From Lactobacillus sp. MRS-253-APC-2B (lineage in GTDB: Bacteria > Bacillota > Bacilli > Lactobacillales > Lactobacillaceae): a DNA stretch of 64,000 nucleotides. The DNA is taken from the NCBI RefSeq assembly GCF_012843675.1, contig NZ_JABAFO010000005.1:62001-126000 (forward strand), read 5' to 3'. Below, piece by piece: positions 1 through 64,000 of the stretch; position 1 is the first letter of the stretch, and every line of letters begins with the position of its first letter. The translations under genes were made by a program, and so were the position numbers. The notes below the pieces were generated by a model. That model was not told the origin of the DNA and searched no databases. It was given only the letters and a program-made list of their open reading frames with translations.

Positions 1-30
1 CGCGAGACTAAAGCTGTGTTTTTTTGCCAT
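1..30 (-). CDS. soj: Soj/ParA, first 10 codons only (cut by window edge)
   Basis: Reading leftward from an ATG at 30-28 gives MAKKHSFSLA before the window ends. A strong AGGGAGG site sits 10 bases upstream and overlaps the end of noc. The identification rests mainly on gene order: in Firmicutes rsmG-noc is followed by soj (ParA ATPase) and spo0J (ParB). Ten residues are too few to show the Walker motif, so the product is inferred from context and not from sequence. Confidence 0.5.
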   Translation of the reverse strand, partial: MAKKHSFSLA

Positions 31-47
31 GTATCGCTAGTCCTCCC

Positions 48-995
48 TTAGTGCTTCGGAATGCGAATGGTAATCTCGTATGAATCCTCAGTATCTTTTT
101 CACTGACCTTGGCTGCCACGCCGCTGTCTTTAACCAGCTTGATGGAATGCTTGATGGTGTTGACGGCAATGCGTGGATCATTGACCTTGATCGATTTAGG
201 CTGTTTTTTCTTGGCCCGCGTTTTTTTAGCTGGCGTCTTAGCAGTCTGCTTTGCCGGTTCAGATGAAGCTTGAGCCGGTTCAGCAGCATCACTAGCTTCA
301 GCTGCCTGCTCAAGAGCCTGTTGAGCAGCTTTTTCGGCACTGGTTGGCTTACCCAAGAGTCTAGCCACGGCATCTTCGGTTTCACGAACGTTCCAGTGCT
401 GGTTGACGATCTCCATCAAAAGCGTGCGCTGCTGATCTTCGTCTAATCCCAGCAAGGCGCGACCATGCCGTTCAGTGATGCGACCATCTAAAATTGCATT
501 TTGGACGGGTTTGATCAGTTTTAAAAGCCGCAGCTTATTGGCCACGAACGATTGACTCTTACCCATTCCCTTGGCCAGGGCTGCTTGAGTCAGGTTGTTG
601 AATTCCATCAATTGCTTATAGGCCTGGGCTTCTTCTACCGGACTCAATTGAGCGCGCTGCAGATTTTCGATCAGCGCCAAGGAAGCCGATTCAGCATCAC
701 TCATTTTTTCAACGATTGCCGGAATCTTTTCCCACTCCAGCAGCTTAACGGCTCTGAACCGCCGCTCGCCGGCAATAATCTCGTATTCGCCTGGGCGAAA
801 CTCGCGCACTACGATAGGCTGCAGCAGACCGTGCTCACTGATCGTCTGGGCCAGCTCCTGAATCTCGGTCTGATCAAAAACCTTGCGGGGCTGATACTGG
901 TTGGGCACGATGGCAGCAACCGGAATCTCAACGACTTGATTTTTGGTTTCGCTGGCGGCTTGGTGCTTGCCAAGGCCAAACAGTGAAAATGCCAT
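48..995 (-). CDS. noc: Nucleoid occlusion protein Noc (ParB family)
   Basis: 315 aa ParB/Spo0J-like protein. The N-terminus (MAFSLFGLGK) resembles the amphipathic membrane-binding helix of Noc. The ParB nuclease/CTPase fold follows at about 25-115 with GERRFRA, then a helix-turn-helix at about 130-175. The C-terminal dimerisation region is at about 280-315. An Ala/Lys/Pro-rich linker at about 215-272 makes it longer than Bacillus Noc (about 283 aa). Noc keeps the division septum off the nucleoid and binds its own sites, distinct from parS. It starts 24 bases after rsmG on the same strand and soj follows, the usual order near oriC. A second Spo0J copy is the alternative, but the short N-terminal helix and the position next to rsmG favour Noc. 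Confidence 0.88.
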   Translation of the reverse strand: MAFSLFGLGKHQAASETKNQVVEIPVAAIVPNQYQPRKVFDQTEIQELAQTISEHGLLQPIVVREFRPGEYEIIAGERRFRAVKLLEWEKIPAIVEKMSDAESASLALIENLQRAQLSPVEEAQAYKQLMEFNNLTQAALAKGMGKSQSFVANKLRLLKLIKPVQNAILDGRITERHGRALLGLDEDQQRTLLMEIVNQHWNVRETEDAVARLLGKPTSAEKAAQQALEQAAEASDAAEPAQASSEPAKQTAKTPAKKTRAKKKQPKSIKVNDPRIAVNTIKHSIKLVKDSGVAAKVSEKDTEDSYEITIRIPKH

Positions 996-1019
996 GTTTC
1001 AGTCCTCTTTTCTACTCAT

Positions 1020-1745
1020 CTACTCAATTGGCTGCTTGTTGGGTAACCCTGGGCGCCGAGGGTATTTTTTCGGCGTGGCGGCAACTTTTTCAATTACGAT
1101 CAAGTTGCGTTCCTCATCCGTACCAGGCAGCGTCAGCTTAGTCGTATGATCAACCTGACCGCCCAATGCTTTGACTGCCTTACCGCCCTTTTGCAGCTCG
1201 TCTTTAGCAGCACTGGCCTTATAAGCGATAAACTCGCCGCCGACCTTGACTGCTGGCAGGCACAGTTCGCTTAAAACCGACAGTCTGGCTACGGCCCGTG
1301 CCGTCACCACATCAAAACTTTCACGATATGGGCTCTTTTTGGCACTGAAGGTCTCAGCCCGATCATGAATCAAGTTGACGTCGTTTAGCCCCAGCTTATT
1401 GACTAAGTCGTCCAAGAATTTAATCCGCTTGTTCAATGAGTCCACGATCGTAATCTTTAACTGCGGAAAAGCAATTTTAAGCGGCAGCGATGGAAAGCCT
1501 GCTCCTGCGCCAATATCACACAGTGTCAAAGCCTCAGTCTGCAGCCGGGGTTCAGCTAAGGCTCCGGTCAGTGAGTCATAAAAGTGCTTGAGATAAACTT
1601 CTTTTTGATCCGTGATGGCCGTTAAATTGACATGTTCGTTGGTGGCCACCAGATCCTCGTAATAAGTCGCAAATTGAGCCATCTGAGAATCAGTCAGTTC
1701 AATGCCGTGATCCTGCAGTGCCCGTCGAAATTCTTCCGGTGTCAT
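1020..1745 (-). CDS. rsmG: 16S rRNA (guanine-527-N7)-methyltransferase RsmG (GidB)
   Basis: 241 aa, normal length. SAM-dependent methyltransferase that modifies G527 in the 530 loop of 16S rRNA. The SAM-binding glycine motif is [15 protein letters not shown] at about 75-90, and [11 protein letters not shown] is a typical family segment. The start ATG has AAAGGAGGA eight bases upstream. It is transcribed with noc, as in most Firmicutes. Upstream is a nucleoside hydrolase gene and not the usual mnmG (gidA). Confidence 0.93.
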
Positions 1746-1756
1746 AAGTCCTCCTT

Positions 1757-1818
1757 TGTGAAACAGGAAGATGTTTCACATACTCCATTACTTTACCCCA
1801 AAAAAGCCATTGTTTCAA
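1757..1818 (-). promoter_or_regulatory. rsmG-noc promoter and 5' leader hairpin
   Basis: On the minus strand TTGAAA (1818-1813), a 17-base spacer and TAAAGT (1795-1790) form a plausible sigma-A promoter. Transcription would begin near 1783. The first leader bases contain a perfect inverted repeat, TGTGAAAC with an 8-base loop and GTTTCACA (1780-1757), directly in front of the ribosome site. The hairpin is seen in the sequence; its function is unknown. Confidence 0.5.
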
Positions 1819-1936
1819 GCACTCCAACGATTTCCAGCGGATTTTTAAATGCCGTCGCGCTAGCTCGATAAACCCGCTGTCAGCCCCGTATCCAGCAACG
1901 GTAACGGACCATTTTCAACGTTGGTTCAAGATACAC

Positions 1937-1978
1937 AAAAAGCCGGTTGAATCGCGGTTGGCGAATCAATCGGCTTTT
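1937..1978 (-). terminator. Terminator after the nucleoside hydrolase
   Basis: Inverted repeat AAAAGCCGATTGA / TCAACCGGCTTTTT with one G-U pair and a T-rich end on the minus strand. It lies about 40 bases after the hydrolase stop. Confidence 0.75.
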
Positions 1979-2017
1979 GATCTGAAAACTGGTCAGCCTT
2001 CAGATGATTATTTGGTT

Positions 2018-2938
2018 TTAGCGCATCTTGCTGACTTCTTCAACAAACCACTTGTTAAAGGCAGCCGCGTCGATGTCAACACATACCTTGGCGTTAGTCT
2101 TGCCGTCATGGTAGGCACCACGAATGTCGCCAACCATGGCACCGATTGCAGGACCATCAGTTTGAATGTCAATCCAAACGTCCTTGGTCGTAAATGCTTC
2201 TGGGTGCAGCAGGTAGAAGATCGTGTTGACGTCGTGCATTGGGTGACCGCCAGTTTCAGCGCTGACGTCGTTGTAGTGGCTGATCAGACCGTAAAGCATC
2301 TTACCAGTTTCATTCATGTCCTTGATGGCGTTCAGACTGTCCTGCGTCAGCAAGGCCTTGAGCGTAACGTCCAGACCAACCGTTACGATTGGCACGCCAG
2401 ACTTGTACATGATCTCAGCCGCGTGAGGATCAGTGAAGACGTTGAATTCGGCAACGCTGGTCATGTTACCGCCAGTCAGGGAACCACCCATCGCAACGAT
2501 TTGCTTGATGTGGCTCTTAACTTCTGGGAATTCCTTGAACAGCAGCGCAATGTTGGTGTAGGAACCAGTTGGCACCAGCGTGATTTCGTCTTCGGCCATG
2601 ATGGCATCGCGCAGGGCTTGCACGGCGCTCTTTTCAATTGGGGCACCGTAGTCATTACCAAAGTCGTAGCCTTCCATCCCAGACGCACCGTGGATCCGCG
2701 CTGCGTCTTCAAATGGCTTGATCAAAGGTTCCTTGGCCCCTTCTGCAACTGGAATCTCGCCTTGCTTGCCAAAGAAGTTAACGATCTTCAAGGCGTTGGC
2801 CGTCGTCTTATCAACTGAAACGTTACCAGCAACCGCCGTGATCAGCTTCAAGTCAAGTTCTGGGCTGTTGATTGCCATCGTCAAAGCAGCTGCGTCATCA
2901 ATACCAGGATCAGTGTCCATAATAATCTTAGTCGTCAT
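2018..2938 (-). CDS. Nucleoside hydrolase (IunH/RihC family)
   Basis: 306 aa, the usual length. Hydrolyses the N-glycosidic bond of ribonucleosides to give a free base and ribose in the cytoplasm. The calcium-binding N-terminal motif DTDPGIDDAAAL is at 8-19, with later family segments (VPTGSYTNIA, GGNMTSVAEFN, and HPMHDVNT carrying the conserved His/Asp). The start has TAAGGAGGA upstream. It lies downstream of nupC on the same strand with a cre-like site between them, which suggests uptake and cleavage of nucleosides as a unit. Substrate preference (purine, pyrimidine or both) cannot be read from sequence. Confidence 0.9.
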   Translation of the reverse strand: MTTKIIMDTDPGIDDAAALTMAINSPELDLKLITAVAGNVSVDKTTANALKIVNFFGKQGEIPVAEGAKEPLIKPFEDAARIHGASGMEGYDFGNDYGAPIEKSAVQALRDAIMAEDEITLVPTGSYTNIALLFKEFPEVKSHIKQIVAMGGSLTGGNMTSVAEFNVFTDPHAAEIMYKSGVPIVTVGLDVTLKALLTQDSLNAIKDMNETGKMLYGLISHYNDVSAETGGHPMHDVNTIFYLLHPEAFTTKDVWIDIQTDGPAIGAMVGDIRGAYHDGKTNAKVCVDIDAAAFNKWFVEEVSKMR

Positions 2939-2972
2939 CAGGAATTCCTCCTTAAAATTACAATCAAGCGTC

Positions 2973-2986
2973 AGTAAGCGCTTTTA
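2973..2986. promoter_or_regulatory. cre-like site (CcpA) before the nucleoside hydrolase
   Basis: AGTAAGCGCTTTTA matches WGNAANCGNWWNCA at all but one conserved position. It lies 35 bases upstream of the hydrolase start. Carbon-catabolite control is inferred. Confidence 0.45.
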
Positions 2987-2999
2987 CTTTTCTGGGAAA

Positions 3000-3038
3000 C
3001 AAAAGGGCCAACCGGAATGGACGGCCAGCCCCCTTTTG
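3000..3038 (-). terminator. Hairpin between nupC and the nucleoside hydrolase
   Basis: CAAAAGGG and CCCTTTTG flank a GC-rich interior containing GGCC repeats. The T run on the minus strand is short, so this may be a partial terminator or a processing hairpin between two co-transcribed genes. Confidence 0.45.
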
Positions 3039-3075
3039 ACTGGCAAAACGCGTTAGGCGCATGCAGTCATAGATC

Positions 3076-4278
3076 TTACCAAACGAACAGACCAACAAAG
3101 GCTGCAGACAGCAGTGATACCAAGATACCAGACAGCAGCAGGTAGCCAATGTTTTGAGCGATGTAGTCGTTGGTTTCCTTGTCGGCGATACCCTTGAAAC
3201 AACCAATGATCATACCAAGCGTACCGAAGTTGGCAAAGGAAGTAACGAACGTGGTCAGAACGGCTTGCAGGTGGTGTGGGTAGGAAGCAATCTTGCCCGT
3301 AACTTCACCCATAACAACGAATTCGTTCGTAACCAGCTTCATCCCCATGTCTTGTGACAGCATCCATGCTTGGTGAACAGGCAGACCCAGCAGCCAAGCA
3401 AATGGGAACATGATGACACCCAGGATGCTTTCCAAAGACAATTGCTTCCAGAACAGAGCCAGGATGGCATCGATCAAAGCAGCCAGAGCAACGAAGGCAA
3501 CAACGTTAGCAACGATGATCAGGATCAGCTTACCGGCACCCAGGATGGAGTCGCCCAGGAAGCTGAAGAATGGTTCCTTCTTACCATCTTCAGAACTACC
3601 AACTTTTTCAATCGTGTCTTCTGCTTCAGTAACCGTAACTGGGTTCAGCAGGCTGGTAGCAATCAGTGAGTTAACGATGTTGATTGGAACGGCAGTCAGG
3701 ATAAATTGACCAGGCATCATTTGGATGTAGGCACCCAGGATCGAAGCCGTAACACAGCTCATGGACATCATGGCGATGGTCAGGTTACGAGCCTTGGTCA
3801 GCTTACGGATTTGCATCCCGGAAACGGCCAGAACTTCCGTGTTACCCAGGAACATCATTTCAACGGCAAAGAATGATTCGAACTTTGGCTGACCCGTGAT
3901 GAATGACAGACCTTTACCGATCCACTTGATGATCCATGGCAAGAAGCCGATGTAAGTCAAGATGTCGAACAGTGGAACGATCATCAGGATTGGCATCAAC
4001 GCAGAACAGATGAAGTTCAGGTTCTTAACATTGTACCAGGCACCCAGGGCAAAAACAGTACCCTTAGCAGAAATGTTGACGATCCAAGCAAAACCGTCGG
4101 CAGCGGCCTTAACGCCGGCACGACCAGCAGCTGAACCAGTCAGGAACCAGGCCAGGACCAGGTTCAATACAATCATGATAGCAATTGCTTTCCAGTTGAT
4201 CGCTTTTTTGTCCTTAGAGAACAGAAAACCGATACCCAAGAAGACAAGCAACCCAAGAATGTTAATTGCAAGATACAT
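3076..4278 (-). CDS. nupC: Concentrative nucleoside transporter (NupC/CNT family)
   Basis: 400 aa from the ATG at 4278, which has AAAGGTG eight bases upstream. An open frame extends 51 codons further, but that part lacks a ribosome site and looks like leader RNA. CNT symporters import nucleosides with H+ or Na+. Family segments are visible: GQPKFESFFAVEMMFLGNTE, the pore motif around MSCVTASILGAY, and a C-terminal gate region ending in several hydrophobic helices. It is the first gene of a nucleoside-salvage pair with the hydrolase downstream. Confidence 0.88.
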   Translation of the reverse strand: MYLAINILGLLVFLGIGFLFSKDKKAINWKAIAIMIVLNLVLAWFLTGSAAGRAGVKAAADGFAWIVNISAKGTVFALGAWYNVKNLNFICSALMPILMIVPLFDILTYIGFLPWIIKWIGKGLSFITGQPKFESFFAVEMMFLGNTEVLAVSGMQIRKLTKARNLTIAMMSMSCVTASILGAYIQMMPGQFILTAVPINIVNSLIATSLLNPVTVTEAEDTIEKVGSSEDGKKEPFFSFLGDSILGAGKLILIIVANVVAFVALAALIDAILALFWKQLSLESILGVIMFPFAWLLGLPVHQAWMLSQDMGMKLVTNEFVVMGEVTGKIASYPHHLQAVLTTFVTSFANFGTLGMIIGCFKGIADKETNDYIAQNIGYLLLSGILVSLLSAAFVGLFVW

Positions 4279-4421
4279 GGATATAACACCTTTCTTAAAA
4301 ACTGAATCTAACTTTTTCTCAATCGCAATTTCTTGGCATCTCAGAATAGCGGAATAATTGCAGTCGAACCAAGAAATCTTGCGTGCCATAATAATATACC
4401 CATCTTTTGTAAAACTGTAAA
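4279..4421 (-). promoter_or_regulatory. nupC promoter and folded leader
   Basis: TTTACA (4421-4416), a 17-base spacer and TATATT (4398-4393) give a good promoter. The roughly 107-base leader contains arms at 4383-4369 and 4336-4324 (ATTTCTTGG pairing with CCAAGAAAT, extended by GCAA/TTGC) that enclose about 32 bases. It is not a purine riboswitch by the core motifs I know. Confidence 0.55.
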
Positions 4422-4622
4422 CCGCATACATTAGCCAACTTTGTGAAACTATGAAACCGTTACCAGCATTATTCGGAAGTAAAAGGTTTTAAATCAAGGC
4501 AAAACTTTAAAAAATGTTAAAGAAGTGTGATTTAAATTTCACAAACTTTTTTCTAATTTCCTCGGTAAAACGTTTAAAGTTTCATATGTTGTTTGCTAGA
4601 CCATTTAACCAGCCAAAAGAAA
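4422..4622. other. AT-rich gap upstream of nupC
   Basis: No gene is visible. It holds a TGTGA-N8-TCACA inverted repeat at 4526-4543. The spacing differs from the N6 of CRP/FNR-type sites, so this is only a weak operator candidate. Confidence 0.25.
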
Positions 4623-4667
4623 AGCGAGGCTGTAACCACTTACAATTAAGTAGTGATCAGCCTCGCT
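4613..4667 (-). terminator. Strong terminator after the ArcT-like gene
   Basis: Perfect 10-bp arms AGCGAGGCTG/CAGCCTCGCT continue inward through ACCACTTA/TAAGTAGT (one G-U), followed by TTTTCTTTT on the minus strand. Confidence 0.85.
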
Positions 4668-4741
4668 GCCCCTGCCAAGGATCTTTAGTATACCACGTCA
4701 AAATATCCTGATTGGCAAAAAATCAAACACTTAGTGAAAAA

Positions 4742-4755
4742 TGCAAACGTTTGAA
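4742..4755. promoter_or_regulatory. cre-like palindrome downstream of the ArcT-like gene
   Basis: TGCAAACGTTTGAA contains the perfect palindrome CAAACGTTTG and misses one conserved cre position. It lies after a gene end and far from the nupC promoter, so its function is doubtful. Confidence 0.25.
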
Positions 4756-4773
4756 ATTGAACAAAGTCCGTTA

Positions 4774-5895
4774 TCAGTCGTATTGATGCAAAGCAAGCGA
4801 AAGTCGTCTCAGCCCTTCTGTTAGCGTTGCCTGCGGCGCACAGTAGCCCAATCTGACGTGTCTCGGCGTATCAAACGCGTCCCCCGGCACCAGCAATACG
4901 CCCTGGTCAGCCAGTAGCTGCTCACAGAACTGGTGAATATCAACTGGTACGTCCAGCTTGGGAAATGATGTCGAGACTGCTTGTGGTATCACCACGCTGG
5001 CCCGTTCTTCATGTTCAATCCAGTCTTGATAGATCTTCAAATTACCTAAAACCAGCTTGCGATTGCGTGCCAACACCTGTTTTTTATGCCGCAGGACATA
5101 GGTGGCCATTAGATCGTTAAAGACCCCACCGCAGATCATCGTGTAGTCGCGATATTTACGAAAACGCTCGGCCAATGCGGCATTGGTAGCCGTCCAGCCG
5201 ATTCTGATTCCCGGTACCGAATACGTCTTAGAAAGTGAGTTGGTAGCGATTCCTTTATCATACAGATCCACGATGGAAACGAACTTTTCGGGCTGATCCA
5301 ATGGTAAATAGACCTCATCAACCAAAATGTAGGCGCCTACCTGGCTAGCCAAATCAACGACCTCTTGCAAAAAATCACGATCCAAAACGGTCCCGGTTGG
5401 ATTGTTGGCATTATTTAGACAGATCAGCTTGGTATCTGGCCGTAGCAGTTTTTTTAGCTCATTGATGTCTGGATACCAATCAGCTTCTTCATGAATGTGC
5501 CAGTATTCAACCTCGGCCCCTAGCGACTTTGGAATGTCGTAAAGCTGCTGATAGGAAGGGTATTCGGCAATTACATGGTCACCAGGCTCTACCAGAGCAT
5601 ACAGTGCCAATAAATTGGCTCCCGTTGCGCCATTGGTCTGAAGAATATTGTGCGGATCTACGTGGCGATAGAGCTTGGCAACTTCGGTCTTAAAGCTGGG
5701 GGAGCCTTCAATCCAGCCGTAGTTCATCTTTTGGGCATTAAGCATCTCATAAAATTCTGCGCCGTGATGACCGTCCAGATTCATCAGCTCATCCATCGTC
5801 ATTGATGCAATCGTGCTCTGCGAGATGTCATAGTGGGCGCTTTTTTCCCACTTGTTTAACCAGGCTTCTACGCCAAATGGTGCAATCTCAACCAT
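4774..5895 (-). CDS. Class I/II PLP aminotransferase, ArcT-like
   Basis: 373 aa fold-type I aminotransferase. NANNPTGTV (about 167-175) binds the cofactor/substrate. SLSKTYSVPGIRIGW carries the PLP-binding Lys at about 223, with an Arg-containing segment after it. It follows the antiporter gene by 11 bases and is surely co-transcribed. Lactobacillus arginine-deiminase loci often carry an aminotransferase called ArcT next to ArcD, and the length and context fit, but the substrate is not known. Other possibilities are a methionine/alanine-type aminotransferase or a C-S lyase-like enzyme. Confidence 0.75.
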   Translation of the reverse strand: MVEIAPFGVEAWLNKWEKSAHYDISQSTIASMTMDELMNLDGHHGAEFYEMLNAQKMNYGWIEGSPSFKTEVAKLYRHVDPHNILQTNGATGANLLALYALVEPGDHVIAEYPSYQQLYDIPKSLGAEVEYWHIHEEADWYPDINELKKLLRPDTKLICLNNANNPTGTVLDRDFLQEVVDLASQVGAYILVDEVYLPLDQPEKFVSIVDLYDKGIATNSLSKTYSVPGIRIGWTATNAALAERFRKYRDYTMICGGVFNDLMATYVLRHKKQVLARNRKLVLGNLKIYQDWIEHEERASVVIPQAVSTSFPKLDVPVDIHQFCEQLLADQGVLLVPGDAFDTPRHVRLGYCAPQATLTEGLRRLSLALHQYD

Positions 5896-5906
5896 AATCC
5901 TTCCTC

Positions 5907-7316
5907 CTATTCAATCGGAATCGTCTTGTTTAATATCAAAATCAATGAAACAACGGCCAGAATGCTGATTAAAGCCATTGTCAGCCACTCGCCTTTGGTT
6001 AATCGCTGCTTATGCAAACGGCGCGCCTGCCAATAGATCAAAAATCCTGGCAACAGACTCAACGACAATACCATCACTTGTCGCCAACCCGCCAAAGCTA
6101 GTGAAAGCAGCTCAAAAATCGTCAGCAAAATGCCAATCATCAATTGTCCGTAGTCATGCTCTTGCAGACTGTCTTTAATCTGATCCAGCCCCACGAAAAA
6201 GTAAACGATCAAGCCGGCTGCCGTACCCAGTGTATAGGCAAAACGATAGGCATAAGTCGTAAACAGCAGTGAGAACAAGAACAGACACTGTACGATGGCC
6301 GTGACCCAAAGCCCAAATGTTGGGGCACGATGCGAATTAAGCCTGCCAAACGCGCGCGGCAAGACCTGATCTTTTTCCATCATCAAAAATGCCTCGGCTG
6401 GCAGCATGGTCCAAGAAAGCCAGGCCACCAGCACTGAAATAATCAAACCAGTGCTGATTAAAGCCGCACCCCATGGTCCCACCAGCTGACTTAAAATCGT
6501 GCCCATAGCAGGTTGGGCAGCACCAGCCAACTGTGATCTTGTCATGACCCCATAAGGCAATAATGAAACCAACAGATAGACAACCAATAAAATCAGCCAG
6601 CCACCAAATGAAGCTGCTACGGCATCATGATGACGCTTGGCGCGGTGGGCCATGACCGAGGCACTCTCAACGCCCATAAACAGCCACATCATTACCATCA
6701 GTGAATTTTTAACTTGATGATAGATGCTCAGCGTCGGGTTGTCGTTTGATTGGGCAAGGCCCCAAAAGTTATGAATAAACGTCGGCCAGTGAAATGCCAA
6801 AATAGCGAAAACTACAAAAATCAAAAGCGGGATCAACTTGGCAATCGTCCCCAATAAATTAAGCAGTGCCGTAGTCTCAACGCCGTAGCTGACAATTACG
6901 GTGAAAATGATCGTTAATAAAATCGCCAGCAAAATTGACGGCAGATTCTGACCACCCTTAAAAACCGGCCAAAACGTCCCCAACGCACTCATTGCAATCG
7001 TAGCAAAGGCCAGGTTGCCCAGCCAAGAAGCCAGCCAGTATGCCCAACCCGAGATGAATTCGCCTAACGGACCAAAGACCAGCCCCGCATAGGCAAAAAT
7101 GCCAGCATCTTGTTTAGGATGACGGACCAAAAGATGATTCAACGAGGCAATCAGACACCAGACACCCAATCCCACGATCAGCCAGCCTAAGATTGCCGGT
7201 CCTGGTGCGGCAGCATTGGCCAGATCGCTGCTGATGCCAAAGATTCCCGAGCCAATCGTAGCCCCAACAATCAACGCCGTCAGCTCAAAGCGGCCAATCG
7301 TCTTTGTATTTTCCAT
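5907..7316 (-). CDS. APC-superfamily amino-acid antiporter, ArcD-like
   Basis: 469 aa with about 12 hydrophobic helices. The GATIGSGIFGI signature in helix 1 (about 17-27) and a long acidic-to-hydrophobic middle (GVESASVMAHRAKRHHD) are typical of the basic amino-acid/polyamine antiporter (APA) family. Likely role: exchange of an amino acid such as arginine or ornithine across the membrane. The partner aminotransferase follows immediately. The start has AAGGGGGG upstream. The exact substrate is inferred only. Confidence 0.75.
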   Translation of the reverse strand: MENTKTIGRFELTALIVGATIGSGIFGISSDLANAAAPGPAILGWLIVGLGVWCLIASLNHLLVRHPKQDAGIFAYAGLVFGPLGEFISGWAYWLASWLGNLAFATIAMSALGTFWPVFKGGQNLPSILLAILLTIIFTVIVSYGVETTALLNLLGTIAKLIPLLIFVVFAILAFHWPTFIHNFWGLAQSNDNPTLSIYHQVKNSLMVMMWLFMGVESASVMAHRAKRHHDAVAASFGGWLILLVVYLLVSLLPYGVMTRSQLAGAAQPAMGTILSQLVGPWGAALISTGLIISVLVAWLSWTMLPAEAFLMMEKDQVLPRAFGRLNSHRAPTFGLWVTAIVQCLFLFSLLFTTYAYRFAYTLGTAAGLIVYFFVGLDQIKDSLQEHDYGQLMIGILLTIFELLSLALAGWRQVMVLSLSLLPGFLIYWQARRLHKQRLTKGEWLTMALISILAVVSLILILNKTIPIE

Positions 7317-7339
7317 TGCGTCCCCCCCTTAGTACAGCT

Positions 7340-7377
7340 TTGCCTAGATTCTGCACAAATTATCAAATTTAGGCAAA
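7340..7377 (-). promoter_or_regulatory. Promoter of the antiporter gene inside an 8-bp inverted repeat
   Basis: TTGCCT (7376-7371), 17 bases and CAGAAT (7353-7348) form a promoter 32 bases before the start codon. Perfect arms TTTGCCTA (7340-7347) and TAGGCAAA (7370-7377) flank the -10 region and overlap the -35 box. The arrangement looks like a repressor operator, or a hairpin when read through from upstream. Confidence 0.5.
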
Positions 7378-7447
7378 CAGCTGCTGATGATTGATGTCAG
7401 TTTACCGATTTCTGGGCTGAATCTCAAGCGCTTACACTTAAACAAAA

Positions 7448-7801
7448 TAAAAGACCCAGTGATGATCACCAGGTCTTTTGGGAAGAAGCGCTTGCCGTTG
7501 CCATACTAAATATCAAAACTCGATTATTTACCTTGCTTACTTAATTCGGTCTCTTTATGCCAAGAGATCTTATGCAACTTCAATTGTCGACGTTCTCAAA
7601 TAAGGTTGTACATTAGATACGGCCACTAGATTTAGTTAGTTAACAAGCTTTCTTCAGGAAATTCAATTTATATTGTGTGATGTGGGGTGTGTTATGCTGC
7701 TATCGCCCCAGTTACAGGCGATTGCTGGATACATTTACAATTTGCAACGGATGAGGTTTCTTCCATACTCTTATTATAAATTGTCCCTATCCTAAAGTCA
7801 A
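7448..7801 (-). ncRNA. Candidate small RNA, about 320 nt, own promoter and terminator
   Basis: A near-consensus promoter (TTGACT at 7801-7796, 17 bases, TATAAT at 7778-7773) drives leftward transcription from about 7766. A hairpin with arms AAAAGACC / GGTCTTTT (about 7480-7449) followed by ATTTTG ends it. Inside are a stem ATCGCC/GGCGAT with short flanks, and TCTCTT/AAGAGA at 7567-7550. No ORF with a ribosome site is present; a 24-codon ATG frame begins almost at the predicted transcript start. The motifs I know for tmRNA, RNase P RNA, SRP RNA, T-box or lysine riboswitch are absent. It could instead be a long attenuator leader for the antiporter gene. Confidence 0.45.
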
Positions 7802-7915
7802 CTCAAGCCGCGTCGTTATGGCAATGGAAGCGCTTTTCTAATTATACGATTATCAAAGATTTTTCGTCTAAATCAAACGATCTAAACAAGCTTTTGAATT
7901 TGGTATAAAAACTTT
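7802..7915. other. Gap after the AAT permease gene
   Basis: About 110 bases upstream of the small-RNA promoter. It holds an AAGCGCTT core at 7828-7835 that resembles half of a cre site with two mismatches. No terminator is obvious for the permease gene. Confidence 0.25.
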
Positions 7916-9280
7916 TTAGTCTTTAGCCTGCTTGTGCTTAGCAATTACCGTATAGCCAACAAACAGAGCAATGAACCAGACAAAACTGATCAAAAGCGGA
8001 AGCCGCGTTGACTTAACAAAGAATAAGATAACCAATACGCCGACAAAGAAAATGATCGTCAGCCAGCTGGTAAATGGGAATCCTGGCATGTTAAAAGCAG
8101 CAACACCTTTAGGATGCTTTTTGCGGTAAGCAATGTGACACCACAAAATGATCAGCCAGACAAAGACAAAGTTGATCGTTGAGACCCCAGAAACAATGTT
8201 AAAGATTCCGGCTGGCATGATGTAGTTCAAGATAACAACGATAAATAAAATCAATGACGAGAACTGCAAAGCATTGTTTGGCACCGCCTGATTGCTTAAT
8301 TTGGCAAATTTAGCCGGTGCGTTGTGGCCAGTTGCCAAAGCATACAGCGAACGGCTGGTACTAAAGATTGAACTGTTGGTTGCAGACATGGCAGCCGTCA
8401 ATACCACGAAGTTCAAGATGGCAGCCGCCCCTGGAATCCCAACCGCTTGAAACAGCTGAACAAATGGGCTGGAGGTCGTCTTAATCATGTTCCATGGGTA
8501 AACGGACATCATGGCAATCATTGAACCGATATAAAACAGTCCGATCCGAACTGGCAGCGTGTTGATGGCTTTCGGAATGTCACTATTAGGATCCTTGGTT
8601 TCACCAGCCGTCAGCCCAACCATTTCAATTCCGACAAAGGCAAAGACAACCATTTGAAAACTCATCAGAAAACCAAGGATGCCTTTCGGGAAGAACCCGC
8701 CGTGCGACCACAGATTGGTAAATGATGCCGGATCAGCACCTTTGACTGGGAAGTGAACGAAAACCATAATCAGCCCGATAACGATCAAAGCCAGAATAGC
8801 AATCACCTTGATCATTGCAAACCAGCTTTCCATTTCACCAAACAAACCAACGTTGATCATGTTGACCAGCATCAATAAGACGATGATCACCAATGGCCCG
8901 ATCCACTGTGGCAGGTTTGGAAACCAGTAGCGCAGATAGATCCCAGTAGCCGTCAAATCGGCCATGGCCAGACTCAGCCAGCATGACCAATAAGTCCAGC
9001 CGGCGACAAATTCCATCCGGTCCCCAAGGTATTCTTTAACCGAATCGATAAAAGAGTGCTTGGTGGTATCGGCCAGGATCAATTCACCCAAAGCACGCAT
9101 CATAAAGAAGCAGAAAATCCCAACGATCAGATATGACAAGATGATCGAAGGACCCGCGGCGTGAATTGCCGAACCCGAGCCTAAGAACAACCCGGTCCCG
9201 ATTGCCCCACCAATGGCAATCATCGTGATATGACGGCTTTTCAGCGCACGTGATAGTTTTTGTTCTTGTTGTTCATCCAT
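7916..9280 (-). CDS. AAT-family amino-acid permease (CycA-like), T-box controlled
   Basis: 454 aa, about 12 membrane helices. The N-terminus IAIGGAIGTGLFLGSG and the segments GEMESWFAMIK and SIFSTSRSLYALA resemble the proton symporters of the D-Ala/D-Ser/Gly (CycA), proline and lysine group. The start has AGGAGAG six bases upstream. A T-box leader precedes it, so expression rises when one tRNA is uncharged. The specifier best reads as AAA (Lys), which points to lysine uptake despite the CycA-like sequence. The substrate is therefore open. Confidence 0.82.
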   Translation of the reverse strand: MDEQQEQKLSRALKSRHITMIAIGGAIGTGLFLGSGSAIHAAGPSIILSYLIVGIFCFFMMRALGELILADTTKHSFIDSVKEYLGDRMEFVAGWTYWSCWLSLAMADLTATGIYLRYWFPNLPQWIGPLVIIVLLMLVNMINVGLFGEMESWFAMIKVIAILALIVIGLIMVFVHFPVKGADPASFTNLWSHGGFFPKGILGFLMSFQMVVFAFVGIEMVGLTAGETKDPNSDIPKAINTLPVRIGLFYIGSMIAMMSVYPWNMIKTTSSPFVQLFQAVGIPGAAAILNFVVLTAAMSATNSSIFSTSRSLYALATGHNAPAKFAKLSNQAVPNNALQFSSLILFIVVILNYIMPAGIFNIVSGVSTINFVFVWLIILWCHIAYRKKHPKGVAAFNMPGFPFTSWLTIIFFVGVLVILFFVKSTRLPLLISFVWFIALFVGYTVIAKHKQAKD

Positions 9281-9339
9281 ACTTTCTCTCCTGTAAAACT
9301 CTCAATGACAAACATTCCTGTACAGGGGTGAGCAGATCT

Positions 9340-9581
9340 CGCTGAAAATAAAAACGTCCCTGACACTAACTTGTGTCAGGGACGTTTTGCAACGCGGTTC
9401 CACCCATCTTGCAGACATCTTATATGCCTGCCGCTCTAGCAGTCGATAGAGGAACCACCCTTTATTTCAACGTTGATGCCATAAGATCGATCCCGTGCTT
9501 GCAGCTGGGCAGCGGGTCTCTGTAAATCGACCAATAATTAAAAGTTACTAATCATTATAACGATTTTATAACGTTTGTCAA
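9340..9581 (-). promoter_or_regulatory. T-box leader of the AAT permease (specifier probably AAA, Lys)
   Basis: Promoter TTGACA (9581-9576), 16 bases, TATAAT (9559-9554). The T-box GGGTGGAACCGCG is at 9405-9393, and the terminator AAAACGTCCCTGACAC/GTGTCAGGGACGTTTT at 9388-9351 ends in a T run. The specifier loop reads GAAATAAAGGG. The register used by serS (GAAAN then the codon) gives AAA; the register used by tyrS, trpS and brnQ would give TAA, a stop codon; ATA is a third reading. Confidence 0.88.
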
Positions 9582-9611
9582 ACCCAAAATCAAGAAATCT
9601 CGAACAAATCA

Positions 9612-10355
9612 CTATACGTTCAGCACTTTGTTAAGGAAATTCTGGGTATCTGGGTGCTGTGGGTGCTCAAAAATCTGTTCTGGCGTGCCGTCTTCGCGAA
9701 TCTTACCGTCATGGAAGAATACCACGCGATCAGCCACCCGCTTGGCAAAGCCCATTTCGTGGGTAACGACGATCATCGTCATCCCTTCTTTAGCCAGGTT
9801 CTGCATAACACCCAGCACGTCACCAACCATTTCCGGGTCAAGGGCACTGGTTGGTTCGTCAAACAGCATCACGTCCGGTTTCATCGCCAGCGCCCGGGCA
9901 ATCGCCACCCGCTGCTTTTGTCCACCAGAAAGCGTCCGTGGATTGACATTGGCCTTTTCTTTTAAGCCAACGATATCCAGATAATGCAGGGCCGCTTCTT
10001 GGGCTTCTTCTTTACTCATCTTCTTGAGTTCCACTGGTGCCAGCGTGATGTTATCGATCACTGACATGTTAGGGAACAGATTGAAGTGTTGGAACACCAT
10101 CCCGATGTTTTGGCGCACCAGGTTGATGTCAGTCTTCGGGTCGGCAATGTCGTAGCCATCAATGTAGATATGACCGCTGTTTGGCACTTCCAAGCGGTTC
10201 AGACAGCGCAGAAACGTACTCTTACCCGAACCAGAAGGCCCAATCATGCAGACAACCTCACTTGGCTTAACGTCCAATGAGATTCCTTTTAAGACCTCGT
10301 TGTCGCCATAGCTCTTGTGAAGGTCCTTGACCTGTACCTTGTATTGCTTGTCCAT
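9612..10355 (-). CDS. glnQ: Glutamine/polar amino-acid ABC transporter ATPase
   Basis: 247 aa, standard for the PAAT family. Walker [13 protein letters not shown] (about 39-50), Q-loop around [11 protein letters not shown], signature [15 protein letters not shown] (about 142-156), Walker [13 protein letters not shown] and switch His in VVTHEMGF. It energises uptake by the fused receptor/permease encoded one base upstream. No terminator separates its stop from the next T-box promoter 31 bases away. Confidence 0.93.
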
Positions 10356-10356
10356 G

Positions 10357-11817
10357 CTATGCCTCCATTCTCTTTTGTACGTAATTCGACAGCCACGTCA
10401 GCAGCGTGATGATGATCATGTACATAACGGCAATGATCAGCCACATCTTGAACCCTTCCATGTTCCGGGCAATGATGACCGTCCCCGTTTGCGTCAGCTC
10501 CATGACCCCAATTGCCGAAAGAATTGAAGTATCCTTGAGCGTGATGATCAATTGGTTAACCAAGGATGGCACCATAATTTTCAGTCCTTGCGGCGCGATA
10601 ACCTTAACCAGCGCCTTGGAGTATGGCAGACCCAGACTGCGGGCAGCTTCCCACTGACCAACGTCAACGGCTTCAAAGCCACCTCGGACAATGGCACCAA
10701 CATAGGCCCCTTCATCAAGCATCAAAGTCAAGACCCCAGCCGTAAACAGCGGAATCTTTTGACCAATTACGTTTGGCAGCCCAATGTAGATAAAGAAGGC
10801 CAGCACCATCATTGGAATGCCACGGAAGATGTAGATAATCGTGCTGGAAAGGCCCTTCCAGAACTTGCCTTCCGCGATTCCCATAACACCTAATACCAGA
10901 CCAAACGCCAAAGCGCACAGTGAACCAATGATCGTCAGCTTAATCGTTTCCCAAAGACCGGTCAGCAAGGCTTTGCGGTTGTTTCTGATCAGCCCGAAGA
11001 TCGTCCGGTTCTTGCTGCTTTCAGTCTTCGTACCGCTGCCTTTCGTGTACTTGTCAATCAGCTTTTGCATCCGGCCCGTCTTTTGCATCCATTTGATCCC
11101 ATCGTTGATCTTGGCCTGCAGTTCTTTGTTCTGACCTTTCTTAAAGCCAATTGCGATTGGCGTGGCATTGATCTGCTTAGTGACGATCTTCAAAGGCATA
11201 CCATTGCGAATCCCGTATTGCAGAACCGGACCGTCATCAAACGTAGCCGCCCCGTTACCGCTCTTAACGTCATTCCACATTGCATTAGAAGTCGTAAAGT
11301 ACTTGATCTTAAAGCCGTACTTGTCCTTGATGGATTCAGCGTACAAGGCACCAGCAGCCCCAGACTTAACGTCAACCGTCTTGCCCTTGAGCTGGCTCAT
11401 CTTGGTGATCTTGCTGTTTTTGCCGACCGCCATCACGATCCCGTCTTTATAGTAGGAAGTTGAAAAGTCGATCGTTGCCTTCCGTTCGTCGGTAACACTC
11501 ATCCCACCCATACCGGCATCGATCTGTCCAGACTGCATGGCTTGCAGAATGGCGTTAAAGCTCATGATTTTGTATTGATACTTGAAATGCTCGTGCTTGG
11601 CAATCATACGAATCATTTCAGGCTCAATTCCGGGATTTTTACCGGTATAGGTCCCTTGCTTGTTTTGAATTTCAAAGGGAGCAAAGGTGTCGACAACCCC
11701 GATCGTGTAGGTCTGTTCGGCATGCGCCACCTGCTTGTTGACAAATAATCCAGCGAACGTTGCCATCAGCATTACCGCGCAGCTGATAATTGTGCGTTGC
11801 CACCATGACTTTTTCAA
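10357..11817 (-). CDS. glnP: Glutamine ABC transporter, fused substrate-binding and permease protein (GlnP type)
   Basis: 486 aa from a TTG at 11817. A GTG nine bases further upstream abuts the AAAGGAG site, while the TTG lies seven bases from it, so TTG is preferred. Order: a signal/membrane segment (about 8-35), one periplasmic-binding-like domain ([14 protein letters not shown] onward, to about 265), then a permease domain with about five helices. The EAA loop reads [20 protein letters not shown]. Together with GlnQ it forms a dimeric importer for glutamine, glutamate or a similar amino acid. There is one receptor domain per chain, where Lactococcus GlnP has two. Confidence 0.88.
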
Positions 11818-12079
11818 ATTCCTCACTCCTTTTTACTTATTTTTTAACCATTTACTAATATTCGCGTACTGAATACTTTATCACCTTTTTAATATAAAAA
11901 TAAATATAATCATGCCAAAACCATGAACAATTAACATTGTAAGGCCACTATAATTAATTAAAGAATGTAACTATTTCAAAAAACTTAATTAAGTAAATCT
12001 AAAATTCAATTAACCAGTTTTTTGGCACCTGTTAACTTTTAATTTTGAAACCGCTGTCGATTTAACATTCTTAAGCGAC
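11818..12079. other. AT-rich divergent region between glnPQ and the tyrS T-box
   Basis: About 260 bases, very AT-rich, no gene seen. On the minus strand TTGTTC, 16 bases and TATATT (in 11927-11900) is a possible glnPQ promoter, giving a leader of about 70 bases. No riboswitch motif is recognised. Confidence 0.35.
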
Positions 12080-12325
12080 TTGACTTTTTGCACAAATTCA
12101 TGTTTAAATACTGCTATCTAAGACGCGCAAGAATTCAGTAGGCAGCGATCCCCTGCTCACAGAGAACCGGCAAGGCTGAGAACCGGTGCACGATCGTTTG
12201 ACGAATTACAGTCTTGCAGCAACGTCGCCGAACTGAAACAAATGAGGTGCGTCATGCACGAAGATGGGTGGTACCACGAGCAATTCGTCCCTGAGCCAAA
12301 GCGGTTCGGGGGCGTTTTTTCGTTC
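12080..12325 (+). promoter_or_regulatory. T-box leader of tyrS (specifier TAC, Tyr)
   Basis: TTGACT at 12080-12085 with a weak -10 near 12103-12110. Specifier GAA-T-TAC (TAC at 12207-12209), T-box GGGTGGTACCACG (12266-12278), terminator hairpin 12286-12314 followed by six Ts. The tyrosine codon agrees with the gene controlled. Confidence 0.93.
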
Positions 12326-12352
12326 CTCATTGTATTTTTTGGAGGTATATAA

Positions 12353-13609
12353 ATGAATATTATTGATGAACTGACCTGGCGGGGAGCCGTCAATCAAGTA
12401 ACTGACGAAGAAGGCCTGCGCGAACTGACGGAAAACGAAAAGATCGGCCTTTACTGCGGCACCGACCCCACTGGCGACAGCCTGCACATTGGCCACTTGA
12501 TTCCGTTTATGATGCTGAAGCGATTCCAGCTGGCCGGTCACCATCCCGTTATCATCATTGGGGGCGGGACCGGTGCGATTGGGGATCCATCCGGGCGCAA
12601 AACCGAACGGACCCTGCAGACGGAATCCCAGCTAGAGCACAACGTTAAGGCCCTGACCAACCAGATGATCAAGCTGTTCGGGACGGAAAACTTCACCATC
12701 GTCAACAACTACGACTGGCTGTCCAAACTGAGCATGATCGACTTTCTGCGCGACTACGGCAAGCTGTTCAGCGTAAACACGATGCTGAACAAGGAAGTCG
12801 TTTCCAGCCGATTGGAGGCTGGGATCTCCTACACCGAGTTCACCTACCAGATTCTGCAGTCAATCGACTTTTTGCATCTGTACCGGCATAACGATGTACA
12901 CCTGCAGATCGGCGGTGCTGATCAATGGGGCAACATTACTTCCGGAATTGATCTGATCCATAAGATTGAAGGCCCTGATGCCAAAGCGTTTGGTCTGACG
13001 ATTCCGCTGATGCTTAAATCAGATGGTACCAAGTTCGGCAAGACGGCGGGCGGTGCCGTCTGGCTAGATCCAGAAAAGACGACACCATACGAGTTCTACC
13101 AATTCTGGATCAACCAGGATGACCGCGATGTCGTTAAATACCTGAAGTACTTCACTTTCCTGAGCAAGGAAGAAATCGATGCCCTGGCCGAAAAAGTCAA
13201 AACCGAGCCATGGAAGCGCGAGGCCCAAAAGACGCTGGCACGCGAAGTTACCAAGTTCGTCCATGGCGAAAACGCCGTTGAAGAAGCCGAACGCATCACT
13301 AAGGCCCTGTTCTCCGGCAACGTTGCCGATTTAACGGCCAACGAAATCGAACAAGGCTTCAAGAACATGCCATCCGTTGAGGTTGCCGACCAAAAACAGA
13401 ACATTATCCTGTGGCTGGTTGACGACACCAAGATTGAGCCTTCCCGTCGTCAGGCCCGCGAAGACGTCAAGAATGGCGCCATCCGCATCAATGGCGAGCA
13501 GATTACGGACGAGAATGCTGAAATCGATCCCGGCACGCACTTTGACGGCAAGTTCGTGATCGTCCGCAAAGGTAAGAAGCGCTACTGGCTGGCACGGGTC
13601 AAGAAGTAG
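12353..13609 (+). CDS. tyrS: Tyrosyl-tRNA synthetase
   Basis: 418 aa, normal length. Class I synthetase: the HIGH motif appears as SLHIGHLIPF (about 43-52) and the KMSKS equivalent as KFGKT (about 225). The C-terminal S4 RNA-binding domain spans about 350-415 (PSRRQAREDVKNGAIRING). It charges tRNA-Tyr. Controlled by the Tyr T-box directly upstream; ribosome site TTGGAGG. trpS follows with its own T-box. Confidence 0.96.
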   Translation: MNIIDELTWRGAVNQVTDEEGLRELTENEKIGLYCGTDPTGDSLHIGHLIPFMMLKRFQLAGHHPVIIIGGGTGAIGDPSGRKTERTLQTESQLEHNVKALTNQMIKLFGTENFTIVNNYDWLSKLSMIDFLRDYGKLFSVNTMLNKEVVSSRLEAGISYTEFTYQILQSIDFLHLYRHNDVHLQIGGADQWGNITSGIDLIHKIEGPDAKAFGLTIPLMLKSDGTKFGKTAGGAVWLDPEKTTPYEFYQFWINQDDRDVVKYLKYFTFLSKEEIDALAEKVKTEPWKREAQKTLAREVTKFVHGENAVEEAERITKALFSGNVADLTANEIEQGFKNMPSVEVADQKQNIILWLVDDTKIEPSRRQAREDVKNGAIRINGEQITDENAEIDPGTHFDGKFVIVRKGKKRYWLARVKK

Positions 13610-13836
13610 TTGACCCAAGCAACGGTTTTCGCGTTATAATGTAGCTAATATGTACCGTGCGTTAGTAGCAAAACCACTGACAGAGAGATTCCAACTGCTG
13701 AGAGGGATCATGGCCAAGCGAAATGGAGCGGTGCCAACAACTGAATCAAAGCATTTAAGTGAGGGGATTTCCCCTAAATTAGGTGGCACCGCGGTAAAGA
13801 TCGTCCTATTCTCATTTGGAGAGGGCGGTCTTTTTT
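13610..13836 (+). promoter_or_regulatory. T-box leader of trpS (specifier TGG, Trp)
   Basis: TTGACC (13610-13615) and TATAAT (13635-13640) with a long 19-base spacer, starting right after the tyrS stop. Specifier GAA-A-TGG (TGG at 13724-13726), T-box AGGTGGCACCGCGG (13781-13794), terminator at about 13800-13836 ending in six Ts. Confidence 0.93.
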
Positions 13837-13858
13837 GGTGCTGAAAGGAGTTTTTCTT

Positions 13859-14884
13859 ATGAAGTTTGATCCCAGCAAAAAAGTCGTTTTAAGCGGCGAC
13901 CGGCCAACCGGTAAGCTGCACATTGGCCATTACGTTGGCTCACTAAAGGAACGCGTGCGAATGCAAAACAGCGGCAACTACAACATGTTCATCATGATTG
14001 CCGATCAGCAGGCTTTGACCGACAATGCCCGTGATCCCGAAAAAATCCACAACAGTCTGATTCAAGTCGCCTTAGACTATCTGGCAGTCGGTCTGGACCC
14101 AGCCAAGTCAACGATATACATTCAATCACAGATTCCTGCTTTATCCGAGCTCAACATGTACTACTTGAACCTGGTTACGTTATCACGGCTGGAACGCAAC
14201 CCAACCGTTAAGGCCGAGATTCAGCAGAAGAACTTTAACCGTTCAATTCCGGCCGGCTTTTTAACCTATCCTGTCAGCCAAACCGCTGATATCACGGCAT
14301 TTAAGTGTGAGCTGGTACCAGTTGGCGATGACCAGGAGCCAATGATGGAACAGGCACGGGAAATCGTCCGTTCATTCAATAATATCTATGGCGACATTCT
14401 GGTTGAGCCAAAGGGAATTTTCCCGCCAAAAGGGCAAGGACGGATTCCTGGTCTAGACGGCAATGCCAAGATGAGCAAGTCTTTGGGCAATGCCATCTAC
14501 TTAAGCGATGACGAAAAGACGCTGCAAAAGAAGGTCATGTCCATGTATACTGATCCAACCCACATTCACGTTGAGGATCCTGGCCATATTGAAGGCAACG
14601 TCGTCTTCACCTACCTGGACATCTTTGATCCCGATAAGGAAAAGGTGCAGGAATTAAAGGAACAATATCAAGCTGGTGGCCTGGGCGACGTTAAGATCAA
14701 GCGCTACTTGTTTGAGGTCTTAAACAACGAGCTCAAGCCAATTCGCGAGCGCCGCGCTGAGTTTGCCAAGGACATTCCTGCCGTCTACGACATGCTCAAG
14801 CAAGGCTGTGCCGATGCCAATGAAGTAGCCAACCAAACGCTGGCTGAAGTCCGTCACGCTATGGGTCTGGACTACTTTGCCTAA
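13859..14884 (+). CDS. trpS: Tryptophanyl-tRNA synthetase
   Basis: 341 aa from the ATG at 13859, which has AAAGGAG eight bases upstream. An ATG 24 bases earlier lies next to the terminator T-run and lacks a ribosome site. Class I synthetase with KLHIGHYVG (HIGH) near residue 19 and AKMSKSLGNA (KMSKS) near 203. It attaches Trp to tRNA-Trp. Expression is under the Trp T-box. A strong terminator follows. Confidence 0.96.
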   Translation: MKFDPSKKVVLSGDRPTGKLHIGHYVGSLKERVRMQNSGNYNMFIMIADQQALTDNARDPEKIHNSLIQVALDYLAVGLDPAKSTIYIQSQIPALSELNMYYLNLVTLSRLERNPTVKAEIQQKNFNRSIPAGFLTYPVSQTADITAFKCELVPVGDDQEPMMEQAREIVRSFNNIYGDILVEPKGIFPPKGQGRIPGLDGNAKMSKSLGNAIYLSDDEKTLQKKVMSMYTDPTHIHVEDPGHIEGNVVFTYLDIFDPDKEKVQELKEQYQAGGLGDVKIKRYLFEVLNNELKPIRERRAEFAKDIPAVYDMLKQGCADANEVANQTLAEVRHAMGLDYFA

Positions 14885-14887
14885 TTG

Positions 14888-14923
14888 AAAAAGCTTTGCG
14901 CAGATTTTGCGCAAAGCTTTTTT
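14888..14923. terminator. Bidirectional terminator between trpS and the second antiporter
   Basis: AAAAAGCTTTGCGCA/TGCGCAAAGCTTTTTT, nearly perfect, with T runs on both strands. It serves trpS and the convergent antiporter gene. Confidence 0.92.
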
Positions 14924-14932
14924 GATACTCAT

Positions 14933-16417
14933 TTAGTGGCCCAGTGAAAGCAGCGTCATAAACGGCTGTTTGATCAAGCCCATCAAGACATCGATGCCAA
15001 AAACGGCAATCACGATAATCACGGCAGCCAAAATCTTTTCCGCATGCGTAAAGATTTGTTGACCATGCTGACGACGAGCATACAGATACATCGGCATCCC
15101 AATTAAATAAACGATGAATTCGGCGACCGTGTATTTCAGCCCCGCCGAAATTCCCATCAGCATTGTGTAGACAAAGGCCAGGCCCGCAACAATCATCCCC
15201 CGCTTAGGGTTGTGCTTGCCGCCGTATTCGCGATGCAGCGCGATCTTAAACAAGTAGGCCTCAGCAACCAGGTATGGTGGAATCGTTGTCGCAGCACTGA
15301 TTAAAAGCAGTTTTTCATAAGCTTGACCATCATAATGTGCCATCAGAATAATCGCTTGAATCGTAATGGTTGCTACCAAAATAGCAAACACTGGCTGATC
15401 ATTGGCATTGGTCTTGGCAAACGCCTTTGGGAAGGTACCATCTTGTTTAGCGGCATGCTGTGGCAGCTCACAAATCATTTCCAGCCAAGAGATCCAGCTG
15501 GCCAGCACCGTTAAGATCAAGGTCAGACTGATGATGTTGCGGCCCCAGACGTTATGCCAGATGCTGGTCAGAATCGCAGCCGTTGAAGGCGAGGCCAGAT
15601 GCATCAACTGACCATATGAGAATACCCCCAGCGACAGCAGGCTGATCAAAATATCAATCGTAATGCAGATCAAGAACCCGACCATCGTTGCCATTCTGAC
15701 CTGGCTACGCTTCTTGGCACGGCCCGCCATGACTGCTGCTCCCTCAATCCCGCTGAACATCCACAGCGTAACCATCATCGTGGCCAGCGTCTGCTGAGAT
15801 ACACTGCCCAGATTCAGATTGTGCACGGATGGCATCACCACGTTGGCTTGCATGTCAGTCGTGAATTTCTCCCAGCTGAAGTTGCCCATTAAGGATATGA
15901 TCAAGACGGTGATTACGATCATTAAGAAAATCATGGCAATTTTTTGCATCCGGTTGGAAGATTTAGTGCCTTTTAACGTCAGCACCGTCATCCCCCAAGT
16001 CAAAAGCGAGGCCCCGATCATCGATGGCCAATTGTTGCCACCGGCAAACGTACCAGGGAAAAAGTAGTTGAGCGTATTCATGACCAATACCGCGAACGCT
16101 GCATTGGTCGCACAGTTGGACACAAAATACCCCCAAGCCGTCAAAAAACCGACAAATGGTCCAAATCCTTCGACGCCATAATCATACATACCGGCCGTCA
16201 AATCAGGCTTTACGGCACTTAGAATCATAAAGACCTCAGCAATCAGCCACATGCCAATCCCTGTCGTAATCCAGGCCAGAATCTGCGCTGTTGCCCCCGC
16301 AACCGTCGCCATGTTTTTGGGCAGATCAAAAATCGCCGAACCAATCATGGCACTGACACAGATTGCGACCAGCCCGGCAAAGCTTAACTGATTATCCCGT
16401 ACCTTTGAATTCGTCAT
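14933..16417 (-). CDS. Basic amino-acid/polyamine antiporter (APA family), ArcD-like
   Basis: 494 aa, about 12 helices. It begins with a short soluble stretch, then CVSAMIGSAIFDLPKN, a GxIGxxIF-type helix 1 signature. The middle reads GIEGAAVMAGRAKKRSQVR, as in arginine/ornithine antiporters. It is the second APA transporter in the window and clearly diverged from the one at 5907-7316. A monocistronic layout is likely. GAGGGG lies 12 bases before the ATG, a little far. The substrate is inferred; arginine/ornithine or agmatine/putrescine exchange is plausible. Confidence 0.78.
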   Translation of the reverse strand: MTNSKVRDNQLSFAGLVAICVSAMIGSAIFDLPKNMATVAGATAQILAWITTGIGMWLIAEVFMILSAVKPDLTAGMYDYGVEGFGPFVGFLTAWGYFVSNCATNAAFAVLVMNTLNYFFPGTFAGGNNWPSMIGASLLTWGMTVLTLKGTKSSNRMQKIAMIFLMIVITVLIISLMGNFSWEKFTTDMQANVVMPSVHNLNLGSVSQQTLATMMVTLWMFSGIEGAAVMAGRAKKRSQVRMATMVGFLICITIDILISLLSLGVFSYGQLMHLASPSTAAILTSIWHNVWGRNIISLTLILTVLASWISWLEMICELPQHAAKQDGTFPKAFAKTNANDQPVFAILVATITIQAIILMAHYDGQAYEKLLLISAATTIPPYLVAEAYLFKIALHREYGGKHNPKRGMIVAGLAFVYTMLMGISAGLKYTVAEFIVYLIGMPMYLYARRQHGQQIFTHAEKILAAVIIVIAVFGIDVLMGLIKQPFMTLLSLGH

Positions 16418-16560
16418 TACAATCGCCGTCCCCTCTAAATATCCACTCCTTTTTTCGAAAACGATTTCATTTCTACATATATTATAGTCTTGGCTATCTG
16501 CAGGCGGCGCATTAATTTTCGATAGCTTGGATCATCTATGCCAAAATAACGCAGAAATTA

Positions 16561-16594
16561 AAAAATGGCCTGCCACAATTGACAGGTCATTTTT
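16561..16594 (-). terminator. Terminator overlapping the stop codon of the MFS gene
   Basis: AAAAATGACCTG / CAGGCCATTTTTT with a short loop. The 5' arm contains part of the stop codon at 16595-16593. Confidence 0.75.
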
Positions 16595-17762
16595 ACTTAA
16601 TAATCTTGACTGAGCGTCTTGAAACCATGATCGCGTACAGCCAGGTAACCAGCATCATGGCAAAGACCGAGACAAACAAGAAGTTATAGCCGGCCTGGTC
16701 AACCATCCAACCGCCATACACCGGTCCCAGCGCCCGGCCAATCGACATGGCAACGTTGGGCATGCCTTGATACTTACCGGTTTCCTCCGCAACGGTCAAG
16801 ACATCGATATAAGCCGGCACGGAAGGAATTCCAACCATCTCACCGATCGTCAGGATCACAAAGTCAACGACAAACATCGCAAAACTGTGCACCCAGATCA
16901 GCAGTGGAAACGAGATGGCAAAGATCGCAATTCCAATAATGATTTGCCGCTTAACCGACAGATAGTCTGCCAGTCGGGTAACCAGCGGCTGTCCCAAGAC
17001 AATGACCGCTCCATTGATCGTCCATAATAGACTGTAGGCAAAGAACGGAATATGCATATCGGTAATGTGTACCGACATGACGCTTTCCCATAAAGCATAG
17101 CTCAAATAGACCGTTACCAGACACAAACAGTAGGCATAAACGATGTGGACGTTATGACGCGGACTCTTGTTGACGGTTGCCTTTTGGTTCTTGGCCGTTT
17201 GTTTGGGCCGCACGTCAACGTTAAAGTGCAGCACCGTAATCAAAAGATAAGCCGCATAACAGACGCTGGCCACGATAAAGACAATCTCGATTCCCAGATC
17301 CAGCAGCGTCCCAACCAGCAGCGTCCCAACTACGACCCCCACGTTAAGTGCCATATACAGCATGTTATAGACGTAACGGGCAGTATGTCCCGTGACGGCT
17401 GAGCCATAGGAGTTGATTACCGTCAGTCCTGAACCGTCCGCAAAGCAGATCACCGCCAGCAGAATCGGAAACATCGGCCAGCCATGAAAGAAAATCATCA
17501 AGACATTGCCCAAAGTGGCGACCGTCACGGTGATAACCGCGGCCGCATAAGGCTTCCAGTTGTCAAACAGCCAGCCGCCCAGGTAATTGCCAAACATCAT
17601 CCCCATGGAGCTGAAAAAGATTACCAAGCCCGCGACCGTCATCGACTTATTCAAGTACTCATGCACATAGATCGTCGTCAAGGGCCAAAGCATCGCGGCG
17701 CCGGCATTATTGAGCAGACTCGCCATGAATAGCCACTTGAGCTTGATTGATTGGCGTGGCAT
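16593..17762 (-). CDS. Major facilitator superfamily transporter (drug-efflux-like)
   Basis: 389 aa with about 12 helices, the usual MFS length. Helices 1-2 (LLNNAGAAMLWPLTTIYVHEYL) are followed by a loop GGWLFDNWKPY at the position of the MFS motif A, though that motif is degenerate. The second half begins after a basic loop near residue 195. It resembles proton-driven multidrug exporters; the substrate is unknown. Ribosome site AAAGGATG. It stands alone between serS and the antiporter gene. Confidence 0.75.
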   Translation of the reverse strand: MPRQSIKLKWLFMASLLNNAGAAMLWPLTTIYVHEYLNKSMTVAGLVIFFSSMGMMFGNYLGGWLFDNWKPYAAAVITVTVATLGNVLMIFFHGWPMFPILLAVICFADGSGLTVINSYGSAVTGHTARYVYNMLYMALNVGVVVGTLLVGTLLDLGIEIVFIVASVCYAAYLLITVLHFNVDVRPKQTAKNQKATVNKSPRHNVHIVYAYCLCLVTVYLSYALWESVMSVHITDMHIPFFAYSLLWTINGAVIVLGQPLVTRLADYLSVKRQIIIGIAIFAISFPLLIWVHSFAMFVVDFVILTIGEMVGIPSVPAYIDVLTVAEETGKYQGMPNVAMSIGRALGPVYGGWMVDQAGYNFLFVSVFAMMLVTWLYAIMVSRRSVKIIK

Positions 17763-17790
17763 AAATATGCATCCTTTCTAAAGCACTAAT

Positions 17791-17834
17791 AAAGCCCCTT
17801 TTCCGTGCAGCAAGCCAACACGGCAAGGGGCTTT
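17791..17834 (-). terminator. Terminator after serS
   Basis: AAAGCCCCTT / AAGGGGCTTT with CCGTG/CACGG further in. T-rich on both sides. Confidence 0.8.
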
Positions 17835-17921
17835 ATTTTCCGTGTCTGGCTTGGTCGAAACTTTCTTTGTCTCTAGTTTACCAGACATTTTGACAACTCT
17901 TCAAATTGAGAGCTGATTGGA

Positions 17922-19226
17922 TTACTTGTGCAGATAGTTAAATGGCACTGCGTTTTCTGGCGTGATCTTGGTAATACCGTGCATGTAAGGTACCAGCACT
18001 TCTGGAACCGTGATCGTACCATCGGCATTTTGGTAGTTTTCTAAGATGGCAGCTACCGTCCGACCAACCGCCAAACCAGAGCCGTTCAGCGTGTGTACCA
18101 GCTGCAGCTTGCCATTTTCGTCACGGTAGGTAATGTGCATCCGCCGTGCCTGGAAGTCGGTACAGTTCGAGCAGCTGGAGATTTCGCGGTACTTGTCTTG
18201 GGCTGGCATCCAGACTTCGATATCGTGCGTTTCAGCCGAAGTAAAGCTCATGTCGCCAGTCGACAGCGTGATAACGTGATATGGCAGACCAAGCTTTTGC
18301 AAAATATTTTCGGCATTCTTGGTCATCTTTTCCAGTTCATCAAATGAGGTTTCCGGCTTAACGTACTTAACCATTTCTACCTTGTTAAACTGGTGCATCC
18401 GGATCAGACCACGTGTATCACGGCCGGCCGAGCCAGCTTCAGAACGGAACGATGGCGACAGTGCCGTTACGTATACCGGTAGCTTGTCGGTTGGAATTTC
18501 TTCACCAGAGAAGTAGTTGGTCAAAGGAACTTCCGCCGTTGGAATCAGCGTCATGTCCTCACCGTTAACCTGGTAGACGCCTTCCTTAAACTTAGGGAAT
18601 TGACCAGTACCATACATGGATTGTGCCTTAACGATGTATGGTGGCAGAACTTCCGTGTAGCCTTCCTTCATGTGTTCATCCAACATGAAGTTGTAGACGG
18701 CGCGTTCCAATTGAGCCCCCAGACCAACGTAGTAGACAAAGCGGGCACCCGAAACCTTGGCAGCCCGGTCAAAGTCCAAGATACCGAGCTTTTCGCCCAG
18801 ATCCCAGTGGTGCTTAGGCTCAAAGTCAAACTTAGTTGGTTCGCCAACCTTGTATTCTTCGCGGTTGCTGTCTTCATCAGGACCAACCGGCACACCATCA
18901 CGCGGTACGTTTGGCAAGTGTGCCAGCTTGTCGTTTAAGATCGTGTCGTTTTCTTCGACCTCAACGTCCAGCTTCTTGATGTCTTCGCCAACCTGACGCA
19001 TCTCAGCAATGGCCTCATCAGCTGATTCGTGGTTGCGCTTGGCTTCACCGATCTTCTTGGAGGCCGCGTTGCGCTTAGCCTTCAGCGTTTCGGTCTGTTG
19101 CAGCAGTTCGCGCCGCTTTTCGTCCAGAGCCAGCACTTCATCAATGTCTTTAGGATCGACGTTACGCGTCGCCAGCTTTTGCTTAAAGAATTCAGGGTCT
19201 TTGCGAATCTTCTTGATATCGAGCAT
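17922..19226 (-). CDS. serS: Seryl-tRNA synthetase
   Basis: 434 aa, normal length. Class II synthetase with an N-terminal two-helix coiled coil (about 30-100, rich in Lys/Glu/Arg) that grips the long arm of tRNA-Ser. Motif 2 lies around [21 protein letters not shown] and motif 3 around [19 protein letters not shown]. It also charges selenocysteine tRNA in organisms that have one. AGGAGGA precedes the ATG. A T-box leader controls it. Confidence 0.96.
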
Positions 19227-19249
19227 CTAAAATTCCTCCTAGGTATATA

Positions 19250-19502
19250 AAAAGAGCCACTTCATCCTTATTTTGGGACGAAATGGCTCTGGTTCCGCGG
19301 TACCACCCAAGTTTGACAAATATTTGTCACGCTCTGCATGGATAACGGTCATGATTCCGTGCGGCATTACCCGCCCACATTTAACGACACCGGAGTTTCG
19401 ATCGCCGGCTTGCACCAACCGCCAGCTCTCTTGGGATCTACTTTAAAATGTCTTCGTGTTTTATATCATCGCTATCTTATTACATCCTGACTTATTTGGC
19501 AA
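19250..19502 (-). promoter_or_regulatory. T-box leader of serS (specifier TCC, Ser)
   Basis: Promoter TTGCCA (19502-19497), 17 bases, TAAGAT (19479-19474). T-box GGGTGGTACCGCGG (19108-region complement at 19308-19295) and terminator AGAGCCA/TGGCTCT (19290-19253) followed by Ts. The specifier loop reads GAAACTCCGG; only TCC (19394-19392) gives a serine codon, one base later than the register in tyrS, trpS and brnQ. Confidence 0.9.
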
Positions 19503-19511
19503 CATTTTCGA

Positions 19512-22500
19512 CTAATTTACCGCAAAGTCATGCTGATAGCTGACGTGACTCTTACCCTCTTTTGAGCTGACCTTAAGCTGGTCGGGAATCCGTTCTTCCA
19601 ACTCAGCAACGTGACTGATGATCCCAACCATGCGCGAATTGCCTTCCAAAGTCTGCAAAGCATTAAGTGCCTTATTCAATGCATCGGGATCCAATGAGCC
19701 AAACCCTTCATCGACAAATAACGCATCAATTTGAATCCCGCCAGCCTGCTGCTGAATGATCTCCCCCAATGAAAGCGCCATTGCCAGCGAGGCTACAAAC
19801 GTCTCTCCACCAGATAAGGTATGCACGCTGCGGACCTTGCCGACATCACCATCTCTGACGCTGACCTCCAAGCCGCTCCATTTGGTATTGGAGCCGCTAT
19901 TATCATCCAAAACAAATTCATAGCGGCCATTGGTCAGATCATGCAGCCGCCGATTGGCATTTTCCAAAACCGCTTTAAAGTAGTGGCGCAAAACATAGCG
20001 TTCCAATGACAGATTCGAGTTATTCTTACCGTTCATAGTATTGACCAGATCAGCCAATCGATCCAGCTCAGCCTGCTGATCGCCTTGCACTTTTTGCAGT
20101 TCTTCAACTTGATGCACCGTTTTTTGCTGTTGGCCAAACTGTTCTTTTAATTGGCCTAGCTCACGCTGTTTTTGGTCGCGTTGCTCAGCTGCTTTATTTA
20201 ATGCCTGTTGAGTAGCAGCTATTTGTGGTCTTGGTCGATTATTGATTTCTTTTAGAAGATGCTGGTAGCGATCAAGATTGACCTTAATGGCCTGCTGATA
20301 GTTATTGACGGTTTGCTGCAGACTTTCCAGTTGATTCAGCTGTTTAAAATCAGTTTCAAACCTTGACCATTCTGCTTTAGGGTCATGATTTTGCAAAGCC
20401 TGCTGCAGCGTTTCCTGCAACTGTTGCGCGCGCTGTAATTGCTCAGCCAGACTTTCTTGATCCCGCTTGATGGTAGCCTGAATAGCAGCTGCCTGTTTTT
20501 GATAATCTTGTAATTCAGCTTGAGTCTGCTCGGTTTGCTGCTGATATTTTTGCAGCTGATTTTGCCAGACTTGAACCTGCTGTTGGGCCGCATTCAAATC
20601 AGCAAACTCATTTGGCAGCTGCTTTAATTTGGCCGTCAGCTCACCATTAAGCTCAGCCATTTTTGCCGCCTGTTGCTGACGCGTTTGATCTAGTTCTTGT
20701 TGACGTTGGGTCAATTGATCTAGTTTTTGCTGTTCAGCTTGCTGTTGCTGTTGGATTGCCTTTAATTCTTGGATCGCCATCTGCGTTTGGGCATAGTCTT
20801 TTTCAGCCGTTTGAGCACGCTGCCGCAGTTCTAGAGTCAGCTGATCCAAATCTGCATCTGGAAGCTGACTGGCATCTTTTAGCTGCGTCAGCTCGTCAGT
20901 ATAGTCTTGAACTTGATCTTTTAGCTGTTCTTCTAAACCGTACTCTTTTTCCTGCGTCTTGGCCAGTTGAGCCTGTGCATCATCCAGTTCCTGGCGTGCT
21001 TGTTTTAAAGCACTGCCGGCAGCTTGAATCTCATCCAGTGAAACTTGAGCAACCAGATTGCCGGGCTGTGGATGCTCGATTGAGCCGCAGACTGGACAAG
21101 GATAGCCAGACTTTAAATGTGTAGCCAGTTCAGCAATCTGTAAGGCCGCGTGTTTTTGATCAGCGGTTTGAAACTCAGTCAGTGCCGTCCGGTAATTTTG
21201 AGTCGCCTGTTTTTGAGCCATCTTAGCTTGCTGCAGACTATTTTGTTGTTTGATGATTACTTGATGATGCTGCTGCAGCGTTTGGAGTCGTTCCAATAAT
21301 TTTTGGCTGACATTGCGTGCTTCAAGCTGTCTTTCAATCAAGCGGCTGTCAGTCTGCTGCTGCAGTTTTTGAGCTTGTCTTGTTAATTGGTCTACCTGAT
21401 TTATCTGCTGCTGGGTGGCAGTCTGGGCGGACTGTGCCTCATCAGTCAAGTGCTTTAACTGTTGTTGTTCAGTTTGAATCTGCTGCTTGAGGATCGCCGT
21501 TTCTTGGTAGCGTGGCAATTGATTTTCCAAGGCAATTTTTTGTTGATTGATTTGATCGATCAGTGGCTGCTGAGTTTGCAGCGCTTGACTGGACTTCTGT
21601 AAATTCTGCAGCTGTTGATCAAGACGTTTGGCTTGACTTTTACGCTGTTTCAAACTATTTTTCAGCCCCAGTACCGTCGACTGGGCCAGTTGCCAGGCAT
21701 CATATTCACTTTGTTGCTGACGAGCCCACTGCAACTCATCAATCAGATGCTGCTGACTTTGAATCATTGGCAGCTGCTGATCCAATTCTTGTTTGGCTGC
21801 CTGATTTTTTGCCAGTTCATTATAAGCCTGCTGCAGATTTTGTTCCACGTGAAACTGCTCATTCAGTTTCTCAGCTTTGGCTTGTGCTGCTTTGGCATCC
21901 TGAGTCTGTTTTTCAAGTGCTTGTTGACGCTGCTGCATCAGTTCTGCAGCTGTTTTCAGCCATTGCGCAGGTTCTTTTTGATCAGCCAGCTCGGTAATGC
22001 CTACCATCAGCTGTTCCATCTGTTTTTGACTGTCATGGCTGGCCGTCTGCATTGTTGTCAGCTGATCTTTCATTTTTTGCGTCCAATCAGCATACAGTTG
22101 CGTACCAAACAATTCAGCCAACAGCTCGTTTTTGTTATTGCTGTCTGATTCCAAAAACTCACGAAACTTTCCTTGCGGCAGCAATACAATCTGACGAAAC
22201 TGCTCAGCGTTGATGCCTAAAAGATCTTCAATAAAGTGGTTGGCATCAGTAACCTTGGTAATTTCTTTTTTTTGCCCGTTTTTTTCATAGAAAAGATTGA
22301 CCTTTTGCGTTTTATGGCGATCCTGCTTGGGTTCGCGAACAACCTGATAGTTTTTTTTCTGATGCTCAAACCAAAACGTTACCCGGGTCAATTCTTTAGC
22401 GTCGGCAAAGTCAGAGCGCAGTTTTTCTGCCGTCCGACCATTACGATTGTCATCATCAGTCGTTGAACCAAACAGGCTAAAACACATTGCATCAAAAATC

Positions 22501-22625
22501 GTTGTCTTGCCACTGCCCGTTTTACCACTGATCAAAAAGAGCGGCACTTCATCAAATTCAGTAAAATCAATGGTTTCATCGACATATGAGCCGAAGTTTT
22601 CTAATTTGAGCTTTAACGGCTTCAT
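19512..22625 (-). CDS. sbcC: Exonuclease subunit SbcC (Rad50-like ATPase)
   Basis: 1037 aa SMC-like ATPase. Walker A SGKTGSGKTTIFDAM is at about 34-48. Long Gln-rich coiled coils run to either side of the zinc hook CPVC (about 506-509). Signature LSGGETFVASLAMALS and Walker B ALFVDEGFGSLD are near the C-terminus. With SbcD it cleaves hairpins and processes blocked DNA ends. It follows sbcD by two bases, with GAGGAGGGG upstream. The gene contains a parS-like site at 21841-21856, near codon 260. The coiled coil is very rich in glutamine. Confidence 0.93.
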   Translation of the reverse strand: MKPLKLKLENFGSYVDETIDFTEFDEVPLFLISGKTGSGKTTIFDAMCFSLFGSTTDDDNRNGRTAEKLRSDFADAKELTRVTFWFEHQKKNYQVVREPKQDRHKTQKVNLFYEKNGQKKEITKVTDANHFIEDLLGINAEQFRQIVLLPQGKFREFLESDSNNKNELLAELFGTQLYADWTQKMKDQLTTMQTASHDSQKQMEQLMVGITELADQKEPAQWLKTAAELMQQRQQALEKQTQDAKAAQAKAEKLNEQFHVEQNLQQAYNELAKNQAAKQELDQQLPMIQSQQHLIDELQWARQQQSEYDAWQLAQSTVLGLKNSLKQRKSQAKRLDQQLQNLQKSSQALQTQQPLIDQINQQKIALENQLPRYQETAILKQQIQTEQQQLKHLTDEAQSAQTATQQQINQVDQLTRQAQKLQQQTDSRLIERQLEARNVSQKLLERLQTLQQHHQVIIKQQNSLQQAKMAQKQATQNYRTALTEFQTADQKHAALQIAELATHLKSGYPCPVCGSIEHPQPGNLVAQVSLDEIQAAGSALKQARQELDDAQAQLAKTQEKEYGLEEQLKDQVQDYTDELTQLKDASQLPDADLDQLTLELRQRAQTAEKDYAQTQMAIQELKAIQQQQQAEQQKLDQLTQRQQELDQTRQQQAAKMAELNGELTAKLKQLPNEFADLNAAQQQVQVWQNQLQKYQQQTEQTQAELQDYQKQAAAIQATIKRDQESLAEQLQRAQQLQETLQQALQNHDPKAEWSRFETDFKQLNQLESLQQTVNNYQQAIKVNLDRYQHLLKEINNRPRPQIAATQQALNKAAEQRDQKQRELGQLKEQFGQQQKTVHQVEELQKVQGDQQAELDRLADLVNTMNGKNNSNLSLERYVLRHYFKAVLENANRRLHDLTNGRYEFVLDDNSGSNTKWSGLEVSVRDGDVGKVRSVHTLSGGETFVASLAMALSLGEIIQQQAGGIQIDALFVDEGFGSLDPDALNKALNALQTLEGNSRMVGIISHVAELEERIPDQLKVSSKEGKSHVSYQHDFAVN
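21841..21856. promoter_or_regulatory. parS site (Spo0J/ParB binding) inside sbcC
   Basis: TGTTCCACGTGAAACT matches the Bacillus parS consensus TGTTNCACGTGAAACA at all specified positions but the last. Its presence agrees with the soj-noc genes 20 kb away and with an origin-proximal location. This is the only such site I found in the window. Confidence 0.8.
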
Positions 22626-22627
22626 TT

Positions 22628-23743
22628 TTACCCCTCCTCAATTTCGGTTAAAGCATCTTGTGCCCATTGACGCTGCTGATCATCAAGCTTTTGATCAGCA
22701 TGAACCATGCCATAAAACTCGTTTAATAATGACATCGGATCCATTTTGGCTGTCTGCATCGTCTTAAGATCTGCATTGCTTTGCTGATTGGGACGATTAA
22801 TTTCAATAATTTTTGGATAGTGAATGCGCAGTCGATTCATCAAATCATCGATCAGCTTTGTATCTGTCAGTTGAATAGCTACATAGTCTTGTGTCTGATC
22901 GTATTTAACGGCTAGATCACCCGTTGTCAGTTCTTTAAACGATCCCTTTAAAACCACCAGATCATGCAATGGCTGCAAGGGTACCCAAGTTAGTTTGAAT
23001 GGGTCAGTATCAACGATCCAGACGCCTTTTTGAATATTGGCCTCAGAAACCGAAAATTTGAGCGGTGAGCCACTATAGCGCATGCGTTCTTCATTTAAGG
23101 CCCGTGGATTGTGCAGGTGACCCAGCGCTACATAGTCAAAATCTCTTAACAATGAAGTTGGCACGGCATCCAAGCCTCCAACTTCAACTTGAATTTCAGA
23201 ATCAGTATGTGAGCTGCCGGCCGCGAAAAAGTGCGCTACCAGAACATGCTTTTTATCGGGGTCGAAAAGCTGCTTCATCTTACCAACAATCAAAGTCATT
23301 GCCTGGCTGATCGTCTTAACGTCTTGTTCAAAATAATTGCGGACCGCCTGCAGGTTAAAGAATGGCAGCAGAAAAAACTGCGTATCCATAATCGTGACCG
23401 GCTCAAACGCACTGGCCAGCGTCGTATGCAGGTAAAAATCGGTTGTCTCGAACCATTCACTGCCCGTAGCCAGGCGTGCGGCCGAATCATGGTTGCCGCT
23501 GATCGCCAATAGCGGCAGATGATCATTTAGATTCAGCTGCTTGAGCATTCCATTCAGCTGCTCGACCGACTGCTCACTGGCTAAGCCTCGATCATACAGA
23601 TCACCGGCAATCACGACAGCATCGACTTGATAGTCTTTAGCCAGCTGTTCAATCTGATCAAACGCCGCGGCCTGCTCTTCAGCAAGCGAAAAATCATGCA
23701 GTTTCTTACCGATATGCCAATCGGCCGTATGTAAAAATCTCAT
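22628..23743 (-). CDS. sbcD: Exonuclease subunit SbcD (Mre11-like nuclease)
   Basis: 371 aa from the ATG at 23743, with AAGGA seven bases upstream. An ATG 24 bases earlier lacks a site and would put residues before the conserved start RFLHTADWHIGK. Metallophosphoesterase motifs are clear: TADWHIGK, GDLYDRG, ISGNHDS and GHLHNPR. It is the nuclease partner of SbcC, and the two genes form an operon. A capping and C-terminal region follows residue 230. Confidence 0.92.
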   Translation of the reverse strand: MRFLHTADWHIGKKLHDFSLAEEQAAAFDQIEQLAKDYQVDAVVIAGDLYDRGLASEQSVEQLNGMLKQLNLNDHLPLLAISGNHDSAARLATGSEWFETTDFYLHTTLASAFEPVTIMDTQFFLLPFFNLQAVRNYFEQDVKTISQAMTLIVGKMKQLFDPDKKHVLVAHFFAAGSSHTDSEIQVEVGGLDAVPTSLLRDFDYVALGHLHNPRALNEERMRYSGSPLKFSVSEANIQKGVWIVDTDPFKLTWVPLQPLHDLVVLKGSFKELTTGDLAVKYDQTQDYVAIQLTDTKLIDDLMNRLRIHYPKIIEINRPNQQSNADLKTMQTAKMDPMSLLNEFYGMVHADQKLDDQQRQWAQDALTEIEEG

Positions 23744-23842
23744 GAGATCTTCCTTTCCATCGAACAAACATTCGCATCGTCAACATTATATCATAATGCC
23801 AACTGAAAATTAACTTGGTTCAAATTCAAAATTTCTTCGTAT
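23744..23842. other. Divergent promoter region between sbcDC and dlt
   Basis: AT-rich and without a gene. It should hold the sbcD promoter (ATAATATAAT on the minus strand near 23790). Confidence 0.3.
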
Positions 23843-23920
23843 TTTGTTAATATTTTCTAGCGATTTTTGTTAATATTTTCTAGCGATTTATTTTTTGGAT
23901 AATGGTTAATAAATAGCGAT
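23843..23920. repeat. Tandem 23-bp repeat with a degenerate third copy before the dlt operon
   Basis: Two perfect head-to-tail copies (23843-23865, 23866-23888), each with the core GTTAATATTTTCTAGCGA. A shortened third copy, GTTAATAAATAGCGAT, follows at 23905-23920. The 23-bp period is close to two helical turns, so a protein could bind the copies on one face of the DNA. Confidence 0.7.
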
Positions 23921-23988
23921 ATTAAGACGTTTTTGGCATAAGTAATAAGGGATTCGTTTGTAAAACCGTTAGTTTTCTTAAGCAAGGC

Positions 23989-24021
23989 TTAACATTTGAA
24001 TTTCGCTATTTGGTATATAGT
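23989..24021 (+). promoter_or_regulatory. Candidate dlt promoter
   Basis: TTAACA (23989-23994), 19 bases, TATATA (24014-24019). An alternative -10, TATAGT, lies at 24016-24021. It sits 70 bases downstream of the last repeat copy. Weak boxes are consistent with an activated promoter. Confidence 0.4.
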
Positions 24022-24070
24022 AAGGTGGTACCTTTCTAAGAAAATATTAGGCAAAGGAGTTGATTAGTGA

Positions 24071-24211
24071 ATGTTGGCAGCTCTCAAACGCCACCCTGTT
24101 GCTGGATTTCTGCTTAAAACGTTCTTTTATTTTATCGTCTTAATGCTTTTGATCTATTTATACGGATACTATGGCGCTGGACAGGCACCATTTATCTATA
24201 ATGAATTCTAG
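24071..24211 (+). CDS. dltX: DltX, small membrane protein of the D-alanylation operon
   Basis: 46 aa. One membrane helix (FFYFIVLMLLIYLYGYY, about 18-34) is followed by the characteristic C-terminal tail ending FIYNEF. That tail defines DltX, which works with DltB and DltD in moving D-Ala onto teichoic acids. AAAGGAG lies 11 bases upstream of the ATG, slightly far; no better in-frame start exists because a stop precedes it. dltA begins 11 bases later. Confidence 0.9.
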   Translation: MLAALKRHPVAGFLLKTFFYFIVLMLLIYLYGYYGAGQAPFIYNEF

Positions 24212-24222
24212 CGGAGGAAAAA

Positions 24223-25758
24223 ATGATTTCTAACATCGTTCGCGAGTTTGACCGCGTGGCAAAAGAAAATGCCGATCGCATCGTCTATGACGAAATGGGT
24301 CAGACTCACACATATCAAGATTTATTGGCTGACTCCAATGCGTTTGCCGCTTGGCTTGACCAAGAAAAAATCGTTCCCGAAAATGGTCCCATCATGTTTT
24401 ATGGCGACCATCAATTTGAAATGGTGGCTGGCTTTGTTGGTGGCCTAAAAGCTGGTCATGCCTATATTCCTGTCGAGGTTGGCTCAGCTCTGCCACGGAT
24501 GCAGTCAATTATTGATGCCGCTAATCCGCGCTTGGTTGTGGCCATCGACGACTTTCCCGTTGAAAGATTAAATTATGATGGGGCCGTGATCGACAAATAT
24601 GAGCTGAAACAGATCTTTGCCAAAAAAACGCCTTATGAGATTACCCATGAGGTCACAGGCGATCAGCCATTCTACGTGCTGTTTACGTCTGGTACGACTG
24701 GCTCACCAAAAGGAGTCGAGATCAGCCACGATAACATCTGCTCATTTGTTAACTGGATGCGTGGCGACAGTTTCAATATCCCGGACCATCAGATCTATTT
24801 AGGCCAGGTGCCATTTTCATTTGACGTTTCACATATGTACTGGCTGACGGGACTGCTTTCGGGCAGTACGGTCCAGACCTTGCCATTGTCAGTCGTCCAA
24901 AACCTGGGCCAATTATTTACCACGCTGCCAAAACTTGACATCACGGTCTTTGTCGGCACGCCTTCTTTTGGTGACATGGCATTGCTTAGTCCACAGTTTA
25001 ATCATGAACAGATGCCTAACCTTAAATATTTTGTGTTCTGTGGCGAAGAATTGACGACCTCAACCGTTAAGCGGCTGTTCAAGCGTTTCCCGGATGCCCA
25101 TGTTTTCAATACCTATGGGCCAACCGAAGCTGCCGTAGCCGTTACCAGCATGGAGATCACACCAGCCATGGCCAACAGTCACGAACGGCTGCCAATCGGC
25201 TATGACAAGCCTGGCGTTACCACCACAATCTGGCAAGACGGTCACCCCGTCAGCGAACCCAATGCGCGTGGTGAAATCATCATCAGTGGTGACAGCGTAG
25301 CAAAGGGCTACATGAACAATCCAGAAAAAACGGTTAAGAACTTCTTTAAGTATAATGGCGTTCAATCATACCGTACCGGTGACGAAGGATTCATCGATCA
25401 AGACGGTATTCGCCACATCATTGGCCGGATGGACTTTCAGATTAAACTGCACGGTTTTCGCGTTGAGCTGGATGAGGTCCGCAACAGTCTGGAACTAAGC
25501 GAATACATCAAACAGGCCGTAGCCGTACCTAAGTACAACAAAAAGCACCAGGTCAGCCACCTGATCGGCTACGTGATCGCCCAGCCAAACGACTTTAAGG
25601 ATGAAAAAGAGCTGACGCAGGCCATTCGCCAAAGCCTGACCGGCAAGATCATGGACTACATGATGCCAACCCAATTTGTCTACGTTGACAGCTTTCCTAA
25701 GTCGGCCAATGGCAAGATTGCGGTTAAGCAGATGATCGCGGAGGCCAACCAATCATGA
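24223..25758 (+). CDS. dltA: D-alanine--D-alanyl carrier protein ligase DltA
   Basis: 511 aa adenylation-domain enzyme, normal length. It activates D-Ala with ATP and loads it onto DltC. Motif A3 FTSGTTGSPKGVEIS (about 152-166), A5 NTYGPTEAAVA, A7 YRTGDEG, A8 GRMDFQIKLHGFRVEL, and the catalytic Lys in SANGKIAVKQ near the C-terminus. GCGGAGGAAA precedes the ATG. It overlaps dltB by four bases. Confidence 0.96.
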   Translation: MISNIVREFDRVAKENADRIVYDEMGQTHTYQDLLADSNAFAAWLDQEKIVPENGPIMFYGDHQFEMVAGFVGGLKAGHAYIPVEVGSALPRMQSIIDAANPRLVVAIDDFPVERLNYDGAVIDKYELKQIFAKKTPYEITHEVTGDQPFYVLFTSGTTGSPKGVEISHDNICSFVNWMRGDSFNIPDHQIYLGQVPFSFDVSHMYWLTGLLSGSTVQTLPLSVVQNLGQLFTTLPKLDITVFVGTPSFGDMALLSPQFNHEQMPNLKYFVFCGEELTTSTVKRLFKRFPDAHVFNTYGPTEAAVAVTSMEITPAMANSHERLPIGYDKPGVTTTIWQDGHPVSEPNARGEIIISGDSVAKGYMNNPEKTVKNFFKYNGVQSYRTGDEGFIDQDGIRHIIGRMDFQIKLHGFRVELDEVRNSLELSEYIKQAVAVPKYNKKHQVSHLIGYVIAQPNDFKDEKELTQAIRQSLTGKIMDYMMPTQFVYVDSFPKSANGKIAVKQMIAEANQS

Positions 25759-26972
25759 GCTGGCTTGAAAGTCTTCCCAACTATACCGCTTATGGCACGC
25801 CGTCTTACTTCATCTACCTGCTGATTGCGATTTTGCCAATGGGTATCAGCCTGTATTTTGGCAAGCGTCTGGTCTGGTATGAAGCAATTATCAGTTTTCT
25901 TTTTCTGTTCTTTATGTTTGATGGCTCCAGTGCCCCACAGATGCTTTCTTTGATCGGCTATGTGATCTATCAAACGATTCTGGTCATGTGGTACTTCCAC
26001 TATCGCCAGCAAAAGAACACGGCCGGCGTTTTTTATCTGCTGACCTTTTTATCGCTTTTGCCGATCATCATCGTTAAATTCACGCCAGCCATGGTTGGCC
26101 ACAATTCGCTGTTGGGCTTTTTGGGCATCAGTTATCTGACGTTTCGGGCGGTTGGTACAATCATTGAAACGCGTGATGGTGCTGTTAAAGACATCAATTG
26201 GTGGAAATTCATTCGCTTTTTGCTGTTTATGCCAACCATCACTTCTGGTCCAATTGATCGCTACCGGCGCTTTTCCAAGGACTATCGCAAGGTCCCAAGT
26301 CGTGAAAAATATCTCGAGATGGTCAATAAAGCCGTTAAGTATCTATTCATCGGCTTTTTGTACAAATTTGTCTTAGCCTACCTGTTTGGTCAGGTCTGGC
26401 TGCCAGCCGTTGAGCATCAGGCCTTAATGTATGCACCGCACTTGAGCTGGTGGGTTGTTGCCGTGGCCTACGTCTATGCCGGTGATCTATACTTCGACTT
26501 TGCCGGCTACTCGTTGTTTGCCGTGGCCATCAGTTACTTGATGGGCGTTGAAACGCCAATGAACTTCAACAAGCCGTTCGTTGCCAAAAACATCAAGGAA
26601 TTCTGGAATCGTTGGCATATGACGCTGTCGTTTTGGTTCCGTGACTACATCTTCATGCGCTTTGTCTTTTTGGCCAGCAAGAAGCATTGGTTCAAGAACC
26701 GCAACGTCTTATCATCGGTTGCCTACATGATCAATATGCTGGTCATGGGCTTTTGGCACGGGGTTACATGGTATTACATTCTTTATGGTTTCCTGCACGG
26801 GAGCGCGCTGGTCATTAATGACTGGTGGCTGCGTTACAAGCGCAAGCACCTGCACATCAAGACCAATGCCTTTACCAAGGGCGTGGCCATGTTCATTACG
26901 TTTAACTTTGTCGTCTTTTCATTCTTGATCTTCTGCGGCTTTTTGAACACGCTGTGGTTTGTCAAACATTAA
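25755..26972 (+). CDS. dltB: D-alanyl transfer protein DltB (MBOAT family)
   Basis: 405 aa membrane-bound O-acyltransferase with about 11 helices. NRWHMTLSFWFRDYIF and the catalytic His in GFWHGVTWYYILYG (about 336) are the family hallmarks. It takes D-Ala from DltC and passes it across the membrane. The start overlaps the dltA stop (ATGA). dltC follows after 30 bases. Confidence 0.95.
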   Translation: MSWLESLPNYTAYGTPSYFIYLLIAILPMGISLYFGKRLVWYEAIISFLFLFFMFDGSSAPQMLSLIGYVIYQTILVMWYFHYRQQKNTAGVFYLLTFLSLLPIIIVKFTPAMVGHNSLLGFLGISYLTFRAVGTIIETRDGAVKDINWWKFIRFLLFMPTITSGPIDRYRRFSKDYRKVPSREKYLEMVNKAVKYLFIGFLYKFVLAYLFGQVWLPAVEHQALMYAPHLSWWVVAVAYVYAGDLYFDFAGYSLFAVAISYLMGVETPMNFNKPFVAKNIKEFWNRWHMTLSFWFRDYIFMRFVFLASKKHWFKNRNVLSSVAYMINMLVMGFWHGVTWYYILYGFLHGSALVINDWWLRYKRKHLHIKTNAFTKGVAMFITFNFVVFSFLIFCGFLNTLWFVKH

Positions 26973-27002
26973 TCTGAGTACTTATTTTTTGGAGGTTATA
27001 TC

Positions 27003-27242
27003 ATGCAAGAACAAATTCAACAACTTTTAGCCGAAGCTACCGGACGTGACGCCAGCGATTTTGCCGACACTACTGAAGATTTGTTTGCCGACGGTCTGCT
27101 GGACTCCATGGCAACCGTTCAGCTGCTTTTGGCTCTGCAGGATGAATTCGACATTCAGGTTCCCGTTTCCGAATTTGACCGCAGCGAATGGAGCACGATC
27201 GATAAAATCGTTGATCGGGTAAAGGAACTGGAAAATGAATAA
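27003..27242 (+). CDS. dltC: D-alanyl carrier protein DltC
   Basis: 79 aa acyl-carrier-like protein. The phosphopantetheine Ser is in the GLLDSMATVQLL motif (about residue 37). It is acidic and lacks a membrane segment, as expected. TGGAGG lies upstream. It overlaps dltD by eight bases. Confidence 0.95.
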   Translation: MQEQIQQLLAEATGRDASDFADTTEDLFADGLLDSMATVQLLLALQDEFDIQVPVSEFDRSEWSTIDKIVDRVKELENE

Positions 27243-28531
27243 CCGTCGCAAACTGTGGTCGATCTTTGGCCCAGTGATCGTGGCCTGCCTACTGGCGCTG
27301 GGCTTTTTTGCCTTACCATGGAGCAGCTCGCATTCCCAGGCAACCCTGCAGAAAGCTGCCGACTCGCTTAGCCCCCGTGTTTTTAAAAACAGCTCGATCA
27401 AAGTGGAGGCCATGCAGGATAAAAAGAAAAACTACATTCCCTTCTTTGGCTCCAGCGAGTTGAATCGAATGGATCGCTATCATCCCGCAGTCATGGCGGC
27501 CCGCTACCATAACTACACGCCGTTTTTGTTCGGATCGCGTGGTACACAGTCGCTGCCACAGCTGTTCAATATGACCATGATGGCACCCGAGATGAAAAAC
27601 GGTAAAGCCGTCTATATCATCTCGCCGCAATGGTTCGTTAAAGAAGGCGTAATGCCAGCGGCTTTTAAGTACTACAATGGTTACATATGCCAATCTAGTC
27701 TGGCTCAAGCAGGCCAATCCCAACTCACCATATGACCGTTATACTGCTAAACGCTTGGTAAAACTGCTGGGTTCAGAAGGGTCTGTGGCCAACTATGCCA
27801 AAAAGATCGCAGATGGCAAGTCACTCAGCTCCTGGGATAGAACTCATATCGACGTGGAGTCAACTCTACTCAAGCATGAAGATGACCTGTTTTCGGGATG
27901 GTTCTTAAAGGACAACTATGCCAAGCGCATTCAACCGCGCATTAAAAAACTGCCTAAGCACTATGACTATCAGGCACTGACCAAGGAAGCCATCAGTGAT
28001 GCCAAACATTCCAGCAATAACAATCAATTTGGCATCTTAAACCAGTTTTATAACAAGCGCGTCAAAGGACACCTCAAAGGACTACCAGGCAGTCAAAAGC
28101 ACTATAACTATCTTAAGTCGCCTGAATATGCCGACCTAGAAGTGGTGCTGGACCAGTTTAAAAAGACCAACACCAACGTTGTCTTTATGATTACACCGGT
28201 TAATGTCAAGTGGGAAAAGATGACTGGGCTGCCAATGTCGATGTACTATCAGACAGCTGACAAGATCAAGTACCAGCTGCGCTCGCAAGGTTTCAACAAT
28301 ATCGTTGACTACTCACACGATGGCGGCAAGCCAGGCTTTATGGAAGATACTATTCATATTGGCTGGGCTGGCTGGGTCAACTTTGATCACCGTATTGCGC
28401 CATTTTTGGAGCAAAAGCAGCCACAGCCGCACTATCACATGAATAAGGCCTTTTTATCAAAACAATGGCAAAATCTTGATCCAACAACAACCAATTTGAA
28501 TCAGTTCACCAAGAAACATCTTGATAAATAG
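27235..28531 (+). pseudogene. dltD: dltD interrupted by a single-base frameshift
   Basis: DltD is the membrane-anchored extracytoplasmic SGNH-like protein that completes D-Ala transfer to lipoteichoic acid. The first frame (27235-27735) encodes the N-terminal membrane helix and the catalytic Ser in FFGSSELNR, then runs into a foreign tail YICQSSLAQ. The second frame (open 27677-28531) carries the rest, including the Asp/His motif in EDTIHIGWAGW. Dropping one T at 27681-27682 (GGTTACA to GGTACA) joins the frames into about 431 aa, the normal length. Neither half contains the full active site. I see no slippery heptamer. It may be a true mutation or a sequencing error. Confidence 0.88.
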
Positions 28532-28539
28532 GCAAAATA

Positions 28540-28578
28540 AAAAGAGTTCGCAGAAAGAATCAATCTGCGAGCTCTTTT
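28540..28578. terminator. Bidirectional terminator after the dlt operon
   Basis: AAAAGAGTTCGCAGA / TCTGCGAGCTCTTTT, one G-U, 9-base loop. It lies between convergent dltD and the flavin reductase gene. Confidence 0.88.
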
Positions 28579-28592
28579 AGTATGCGGTTATT

Positions 28593-29849
28593 TTAGTTTT
28601 CGGAAGCACCCGTCATCGCATCAGCATCCGTTTCTTCCGGATCATCAGCAGCTTCAGAAGCACCCGTGTTGGCATCGGATTCAGCCTGTTCAGCACGTTC
28701 TGTGGCAGCTGACATGACAGGAGCAGCTGGTTCGCTTGGCGTACTTGGTTCATCGTTGGAGTCTTCTGAGGCACCCGTCGTTGCATCCATGGCTGGAGCT
28801 GGTTCTGCAGCCGGTGCCGGTGCAGCATGGCCATGAGAGGCACTGGACGTTGCATCAGCGCTCCAGGCACCATTTTCAGCCAGGTTCAGGATATCATCAA
28901 CTGAACCCGTAAATTCAATCGTACCCAGGTAGTGGCCGTCAACATCGCGCAAAGCGTAGTAGCGGATCAAAACCCGGTGGCCATTCATCGTCAATGGACG
29001 CGCAACTACGTCTTTGGTGCCGTTCTTAAAGCTGTCGATGATCGCCTTAACAGCAGGAACAGCCTTTGGTGGATGACATTCACTGTAGGTTTCGCCAAGC
29101 TGGTTGACGTTACGGATGTGTTCACGGTTTGGCTTGTCTGAGTAGTAGGCAAAGCGATCCGTAGCATCGATCAGGTCAATCTCAAATGGAATCGTGTTGA
29201 AGATGGCTTGAATCTCACGCAGCGACAGACGGCCGGTTGGGAAGTTGACATAAGCATCTTCAATCATTGGACGTTTAGCAGACATCAGTTGTTCACCTCG
29301 AGAAGCATTCTTGAAAAGTTCGGCATATTCAACAAAATTAGTAAAGCATTTTTCCAGATTATCAACGCAGGCCTGGTCGATCAAACGGCCATCCTTGCTA
29401 AAGACCTTGGCAGCATTGCCGATCAAGACTTCGTTACCAGAAAGCAGGTTGGCATTGCAGTCTGGGCTCAAAAGCATTTTGCGCATTTGTTGCTGAGCAC
29501 GTGCTGAAGCCTGCCGACCATAAGAAACCCCTACGATCATAGCTGGCTTGCCATGCAGCACGGCTGACTTGTATGACAGCCATTCCATTGCACTCTTTAA
29601 GGCTGCAGGTACGGCATGGTCATATTCAGGCGTAGCAAAGATAACCCCATCGGCAGCATTGATTTGTTGTTTAAGCTTCCAGACCGGCGTGGTTTGATCA
29701 AAAGGCACATCCTTGCTGAAGGCCGGCAGATCCTTAATTTCAGCAATTTCAATATCAGCCATGCGCCAGAAGTGCTTCTTCATGAAATGCAGCAGAATCC
29801 GGTTGTAGGAAAAATCGGCGTTCGTACCGACGATTGCAACAAACTTCAT
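28593..29849 (-). CDS. NAD(P)H-dependent FMN reductase fused to a PAS-like domain and a DxxTGAS-repeat tail
   Basis: 418 aa, three parts. (1) A flavodoxin-like NADPH-FMN reductase domain (about 1-185) with the FMN-phosphate loop near the N-terminus (VGTNADFSYNR) and TPEYDHAVPAALKSAMEW. (2) A PAS domain of the type linked to DUF438 (about 205-325; FNTIPFEIDLIDATDRFAYY, ECHPPKAVPAVKAII). (3) An acidic, Ala/Pro-rich tail with DATTGASE (355), DANTGASE (392) and DAMTGASE (410), plus a degenerate DATSSAS (332). Dxx[ST]GA[ST] is the motif to which ApbE attaches FMN through the last Ser/Thr. No signal peptide is visible, so it is probably cytoplasmic. The start overlaps the stop of the upstream paralogue by one base. 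Confidence 0.82.
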   Translation of the reverse strand: MKFVAIVGTNADFSYNRILLHFMKKHFWRMADIEIAEIKDLPAFSKDVPFDQTTPVWKLKQQINAADGVIFATPEYDHAVPAALKSAMEWLSYKSAVLHGKPAMIVGVSYGRQASARAQQQMRKMLLSPDCNANLLSGNEVLIGNAAKVFSKDGRLIDQACVDNLEKCFTNFVEYAELFKNASRGEQLMSAKRPMIEDAYVNFPTGRLSLREIQAIFNTIPFEIDLIDATDRFAYYSDKPNREHIRNVNQLGETYSECHPPKAVPAVKAIIDSFKNGTKDVVARPLTMNGHRVLIRYYALRDVDGHYLGTIEFTGSVDDILNLAENGAWSADATSSASHGHAAPAPAAEPAPAMDATTGASEDSNDEPSTPSEPAAPVMSAATERAEQAESDANTGASEAADDPEETDADAMTGASEN

Positions 29850-30439
29850 TATTTAGCAGCCTCCTTTTCCGCTTTGGCCAAGGCTTCTTCTTCCATTTTA
29901 ACTTCTTCATCATTGGCAATGGCAAAGCATTCAAAGTCACGCAGACACTTGTCCAAGAACTTGATCGTGCTGGGATCGGTAATGTCGCCATTTTCGTCAA
30001 ACAGATTCTGGGCAAAACTCATAAAGAAGTCTTCTTTTTGGAACACCCGCGCGTTGACCCCTGGTGAGATCATGACGTCACGCAGGTCGACTTGAGCCCG
30101 CGAAGAACCTTGCGCATCAGTTGAAGCCCCCACCAAAAGCACCGGCTTGTTGGTAAATGGATGCAGCTGGTAAGACAGCCACTCGATGATGCTCTTTAAA
30201 GAAGATGGGACTGAGTGGTCCGTTTCAGGGCACGCAATCACTACGGCATCGGCGGCTTCGATTGCATCAGACATTTCCTTGATGGCAGCTGGCGTTTCCT
30301 TGGCACTTTCATTGAACAGTGGAATATTGCGAACGTCAACGACCGTCATGTCATGCTCATAGGCCTTGCTCATGTATTCGAGCAGCATTCGGTTGTACGA
30401 ATGGTTGGCATTGGAGCCGGGAATTCCAACAATCTTCAA
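29849..30439 (-). CDS. NADPH-dependent FMN reductase-family protein
   Basis: 196 aa from a TTG at 30439, nine bases from AAGGAG. The ATG two codons earlier (30445) is only three bases from that site, and starting at TTG aligns MKIVGIPGSNAN with MKFVAIVGTNAD of the neighbour. Flavodoxin-like fold with CPETDHSVPSSLKSIIEWLSY, the same FMN-binding segment as the downstream paralogue. The C-terminus is a charged Glu/Lys/Ala helix. Its stop overlaps the start of the fused reductase (TAATG), so translation is likely coupled and the two may form one flavin-reducing system. Substrate unknown. Confidence 0.8.
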   Translation of the reverse strand: MKIVGIPGSNANHSYNRMLLEYMSKAYEHDMTVVDVRNIPLFNESAKETPAAIKEMSDAIEAADAVVIACPETDHSVPSSLKSIIEWLSYQLHPFTNKPVLLVGASTDAQGSSRAQVDLRDVMISPGVNARVFQKEDFFMSFAQNLFDENGDITDPSTIKFLDKCLRDFECFAIANDEEVKMEEEALAKAEKEAAK

Positions 30440-30595
30440 ATTCATTCACTCCTTATTAATGATGATACTCTCCATACTTGGCATTATTGCACTAGCCTAT
30501 TTTAATATAAATTTTGGGGAAATTGTATAGATCCGCACAAATTTTGTGAAACTAATTTCAAAATGTGAAATTAATAAATTTATCAGCGATAAAAA

Positions 30596-30625
30596 AGCCG
30601 TTGTCTAAAGCTTTAGACAACGGCT
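30596..30625 (-). terminator. Terminator after brnQ
   Basis: Perfect palindrome with arms AGCCGTTGTCTAAAG and its complement, followed by six Ts on the minus strand. Confidence 0.92.
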
Positions 30626-30640
30626 CAGTTTGTGATTTAA

Positions 30641-32017
30641 TTAGTTTTCCTCACCGGCAGCTAACAAACTGTGCTCACGATACCAGTGTACCAACAGACC
30701 AATTGCTAGTCCAACCAGTGCCGGTACCAGCCAGGATAGGCCATATGATGCCAATGGCAGGGCAGCTCGCCAGCCAGCAACCATTTTACCAAAAGCACTG
30801 GCACTGACCACACTTGGGAAAGAGACTACCATATCACCCAATGCCGGTACGATAGTCAACAAGACAACAAAGAAGTAGACTACGCCATCCCGCTTGAACA
30901 ACGGTGAGGCAACCGACAGCAGAATCAGCACCATTGCCAATGGGTACAAGAACATCAGCATTGGCGTCGACCAGGCAATGATCTGTTCCAAACCAAAGTT
31001 GGCAACCAAAAATGAGGCCAAGGTCGTTAAAAACAGCCAGGCATGATAGCTTAGTTTAGGAAAATGCTTGTGAAAGTCTTGCGCAAAGGCAGCTACCAGA
31101 CCAACCGCCGTCGTCAGGCAGGTTACAGTAATCAAAACAGCTAATACGGCTTGCCCTAACCGACCTGCATAGGCATTAACCAGCTGAGTGAAGGCCACGC
31201 CACCATCAGCCGAAACCTTAAAACGGCCCAGCGTCATGGCCCCAACCACGATCAACAGCACGTAGATCAGCGCTACGGCACTCATTGCGATAATCCCGGA
31301 CTTAGCAACCACTTTAGCAACGTCGCTATCACGCTTTTGCCCCAATTGGCGCACCGCCGTCACGACTGTAACCCCAAAGGCCAGCCCGGCCAAGGCATCC
31401 ATCGTGTTGTAGCCTTGCAAAAAGCCGTTGACAAACGAGCCATGTACATAGGCCGTCGTTGCCTGCGTGTGAAATGGATTGGCAAAAGGATTAACGAAAG
31501 CAACGGCAAAGACAACGAACAGCAGCACCAAAAAGACCGGATTCAAAACTTTACCGACGTTGGTTAAAATGTCATTTTCACGATAGGCAAATGCATAAGC
31601 CAAGGCAAAGAAAACCAAGGAGAACAAGAACAGCGCCAGCGTCTGATCAGCTTTGGGTACGAACGGTGCCACCCCAACCGTGTAGGAAACCGTTGCCGTC
31701 CGTGGCGTCCCAAACAGCGGTCCGATCGTAAAGTGAATCAGTACCATAAAGACCAGTGCAAAACCAACGCCCAATGGCCGACCGATGTCAAAGACCCCTT
31801 CAGCGCGCGTAACGGCAACCGCCAGGACTGAAAGCAGCGGCAAGGCCACACCAGTTACCAAAAAGCCAACTGCTGCGCCAACCCAGTGGCTGCCGGCCAA
31901 TTGACCCAGATGCAGCGGAAAGATTAGGTTGCCGGCCCCGAAGAACAGGCCAAACAGCAGTGATGCCACAACCAGATACTGTCTGGTCGTCAGTTTTTTC
32001 GATGTGTGATATTCCAT
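30641..32017 (-). CDS. brnQ: Branched-chain amino-acid transporter BrnQ (LIVCS family)
   Basis: 458 aa, about 12 helices. LFGLFFGAGNLIFPLHLGQ at the N-terminus is the family signature, followed by GVALPLLSVLAVA. It imports Ile, Leu and Val with a cation. An Ile-specific T-box leader precedes it, in agreement with the substrate. Terminator directly downstream. Confidence 0.93.
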   Translation of the reverse strand: MEYHTSKKLTTRQYLVVASLLFGLFFGAGNLIFPLHLGQLAGSHWVGAAVGFLVTGVALPLLSVLAVAVTRAEGVFDIGRPLGVGFALVFMVLIHFTIGPLFGTPRTATVSYTVGVAPFVPKADQTLALFLFSLVFFALAYAFAYRENDILTNVGKVLNPVFLVLLFVVFAVAFVNPFANPFHTQATTAYVHGSFVNGFLQGYNTMDALAGLAFGVTVVTAVRQLGQKRDSDVAKVVAKSGIIAMSAVALIYVLLIVVGAMTLGRFKVSADGGVAFTQLVNAYAGRLGQAVLAVLITVTCLTTAVGLVAAFAQDFHKHFPKLSYHAWLFLTTLASFLVANFGLEQIIAWSTPMLMFLYPLAMVLILLSVASPLFKRDGVVYFFVVLLTIVPALGDMVVSFPSVVSASAFGKMVAGWRAALPLASYGLSWLVPALVGLAIGLLVHWYREHSLLAAGEEN

Positions 32018-32080
32018 TTTTAATGCCCCCGAATAATTGATTAGAAATCACTCATATCGAATACTGGCTGCACCGTAAAT

Positions 32081-32402
32081 AAAAAAGTCCCTTAACCGAA
32101 ATTAATCGGTTAAGGGACGCAAGCGCGTGGTACCACCCTGATTCACCATGCCATCGCTGACACGGTCTTTTACGTACGGCTCCTCAAAGAAGCGATACGC
32201 GTGCACGGTAATGGGTGCGACCATCCGTCCTTACTAGGTTTAAGGATGAAAACTGGAAAGTGATTTTCGTCCAAGACTTTAACCGATCCCCTCTCACCTA
32301 ACGGGACTCGCTGGCGGTGGCCAAAGACTACTCTTCTTTCTTCATTGCATTCGATATGATTAACTTTAATAATATACTAATGCTACACTCATTTTTAGTC
32401 AA
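32081..32402 (-). promoter_or_regulatory. T-box leader of brnQ (specifier ATC, Ile)
   Basis: Promoter TTGACT (32402-32397), 17 bases, TAGTAT (32379-32374). Specifier GAA-A-ATC (ATC at 32264-32262), T-box AGGGTGGTACCACG (32139-32126), terminator GTCCCTTAACCG/CGGTTAAGGGAC (32118-32087) with six Ts. Confidence 0.93.
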
Positions 32403-32497
32403 TGCATTTTTAATAAAAATCATAAATAATTTTTAGCCATTCCGCCAATGTGATAGAATAGGACCACTGAAACGCAACAGAACGGAGAAATAAATCA

Positions 32498-33919
32498 ATG
32501 GAAAAAAATCACGCACGCTTTAACCATCGTCGTCTTCAAAAAACATCTCAGCCGCCAGTCGAGGTCAATATCGGAGATCGATTCCCACTAACTATTCGCA
32601 AGCTGGGAATCGAGGGCCAGGGAATTGGCTATTTCAAGCACAAGGTCTGTTTTGTTCCTGGTGCCTTGCCAGATGAGGTCGTTGTTGCCGAAGTCACTGC
32701 CGTTCATCCCCACTACCTGGAAGCCAAGCTCCACAAGCTGCGCAAGCCCAGTCGCTTTAGAGTCGAACCACGCGACAGCTATGCCAGTCAAGCAGGCGGC
32801 TTTGAATTTGAGTGCCTAGCCTATCCAGAGCAATTAAAGTTCAAGCGCCAGGTCGTCTTGGACAGTCTGGCCAAGTTTAAGCCGCGAGGCTGGCAAAATT
32901 ATGACGTCCGCCCAACAATTGCAGCACCAGAACAATACGGCTACCGCAATAAGGCTCAGTTTCAGATCCGCGAACGAGACGGTCATCTGATTGCCGGACT
33001 TTACCGTGCCAACAGTCATGACGTGGTCGACATGGAAGAATGTGCCGTCCAGATGCCAGGTACGATGAAGGCCATGCGCGCAATCGTCAAGATGTTGGAC
33101 GAACTCAAAATCCCAGCCTATAACGAAAAAAACAACAGCGGCATCATCAAAACAGTAGCCATTCGTGAATCACTGGCCACCGGTGAGCTGCAGGTAACCT
33201 TGATCACCAATACTGCCAAGCTGATTCATAAAGCCCAGCTTTTGGACATGATCAAACAGCAATTGCCTGAGGTCAAGTCAGTCGAGCAAAACGTCAACCC
33301 TGGTGACACGCCGCTGGTCTGGGGTAATCAAATGATTCATCTGACAGGTCAAGAATACATTACTGAATCATTAATGGGACTTGATTTTCATCTGAGTGCC
33401 CGCTCATTTCTGCAGCTGAACCCAGCTCAGACCGAAACGCTCTATGAACAGGCAGCCCAGGCTATGGAACTGGGACCTGATGACGTATTGGTCGACGCCT
33501 ATGCCGGAATTGGCACGATTGGTCTTTCTCTGGCCAGCCGCGTCAAAAGCGTGCGAGGCATGGAAGTTATTCCCGAAGCCGTTTTAGATGCCAACAACAA
33601 CGCTAAACTCAATAACATCCACAATGCCAGCTATGAGGTCGGCACCGCTGAAGAAGTCATGCCGCGCTGGCAAGCAGAGGGCTTTAAATTTAATGCCTTG
33701 GTCGTTGACCCGCCACGGACTGGTCTGGATGAGGCTTTGATCGAACAGATTCTCAAGGCCAAGCCAGCCAAGTTTGCCTACGTTTCATGCAATATGTCGA
33801 CAATGGCCAAGAACCTGGCTCGCCTTTCCAGCGTCTATCGTGTTGACTGGATCCAGCCGGTTGATATGATGCCACAGACTCCACGCTGCGAAGCCGTTGT
33901 TAAGCTCAGTCGGCGCTAG
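32498..33919 (+). CDS. 23S rRNA (uracil-C5)-methyltransferase, RlmD/TrmA family
   Basis: 473 aa. An N-terminal TRAM domain (about 22-80; IRKLGIEGQGIGYFKHKVCF) is followed by a Rossmann methyltransferase. DAYAGIGTIGLSLA (about 332-345) binds SAM, DPPRTGLD and the nucleophile Cys in YVSCNMSTMAKNL are the catalytic motifs. The four cysteines that bind an iron-sulfur cluster in E. coli RlmD are missing; the equivalent stretch (SYASQAGGFEFECLAYPEQ) has one Cys. It could modify U1939 (RlmD) or U747/U1939 (RlmCD type of Gram-positives). -10 box TAGAAT near 32453. Confidence 0.88.
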   Translation: MEKNHARFNHRRLQKTSQPPVEVNIGDRFPLTIRKLGIEGQGIGYFKHKVCFVPGALPDEVVVAEVTAVHPHYLEAKLHKLRKPSRFRVEPRDSYASQAGGFEFECLAYPEQLKFKRQVVLDSLAKFKPRGWQNYDVRPTIAAPEQYGYRNKAQFQIRERDGHLIAGLYRANSHDVVDMEECAVQMPGTMKAMRAIVKMLDELKIPAYNEKNNSGIIKTVAIRESLATGELQVTLITNTAKLIHKAQLLDMIKQQLPEVKSVEQNVNPGDTPLVWGNQMIHLTGQEYITESLMGLDFHLSARSFLQLNPAQTETLYEQAAQAMELGPDDVLVDAYAGIGTIGLSLASRVKSVRGMEVIPEAVLDANNNAKLNNIHNASYEVGTAEEVMPRWQAEGFKFNALVVDPPRTGLDEALIEQILKAKPAKFAYVSCNMSTMAKNLARLSSVYRVDWIQPVDMMPQTPRCEAVVKLSRR

Positions 33920-33924
33920 AGTAA

Positions 33925-34099
33925 AAGAGGCTGGATTAACTCAACCTCTTAACTATTTTATGGATAACAATGCCTCAGCGCAGTAGCTGGCTGGCAGTTC
34001 AAAAGCTGATAAATCAGTATTTGACCAACCTAGCCAGCCTTGCGGAGGTGCGAAGACAAACTCCGAAAATCGGTCGCAAGCTGATTTTCGGAGTTTTTT
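33925..34099 (+). repeat. Intergenic structured element, full copy (A), downstream of rlmD
   Basis: 175 bases with three predicted stems. P1: AAGAGG/CCTCTT (33925-33930, 33945-33950). P2: a long imperfect stem including GGCTGG/CCAGCC and CGCA/TGCG around an inner CTGAT/ATCAG hairpin (33973-34047). P3: CTCCGAAAATC/GATTTTCGGAG (34061-34093) followed by GTTTTTT, an intrinsic terminator. A second copy lies at 43503-43620. P1 and P3 differ between copies by paired substitutions. Confidence 0.75.
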
Positions 34100-34111
34100 C
34101 TCACTCTCTTT

Positions 34112-35608
34112 TTATTTAACGGCCTGCCATTGCTTCCAGGTGGCTGCGGCACTGATATTGGCCAGTTCCTCATAGGCATGATCACTCATTTTCTGCAGTC
34201 GAGCCGGATCGTTGAGCAGCTCAACGGCAGCCTTAACCATGGCATCAGGATGATTTAAAGCAATCAAACGCCCATTTTCATAGTTGGTGATCATCTCATC
34301 AGGGCCATAAGAGAAGTTATAGCTGATTACCGGCACGCCATGACCCAACGCCTCCCCCAGCGCCAGGGGCTGAGCATCAATCCGGCTGGCGTTGAGCATC
34401 AATTGGGCGTGATCAAAGGCTGTCGCCAGTGGGTATTGATAGTCGGCAAACTCAACGGCATCGCCTAATTTAAGATCTTGTGCCAGTTTTTTAAAGCTGG
34501 CTACGTCATTAGGCGCACCATAGCCATAAAGCGTCAGGTGTGCAGTCGGAACGGCCGCCTTGATGCGGGCAAAGATCTGGAGCAGCTGATCGGTCTGTTT
34601 GTCATAACCCAAACGGCCGACGCTGATCAGCTGGTTAGGGGTTCGATCAGCCATCTTAACGCGCGTAGTAGCCTTTTTAACCGGTGTACCATTGATCGTC
34701 AAAATACGGGCTCGTTTACCCAAGCGCTGCTGCAAAATCCGTGCTTGAGCTTGGGTCATCACGATAATCCCATCCCATTGCGACAAACTTTCAGTTAGTG
34801 CATTTTGTAAAAGACCGTTTAATGGTGCCTTCAATGGATCCTGACCATCGTTAACATGACTCATCGGCAGCCATAAATAGCGATGCGCCTTGGATTGCAT
34901 GTGCAGAATCGGATCAATCGCTACGGCTGGACGATCCGCGATAAAGACGTTATTTTCGCCATTGACACGATTCAGTTCATCCAAAAAGAAAGCAAACAGC
35001 TCATTTTCGCTGGCAAACCAATGATCTTGACCATGCCAGTTTTTTAAGATGTTAAGCGAGTTGATCGGCGTATTTTGTACCGATTTGACAAAATAACGCT
35101 CCAAATACATTTGGCCATCGGGGCGATAGTAGCGCGCATTAAACTCATGACCATCTTGACCAAAAAACTCATCAACTGCCTTAAAGCCGCGAATGTCATA
35201 GGTGTTGCGCATAGTCAGGCTGCCGGATTGATCATACCAATCGACATGATGAATCTGACCAATTGTACCGCCAGCAAAATAGATCGTTGCTACCAGCCGA
35301 CCGCCATCTCTGACCTCGCGAAAATTACTGCCCATACCGACCTGATAGTCGCTTGAAAGATTTAAATCTGCGGTATGCATTGGCTGGCCTTGATAATCAA
35401 CGGTCTGAGCAAAAAAGTCATATAAATTGACCAGCTGATTATTAGCCACGCCAAAACGCTGCATTGTCCGATGAAGTACCGGATCAAAATCGCGCGTAAC
35501 CAGCTTTGCCGGCGTCTGATGATCCTTAAACAGCTGCAGCCGCTTTAATTCGGCATGCTCGACGCTGGAATTTTTTCCCAGCAGATACTGATTAACAAAA
35601 AAATCCAT
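34112..35608 (-). CDS. Family-4-type glycosyltransferase, TagE-like (second of a pair)
   Basis: 498 aa. The N-terminal part (VEHAELKRLQLFKDH, YDIRGFK) is shared with the neighbouring gene and with poly(glycerol-phosphate) alpha-glucosyltransferases. The C-terminal GT-B domain has ISVGRLGYDKQTDQLL and a nucleotide-sugar binding region with ALGEALGHGVPVISYN. Cytoplasmic, no signal peptide. It probably adds glucose to a teichoic-acid chain or glycosylates a surface protein. Start and upstream stop overlap by one base (TGATG). Confidence 0.72.
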   Translation of the reverse strand: MDFFVNQYLLGKNSSVEHAELKRLQLFKDHQTPAKLVTRDFDPVLHRTMQRFGVANNQLVNLYDFFAQTVDYQGQPMHTADLNLSSDYQVGMGSNFREVRDGGRLVATIYFAGGTIGQIHHVDWYDQSGSLTMRNTYDIRGFKAVDEFFGQDGHEFNARYYRPDGQMYLERYFVKSVQNTPINSLNILKNWHGQDHWFASENELFAFFLDELNRVNGENNVFIADRPAVAIDPILHMQSKAHRYLWLPMSHVNDGQDPLKAPLNGLLQNALTESLSQWDGIIVMTQAQARILQQRLGKRARILTINGTPVKKATTRVKMADRTPNQLISVGRLGYDKQTDQLLQIFARIKAAVPTAHLTLYGYGAPNDVASFKKLAQDLKLGDAVEFADYQYPLATAFDHAQLMLNASRIDAQPLALGEALGHGVPVISYNFSYGPDEMITNYENGRLIALNHPDAMVKAAVELLNDPARLQKMSDHAYEELANISAAATWKQWQAVK

Positions 35609-37149
35609 CAGTTATTGGCCCCCTTTTTCATATCATCAAGCAGCCCGTTCCATAACTTCATGACGTTGACAGCCGAGTAGCGGGCACTGTCTTGATAGGC
35701 ATGCTCGCTGAATTCAGCCAGTTTTTGCTGATTGGTCAACAGACTGATAATTGCCTGAGCCAGACCATCAATATCGCCATTTTTAGTCAATAATCCATCT
35801 TGATGATCGATCACAACGTCAGCTGGGCCATATTTGATGTCATTGGCCACAATCGGCAGCCCGTGTGACTGCGCCTCAACCAAAGACAATGGCAATCCTT
35901 CCGCACGGCTGGGTAAAATCAGCAGCTGAGCCCGCTCATAAACCGCATTGACATCGGTTGTATAGCCACAAAACGTTACTGAGTTTTCTAGATGCTCGGC
36001 TTTGACCTGCTCTTTTAATTTTTGATCAAAGTTGTCGTTAGCATAGCCCCAAAGCTCCAAGTGAGCATCAGGAACGGCTCTTAAAATCTTAGGCCAGGCC
36101 GAGAGCAGATGATCCTGCTGCTTTTCTGGTGAAAGCCGGGCTACCATTACAACCAGATCACGCTCTCGTTTCTTAAAGTCGACATGTGGCGCGTTTAAGA
36201 CGGCATCACTAACGATCGGTCCGGGAATTCGATAGATCTTGACGCCTTGATTGCCAAATCGTTCTTCAACGTCGGCCTGCTGCTGCGGCGTCAGAGCAAT
36301 CACGCCGTCCCAATCCTTTAAGTGGTCCAGTCCCCACTGATAGTTATAGTTTAAGGTTGAGTGCAGCATATCACTGGGATCGTTAACGTGATCGTTATGC
36401 AACTGCATGACGCGAAAGACGCGGTGATGCATGTTTAAGACGGCCCAGCCCAGTTCATAGACACGATCCACAACCAACCCCAACGGACCATTACCGGCAG
36501 ATTCAAGATCCTGGATTAATTGATCATAGAAAAAGCGCGTCAGCTCATCAAAGTTAGCAAACTGCCAGTCCTTGCCATGCCAGTCAAACAAATGATAGCT
36601 GGTCAATTTTTGTTGGCGACGATCCTTAAAGTTGACCTTCTGCAGTGCCAGCTGACCATTGGGACGCAGATAATTTTCAACGGCAATCTGACCTTCCCAG
36701 TCGTATAGCTGTTCCACAGAAGCAAAGCCGCGGATATCGTACCAGATAACCTTGAGCAGCTTGCCAAAATGGTCAAAATACTGCAGATTAATGATACTGC
36801 GATCGCGATCATTGCGCCGCCGCACGTACATGACCCGTGTTTTGCCATCATAATAGTTATAGCTGATCCCGTCTGCCTTGCGCTTCCACTTAGGATTTAA
36901 ATGTAGATCCTGGAGCTTGACGATGCGGTGTGGAACCAGACAAGCATCCTGAAAATAGTCAAATAGGTTGATAAAATCCTGATCCTCAATTCCAGCCTCA
37001 TTCACAACCAGATGCAGCTCGTTTGAATACTGTCGCGTCACGATCTTGGCTGGCTCTTGAAATTGTTTAAACAGATTAAGCCGCTTAATCTGAGCGTGTT
37101 CAATCCCCGATTGGTTACGCTGCAGATTATCATTTAAAAACAACAGCAT
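35608..37149 (-). CDS. Family-4-type glycosyltransferase, TagE-like (first of a pair)
   Basis: 513 aa. Starts MLLFLNDNLQRNQSGIEHAQ, like TagE and GtfA-type enzymes. The GT-B half has VVMVARLSPEKQQDHLL (about 338-354), GYTTDVNAVYERAQLLILPS and the EGLPLSLVEAQSHGLPIVAND donor-binding motif. It keeps the E-x7-E pattern better than its partner, so it may be the catalytic member with the other as a helper or second enzyme. Only a weak GAAAGTGA ribosome site. No teichoic-acid export genes are nearby. Confidence 0.75.
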   Translation of the reverse strand: MLLFLNDNLQRNQSGIEHAQIKRLNLFKQFQEPAKIVTRQYSNELHLVVNEAGIEDQDFINLFDYFQDACLVPHRIVKLQDLHLNPKWKRKADGISYNYYDGKTRVMYVRRRNDRDRSIINLQYFDHFGKLLKVIWYDIRGFASVEQLYDWEGQIAVENYLRPNGQLALQKVNFKDRRQQKLTSYHLFDWHGKDWQFANFDELTRFFYDQLIQDLESAGNGPLGLVVDRVYELGWAVLNMHHRVFRVMQLHNDHVNDPSDMLHSTLNYNYQWGLDHLKDWDGVIALTPQQQADVEERFGNQGVKIYRIPGPIVSDAVLNAPHVDFKKRERDLVVMVARLSPEKQQDHLLSAWPKILRAVPDAHLELWGYANDNFDQKLKEQVKAEHLENSVTFCGYTTDVNAVYERAQLLILPSRAEGLPLSLVEAQSHGLPIVANDIKYGPADVVIDHQDGLLTKNGDIDGLAQAIISLLTNQQKLAEFSEHAYQDSARYSAVNVMKLWNGLLDDMKKGANN

Positions 37150-37306
37150 TGTCTCACGTCACTTTCTTTTTTACTCATTCTTACCTGATCAAGTGTAACA
37201 TTGGAATGTGAAGAAAGCATGATTGAGCTGTTGACATTATTAGGTCAGCAACTACAGTTATGTTATGATTGATAGATAATAAACGTACTAAGGGAGGCCG
37301 GGCCGG
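37150..37306. other. Divergent promoter region between glycosyltransferases and the DUF2628-like gene
   Basis: 157 bases. TTGACA at 37232-37237 faces the + strand gene, but the best -10-like boxes (TATGTT, TATGAT near 37260-37271) are spaced too far, so the promoter is unclear. Confidence 0.3.
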
Positions 37307-37714
37307 ATGCAGAATCCATTTGGCAACAACAATCAAAACAATCAAGACTTTTTCAATAATCTGCCAATACCGCCAAACTATGCCAAAATCAAGAATGCAG
37401 AAGGCGATATGCGCATTGCCAAGGTAGGATTTTCCTGGACCATCTTTTTGTTTGGTCCTTTTCCAGCCCTATTTCGCAATGACTGGTACAATTTCTTTTT
37501 AATGATCGTTTTGGATCTGGACTATGTTTTGGTCGCCTTATTCTTTAAGTGGAACTGGATGCTTGATTTCCCATGGCCAACGCTGTTCTTCTGCTTCTTC
37601 TACAACATGATGTACTTTAGACACCTGTTCACCAAAGGATTCTATCCAGCCGATGAGCATTCCAAAGAGCTTTTGACTCAATCCGGCTACTGGAAGGAAA
37701 AATATCGCCAATAA
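37307..37714 (+). CDS. Small membrane protein, DUF2628-like
   Basis: 135 aa. An Asn-rich N-terminus (about 1-20) is followed by three hydrophobic segments. KVGFSWTIFLFGPFPALFRNDW resembles the first helix of DUF2628/HrgA-like proteins. Function unknown. AGGGAGG lies about 11 bases upstream. Monocistronic, with a terminator right after the stop. Confidence 0.7.
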   Translation: MQNPFGNNNQNNQDFFNNLPIPPNYAKIKNAEGDMRIAKVGFSWTIFLFGPFPALFRNDWYNFFLMIVLDLDYVLVALFFKWNWMLDFPWPTLFFCFFYNMMYFRHLFTKGFYPADEHSKELLTQSGYWKEKYRQ

Positions 37715-37716
37715 AA

Positions 37717-37746
37717 AACGATAGCGAATTCGCTATCGTTTTTTTT
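37717..37746 (+). terminator. Terminator after the DUF2628-like gene
   Basis: Perfect palindrome AACGATAGCGAA/TTCGCTATCGTT followed by Ts on the + strand and As before it, so possibly bidirectional with pyrE. Confidence 0.88.
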
Positions 37747-37789
37747 GAATCAAAATTAGCCAAAATTGGCATGTATTTTAGTTAGATCT

Positions 37790-38428
37790 TTAGTGTCGGG
37801 CTGACCAGGCTGCTGGGTCCTTGCGCCATTCATGCAGGTCCTTCATCTGGTTGCGATCGATCAAGTCAGTCTTTTCAGCTGTTTCAATCAAAGTCGTATA
37901 GTTGGTTACCGAGTAGTATGGAATACCAAATTGGGCAAAGTTGTCATCGGCAGCCGGCAGTTCGTAAGTAAAGACGGAAACTACGCCAACCACGTCTGCA
38001 CCTTCTTTTTCTACGGCTTTAACGGCTTTTAAGACGCTGCCGCCAGTCGAGATCAAGTCATCAATAACGACCACGCGCTGGCCTTCATACAAAACGCCTT
38101 CCGTCTGCTTGCCTTGACCATGATCCTTTGGCTTAGAGCGTACGTAGATCATTGGCAGGCCCATTTCTTCAGCAACCCAAGCTGCATGGGGAATCCCAGC
38201 CGTAGCAGTCCCTGCAATCACGTCAACATCTTCAAAGTGTTCGTTGATCAGTTGTACCATGCCTTCATAGATGTTGCGACGAACAGCTGGATAAGAGATC
38301 GTTAACCGGTTGTCGGTGTAGATTGGTGAATGCAGTCCGCTGGCCCAGGTAAATGGCTTGTCGGGGCTCAAGGTAATTGCTTGAATGTCCAAAAGATCCT
38401 TGGCAACGATTTCGGCTTGTGTTGACAT
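37790..38428 (-). CDS. pyrE: Orotate phosphoribosyltransferase
   Basis: 212 aa. Makes OMP from orotate and PRPP. PRPP-binding motif VVVIDDLISTGGSVLKAV (about 119-136) and the flexible loop KPKDHGQGK. The last gene of the pyr operon, two bases after pyrF. Confidence 0.95.
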   Translation of the reverse strand: MSTQAEIVAKDLLDIQAITLSPDKPFTWASGLHSPIYTDNRLTISYPAVRRNIYEGMVQLINEHFEDVDVIAGTATAGIPHAAWVAEEMGLPMIYVRSKPKDHGQGKQTEGVLYEGQRVVVIDDLISTGGSVLKAVKAVEKEGADVVGVVSVFTYELPAADDNFAQFGIPYYSVTNYTTLIETAEKTDLIDRNQMKDLHEWRKDPAAWSARH

Positions 38429-38430
38429 AT

Positions 38431-39161
38431 TTAGTCTTCCCCTTCCATAAATGCATGACGAATAGCCTTGTAGGCACTGATTGGATCTTCAGCCAACGTG
38501 ATTGGCCGACCAACAACGATCCCATTGCTGCCCAGTTCACGAGCCTGCTGTGGCGTTACGACCCGCTTTTGATCATCATGAACCTGTAGATTGGGCCGAA
38601 TCCCTGGCGTTACGCATAAAAAGTCGGGACCGGTAACCTCACGAATGGCTCTGACTTCTTGTGCGGAGCAGATTACCCCATCCAGACCGTTCTTTTCCGA
38701 AAGCTGAGCATAGTTTTGCACGGCCTCAATCAAGCTGAAGTCAACATGCTGCTCTTCATGTAAAATCCGGTCGTCAATCGAGGTCAGCTCAGTAATTGCC
38801 AACAGCTTAGGCATCGGATAGCCAGCCTGTGCGGCACCTTGTTTTAGGCCTTCTTTGGCTGCCTGCAGCATCTCACTGCCACCAGCAGCGTGCGTGGTAA
38901 CAAATGAAACGCCCATTTTACCAATTGCAATCATGGCCCGCTTAACGGTGTTTGGAATATCATAAAGCTTCAGATCCAAGAATACCTTAAAGCCGCGCTG
39001 CTTGGCTTCCTTAACGATGCCGGGACCAAATGCATAGTACAGCTCCATACCGATTTTAACGATCGGCGTATGATCGGTGTCATTAGAGAGTTCATCAAAA
39101 AGCTTTAATGCGGCCTGCTTCGTATCAACGTCGATGGCCACCATAGGTTCAAATCGTTCCA

Positions 39162-39162
<1 letters not shown>
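38431..39162 (-). CDS. pyrF: Orotidine-5'-phosphate decarboxylase
   Basis: 243 aa TIM barrel that converts OMP to UMP. The catalytic DLKLYDIPNTVKRA motif with its Lys/Asp array is at about 62-75; the phosphate loop is GIVVGRPIT near 213. Start overlaps the pyrD stop by one base. Confidence 0.95.
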
Positions 39163-40088
<926 letters not shown>

Positions 40089-40089
40089 T

Positions 40090-40190
40090 CAAAAAAAGCA
40101 TCAGTGACTCACTTCAGGAGAGCACTGATGCTTTTTTAGGATTGGTTAAAAACCTCACCGCACCGTTTGACCCTCTCTGGAGTTCATTAA
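40090..40190 (-). promoter_or_regulatory. PyrR-type attenuator between pyrR and pyrD
   Basis: The PyrR-binding loop AACTCCAGAGAGGGTCAAA (about 40186-40168) precedes the terminator AGCATCAGTG/CACTGATGCT (40132-40098) with seven Ts. UMP-bound PyrR would favour termination before pyrD. Confidence 0.88.
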
Positions 40191-40209
40191 ATGGCAACGC
40201 TAAGTTGGA

Positions 40210-40758
<549 letters not shown>

Positions 40759-40769
40759 TTAATTGCTGA

Positions 40770-40901
40770 AAGAAAAAGCGTCTCTTCGCACCAAAACGAG
40801 GAGACGCAACATTTATCCGTTCCTTTTCAGCCTCACGGGACCAAGTTAAAGGTGCTCAATACTTTAATTGTTAGTGTAACTGCCTAGCTCAGCAGTGTCA
40901 A
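40770..40901 (-). promoter_or_regulatory. pyrR promoter and first PyrR attenuator
   Basis: TTGACA (40901-40896), 17 bases, TACACT (40878-40873). PyrR loop TTGGTCCCGTGAGGCTGAA (about 40846-40828), terminator GCGTCTC/GAGACGC (40807-40779) followed by TTTTTCTTTC. Confidence 0.9.
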
Positions 40902-40974
40902 CCATCAGCACCAATTCTAATGAAGACTTAATCAAACAGCATCTTATTAAAGCCAAGGTTCCTCTCTTCAAACC

Positions 40975-41003
40975 AAAAAGCCCGATACATTGCAGTACCG
41001 AGC
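40975..41003 (-). terminator. Terminator after purA
   Basis: GCTCGGTAC / GTATCGGGC with two G-U pairs, 6-base loop and TTTTT on the minus strand. Confidence 0.7.
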
Positions 41004-41018
41004 CTAATTTAATTTTGA

Positions 41019-42311
<1,293 letters not shown>

Positions 42312-42361
42312 TTAGTCACCTCATCCAAAATTTCTTTATGAGCACGTACTTACTCAATGAT

Positions 42362-42469
42362 ATTATACGATTTACCTAAAATTTGCAAGATATTAACCGA
42401 ACGTTTTTAAAAAGCCCAATTAAAAATGTGCGTTTTATGCTTGACGACTTAAATTTGATTGTGCATAAT
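42362..42469. promoter_or_regulatory. Divergent purA/guaC promoters with a PurBox-like motif
   Basis: guaC: TTGACG (42441-42446), 17 bases, CATAAT (42464-42469). purA (minus): TTGCAA about 15 bases from TATAAT (42367-42362). TTAACCGAACGTT at 42393-42405 keeps the CCGAAC core of the lactococcal PurR box (AWWWCCGAACWWT) and lies just upstream of the purA -35. Confidence 0.55.
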
Positions 42470-42519
42470 AGCTAAGGTTTAACGTATTACATTTTTTAGC
42501 CACAAAGGAGCATTGACTC

Positions 42520-43494
42520 ATGGAAACTTTTGATTACGATGATATTCAACTGGTGCCTAACAAGTGCATCATCAAGAGTCGCAGCGAGGCCGATACCAGC
42601 ATTAAATTTGGCCCTAAGACCTTTAAGATCCCAGTCGTTCCTGCTAACATGGAAAGCGTGATTGATGAGGATCTAGCAGTTTGGCTGGCCCAAAATGACT
42701 ACTACTACGTAATGCATCGTTTTCAACCAGAAGACCGTGCTGACTTCGTTAAGCGGATGCACGATCGCGGTTTGTTTGCCTCCATCTCGGTCGGCATCAA
42801 GGACAGTGAATACGATTTTATCGATCAATTAAAATCCGAACATTTAGTCCCTGAATACATTACGATTGACGTTGCTCACGGACACTCTGATTACGTAATT
42901 AAAATGATTCACCATATCAAGCAACAATTGCCTGAATCATTTTTGACTGCCGGCAACGTGGCCACGCCAGAAGCCGTCCGTGAGCTGGAAAATGCCGGTG
43001 CGGATGCTACTAAGGTTGGCGTTGGTCCCGGTAAGGCCTGCATCACTAAGCTGAAAACCGGTTTTGGGACCGGGGGCTGGCAGCTGGCCGCCTTGCGCCT
43101 GTGCAGCAAGGCCGCTAGCAAGCCTTTGATTGCTGATGGCGGAATTCGTCATAACGGCGATATTGCCAAGTCGGTTCGCTTCGGTGCATCCATGGTCATG
43201 ATCGGCTCGCTTTTGGCTGGTCACCAGGAATCACCTGGTCACTTAATCACCATTGACGGCAAGCGCTACAAGCAATACTGGGGTTCAGCTTCAGAAGTAC
43301 AAAAAGGCGCCTACCGCAACGTCGAGGGTAAGCAGATGCTGGTACCATTCCGCGGTTCAATCAAAGACACCTTGCTGGAGATGCAAGAAGATCTGCAATC
43401 CTCAATCTCTTACGCCGGTGGTCGCGATCTCAAGTCCATTACCAAGGTTGACTATGTGGTCGTTAAAAATTCCATCTTAAACGGTGACTATTAA
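42520..43494 (+). CDS. guaC: GMP reductase
   Basis: 324 aa, NADPH-dependent deamination of GMP to IMP. The IMPDH/GMPR barrel has the catalytic Cys in [17 protein letters not shown] (about 174) and [18 protein letters not shown]. The short length without CBS domains separates it from IMP dehydrogenase. It starts 211 bases from divergent purA, with AAAGGAG upstream. A structured element follows the stop. Confidence 0.93.
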
Positions 43495-43502
43495 TCAACA
43501 TC

Positions 43503-43620
43503 AAGCGGCTGAGAATTAACTCAACCGCTTAACGATGGATAATAATGCCTCAGCACAGTAGCTGGCTGGGTCGAAAACAAACGCCGAAAATCGGTCGCAA
43601 GCTGATTTTCGGCGTTTTTT
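43503..43620 (+). repeat. Intergenic structured element, short copy (B), downstream of guaC
   Basis: 118 bases. P1 AAGCGG/CCGCTT (43503-43508, 43525-43530) and P3 CGCCGAAAATC/GATTTTCGGCG (43582-43614) plus TTTTTT. The central ATGGATAATAATGCCTCAGC..AGTAGCTGGCTGG is shared with copy A, but the pairing 3' arm of P2 is absent. Confidence 0.75.
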
Positions 43621-43644
43621 CTCACTCGCTTTTTAATTAAATTA

Positions 43645-43682
43645 AAAAGAGCCGCCCCGCTATTTGGCGAGACGACTCTTTT
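43645..43682 (-). terminator. Terminator after arcC
   Basis: AAAAGAGTCGTCTCGC / GCGGGGCGGCTCTTTT, three G-U pairs, Ts on the minus strand. Confidence 0.82.
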
Positions 43683-43740
43683 GCTATTGGTATTAATGCT
43701 TGGGAGACTTACGTCAGTGGATTTAAGGAGTTATTTTGAA

Positions 43741-44673
43741 CTAGCCATCAACGATAACCGTACCCAGCTTGCCAGCCAAGGCATCCTTCAAACCGCTAAG
43801 TGAAGTGATGATGGCTTCACGGTCTGGGTGATCCTTGACAAATGACATGCAGGCTTCGATCTTAGGCAGCATGCTGCCGGCAGCGAATTCCTTTTCGTCG
43901 ATGTACTTCTTGGCTTCAGAAATCGTCAGTTTCTTCAGCGTCTTTTGATCTGGTTGGTTGTAGTGAACATAGACATAGTCAACTGCCGTCAGAATGATCA
44001 GCTTGTCAGCGTCAATGTTGTCAGCCAACAGAGCACTCGTCCGGTCCTTGTCGATAACAGCAGGCACGCCTTGCAGACCTTCATCAGTAAAGATAACGGG
44101 AACCCCGCCCCCGCCACCTGCGATTACCAGGTCGCCGGCTTCGATCAGCTTGTTGATACTGTCGATTTCCAAAATCCGCTTTGGCAGTGGTGATGGAACA
44201 ACTTGACGGTAGCCACGGCCAGCGTCTTCAACAAACGTGTAGCCTTTTTCCTTTTCGATTGCTTCGGCTTGTTCCTTAGTGTAGAAATCGCCAACTGGCT
44301 TCGTTGGATTTTCAAAAGCCTGGTCCTTTGGGTCAACGGCAACTTGTGTAACCATCGTAACCACGTTCTTGTTCATCCAACGACGGTGCAGCTCGTTTTG
44401 CAGACTCTGCTGCAGGTGATAGCCAATGTAGCCTTGGCTCATCGCGCCACATTCTGGGAATGGAAAGGCAGGTGCCTTGCCATTTTCAGCAGCATAGTTC
44501 ATGCCCAGGTTGATCGCCCCAACCTGTGGACCATTCCCATGACTGATAACTACTTGGTTACCTGAAGATACCAGGCTGATCAAAGACCAAGCCGTGTTCT
44601 TAACCAATTCAAGCTGTTCTTCAGGTGTCTTGCCTAAAGCATTGCCCCCTAATGCAACTACTACTTTAGCCAT
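43741..44673 (-). CDS. arcC: Carbamate kinase
   Basis: 310 aa. Converts carbamoyl phosphate and ADP to ATP, CO2 and ammonia, the energy-yielding step of arginine/citrulline fermentation. [10 protein letters not shown] at the start, [10 protein letters not shown] (about 44-53), AGGGGGVPV and [10 protein letters not shown] are amino-acid-kinase motifs. It follows arcB after 49 bases. The arginine deiminase gene arcA is not in the window. Confidence 0.95.
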
Positions 44674-44722
44674 ATGCAGTTCCCCCTTGGTAATAGAATC
44701 AATTAATGATGTGGATGTTTAA

Positions 44723-45724
44723 TTATTCACCAAGAGTGGCGACCATAACGGCTTTGATGGTGTGCATCCGGTTTTCAGCTTCACGGAAGACAACAGAGTG
44801 CTTGCTTTCAAAGACTTCGTCAGTAACTTCCATTTCCTTAAGGCCAAACTTCTTTTCAATTTCACGACCAACCTCAGTATCCAGGTTGTGGAATGCAGGC
44901 AGACAGTGTTCGAAGATAACGTTAGGGTTTTCAGTAGCCTTCATAACGTCCATCGTTACTTGGTATGGCTTTAGCAGCTTGATGCGCTTTTCCCACATGT
45001 CGTCGGATTCACCCATGGATACCCAAACGTCGGCGTAGATAACGTCCATGCCCTTGACACCTTCTTTGATGTCGTTGGTTACGACGATCTTGGCACCAGT
45101 TTCCTTGGCGATTTCGTTAGCCTTGTCCAGCGTTTCCTTGGTTGGTTCAAGTTCCTTAGGCGTTACGACATGGTATTCCATCCCCATAACAGCGGCACCC
45201 AGCATCAGAGCGTTGGATACGTTGTCTTGACCGTCACCAACAAAGGCGAACTTGATGTCTTGGTAGTTCTTTTTCAGAACTTCCTTAGCCGTAAGGAAGT
45301 CAGCCAGCACTTGGGTTGGGTGGTCTTCGTCAGTCAGACCGTTCCAAACTGGAACACCAGAGTACTTAGCCAGGATTTCAACGTTGCGTTGGGAGAAGCC
45401 ACGGTATTCAATACCATCGAACATCCCACCCAATACGCGAGCCGTGTCCTTAACAGATTCCTTGTGGCCAATGTGAGAACCAGATGGGCCAAGGTAGGTT
45501 ACGTGAGCACCTTCGTCTTTGGCACCAACTTCAAATGAACAACGAGTACGAGTAGAGCTCTTTTCAAAAATCAAGGCAATGTTCTTGCCTTCCAGACGCT
45601 TGCCTTCATTACCCGTGTACTTAGCCTTCTTCAGATCTTCGGCCAGGTTCAGCATGTATTCCATTTCACGGGTGTTAAAGTCGGCCAGGGTTAAGAAACT
45701 GCGGTTACGTAAGTTAAATGACAT
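44723..45724 (-). CDS. arcB: Ornithine carbamoyltransferase, catabolic
   Basis: 333 aa. Carbamoyl-phosphate motif [13 protein letters not shown] (about 53-65), HPTQVLADF (about 135-143) and the ornithine-binding Cys in FEHCLPAFH (about 270). Pairing with carbamate kinase indicates the catabolic direction: citrulline plus phosphate to ornithine plus carbamoyl phosphate. AAGGAGG upstream and a perfect cre 38 bases before the start. Confidence 0.94.
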
Positions 45725-45761
45725 TTTTAAGTTCCTCCTTCTTAATTACAGTCTCTATCAT

Positions 45762-45775
45762 AGAAACCGTTTTCA
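45762..45775. promoter_or_regulatory. Perfect cre (CcpA) site in the arcB promoter region
   Basis: AGAAACCGTTTTCA fits WGNAANCGNWWNCA at every position, 38 bases upstream of the arcB ATG. It probably mediates repression by preferred sugars. Confidence 0.7.
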
Positions 45776-45854
45776 CCAATCTTCACAATGATTCAAAATA
45801 CTTCAAAAGAAAAATTTATTTTTTTGGTTCTCTTAATCTTGATATATCAGGGAA

Positions 45855-45868
45855 TGTAAACGCTATCT
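45855..45868. promoter_or_regulatory. Second cre-like site in the arcB/response-regulator region
   Basis: TGTAAACGCTATCT misses only the final position of the consensus. It lies between the divergent genes. Confidence 0.5.
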
Positions 45869-46014
45869 CAGAAATATGCATTAAATCGGTGCATAAAACA
45901 TTACCATGCAAAAAGGGATGTTGCCAATCAACTAAAAATGTTAAAATTCAAGAAACATCAAAAATTTTCCAAAAACTTCAATTTGAGAATGTTTATGCTT
46001 CAGGAGGTATTTTT

Positions 46015-46857
46015 ATGAATTTTTACATTGCCGATGACGATCCGGATACCATTGCACTGCTCAGCGATCTGATTGAAAACGACTTTAACAATTCAATCGT
46101 CGGGGTCGCCGATAATCCGCAGCAGGCCTACGATGATCTATTGCGACTGCGGGTCGACATTATGCTAGTTGACTATGGCATGCCGGTGATGACCGGGATC
46201 CAGCTGATTGAAAAGCTCAAGGCCGCCAACAGTCAGCCACATTTCATCATGATATCATCAGTCAGCGATGCCAAGACCCGTACAGCTGCCTATCAGGCCG
46301 GCATTGATTTTTTCTTGGAAAAGCCAATCAACCTGGCTGAAACCAAGCATATTATCCGCTTGATCGCCAGCTATACATTGATGACCGATAAGCTCAACCG
46401 CATTTTTGAGCTGGTCGGCAGCAGTGCTCCTTATCATCTGCCACAGTCGCAGCAGCGTCAGCAGGTTGATCGAATCAAGTCGATTCTGCGCTTTTTGGGG
46501 ATTACGGCTGAAACCGGCTCTCAAGACACCATTCGTATTATTTCATTGATGGTTGACCAAAAGCTGAGCTTTAACGACATCGACTTTGCCGGCATTTTAC
46601 ATTTTGATGCCCATACCAAAAAAATCGTTTTTCAAAGAATTCGTCGGGCACTCAAAGTTGGGCTCAACAATCTGGCCAACATGTTTTTAGATTATCCAGA
46701 CAACGAGATTTTAATGGAATATGCCAACAATCTCTTTGGCTATAAAAACGTGCATAATGAAGTTTTAAAACTCAAAGGCGTACAAAACAACGGCGGTCAG
46801 ATTTCGCTGCAGCACTTTTTTGATGGTCTATTGCAAGAAAGCATCATTGAAAAATAA
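46015..46857 (+). CDS. Orphan response regulator, GlnL/YcbB type
   Basis: 280 aa from the ATG at 46015, preceded by AGGAGGT; the frame is open 99 codons further upstream, but that part overlaps the arcB promoter and has no site. The receiver domain (1-120) has DDD near residue 6-8, the phospho-acceptor Asp in MLVDYGMP (about 52), Ser in MISSVSD and Lys in EKP. The C-terminal part (about 150-270) resembles the YcbB/GlnL domain of Bacillus, which activates glutamine-use genes. No histidine kinase is adjacent. Divergent from arcB, so it may control citrulline or glutamine genes. Confidence 0.75.
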   Translation: MNFYIADDDPDTIALLSDLIENDFNNSIVGVADNPQQAYDDLLRLRVDIMLVDYGMPVMTGIQLIEKLKAANSQPHFIMISSVSDAKTRTAAYQAGIDFFLEKPINLAETKHIIRLIASYTLMTDKLNRIFELVGSSAPYHLPQSQQRQQVDRIKSILRFLGITAETGSQDTIRIISLMVDQKLSFNDIDFAGILHFDAHTKKIVFQRIRRALKVGLNNLANMFLDYPDNEILMEYANNLFGYKNVHNEVLKLKGVQNNGGQISLQHFFDGLLQESIIEK

Positions 46858-46867
46858 TCAAAATAAG

Positions 46868-46945
46868 GCTGAGAATAGCGTCTCAAAACAGAAAAATGGC
46901 TGAAGATTACGTTGCTTAATGCGTTGATCTTCGGCCATTTCTATT
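46868..46945. terminator. Double hairpin between the response regulator and addA
   Basis: A small TGAGA/TCTCA hairpin (46870-46885) is followed by AAATGGCTGAAGAT / ATCTTCGGCCATTT (46895-46940). T-rich tracts occur on both sides, so it ends both convergent transcripts. Confidence 0.78.
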
Positions 46946-46995
46946 ATTAAAGTTATTTTATTTTGTTAGAAAAATTAGTTTTTTTCCACCCTCTT

Positions 46996-49900
46996 TTAAA
47001 TCTCTTTTATTTCACGAGTGGCCACCAAGTATAGCCAGCGGTGCGCAACCTTTTGCCGTTCAACGGCCTGCAGCGCGCCAGCATATAGATTCAGCTGACC
47101 GCTGTAGCGATCGACAATACGCTGCTCAAAACGTTCCTTGAGTGGGACCGTTGACAGATCCACGTGATCAGTCTTGTAGTCAAATAATTCCAGACCATCG
47201 CCGCTGATAAAGTAGCCATCGATAATTCCATGGACCAGCACTGGCGCATCCTCTTTTTCAGTCGCCAGATTCTTGAAAAGCTGAGCGGCATTGATCAGCA
47301 TGGAAAAAGGCGCCTCACGATGCAGACTATCTACATGCGTTAGAATTCGCTGCCCAAGCTCGGTTTGATAAAAGGCCACGATACCTTCAACGTCAATGGC
47401 AGCTGCCAGCTCATCACTGCTTAACAGCTGATCCATTCTTAACTGAGCGATAGTTTGCTTGACCAGCTTTTCGTCAACCACGCCGCCGGTTAGATCCAGC
47501 TTTTGAAAGACCAGGTGCGTTGCTGTCCCAATCTCGGTTGCCGAAAGCTGATGCTGCTGAGTCGTCATGAACTCAGGCTGAGCAAAGTCATCACTGCGAT
47601 ACCAGCCACTGGTCTTGACCTGCTGCTGATCAAACGTCAAGCGTCCCATCTCGCGATCATCCGGATCCTGAGTGGCAAACAGCTGCTTGATGTCACTAAC
47701 CGCTTGATAGGCCGTCGTCACGATTGCTTGCGGATGCGGATACTTCATTTCTACGACTTGACGATAGAGCTGCTGTTGTTTTGGCGTCAGCTCTGCAGTT
47801 GCCGTGGCGGTTTCTTCAGCCCGAGTCCCACGCTGAGTTGCCAAATGTTCCAGCTGCTGCTGTAATTGAGTCTGATTATAGCGCTGTGCTTTAAAATCAC
47901 CGATACTGGTCTGCCACTTTGCCTCATCGCCATCTGATTCCATATCCAGATCAGTCAGATCAAAATCGGTTGCACGCATGATCCCCATTCCGATCCAGTC
48001 CAAAAATGAATGGGCATTGAGGCGGGCCTGCGCACCAATTACGGCTTGATCGCTCTGCAGGGCTTTTTGCCAGGTCTTGGCTGCCTGAGCGAGTCCTGAG
48101 CGCGTGTTGCCTTCTTTGTTTTCATTGACTGAACCGGTAATGATCAGCCGTTGCTGGGCCCTGGTCAAAGCAACGTACAAGACCCGCAGATCCTCGGCCC
48201 GGCTGCTGGCCTTCTGAGCTTCAATAATTAAGTTGCGCTGCGGTAGATCATAGAGAATCTGTGGCAATGCATCCGGATTCTGATCGGCAGCCCGTCCCAG
48301 ATACTTGATACCCAGACCTGCATTGGCATCAATAATCGCCTTGCCGTTTTCATCCTTAAAGCCATGTGCCGTATCGATCAAAAAGACAACCGGAAATTCC
48401 AGACCTTTCGCACCATGAATCGTCATTACGTTGACCGTATCACTGGCCAGCTGGGCAGGTGCTTCGCCAAGGTCCTGATTGCGTTTTTGCATGCGTTCGA
48501 TAAAGCGAATGAATTGATACAGCCCCTTGAAGCTGCTTTCCTCATAGCCATGTGCCCGTTCATACAGAGCGTGCAGATTGGCCGATCGCTGCTGTCCGCC
48601 CGGCATGCCGGCCACATAATCCAGATAGCCGGTTTCTTGATAAATCTGCCAGATCAATTCAACCAGCGAGCGCCGCTGGGCCGTTTCATGAAATTCATGC
48701 AACTGTTTTAAAAAATGCGCCGTTTTTTGATAAAGCGCGGTCAGGTCAATGCCATATGGATGATCATCAAGCAGCTTTAGATCATGATAGGTCGCTACAA
48801 AGCGCTTCAATGCCCCAAAATACTGGTCATGACGATCATTGATCCGCAAAAAGGCCATTTCCGGTTCCGTTAGATTTACGATTGGTGAGCGCAAAACGGC
48901 TACCAATGGAATGTCTTGATATGGGTTGTCGATGATCTTTAGCAATGAAACAATCGTCCGTACTTCAGTCGACTTAAAGTAGTTTTCAACGCCATGCACG
49001 GTCAAAGGAATATTTAATGAAGCAAATTCGTTGACCAGCGTGTTGTTGATTGACTTGGCCCGTTCCAAAAGCACGATATCGCCTGGCTTGATGTCACGAT
49101 GACCATCGGGAGCGTCGGGATCAAAAATCTGCTCATGATTATCCAGCATCTGGCGAATCCGCATCCCTACCATCCGCAGCTCGCCTGACTGACGATCGGC
49201 TTCATGACTGGCTTGCTCGTCATTATCCTCGGCATTGGCATCATAGAGCATCACCTCAACTGGCTTAACCTGGTCTTCTGGATACCATTGCGCTGCAAAT
49301 TTCAAATGGGCTGCCTCATCATAGTCCATCTCACCGACTTGATGATCCATCAGCTGACTGAACAGCAAATTGGTAAAGTCGGTTACGTTGGGCATGGAAC
49401 GGAAATTTTCGGCCAGATTGATCAATTCGCCTGGCGAGTTCGGCTGCAGCTGATCCTCTTTGACAAACGTCTGATATTTATGCAGGAACATCGTTGGATC
49501 GGCTTGACGGAACCGGTAGATTGATTGCTTGACGTCACCGACCATGAATAGTCGATTGACACTGGGATCATGGAGCTGCTGCAAGATTTTTTCCTGCAGC
49601 GGATTGGTATCTTGATACTCATCAATCATGATTTCCTTAAAGTGCCGCTGCAGATTTTTTAAAGTCTGCTTCCCGGCCTTGGTGTCAACCGTCAAAATCT
49701 GATACGCATAATGCTCCAAATCGGAAAAGTCCAGCAGATGCCGCTGTAATTTAAGCTGCTGATAGTTTTGGCGATACTGCCAGACTACGTCAACCAGTTC
49801 GTCAACGATGCCTTTAGCTCCCGCTGACAGTTTGATCAATAGACTGGCATCCATAAAGTAATGATCGTGGAGGCTTTGAATACGGTCCTTCAGATCATTG

Positions 49901-50829
49901 CGGGCATCTTTGATCGATTCGTAGGCGGCCATAGCTTCAAGCTCGTCTTTTTTAGGCCGTCCCTTAATCGTTGGAAACTGTTTTTTATTGAGCTTAGCGC
50001 TGATTGCATCCCAAGTATCCGATTCGATCAGCTGCAATAGCTCAGCTGCGGTTTGCGTATCTGCTGTCAGCATTGATGCAGTCGTATCGAGACCGGCTGA
50101 TTGGGCTTGATGCGTTAAAGTAAGAAAGTCGGCATGAATCTGGGTTAATTCGCGTTTCAAGACGGGCAGCAGCTGTTTTTGATAAAAACTCGATTTGGTC
50201 AGCTCACCATCTGCCAACTCATACATTTTAGGCAGCTGCTTGAGCCAGGCATGCGGATCCGCTTGAGCATTGGCAACCCGATCCAGTTCCATAACGATAT
50301 CGCTTAAAGCATCATCACTGCGGTCGTTGACAAAATTCAGCACCAGCTTTTCAAATGGTCGCTGGCTAGGATCTTCAATCAGTGCATCTCTGGCATAAAG
50401 CTCTTCTCTTAAATCATCCCAGACTTGATCCTGCAAAAGAATCGTTTCGGTTTCATCCGTCAGCAGACGAAACTGCGGATCCAGATCGATCAGGTAGTAG
50501 TAGCGCTTGATCAGCTGCTGGCAAAAGGCATGAATCGTACTGATATGGGCAATCGCCAGCCGGTTGATCTGATCGCGCAGATGCCGATTATTAGCTTCTT
50601 TTTCCAACCGGCGTCGAATCCGATCTCGCATATTATCGGCCGCTTCGTTGGTAAAGGTAACCATCAGCAGTTGATCGATATTAAGATTGGCGTCTTCTTT
50701 CAACATTTTGATGACCCGGTCAACCAATACCGTGGTCTTGCCTGCCCCCGCCGATGCCGATACTAAAATGTCATGGGTTCTGGCATCAATCGCTCGCTTT
50801 TGCTGTGGCGTAAACTTGGTATCACTCAT
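46996..50829 (-). CDS. addA: ATP-dependent helicase/nuclease subunit AddA (RexA)
   Basis: 1277 aa UvrD-like helicase with a C-terminal RecB-family nuclease. Walker A ASAGAGKTTVLVDR (about 27-40), DEYQDTNPLQEKIL Walker B, GDVKQSIYRFRQAD, VMTIHGAKGLEFPVVF and LYVALTRAQQRL are helicase motifs. The nuclease motif is in ELFDYKTDHV near 1205. With AddB it resects double-strand breaks for RecA. Start overlaps addB by eight bases. Confidence 0.95.
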   Translation of the reverse strand: MSDTKFTPQQKRAIDARTHDILVSASAGAGKTTVLVDRVIKMLKEDANLNIDQLLMVTFTNEAADNMRDRIRRRLEKEANNRHLRDQINRLAIAHISTIHAFCQQLIKRYYYLIDLDPQFRLLTDETETILLQDQVWDDLREELYARDALIEDPSQRPFEKLVLNFVNDRSDDALSDIVMELDRVANAQADPHAWLKQLPKMYELADGELTKSSFYQKQLLPVLKRELTQIHADFLTLTHQAQSAGLDTTASMLTADTQTAAELLQLIESDTWDAISAKLNKKQFPTIKGRPKKDELEAMAAYESIKDARNDLKDRIQSLHDHYFMDASLLIKLSAGAKGIVDELVDVVWQYRQNYQQLKLQRHLLDFSDLEHYAYQILTVDTKAGKQTLKNLQRHFKEIMIDEYQDTNPLQEKILQQLHDPSVNRLFMVGDVKQSIYRFRQADPTMFLHKYQTFVKEDQLQPNSPGELINLAENFRSMPNVTDFTNLLFSQLMDHQVGEMDYDEAAHLKFAAQWYPEDQVKPVEVMLYDANAEDNDEQASHEADRQSGELRMVGMRIRQMLDNHEQIFDPDAPDGHRDIKPGDIVLLERAKSINNTLVNEFASLNIPLTVHGVENYFKSTEVRTIVSLLKIIDNPYQDIPLVAVLRSPIVNLTEPEMAFLRINDRHDQYFGALKRFVATYHDLKLLDDHPYGIDLTALYQKTAHFLKQLHEFHETAQRRSLVELIWQIYQETGYLDYVAGMPGGQQRSANLHALYERAHGYEESSFKGLYQFIRFIERMQKRNQDLGEAPAQLASDTVNVMTIHGAKGLEFPVVFLIDTAHGFKDENGKAIIDANAGLGIKYLGRAADQNPDALPQILYDLPQRNLIIEAQKASSRAEDLRVLYVALTRAQQRLIITGSVNENKEGNTRSGLAQAAKTWQKALQSDQAVIGAQARLNAHSFLDWIGMGIMRATDFDLTDLDMESDGDEAKWQTSIGDFKAQRYNQTQLQQQLEHLATQRGTRAEETATATAELTPKQQQLYRQVVEMKYPHPQAIVTTAYQAVSDIKQLFATQDPDDREMGRLTFDQQQVKTSGWYRSDDFAQPEFMTTQQHQLSATEIGTATHLVFQKLDLTGGVVDEKLVKQTIAQLRMDQLLSSDELAAAIDVEGIVAFYQTELGQRILTHVDSLHREAPFSMLINAAQLFKNLATEKEDAPVLVHGIIDGYFISGDGLELFDYKTDHVDLSTVPLKERFEQRIVDRYSGQLNLYAGALQAVERQKVAHRWLYLVATREIKEI

Positions 50830-53800
50830 TTTTATCCCCCTGTGATTGATCTTGTTTCAGCTTTTCTGCCACATCGCGCTCAGTCAGTAAAATATCGCGA
50901 TAGTGTTTTTGATCCAGCATTGGGTCAAAGCGATAGATATCTTGATAGTCGCTGTATTGCAGACCATCTTGTTTATCCAGTCGATAAGGGCTTAGTGACG
51001 TATCGCCATTAAAGATCTGTGCGGCTGCGTTGATGATGCGTTCTTGATTGCGCGCCAACAGTGCTGCCAGCTGTTTTTCATCAACCAGTGCCATCCCACT
51101 GCTGGCCTTGAGATTGCCGTTTTTGAACGCTCGCAGGCTGAGCAGCTGGGGCTTAAAGTCATCGATACCGCAATCCAGGTCGCTCAACAATTGTCGATCA
51201 TTTAATAAAACGCCGCGATAGCGATGACTCTTCAATTCCTCACTGGCCAGACTGCCACTGAGGCTCTCCCATTTAAAGACTGGATTTTGCAAATGCAGAT
51301 AAAGCGCACCGGCAATCTTAGCCGTCTGCTGATTAAGCTTAAGCTGATGACTGAGACTGTTTAAATAAGACAGCATTTGCAGAGCCAAGCCATCATAAGC
51401 CTCAACCAGATTGAACTGCTGATTGCCCGACTTATAGTCAACCACCATTAAGTAAGGCTCCTGATTCAACTCAACAGCATCGATTCGGTCAATGCGGCCG
51501 CGCAGATAAACCTTGTGTCCCTGGTCAAGTGGGTAAATCAATGGGGCAAAGCTGTGTTGTCCTTGATCATTGAGGTCCATCACGCCAAATTTCTGTTCCG
51601 TTACCACGTTTTGGGCGTGGGTCAGCTTAGCCTGGTTGCGCAGTACTTTTGTCATCGTTTCAACCAGCCGTTCCAACTGTCGTTTGCGAAAGGCCAGGCG
51701 CTGATAGTTTTGCGTCAATTGAATCAACTGTGGCTGTTGATCAAAGGCCCAGGCCATTGCTTGGTGCGTAAGATGCTGAAGCTGATCGTCATTTAATTCG
51801 CTTAACTGCAGGTTTTGCTGATTGAGCAGCCGCATAAAGCAGTCCAGACTGTCATGGAAAAACGTCCCGGATTTATCAGCCGAGATTTCCAGTTCTTCGC
51901 GCTTTTGAATGCGCAGACCATATTTAAGAAAATATTCGTAAGGGTTGCGGTAATAGTCCTGCAGCTGTGAGATTGATGCATAAAGCGTATTGTGCTGCAG
52001 CTTAGGGGCCGTTTGAGGCAGTGGCTGACCATTTTGCATTGCCTGGGTCTGAGCATCCAGTGCCTCCGGATCCCATTGTCCATACAGCCGTTCCGCCAAT
52101 GCAGCCGGCAGCGGTGTCGTTTCATTGGCGTATTCGAGACTTTTGGCAGTCCAATCATAGCGCGTAAGATTTTGGGCCATTAGTTTGCTCAAAAAGCTCC
52201 AGGCCGCACCCAATGGCTGATGATCATCCAATGCCTGACGCAAGACCTGCATCAAATTGCCCAAAACGGCTGCTGGGGCACTGACATACGGCCAGGCCTC
52301 AAGTGCCGAATCTTGCGGCTGAGCCATAAACGGCAAATCGTCTTTGAGCTGTTTTTTATCAGCATCCCAACGATCAAAAGCCATTGCCAGATCAATCATA
52401 TAAGGCGACAGACTAAGCGGCTTTTCATCATTACCAAGCTGTGGTGCCGAAATAATCAGACGCTCTTTTCCGCTCATAAAGCCCAGGTAGTTTAGGAATG
52501 GCTCACCACTCATTTTCTCAACTCCACTGGCTGGCAAAAACTGCTCATCGCTCAAGCAGGCATTCAACAATTCACGATCTGGATCGCTGAGCAGCCCCGT
52601 AGCCGATTTAGCTTCTGGCATAACATCACTGGTAGCTCCCATCATAAAGACAACCTTGCGCGTGTCCGTCTGCACGATCCCGGTTTCAGAGATTACGACC
52701 TGATCCAGCGTTGACGGTATCTGTGAGTACTGAGCGGTCTCAAAGCCGGCCATCAACAGATCCGCAAACTCATCAATCATAAATGGCTGCTGTTGGCCTA
52801 GAATCTGCACGTACTCATCCAAGATATTGCAAAAGACTTGCCAAACCTGCTGCGGTTCTTGGGCTCTTGTCAGATCGATCTGACTATCGGCAACCGACCA
52901 TTCCTGAAGCCGCTCGACGACACCCGCACCAACCAAAAAGCTATATAGTGCCTTGGCTGCTTCAGTACCATTTTGAGCTTGATCAAGCTGATTGAAAAAT
53001 TTCTGCAGCCCATTGACGTAATCCTTGATGACGTTCAGCGGTGCTGAAGCCAGCCGATCGCGTTTTTGCATGTCAGCATGATGCTTTAGCTCTTCTTCAT
53101 CAACGTTGGGATCAAAATGCCATTTCTGCTTGCTCAGCCAGTCGTCACCAGTGCGGCCATACTGCAGACACCAGTTTTCCGTTTGGTAGATGGCGTTTTG
53201 AAAATACTTTTTGGTGACTGTCCGCCCCAGATCATCATGCATGTCTTTTGGTACCAATAGGCCGGTTTTTAATAGATGCATAACGTCGCTGGTAGCAAAG
53301 TGGCGCTGATAAACCTTAAACAAAGCTTCAATCAAATTGACCAAGGGATGGTTATTCATCAGACGTTCCAAGTCATTAAAAATCGGTACCTCATGGGCTT
53401 TAAAGACCGAATCCAGCATCGTGGCATAGCCATCCAGATGCCGCGTTAGAATCAGAAAGTCACGGTAGCGGTATTTCCCAGTGCTGACCAATTGGCGGAT
53501 CTTGGCAGCAATCAAATTCAATTCAGCTACACGATTGGACGCAGTAAAAAACTGAATGCTCTTAGGATCCTTGAGTGGCTCAATGGGCAGTTCACTAAGC
53601 ATCTGCGTCTGCGCGGCAAAGACTCGCTCCAAAACCTGCAGATCTTCATTGACTCGTGGCTGATCAGCCATCAGATCGTCTGCCAGTTTTACGCCTGGCG
53701 TCTGTTTGGCAAAGCGCACCAAGCGATAGTACTGACAGCCAGACTCATAAAACAGATTATGTTCGTCTGGCAGCTCATTATGATAGGGCCGATCCAAGAT

Positions 53801-54538
53801 CAATGAAATCGTAGTAGCCTGGGCATTTTTAATCAGTGCCTGAACGATCTGCAGCTCACGGGCCGTAAACTGTGAGAAACGATCCAGATAAAAATAAGCA
53901 TGCGACAGATCTTTTTGCTGCAAGTATTTTACCAGCAAGGCATCAATTTGACTGATGTCTTGATAGTCGCCCAAAGCCTTGACGAATTCGCCGTAGACCA
54001 TAAAAATGACCTTCAATTTAGCCTGCCAGACGTCATCTAAAACCTGATGATTTGTCTGGGCCCAGGTTTTGGCGCGTTCCATGATGGCTGCATAGTCAGT
54101 TGGCGCAATTTTAGCCGTCTGCAATTCAGTCAGCTGTTGAGTCAGTTCCTTGATAAAGCCAGGCCGCTTGACCTCACCAGCAAACATCTGCATCTCATTT
54201 TGGTGCTGATTGACAATCTGGGCCGTCAGCATCGTTAAGCCGGTTGGTGAAAGCCGCGGTGCCTGAAATGCCGGTGTATCACGCAACAGATACCAAGCCA
54301 GCCGGCTAAATGACAATACCTGAACTTTCATCTGTGCATAGGGCTGATCGTCATCAAGCGCGGCCGTATCTTTTAGGCGATTCAGCACCTCAATCTCGGT
54401 TGCAAACTTAATATGGTTGGGAACCAGATAGAAAAACTCACCATTAGGATCGGTGGCCATCTGCTTTTTCATTTCAGCCAACAGACTGGCCCGGTGATCA
54501 TAGGCGGCCGTTCCCAAAATAAATCTCAAGCTGCTCAT
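50822..54538 (-). CDS. addB: ATP-dependent nuclease subunit B, RexB/AddB type
   Basis: 1238 aa from the ATG at 54538 (GGAGGAAA seven bases upstream); an ATG 42 bases earlier has no site. RexB-like: LRFILGTAAYDHRASLL at the N-terminus stands where AddB has a Walker A motif and lacks GxxGxGK(S/T). The nuclease motif is RIDRIDAV..LMVVDYKSG (about 1030-1055). The CxxCx5C iron-sulfur cysteines of Bacillus AddB near the C-terminus are absent (LQYSDYQDIYRFD at that place). It therefore matches the cluster-free RexB form. First gene of the addBA operon. Confidence 0.92.
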   Translation of the reverse strand: MSSLRFILGTAAYDHRASLLAEMKKQMATDPNGEFFYLVPNHIKFATEIEVLNRLKDTAALDDDQPYAQMKVQVLSFSRLAWYLLRDTPAFQAPRLSPTGLTMLTAQIVNQHQNEMQMFAGEVKRPGFIKELTQQLTELQTAKIAPTDYAAIMERAKTWAQTNHQVLDDVWQAKLKVIFMVYGEFVKALGDYQDISQIDALLVKYLQQKDLSHAYFYLDRFSQFTARELQIVQALIKNAQATTISLILDRPYHNELPDEHNLFYESGCQYYRLVRFAKQTPGVKLADDLMADQPRVNEDLQVLERVFAAQTQMLSELPIEPLKDPKSIQFFTASNRVAELNLIAAKIRQLVSTGKYRYRDFLILTRHLDGYATMLDSVFKAHEVPIFNDLERLMNNHPLVNLIEALFKVYQRHFATSDVMHLLKTGLLVPKDMHDDLGRTVTKKYFQNAIYQTENWCLQYGRTGDDWLSKQKWHFDPNVDEEELKHHADMQKRDRLASAPLNVIKDYVNGLQKFFNQLDQAQNGTEAAKALYSFLVGAGVVERLQEWSVADSQIDLTRAQEPQQVWQVFCNILDEYVQILGQQQPFMIDEFADLLMAGFETAQYSQIPSTLDQVVISETGIVQTDTRKVVFMMGATSDVMPEAKSATGLLSDPDRELLNACLSDEQFLPASGVEKMSGEPFLNYLGFMSGKERLIISAPQLGNDEKPLSLSPYMIDLAMAFDRWDADKKQLKDDLPFMAQPQDSALEAWPYVSAPAAVLGNLMQVLRQALDDHQPLGAAWSFLSKLMAQNLTRYDWTAKSLEYANETTPLPAALAERLYGQWDPEALDAQTQAMQNGQPLPQTAPKLQHNTLYASISQLQDYYRNPYEYFLKYGLRIQKREELEISADKSGTFFHDSLDCFMRLLNQQNLQLSELNDDQLQHLTHQAMAWAFDQQPQLIQLTQNYQRLAFRKRQLERLVETMTKVLRNQAKLTHAQNVVTEQKFGVMDLNDQGQHSFAPLIYPLDQGHKVYLRGRIDRIDAVELNQEPYLMVVDYKSGNQQFNLVEAYDGLALQMLSYLNSLSHQLKLNQQTAKIAGALYLHLQNPVFKWESLSGSLASEELKSHRYRGVLLNDRQLLSDLDCGIDDFKPQLLSLRAFKNGNLKASSGMALVDEKQLAALLARNQERIINAAAQIFNGDTSLSPYRLDKQDGLQYSDYQDIYRFDPMLDQKHYRDILLTERDVAEKLKQDQSQGDKNE

Positions 54539-54739
54539 TGCGCTTTCCTCCGTTTTGATTGATTGCTTCAATTTTATCATGGACCGCTGCCATAAAAGAC
54601 CGTGGTCGATAATTCCAACCTTACTTCTAATTCATGAATTTTGTGAATTATTGATCAACAGTCACCGATGATCATAATCAGCATCAGACCAGCATTTATA
54701 ACGAATTAAAAATAAAAATAATAAATTTTAGTTTGTTGG
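54539..54739. other. AT-rich gap upstream of addB
   Basis: No gene. On the minus strand TCTTTT, 17 bases and TAAAAT (about 54595-54567) is a weak addB promoter. Confidence 0.3.
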
Positions 54740-54981
54740 TTGTCTTTGTGAAGCAAAAGTGGTTTAATGTAATTGTTACTTAGTGAGCAATAACTAAGTT
54801 AAGGTTAGGACTTTCATCCCAATAAAGTCATCTTTTATCTCAAATTCAAATCTCTCTACTCCATACTTGGTGGTTTTTAATCGCCTCAATGATAACTTTT
54901 TGATGTGTCAGTTTAACTGATGTCCTAACCCGCTGAAATTAAAAAACCCGTTGGCCAATCCTTGGTCAACGGGTTTTTTAG
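54740..54981 (+). ncRNA. Candidate small RNA, about 205 nt, ending at the cls terminator
   Basis: TTGTCT (54740-54745), 17 bases, TTTAAT (54763-54768) could start a transcript near 54775. A perfect 9-bp closing stem GGTTAGGAC (54803-54811)/GTCCTAACC (54922-54930) encloses GACTTT/AAAGTC and CAGTT/AACTG hairpins, and a CTTAGT/ACTAAG hairpin precedes it. The transcript would stop at AAAAAACCCGTTG/CAACGGGTTTTTT (54940-54979), which also terminates cls from the other side. No ORF of note; identity unknown. Confidence 0.4.
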
Positions 54982-54986
54982 TTCCT

Positions 54987-56456
54987 TTATAGAATCGGTG
55001 AGAACAAGCGTGAAAACGTCTGTTTAAAGCGCAGCCAAAGCGGTTGGGCTGCAAACATCTCAGGTGTCATAACCTTGCAGTCGCGAATATCATTGACAAA
55101 GATCTGTTCCAATTGATCCGTAATGCGGTGGTCATAAATAAAGGCATTGATTTCAAAGTTAAGCTTGAAGCTGCGGAAGTCAACGTTGGCCGAACCAACC
55201 GAAGCCATCTTGCCGTCAACAACCATGGTCTTGGCATGCAGAAAACCATTTTGATAAAAGTAGATCGTCGCTCCTTCGTTGGCCAGCTGGTGGGCATAAT
55301 ATTGCGTAGCCCGATAGACAAAGGGATGATCTGGCTTGCATGGTACCATGATGCGCACGTCAACGCCAGAATGAATGGCAATTCGCAACGCATCCAAGAC
55401 ACTATCGTCAGGAATCAGATACGGCGTTTGGATCCAGATATGATCCTGAGCAGCATTGATCAGCCGCAAATAGCCAAGCTTGATTTTTTCCAACGGTGAT
55501 TCTGGACCATTTGAAACGATCTGCAAGGCTGTATTGCCCTGCTTGACTGTAATCGGTGGAAAGTAAGGCCGATAGTAAATGATCTTATCGTGCACGTGCC
55601 GCTGCGATGCGTTCCAATCACGAATAAATCGCTGCTGCAATGAATAAACGCCCCCACCAATCACACGCAGATGCGTATCACGCCAGTAGCCAAACTTTGG
55701 CAGTCGGCCCAAATACTGATCGCCGACGTTAAAGCCGCCCACGTAGCCGATCTGACCGTCAATAGTGACGATTTTTCGGTGATCGCGATAGTTCAGCCGA
55801 AAATCAAACAAGTTGCTGTGCGTCATCAAGAAGGGTTCAGCCAGGCCGCCATTTTGTCTTAAAGCATCATAAAAACTGCGCTTAACACCCATTGAGCCCC
55901 ACGAGTCATATAAAACCCGGACCTCAACGCCTTCTGCCGCTTTCTGCTCCAACAGCGTACGCAGCTGATTGCCGATCTGGTCGTTATAGATCGTGTAAAA
56001 CTCAATATGGATGCTTTTTTGGGCATTAGCTAGATCATCAAACATCCTTTGAAACAGTTCTTGCCCATCCGTATAGATATCAACCTGATTGTGCCGAGTC
56101 AAAAACGCATTGTCGATGCTTTGAAACAGCATGATCGTTCGTCGATACATGCGCATGGTCTGTTTTTTAGGCCGCGGCATATCCAAAAACTGCTTTTTCT
56201 GCTCTTCTAAGGCCGCGCTCAGTTCCAGTTCCGTTTGCGACTGAATCCGTTCCATCTTGTCCTGGGGCAGCTTGCGTCCTAAAAATGCATATAGGATAAA
56301 GCCCAGCACCGGGATCAGGGTCAAAACCAGCAGCCAGGCCCAGGTCGCGGCAATATCGCGCTTTTCACGAAATACCGTATAAAGCGCGGCAATTTCGTTG
56401 ATTAAGATAATTCCCCAAATAATCAACTTGATAATCTGCCACGTCGTTAAAAGCAT
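54987..56456 (-). CDS. cls: Cardiolipin synthase
   Basis: 489 aa. Two N-terminal membrane helices (about 5-60) precede two phospholipase-D domains. HKD motifs: HRKIVTIDGQIGYVGGFN (about 222) and HAKTMVVDGKMASVGSANVD (about 403). It condenses two phosphatidylglycerols into cardiolipin at the membrane. Monocistronic, with a strong terminator. Confidence 0.93.
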   Translation of the reverse strand: MLLTTWQIIKLIIWGIILINEIAALYTVFREKRDIAATWAWLLVLTLIPVLGFILYAFLGRKLPQDKMERIQSQTELELSAALEEQKKQFLDMPRPKKQTMRMYRRTIMLFQSIDNAFLTRHNQVDIYTDGQELFQRMFDDLANAQKSIHIEFYTIYNDQIGNQLRTLLEQKAAEGVEVRVLYDSWGSMGVKRSFYDALRQNGGLAEPFLMTHSNLFDFRLNYRDHRKIVTIDGQIGYVGGFNVGDQYLGRLPKFGYWRDTHLRVIGGGVYSLQQRFIRDWNASQRHVHDKIIYYRPYFPPITVKQGNTALQIVSNGPESPLEKIKLGYLRLINAAQDHIWIQTPYLIPDDSVLDALRIAIHSGVDVRIMVPCKPDHPFVYRATQYYAHQLANEGATIYFYQNGFLHAKTMVVDGKMASVGSANVDFRSFKLNFEINAFIYDHRITDQLEQIFVNDIRDCKVMTPEMFAAQPLWLRFKQTFSRLFSPIL

Positions 56457-56596
56457 TGTTCTACCTTCCTTTCGCTTACTTTTTTTATTCTAACGCACCT
56501 TTTGATTCGAACCAACAACTTAATTGCGCTATAATTTTTCGAAATATGATTAAGTTTGGCAGTTAATGCTGAAAGATTAAAAAAGGAATGAAAACC

Positions 56597-56731
56597 ATGT
56601 TTGAATCAATGCCATTGGGAATCGGCCAGTACCATCTGTTTCATGAACTGTTCAAGGCCAATCCACGACTGGCGATTATCGTTTTGGCGCTAATCGTCAT
56701 CTTGGCAATCTACTTGAATCAACGCCATTAA
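56597..56731 (+). CDS. 44-aa single-helix membrane peptide
   Basis: Short gene with good signals: AAAGGA nine bases before the ATG, a TATAAT at 56531-56536, and a terminator directly after the stop. The peptide has a polar amphipathic start (MFESMPLGIGQYHLFHELF), a 16-residue hydrophobic helix ending in a short basic tail (LNQRH). I do not recognise a family. It is flanked by cls and clpL, both linked to membrane or stress functions. Confidence 0.65.
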   Translation: MFESMPLGIGQYHLFHELFKANPRLAIIVLALIVILAIYLNQRH

Positions 56732-56762
56732 AAAAGAGCTGGCTTTTTACCAGCTCTTTTTT
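56731..56762. terminator. Bidirectional terminator between the small peptide gene and clpL
   Basis: AAAAAGAGCTGG / CCAGCTCTTTTTT, T runs both ways. Confidence 0.9.
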
Positions 56763-56764
56763 GC

Positions 56765-58888
56765 TTATTCAGCTTTTGGTGCTTGATAGTCTTTGTTTTC
56801 GCTAATAACCAGTTTGCCATCCTGCATGGCGGCGCGCAGATGCTTAACGTCCAGGTGATCCAGATAGTAGTCGGTAACCTGGTCGCGAATCTGCTGTTCA
56901 ACGACCCGCCGTAATGGACGAGCCCCCATTGCCTCATCATAGCCTTGGTCGATCAAGAAGTTCTTGGCTTCCTCGCTGACCGCAACGTCCATGCCCTTCT
57001 TAGCCAGAGTCTTGTTGACGTCTTTAAGCATCAGGTCAACGATTTGCTTGAGATCCTCTTTCGTCAGGTGGTGGAATTCAACAATGGCGTTAAACCGATT
57101 GAGAAATTCAGGACGGAAGTATGGCTCCAGCCGCTTGGTCAGGCTCTCTTCTTTATCGTCAGCGGCTTTGATCATGGCATCACTGGAGTAGCCGGCATTG
57201 GAGGTGGCAATAATAATCGTGTTTTTAAAGTCGACCGTATTGCCTTGACCATCCGTCAGTCGACCGTCATCCAATACTTGCAAGAGCAGCGTGATGACTT
57301 GAGGATCGGCTTTTTCGATTTCATCAAGCAGCACGATTGAGTAAGGGTGACGACGAACCTTTTCTGTCAGCGTATTGCTGTTGTCATCGTAGCCAACGTA
57401 CCCAGCCGTAGTCCCAATCAGCTTGGAAACGGCCGTCCGATCAGAGTATTCGGACATGTCGAGTCGAATAATGTCGTCTTTGTTGCCGAACATATCCAAA
57501 GCCAATTGCTTAGCCAGTTCAGTCTTCCCGACCCCGGTTGGTCCAACGAACAGGAAGCTGCCGATTGGACGATTACCTTCGTCAAAGCCGGCCCGGTTCC
57601 GCCGAATTGCTCGTGCAACGGCGTCAACGGCCTCATCTTGACCAATAACCTTGCTCTTGAGACGACCAGCCAGGCCTTTGAGCCGTTCAATATCGCTGGC
57701 GCCCATCTTGGAAACCGGAATGCCAGTCAGCCGTTCAACTGAGTCAGCAACATCGCTTGGCGTTGCCGTAACTTTTTCAGAAGCCGAGTGATCTGCCAAT
57801 TCCTTTTTCAGATCAGCAATCTTGTCCTTGCAATGCTGAGCCTTTTGATAGTCTTCTTTTTCAGCAGCTTCGTTTTGTTCTTTTTCAACGCGCTTGATCT
57901 CGGCCTCGATCTCCTTGGCATCCTTAACAGGGTGCTTAGCTGCCAGGTGAGCAGCCGTCATGTCAACCAGGTCAATAGCCTTGTCTGGCAGGCTGCGCTG
58001 TGGAATATATTGAACTGAGTAGTCGATGGCAGCCTTTAAGACATTATCCGGCAGCGTGACGTTGTGGTGCTTTTCATACAGCCCCCGAATCCCCTGCAGA
58101 ATCTTAAACGTATCTTCCTTGCTTGGCGCATTGACGACAACTGGGTTGAACCGCCGTGACAGGGCGGCATCCTTCATGATGGTATTGCGGTACTCATCTT
58201 GTGTCGTAGCCCCGATAACCGTGATTTCACCACGTGACAGTGCTGGCTTCAAAATATCGGACATCCCTTTGGAGCCATTGCCATCACCAGAGCTGCCGGC
58301 CCCAATGATCTGGTGAATTTCATCGAAGAACAAGATGACGTTGCCAGCCTTCTTGACTTCATCGACCAGCTTTTGCATATTTTCTTCAAAGCTGCCTCGA
58401 TATTGGGTACCAGCTTCCAAACTGGAAATATCAATGCTGATAATCTGTTTGTTTTTAATTGCGGCTGGGACATCGCCGTTGACGATGGCTTGGGCCAAAC
58501 CTTCAACGACCGCCGTCTTACCAACCCCGGCATCACCAACCAAAACTGGATTGTTCTTGATTCGACGACTGAGGATTTCCGCGGTTTCTTGAATTTCTTT
58601 GTTACGACCAATGACTGGATCCAATTTACCAGCCTTGGCTTCTTCAGTTAAATTGCGCCCCAGCTTTGCCAGCATACCGCCCTTTTTAGGTGCCTTGGCA
58701 GCAGTCTGCTTGGCGCCAGTCTGTGGCAGCTTGCCGGTTTGACGATACTGAGCGTATTCTTCTGGGGTCACTTCACGTCCATTGATCAGGTAGCGGCGAT
58801 TTTCGGTATTAAAACCGTTTAGGCCGCCCATCATCTGGTTAAAAATGTCATTCATGTCATCGAATGGATCTACTGGAATTTGTGCCAT
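56765..58888 (-). CDS. clpL: Clp ATPase ClpL
   Basis: 707 aa HSP100 chaperone. The N-terminus ([24 protein letters not shown]) is short and lacks the double Clp-N repeat, the pattern of ClpL. Walker A motifs: [13 protein letters not shown] (about 117) and [13 protein letters not shown] (about 442). A small coiled middle region lies at about 325-370. ClpL helps refold proteins after heat and acid stress and lacks a ClpP-binding loop. A degenerate CtsR-like site lies upstream. Confidence 0.92.
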
Positions 58889-58993
58889 AAGCTATTCCCC
58901 CTATAATTTTATATTCAATTGTAGTTCGCTAAATCAGTGGTCAATAAAAGGCCCAATGCTATACACTCGACCTCCTACTGCTACACTATGCGA
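58889..58993. promoter_or_regulatory. clpL upstream region with a degenerate CtsR-like box
   Basis: GGTCAATAAAAGGCCCA (58939-58955) keeps both RG-TC half-site cores of the CtsR box but misses several As, and overlaps a TTGACC on the minus strand. The -10 box is unclear. Confidence 0.35.
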
Positions 58994-59221
58994 TTATCGT
59001 TCCAAGTAATGCTCTTCCAGCTCCTTTAGCACTTCCCACATCTTGCGGTGCTGTGCCCGAGCCAAAGCATCCAAGTCGCGCAGATTAAGCGGCGTGGCAC
59101 TGGTCTGCTCCTTGTTGAACGATTTGTGCAAGGTCGTGTAGCCGTAGCCGGATCGCTTGGACACTTGATAGATCGTCAAGTGATTCACGTCCAAATAATG
59201 CTTGATGTCGATTCGCACCAT
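58994..59221 (-). CDS. Small helix-turn-helix protein (XRE-like)
   Basis: 75 aa from the ATG at 59221, which has AAGGAAG upstream; the frame is open 22 codons further but without a site. LTIYQVSKRSGYGYTTLHKSFNKE (about 17-40) looks like an HTH of the Cro/XRE type. A charged C-terminal helix ends ELEEHYLER. An inverted repeat over its promoter suggests self-regulation. It lies 105 bases upstream of clpL on the same strand. Confidence 0.65.
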   Translation of the reverse strand: MVRIDIKHYLDVNHLTIYQVSKRSGYGYTTLHKSFNKEQTSATPLNLRDLDALARAQHRKMWEVLKELEEHYLER

Positions 59222-59245
59222 GCTCACTTCCTTTACGTTTTTTAT

Positions 59246-59285
59246 TATATCACGTCTGTGGTATAACACAAGTGTAAAATACCAC
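59246..59285. promoter_or_regulatory. Promoter and nested palindrome upstream of the HTH gene
   Basis: On the minus strand TATAAT (about 59249-59244) and CTTGTG 17 bases before it. GTGGTAT (59258-59264) and ATACCAC (59279-59285) flank an inner ACAC-AA-GTGT (59267-59276). The repeat covers the -35 region, the position of an auto-repressor site. Confidence 0.5.
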
Positions 59286-59656
59286 ATTTGTAAAACATTT
59301 TTAGTTAATTTATGAGATTTTTCCTTCCTTTATATTACCAATGATGAAAGCGTTATCCTTTAATATGAACCACCGCTTTTACAAACAAATCCACGCTGAT
59401 AATCTCTGTGAATAAAAAAATGGATAAAAAAATTTAACCATTTTCTCACTTTAGTCCTCATGTTCCCAAAATACCGCACCGCAAACGTTTATCGCAATTT
59501 TGACATCCTTTTTGTCCCTTGATTATCTTTTGCATAAAATATAAAAATATAAGGAATAGTTGACTTTTTATTCGTATTTCTGTATATTTAATAACAATTT
59601 ATAAATCAATTATAAATTAAGAGCAATCAGAAACAGAAATATCGGAGGAAGAACTT
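59286..59656 (+). promoter_or_regulatory. argG upstream region: promoter and cre-like sites
   Basis: TTGACT (59560-59565), 17 bases, TATATT (59583-59588) is a good promoter about 70 bases before argG. TGAAAGCGTTATCC (59345-59358) matches cre except for the last base, and a weaker CGCAAACGTTTATC lies near 59480. The stretch around the promoter is extremely AT-rich and could hold ArgR boxes, but I cannot define one. The rest shows no gene. Confidence 0.5.
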
Positions 59657-60910
59657 ATGAAACAAGAAAAGGAAAAAATCGTTTTAGCTTATTCTGGTGG
59701 TCTGGACACCTCAGTTGCCATTGCCTGGCTCAAGAACAAAGGCTATGACGTAATCGCATGCTGTATTGATGTAGGCGAAGGCAAGGACCTGGAAGCCATC
59801 AAGGCTAAAGGTACCCAGGTTGGTGCCTACGCATCCGTTGTGATCGATGCCAAAGAAGACTTTGCAGAAAACTTTGTCCTGCCTGCTCTGCAAAGCAATG
59901 CCATGTACGAACAAGAATATCCCCTGGTTTCTGCTCTTTCCCGACCTCTGATTGTTCAAAAGCTCGTTGCCGTTGCCAAAGAATATGGTGCCACTGCCAT
60001 TGCCCATGGCTGCACTGGAAAGGGCAACGATCAGGTTCGTTTTGAAGCCGGCATTCATGCCCTGGCTCCTGACATGAAGATTGAAGATCCCATTCGTGAC
60101 TGGCACTGGTCACGGGAAGAAGAAATTGATTATGCCAAGAAAAATGGCATTCCCGTTCCAATTACCATGGAAAGTCCTTACTCAATCGACGAAAACCTGT
60201 GGGGCCGTGCCAATGAATGTGGGATTCTTGAAGATCCATGGGCCAGCGCTCCTGAAGATGCCTACGATCGGACCAACCCAATTGAAGAAACGCCGGACAC
60301 GCCAGAAATCATGGAAATTCAGTTCGAACACGGCAAGCCGGTTGCCCTTAACGGTGAAGCCATGCCGCTGGCCGAACTGATCATGAAGCTCGATAAGATT
60401 GCCGGTACCCACGGAATTGGCCGAATCGATCATGTTGAAAATCGGCTGGTCGGCATCAAGTCGCGTGAAATCTACGAATGTCCAGCCGCCACGGTCCTCT
60501 TGAAGGCGCACAAGGATCTGGAAGATTTGACTCTGGAACGTGAGGCAGCCCACTTTAAGCCAGTCGTTGAACTAAAGATGGCCAACCTGATCTACAATGG
60601 TCTGTGGTACTCGCCATTGATGAAGGCCATTCAAGCATTCATTAAGGAAACACAAAAAGACGTTAACGGAACGGTCCGGGTCAAGCTGTTTAAAGGCAAC
60701 GTTGTCTGTGAAGGTCGGAAGTCGCCTAATTCCTTGTATGACAAGAACCTGGCTACCTACACCTCAGCCGATGAATTTGATCAGGAAGCTGCCGGCGGCT
60801 TCATCAAGCTCTGGGAACTGCCTGACAAGGTCTATGCTCAAGTTCAGGCCAATGCTGCCAAGAACCAATCTGAACCTAGAGTAAAGGAGGAAACCATCAG
60901 TGCCGATTAA
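59657..60910 (+). CDS. argG: Argininosuccinate synthase
   Basis: 417 aa. Joins citrulline and aspartate with ATP. The N-terminal P-loop [13 protein letters not shown] (about 10-22), [15 protein letters not shown] (about 115-129) and [12 protein letters not shown] (about 173-184) are conserved. GGAGGAAG upstream. Overlaps argH by 11 bases. Confidence 0.96.
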
Positions 60911-62282
60911 GCGGATGTGGGGTGGTCGGTTTGAAGAATCCGGTTCCGATCTGGTAAATAAGTTTGGAGCCTCGATCAAATTCGACCAGGAAATGGCCCA
61001 AGAAGACATTCAAGGATCATTGGCCCATGTCAAGATGCTTAAGGCAACCAAGATCCTTGATGCAGTGGATGCCGATGCAATTATCAAGGGACTGGAAGCA
61101 CTTGATGAAAAGCTGAAGCAGGGCCAGCTGTCCTTTAATATTGAAAATGAAGACATTCATATGAACATTGAGGCGCTCTTGACCGAAGAGATCGGTCCGG
61201 TTGCTGGCAAGCTGCATACTGGGCGAAGTCGAAACGACCAGGTTGCCACCGACTTGCATCTGTACGTCAAAGAACGACTACCGCAAGTCATCGGGGCCAT
61301 CAAGCAGCTGCAGCAGGTCTTAGTAGATAAGGCTAGTGCCAACGTTGAGACCATCATGCCTGGCTATACGCATATGCAGCATGCCCAGCCAATTTCTTAT
61401 GGTCACTATTTAATGGCTTATTTCCAGATGCTGCAGCGTGACGCTGAAAGATTTGAGTTCAACATGCAGCATACCGACGTCTCTCCGTTGGGCGCGGCGG
61501 CTTTGGCGGGAACGACCTTTCCGATCGACCGTCAATTGAGTGCGAAGTACCTCGGTTTCTCAGATATCTATCACAACTCATTGGACGCGGTATCAGATCG
61601 TGACTTTGTCTTGGAATTTCTCAGTAATGCCAGCATTTTGATGATGCACCTGTCGCGAATGTGTGAAGAGCTGATTTACTGGTGCAGCTACGAATTTGGC
61701 TATATCGAGCTTTCAGATGCCTATTCCACGGGCAGTTCAATCATGCCGCAAAAGAAAAATCCCGATACCGCTGAGCTGATTCGGGGTAAGACGGGTCGGA
61801 TCTATGGCGATCTGATGGGACTTTTGACGACGATGAAGGGCCTGCCGCTAGCATACAATAAAGATATGCAAGAAGATAAGGAAGGCGTTTTTGATGCCGT
61901 CAAGACAATCATCCCCAGCCTAAAGATCATGGCTGGCATGGTTGAAACGCTCAAGGTTAACCAAGATAAAATGGAGCATGCCGTTCATAACGACTTTTCC
62001 AACGCTACCGAGCTGGCCGACTATCTGGCAAGCAAGGGGATGCCATTCAGACAAGCGCATGAGATCGTGGGCGAGTTGGTCTTAAAGGGATTAAAGACTG
62101 GCAAGAATCTCAGCGATATCAGTTTGGATGAATACCAAAAGATCAGTCCGCTGATTGATGAAGACGTCTATCACGTGCTGCAGCCAAAAGTTGCCGTTCA
62201 GCGTCGGAACTCAGCTGGCGGAACCGGTTTTGCCCAGGTTAAGGCTCAAATTGAGGCTGCCAAAAAGTTATTAGAAGATTAA
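60900..62282 (+). CDS. argH: Argininosuccinate lyase
   Basis: 460 aa, GTG start with AGGAGG nine bases upstream inside the argG end. Splits argininosuccinate into arginine and fumarate. Signature [12 protein letters not shown] (about 280-291); catalytic segments [12 protein letters not shown] and [12 protein letters not shown]. With argG it turns citrulline back into arginine. No other arginine-biosynthesis genes are adjacent. Confidence 0.96.
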
Positions 62283-62288
62283 AATTAA

Positions 62289-62330
62289 AATTCCAGTAAG
62301 GCTGGTTTATAACCTTACTGGAATTTTTTT
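62289..62330 (+). terminator. Terminator after argGH
   Basis: AATTCCAGTAAGG / CCTTACTGGAATT followed by Ts. Confidence 0.92.
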
Positions 62331-62410
62331 GTGTTATTTGATTAAATCAATGCGACACTAGCTGCTTTTAAGGTCTTAATGCGACATCAATCGCATCTTT
62401 GTTGATTGAT

Positions 62411-62439
62411 TTTAAATGCATAATACGATTCGATATAAT
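62411..62439 (+). promoter_or_regulatory. Promoter of the LTA-synthase-like gene
   Basis: TTTAAA (62411-62416), 17 bases, TATAAT (62434-62439). Two AATGCGACA direct repeats start at 62349 and 62378 just upstream; a TGCGA/TCGCA hairpin overlaps the second. Confidence 0.5.
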
Positions 62440-62476
62440 TATGTAGTTAATTTTGGAAACGTTAGGAAGAATAAAA

Positions 62477-64000
62477 TTGAAGCTTAAGAAGTTAACCATA
62501 AACTGGTTCAGCATGCTTTGGCTGACCGTCCTCTTGATTGTGACGGTCGCGGTCTGTACTACCGCTCGCCAAATGCTTTCCCATGCTGCTGGCCAGTCCT
62601 TTTTGTTTTTATGGATGATTAAAAATACCGCTGCTTTAAGCGTTGTGGTTTTGCCAATGATGCTGGGCGCAATTGAGTTAAGGATCTCTCATCGCCAAAC
62701 CACCGCAATCTTACTTGGGACTGTTGGGCTAATCTTATTTGGCATTGCCAATCATTTGAGTCAGCCGGCCATTTTGGAAAGCGTGCCTTCCGCTGAACGC
62801 TACGTCGTTCAAAATATTTTTGTAACCTGGCTGGCATATCTGGCATTGATGCTTTTTGACCCTTGGCTTAAAAAATGGCTGCATCGCTTCAAACTACCAT
62901 GGCGCCGCCGTTTTTTGATTATTTTGACGCTGACGCTCTGGCTGCTCAATCTTAATCACGCAGCCGGCGTTTTAGGTTTTGCTGGTGGCAACAGTTTTTT
63001 ATGGTTTATCTATTTATTTGCCTTGGGTGACTGGCTGAATAACGACCTGCCTTTACAAAAATCGATCCGAATCGGTTGGCTGCTGGCTTTTAATCTATTG
63101 ATTTTTTTGACGACGTGTCTGACGGCTTGGTTTAAGATCAATCAGCTGACATATAATCCGCATGATGGACTGGTCTTGACTACGCATTATCAAGTCGCCA
63201 TCAACGCCTTTCAAAACAACTATTTATTAATGGCTATTCTGATCGTTTTAACACTGGTCAAGCTGCTAAATTCACGCTCAGCAAGCGGCTTTTACGGTAT
63301 TTTAGGCGGCTTGATGCTGAATCTATTGGCTGTCCCCAAGCTGCTGGTGCCGTTTCTAAAGTATCAACCGGACTGGCATTTGATCGTCGCCATTTTGATT
63401 GTCTGGATAAGTACTTGGCTGCTGGCAATCTTGCTTAATCAATGGGCCACGCGCTTTGACTGGCGAATCAGGATCAATCTGACCACGATGCTAAATGGTT
63501 TGAAAATCGCCCTGTTCAGATACTGGCCACTGCTTTTAACCACCAGCATCATCTGGGGAATGACGATCTGGTCATTTGGCTATCTTTGGAACTGGCAGCT
63601 TAACATGGTGCAGTGGATCATCATGGATCACCATGCCATCGTCTGGGCCAACGTCTTGATTATGATGGCACTGGCTGGAATTTTAATGGCGCTTACCAAT
63701 CGCTGGTGGATCAGCAGTACTCTGACAATCATCATCTATAGCGGCTGGCTGATTGCCTCGATTCTTAAGATTCAAGCCCGTGAAGAACCGATTCTGCCAA
63801 CGGATTTGGCAACGATTACCGCTCCCAAAGAAATGCTGGGAATGGTCGATCCAACGATTCTGATTGCAGCTGGTGTTTTTGTCATCGTACTTTTAGGCTT
63901 TGCCATCGTTATCGAAATACGGCATGGTCAAAAGTGCCGCTTTAGGATTCAATGGCGTTATTTAATCGGTGCCCTTTCTCTTCTTTATCTAAGCGGCTTT
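62477..64000 (+). CDS. Lipoteichoic-acid synthase-family membrane protein, N-terminal part (cut by window edge)
   Basis: 508 codons open to the window end from a TTG start with AGGAAG seven bases upstream; the first in-frame ATG is 36 bases later and lacks a site. Nearly the whole segment is membrane helices (about 14). The stretch QAREEPILPTDLATI near residue 440 resembles the loop of LtaS-family enzymes, which carry a sulfatase-like catalytic domain further on. If so, an extra 10-helix module precedes the LtaS part. The catalytic domain itself is outside the window, so this is a tentative call. Confidence 0.5.
   Translation, partial: MKLKKLTINWFSMLWLTVLLIVTVAVCTTARQMLSHAAGQSFLFLWMIKNTAALSVVVLPMMLGAIELRISHRQTTAILLGTVGLILFGIANHLSQPAILESVPSAERYVVQNIFVTWLAYLALMLFDPWLKKWLHRFKLPWRRRFLIILTLTLWLLNLNHAAGVLGFAGGNSFLWFIYLFALGDWLNNDLPLQKSIRIGWLLAFNLLIFLTTCLTAWFKINQLTYNPHDGLVLTTHYQVAINAFQNNYLLMAILIVLTLVKLLNSRSASGFYGILGGLMLNLLAVPKLLVPFLKYQPDWHLIVAILIVWISTWLLAILLNQWATRFDWRIRINLTTMLNGLKIALFRYWPLLLTTSIIWGMTIWSFGYLWNWQLNMVQWIIMDHHAIVWANVLIMMALAGILMALTNRWWISSTLTIIIYSGWLIASILKIQAREEPILPTDLATITAPKEMLGMVDPTILIAAGVFVIVLLGFAIVIEIRHGQKCRFRIQWRYLIGALSLLYLSGF

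Follow-up and report, generated by a model that had tools for sequence, protein, structure and literature searches.

Two reductase genes and a motif-bearing tail

The window, that is the whole stretch of 64,000 nucleotides that was analysed, contains two adjacent reductase genes on the reverse strand (Table 1). The 198 aa ORF is joined to the downstream 418 aa ORF by a one-base overlap (TAATG), in agreement with the first-pass annotation of this sequence, which had described a second, translationally coupled reductase upstream. It had also described an NADPH-FMN reductase followed by a PAS domain, and these correspond to the Pfam FMN_red and PAS_10 matches. In profile searches, the best solved chains for the FMN_red domain were 1rtt and 3svl (YieF), and 2qkp and 3cax were the solved relatives of the PAS_10 domain. 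A structure model of the 418 aa protein, for which 20 aligned sequences were the input, has both domains folded, and from approximately residue 330 the block-mean pLDDT falls to 31-39. FMN_bind was not detected in this protein by Pfam, and FMN_red starts at residue 1, which leaves no space for a signal peptide. The extracytosolic location of multi-flavinylated FMN_bind proteins is consequently not predicted for it. The nearest named match was L. mucosae DSM 13345 (93 %).

Table 1. Features of the reductase locus (window coordinates)
Feature	Position	Strand	Basis
FMN_red protein, FRedA-like partner, 198 aa, no tail motif	29849..30445	-	PF03358, E=7.1e-32
FMN_red-PAS-tail protein, FRedB-PAS fusion, 418 aa	28593..29849	-	ORF, Pfam and structure model
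Overlap of the stop and start codons (TAATG) of the two reductase genes, preceded by GGAGG	29847..29851	-	Sequence
FMN_red domain, aa 1-147	29409..29849	-	Pfam, 1.9e-32; block-mean pLDDT 66-95
PAS_10 domain, aa 214-313	28911..29210	-	PF13596, E=5.7e-16; block-mean pLDDT 58-92
Disordered acidic/Ala/Ser/Pro tail, aa 326-418	28596..28874	-	pLDDT <50, residues 330-418
Slot 1, variant DATSSAS	28836..28856	-	Sequence
Slot 2, ApbE motif DATTGAS	28767..28787	-	Sequence
Slot 3, ApbE motif DANTGAS	28656..28676	-	Sequence
Slot 4, ApbE motif DAMTGAS	28602..28622	-	Sequence

The gene that follows dltABC (window 27235-28531, + strand), probably dltD from its position, is divided between ORFs 27235-27735 and 27677-28531, which are in different frames. 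In L. mucosae (L133) and the close relatives L003 and L004, the gene at this position is a single 435-residue frame. The split is either a real lesion or a sequencing error.

Conservation of the motifs

The three strict Dxx[ST]GA[ST] motifs and the DATSSAS variant reported in the tail by the first-pass annotation were recovered in the ORF and withstood comparison with shuffled sequences and with orthologs. When the 93-residue tail was shuffled 20,000 times, strict motifs arose at a mean of 0.0068 and there were never three. The codons used differ among the three strict copies, and TRF detected no tandem repeat in the DNA of the tail region. These observations rule out both low-complexity chance and DNA repeat expansion, and relatives in the genus and among named loci rule out the window reductase being an isolated oddity.

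Fifty genomes of the genus were searched, with matches in 45 and approximately 35 full-length rows, of which the best-scoring 30, hence those near the query, were analysed. Among these best 30 of approximately 35 orthologs, 20 carry four strict motifs and 10 carry three, a total of 110. This is 3.67 motifs per tail, where shuffling predicts 0.0103. Position 4 is T and position 7 is S in every one of the 110, synonymous codons are mixed inside the motifs, and Ser is encoded by TCN only. The majority-residue fraction, computed with one ortholog as reference, was 0.96 for the motif columns and 0.54 for the linkers, compared with 0.89 for FMN_red and 0.92 for PAS. The linkers between motif-like heptapeptides range from 10 to 41 residues (median 15). 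As the motif columns are conserved while the synonymous codons vary, selection acts on the peptide. All 30 loci have an FMN_red gene immediately before the tailed gene, in the same orientation. The final Ser runs against the known preference of ApbE for Thr at the last motif position, where Ser is less favoured.

Slot 1 holds a strict motif in 26 of the 30 orthologs and a variant in four. DATSSAS is common to L002-L004, which are the window genome and its two nearest relatives, and changes of the motif G to S or A recur in relatives. This sequence had been called decayed. It is indeed a variant here, but because another ApbE substrate kept approximately 50 % flavinylation after a G-to-A change, the slot may, by analogy, be weak rather than dead.

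Presence and position of ApbE

The first-pass annotation had staked its reading on an ApbE being encoded in the genome. One was found (E=6.3e-68), on a different contig from the reductase pair, and its 349-residue frame has no signal peptide. A hydrophobic N-terminus is absent from 68 of the 69 ApbE ORFs examined, which fits the cytosolic location originally proposed.

ApbE directly follows the tailed gene, on the same strand, at 27 of the 30 genus loci. The three exceptions are the window genome and its two nearest relatives; in G000 and G027, ApbE is on another contig. Gene order was also examined at 80 named loci. As one of the two peptide patterns used to find these was the motif itself, motif prevalence is biased in this set and it was used for gene order only. 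Among ORFs with at least two motifs and enough flanking sequence, ApbE was the next gene for 34 of 54 FMN_red-PAS ORFs (not for the other 20) and for 10 of 19 PAS-only ORFs. The order FMN_red, FMN_red-PAS-tail, ApbE was seen in Limosilactobacillus, Lacticaseibacillus, Liquorilactobacillus and Companilactobacillus. In Lacticaseibacillus and Lapidilactobacillus, a PAS-tail gene and then ApbE lie downstream of pyruvate oxidase.

Among 251 Lactobacillaceae genomes, 152 contain ApbE and 119 contain FMN_bind. Using pattern matches on one strand as a proxy for a tail (in G281 the matches lie on three contigs), ApbE was present in all 33 genomes with at least three matches and in 119 of the 218 others (Fisher 2.6e-8, phylogeny ignored). 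With at least two matches, it was present in approximately 56 of 61, the genomes lacking it being G137, G162, G164, G229 and G273. In G137, G162 and G229, the listed motif matches are separated by approximately 18 kb or belong to different contigs. ApbE has other substrates too, because it is present in the 119 genomes without three one-strand matches; G017, which belongs to the same genus, has ApbE and no motif match. Seven of the 33 genomes have no FMN_bind match, namely G001, G014, G029, G032, G048 and G061, where the tails were inspected, and G274, assessed by pattern matches alone. In these seven, the tails are the only visible ApbE substrates, FMN_bind being the sole other family searched.

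The window tail thus carries the D-x-x-[ST]-G-A-[ST] motif of an ApbE substrate, and the genome encodes an ApbE whose frame has no hydrophobic N-terminus. Judged by sequence, it is very likely that ApbE modifies this tail.

The motif on other proteins

The tag had been considered as a property of one protein, and this proved too narrow. One tagged protein of the same genome is a pyruvate oxidase (TIGR02720; score 851.7 bits against a cut-off of 637.85) that ends with DAFSGAS, DTTTGAS and DATSGAS, located past the end of the alignment to the solved enzyme. A 119-residue, putatively HesB-like protein that has no Pfam or NCBIfam match ends in DATTGASQHV. G003 and G027, the two nearest relatives, have both tags as well, and further pyruvate oxidases with the motif are found in genera g24 and g37. 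The distribution is patchy, with the motif in seven of 30 pyruvate oxidase loci and in four of 30 HesB-like loci, all from one genus. In an unrooted pyruvate oxidase tree (19 of the 30 rows), the tail label requires three changes, at least two of them forced, and 27 of 500 shuffles gave a value as low.

Within the family, stand-alone PAS proteins carry up to six strict motifs, and some of the tagged ones adjoin lactate-oxidase-like genes. Stand-alone PAS frames of 246-266 residues in genus g37 have two or three strict motifs at eight of nine loci, and the PAS frame of L246 has none. The FMN_red-PAS protein of Lactiplantibacillus plantarum (L185) has four strict motifs. In fumarate-reductase-like proteins, two motifs lie in the linker before FMN_bind, and a frame of approximately 1,020 residues in Secundilactobacillus combines FMN_red, PAS and a fumarate-reductase-like part.

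Several single loci differ from these arrangements. In a metagenome bin labelled Bifidobacteriaceae, the single chain encoded at L180:5688-7412 has seven strict motifs in addition to what look by eye like two PAS_10 stretches, and ApbE comes after it; the sequence may be that of a lactobacillus placed in the wrong bin. In Scardovia wiggsiae (L207), ApbE, FMN_red and FMN_red-PAS genes lie together and the tail contains only DAASSAS-like variants, with no strict motif, so that its ApbE may differ in specificity. In G281, a 160-residue frame (L267:3007-3486) with a hydrophobic N-terminus (by eye) contains DSTTSAS, DTETGAS and DAATGAS, two of them strict, and is possibly a membrane-bound tagged protein. 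A 280-residue frame in G235 (L044:390-1229) has seven strict motifs with a repeated YSSDLD spacer; to the eye, it opens with a sequence like the C-terminal part of an FMN_red domain, and it has no Pfam match. Outside the family, in G330 (L272), a 640-residue frame, presumably an NADH dehydrogenase from its appearance, has one DAATGAS approximately 160 residues from its end; an ApbE gene and an ORF resembling a lipoprotein, which contains DVVTGAT, are close by.

A lax form of the pattern gave 19 matches in the window genome compared with 13 for a reversed control, indicating that most lax matches are background. Eleven were outside the window and the pyruvate oxidase, HesB-like and FMN_bind genes. 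Ten of these regions were inspected and two matches were in frame, one in C5 (77 aa frame) and one at C1:292032, in a 488-residue frame that we take to be a cysteinyl-tRNA synthetase. Neither is tail-like and both were set aside. In a scan of 295 genomes of the order, approximately 48 of them inside the family, none of the 247 outside it had two or more matches to the strict DA-x-TGAS DNA pattern, though this pattern misses laxer tails and is blank in the tailed g37 genomes G085, G117, G214 and G234. The tag does not appear to be universal; its patchy spread on pyruvate oxidases and HesB-like proteins, together with the lack of strict motifs in G017, L246 and Scardovia wiggsiae, weighs against universality.

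Relationship to known systems

The window pair has the same components as FRedA/FRedB and LjPAS of L. johnsonii, namely two adjacent FMN_red genes and a PAS_10 domain, here fused. In the available sections of PMC4500961, FRedA/FRedB is an NADH oxidase that uses free FMN (Km 20 µM) and makes H2O2. It has a KD for FMN of 1.96 µM, purifies with 0.58 FMN per dimer and is active in vitro without a tail. According to the same sections, preincubation of LjPAS with FRedB lowered the initial rate from 6.8 to 2.6 (given as 50 %), the LjPAS transcript changes with aeration, and other lactobacilli, including L. plantarum, have LjPAS as a fusion with FMN reductases. LjPAS is a 28-kDa protein, and the proteins studied were made in E. 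coli BL21, so a tail on LjPAS, if it has one, was probably without flavins. The word covalent is absent from the main text, and flavinylation is not mentioned in these sections. Identity between the window FMN_red domain and the best match in each of ten g37 genomes is 47-55 %, and the stand-alone PAS frames of g37 resemble LjPAS in size. On sequence grounds, the window pair is of the FRedA/FRedB-LjPAS type, and NADH oxidase activity yielding H2O2 is predicted.

FMN_red proteins of Lactococcus also have an unstructured C-terminal extension with motif-like sequences, near apbE. As described in the parts of PMC11334425 covered, these proteins have one or two C-terminal motifs and are flavinylated by the cognate ApbE, as shown after co-expression in E. 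coli, with the Ser/Thr required. The PAS fusion, the three or four sites and the other tagged enzymes are on the lactobacillus side. Several FMNs on one chain have been proposed as an electron path in multi-flavinylated proteins, which in the sections seen of PMC8238504, PMC11334425 and PMC12052999 have folded FMN_bind domains and are generally predicted to be extracytosolic. In contrast, the lactobacillus tail consists of bare heptapeptides in a disordered region of a protein without a signal peptide. A signal-less ApbE that flavinylates a soluble cytosolic fumarate reductase is described for Klebsiella pneumoniae, in a passage of PMC12052999 that mentions no repeated tail. The same source, in part, describes the Flavin-tag method, in which an ApbE heptapeptide at a protein terminus suffices; this is an engineered tag, and the lactobacillus tails look like a natural, repeated version of it.

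The system had been thought little described. This does not hold for the reductase pair and PAS protein, which are the known L. johnsonii enzyme, or for flavinylated FMN_red proteins with one or two motifs, established in Lactococcus. It holds for the longer tail, which was not found in print, nor were the tag on PAS-only, SpxB-type pyruvate oxidase and HesB-like proteins and in fumarate-reductase-like linkers, or the cytosolic tethered-flavin reading set out below. Among the open-licence papers listed in literature searches, judged by titles and the starts of abstracts, none joins flavinylation with lactobacillus pyruvate oxidase or PAS protein.

Possible roles of the tail

We propose that the product of the locus is a heterodimeric NAD(P)H:flavin oxidoreductase of the FRedA/FRedB type that resides in the cytosol and whose B subunit has the regulatory PAS protein fused to it. 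A signal-less ApbE would modify the disordered tail in the cytosol, attaching FMN to the Ser that closes each Dxx[ST]GAS, at three intact sites here and at four in 20 of the 30 congeners. Of this proposal, flavinylation of the tail is the part in which we have high confidence. NAD(P)H would then reduce the FMN in the pocket and electrons would pass to the tail FMNs, acting as tethered electron acceptors. A Gaussian-chain estimate gives effective concentrations of 5-23 mM for tethers of 30-85 residues, to be compared with the L. johnsonii Km of 20 µM for free FMN, and we lean, if only slightly, towards such transfer to a tethered substrate. From the tail, electrons might go to O2, forming H2O2, or might reach further enzymes that carry the flavin tag, for example pyruvate oxidase and the fumarate-reductase-like proteins; exchange between tagged enzymes is a tentative suggestion and somewhat doubtful. 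Taken as a whole, the tethered-flavin explanation seems to us reasonably probable.

The tail might instead fix the cofactor, with one tail FMN filling the reductase pocket so that it is not lost, and the extra motifs serving as spares for occupancy. This was proposed from models for the Lactococcus FMN_red proteins (PMC11334425, in part), and the KD and incomplete FMN content of L. johnsonii FRedA/B (PMC4500961, in part) would suit it. However, there are three or four motifs per chain and one predicted pocket per subunit, and PAS-only, pyruvate oxidase and HesB-like proteins carry the tag and have no FMN_red domain. Because the sites outnumber the pockets and the tag extends to such proteins, we favour a tethered substrate and regard cofactor fixing as unlikely. 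That the tail follows the PAS domain in all the FMN_red-PAS and PAS-only proteins inspected is compatible with redox sensing, where the PAS domain would receive information on oxygen or on flavin redox state from the tail FMNs and control reductase assembly and thus H2O2 output. The effects of LjPAS on the FRedB rate and of aeration on its transcript (PMC4500961, in part) are also in keeping with this. Sensing would leave unexplained why pyruvate oxidase and HesB-like proteins have tails, and at the low tail pLDDT the model shows no contact between PAS and tail; we consider it improbable. An acidic solubility or bristle tail, its motif kept for a role other than flavin binding such as phosphorylation or proteolysis, would account for the acidic, disordered composition rich in Ser, Ala and Pro. 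It is very hard to reconcile with the exact match to the ApbE heptapeptide, with ApbE as the next gene at most genus loci, or with the invariable presence of ApbE in genomes with at least three one-strand matches.

The tethered-flavin explanation can be extended to a shared pool of tethered FMN. The portable, repeated ApbE tag would then let NADH-, pyruvate-, lactate- and fumarate-type enzymes of Lactobacillaceae exchange electrons in the cytosol when their tails touch, a route that would replace free flavin, flavodoxin or ferredoxin. The donors considered were NADH via FMN_red-PAS, pyruvate via the SpxB-type oxidase, and lactate via the lactate-oxidase-like genes beside a tagged PAS protein. 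We offer this extension as speculative, and less likely than the tethering itself.

Implications for lactobacilli

Most descriptions of covalent flavinylation in the literature covered place it outside the cytosol, and its presumed function there is to prevent the loss of flavin. Repeated cytosolic tags need another reason. If LjPAS is tailed, the tag would bear on H2O2 production by lactobacilli and on electron disposal by pyruvate oxidase. The sites on the tail, together with similar sites on pyruvate oxidase and other proteins, suggest a little-explored route of electron movement inside lactic acid bacteria.
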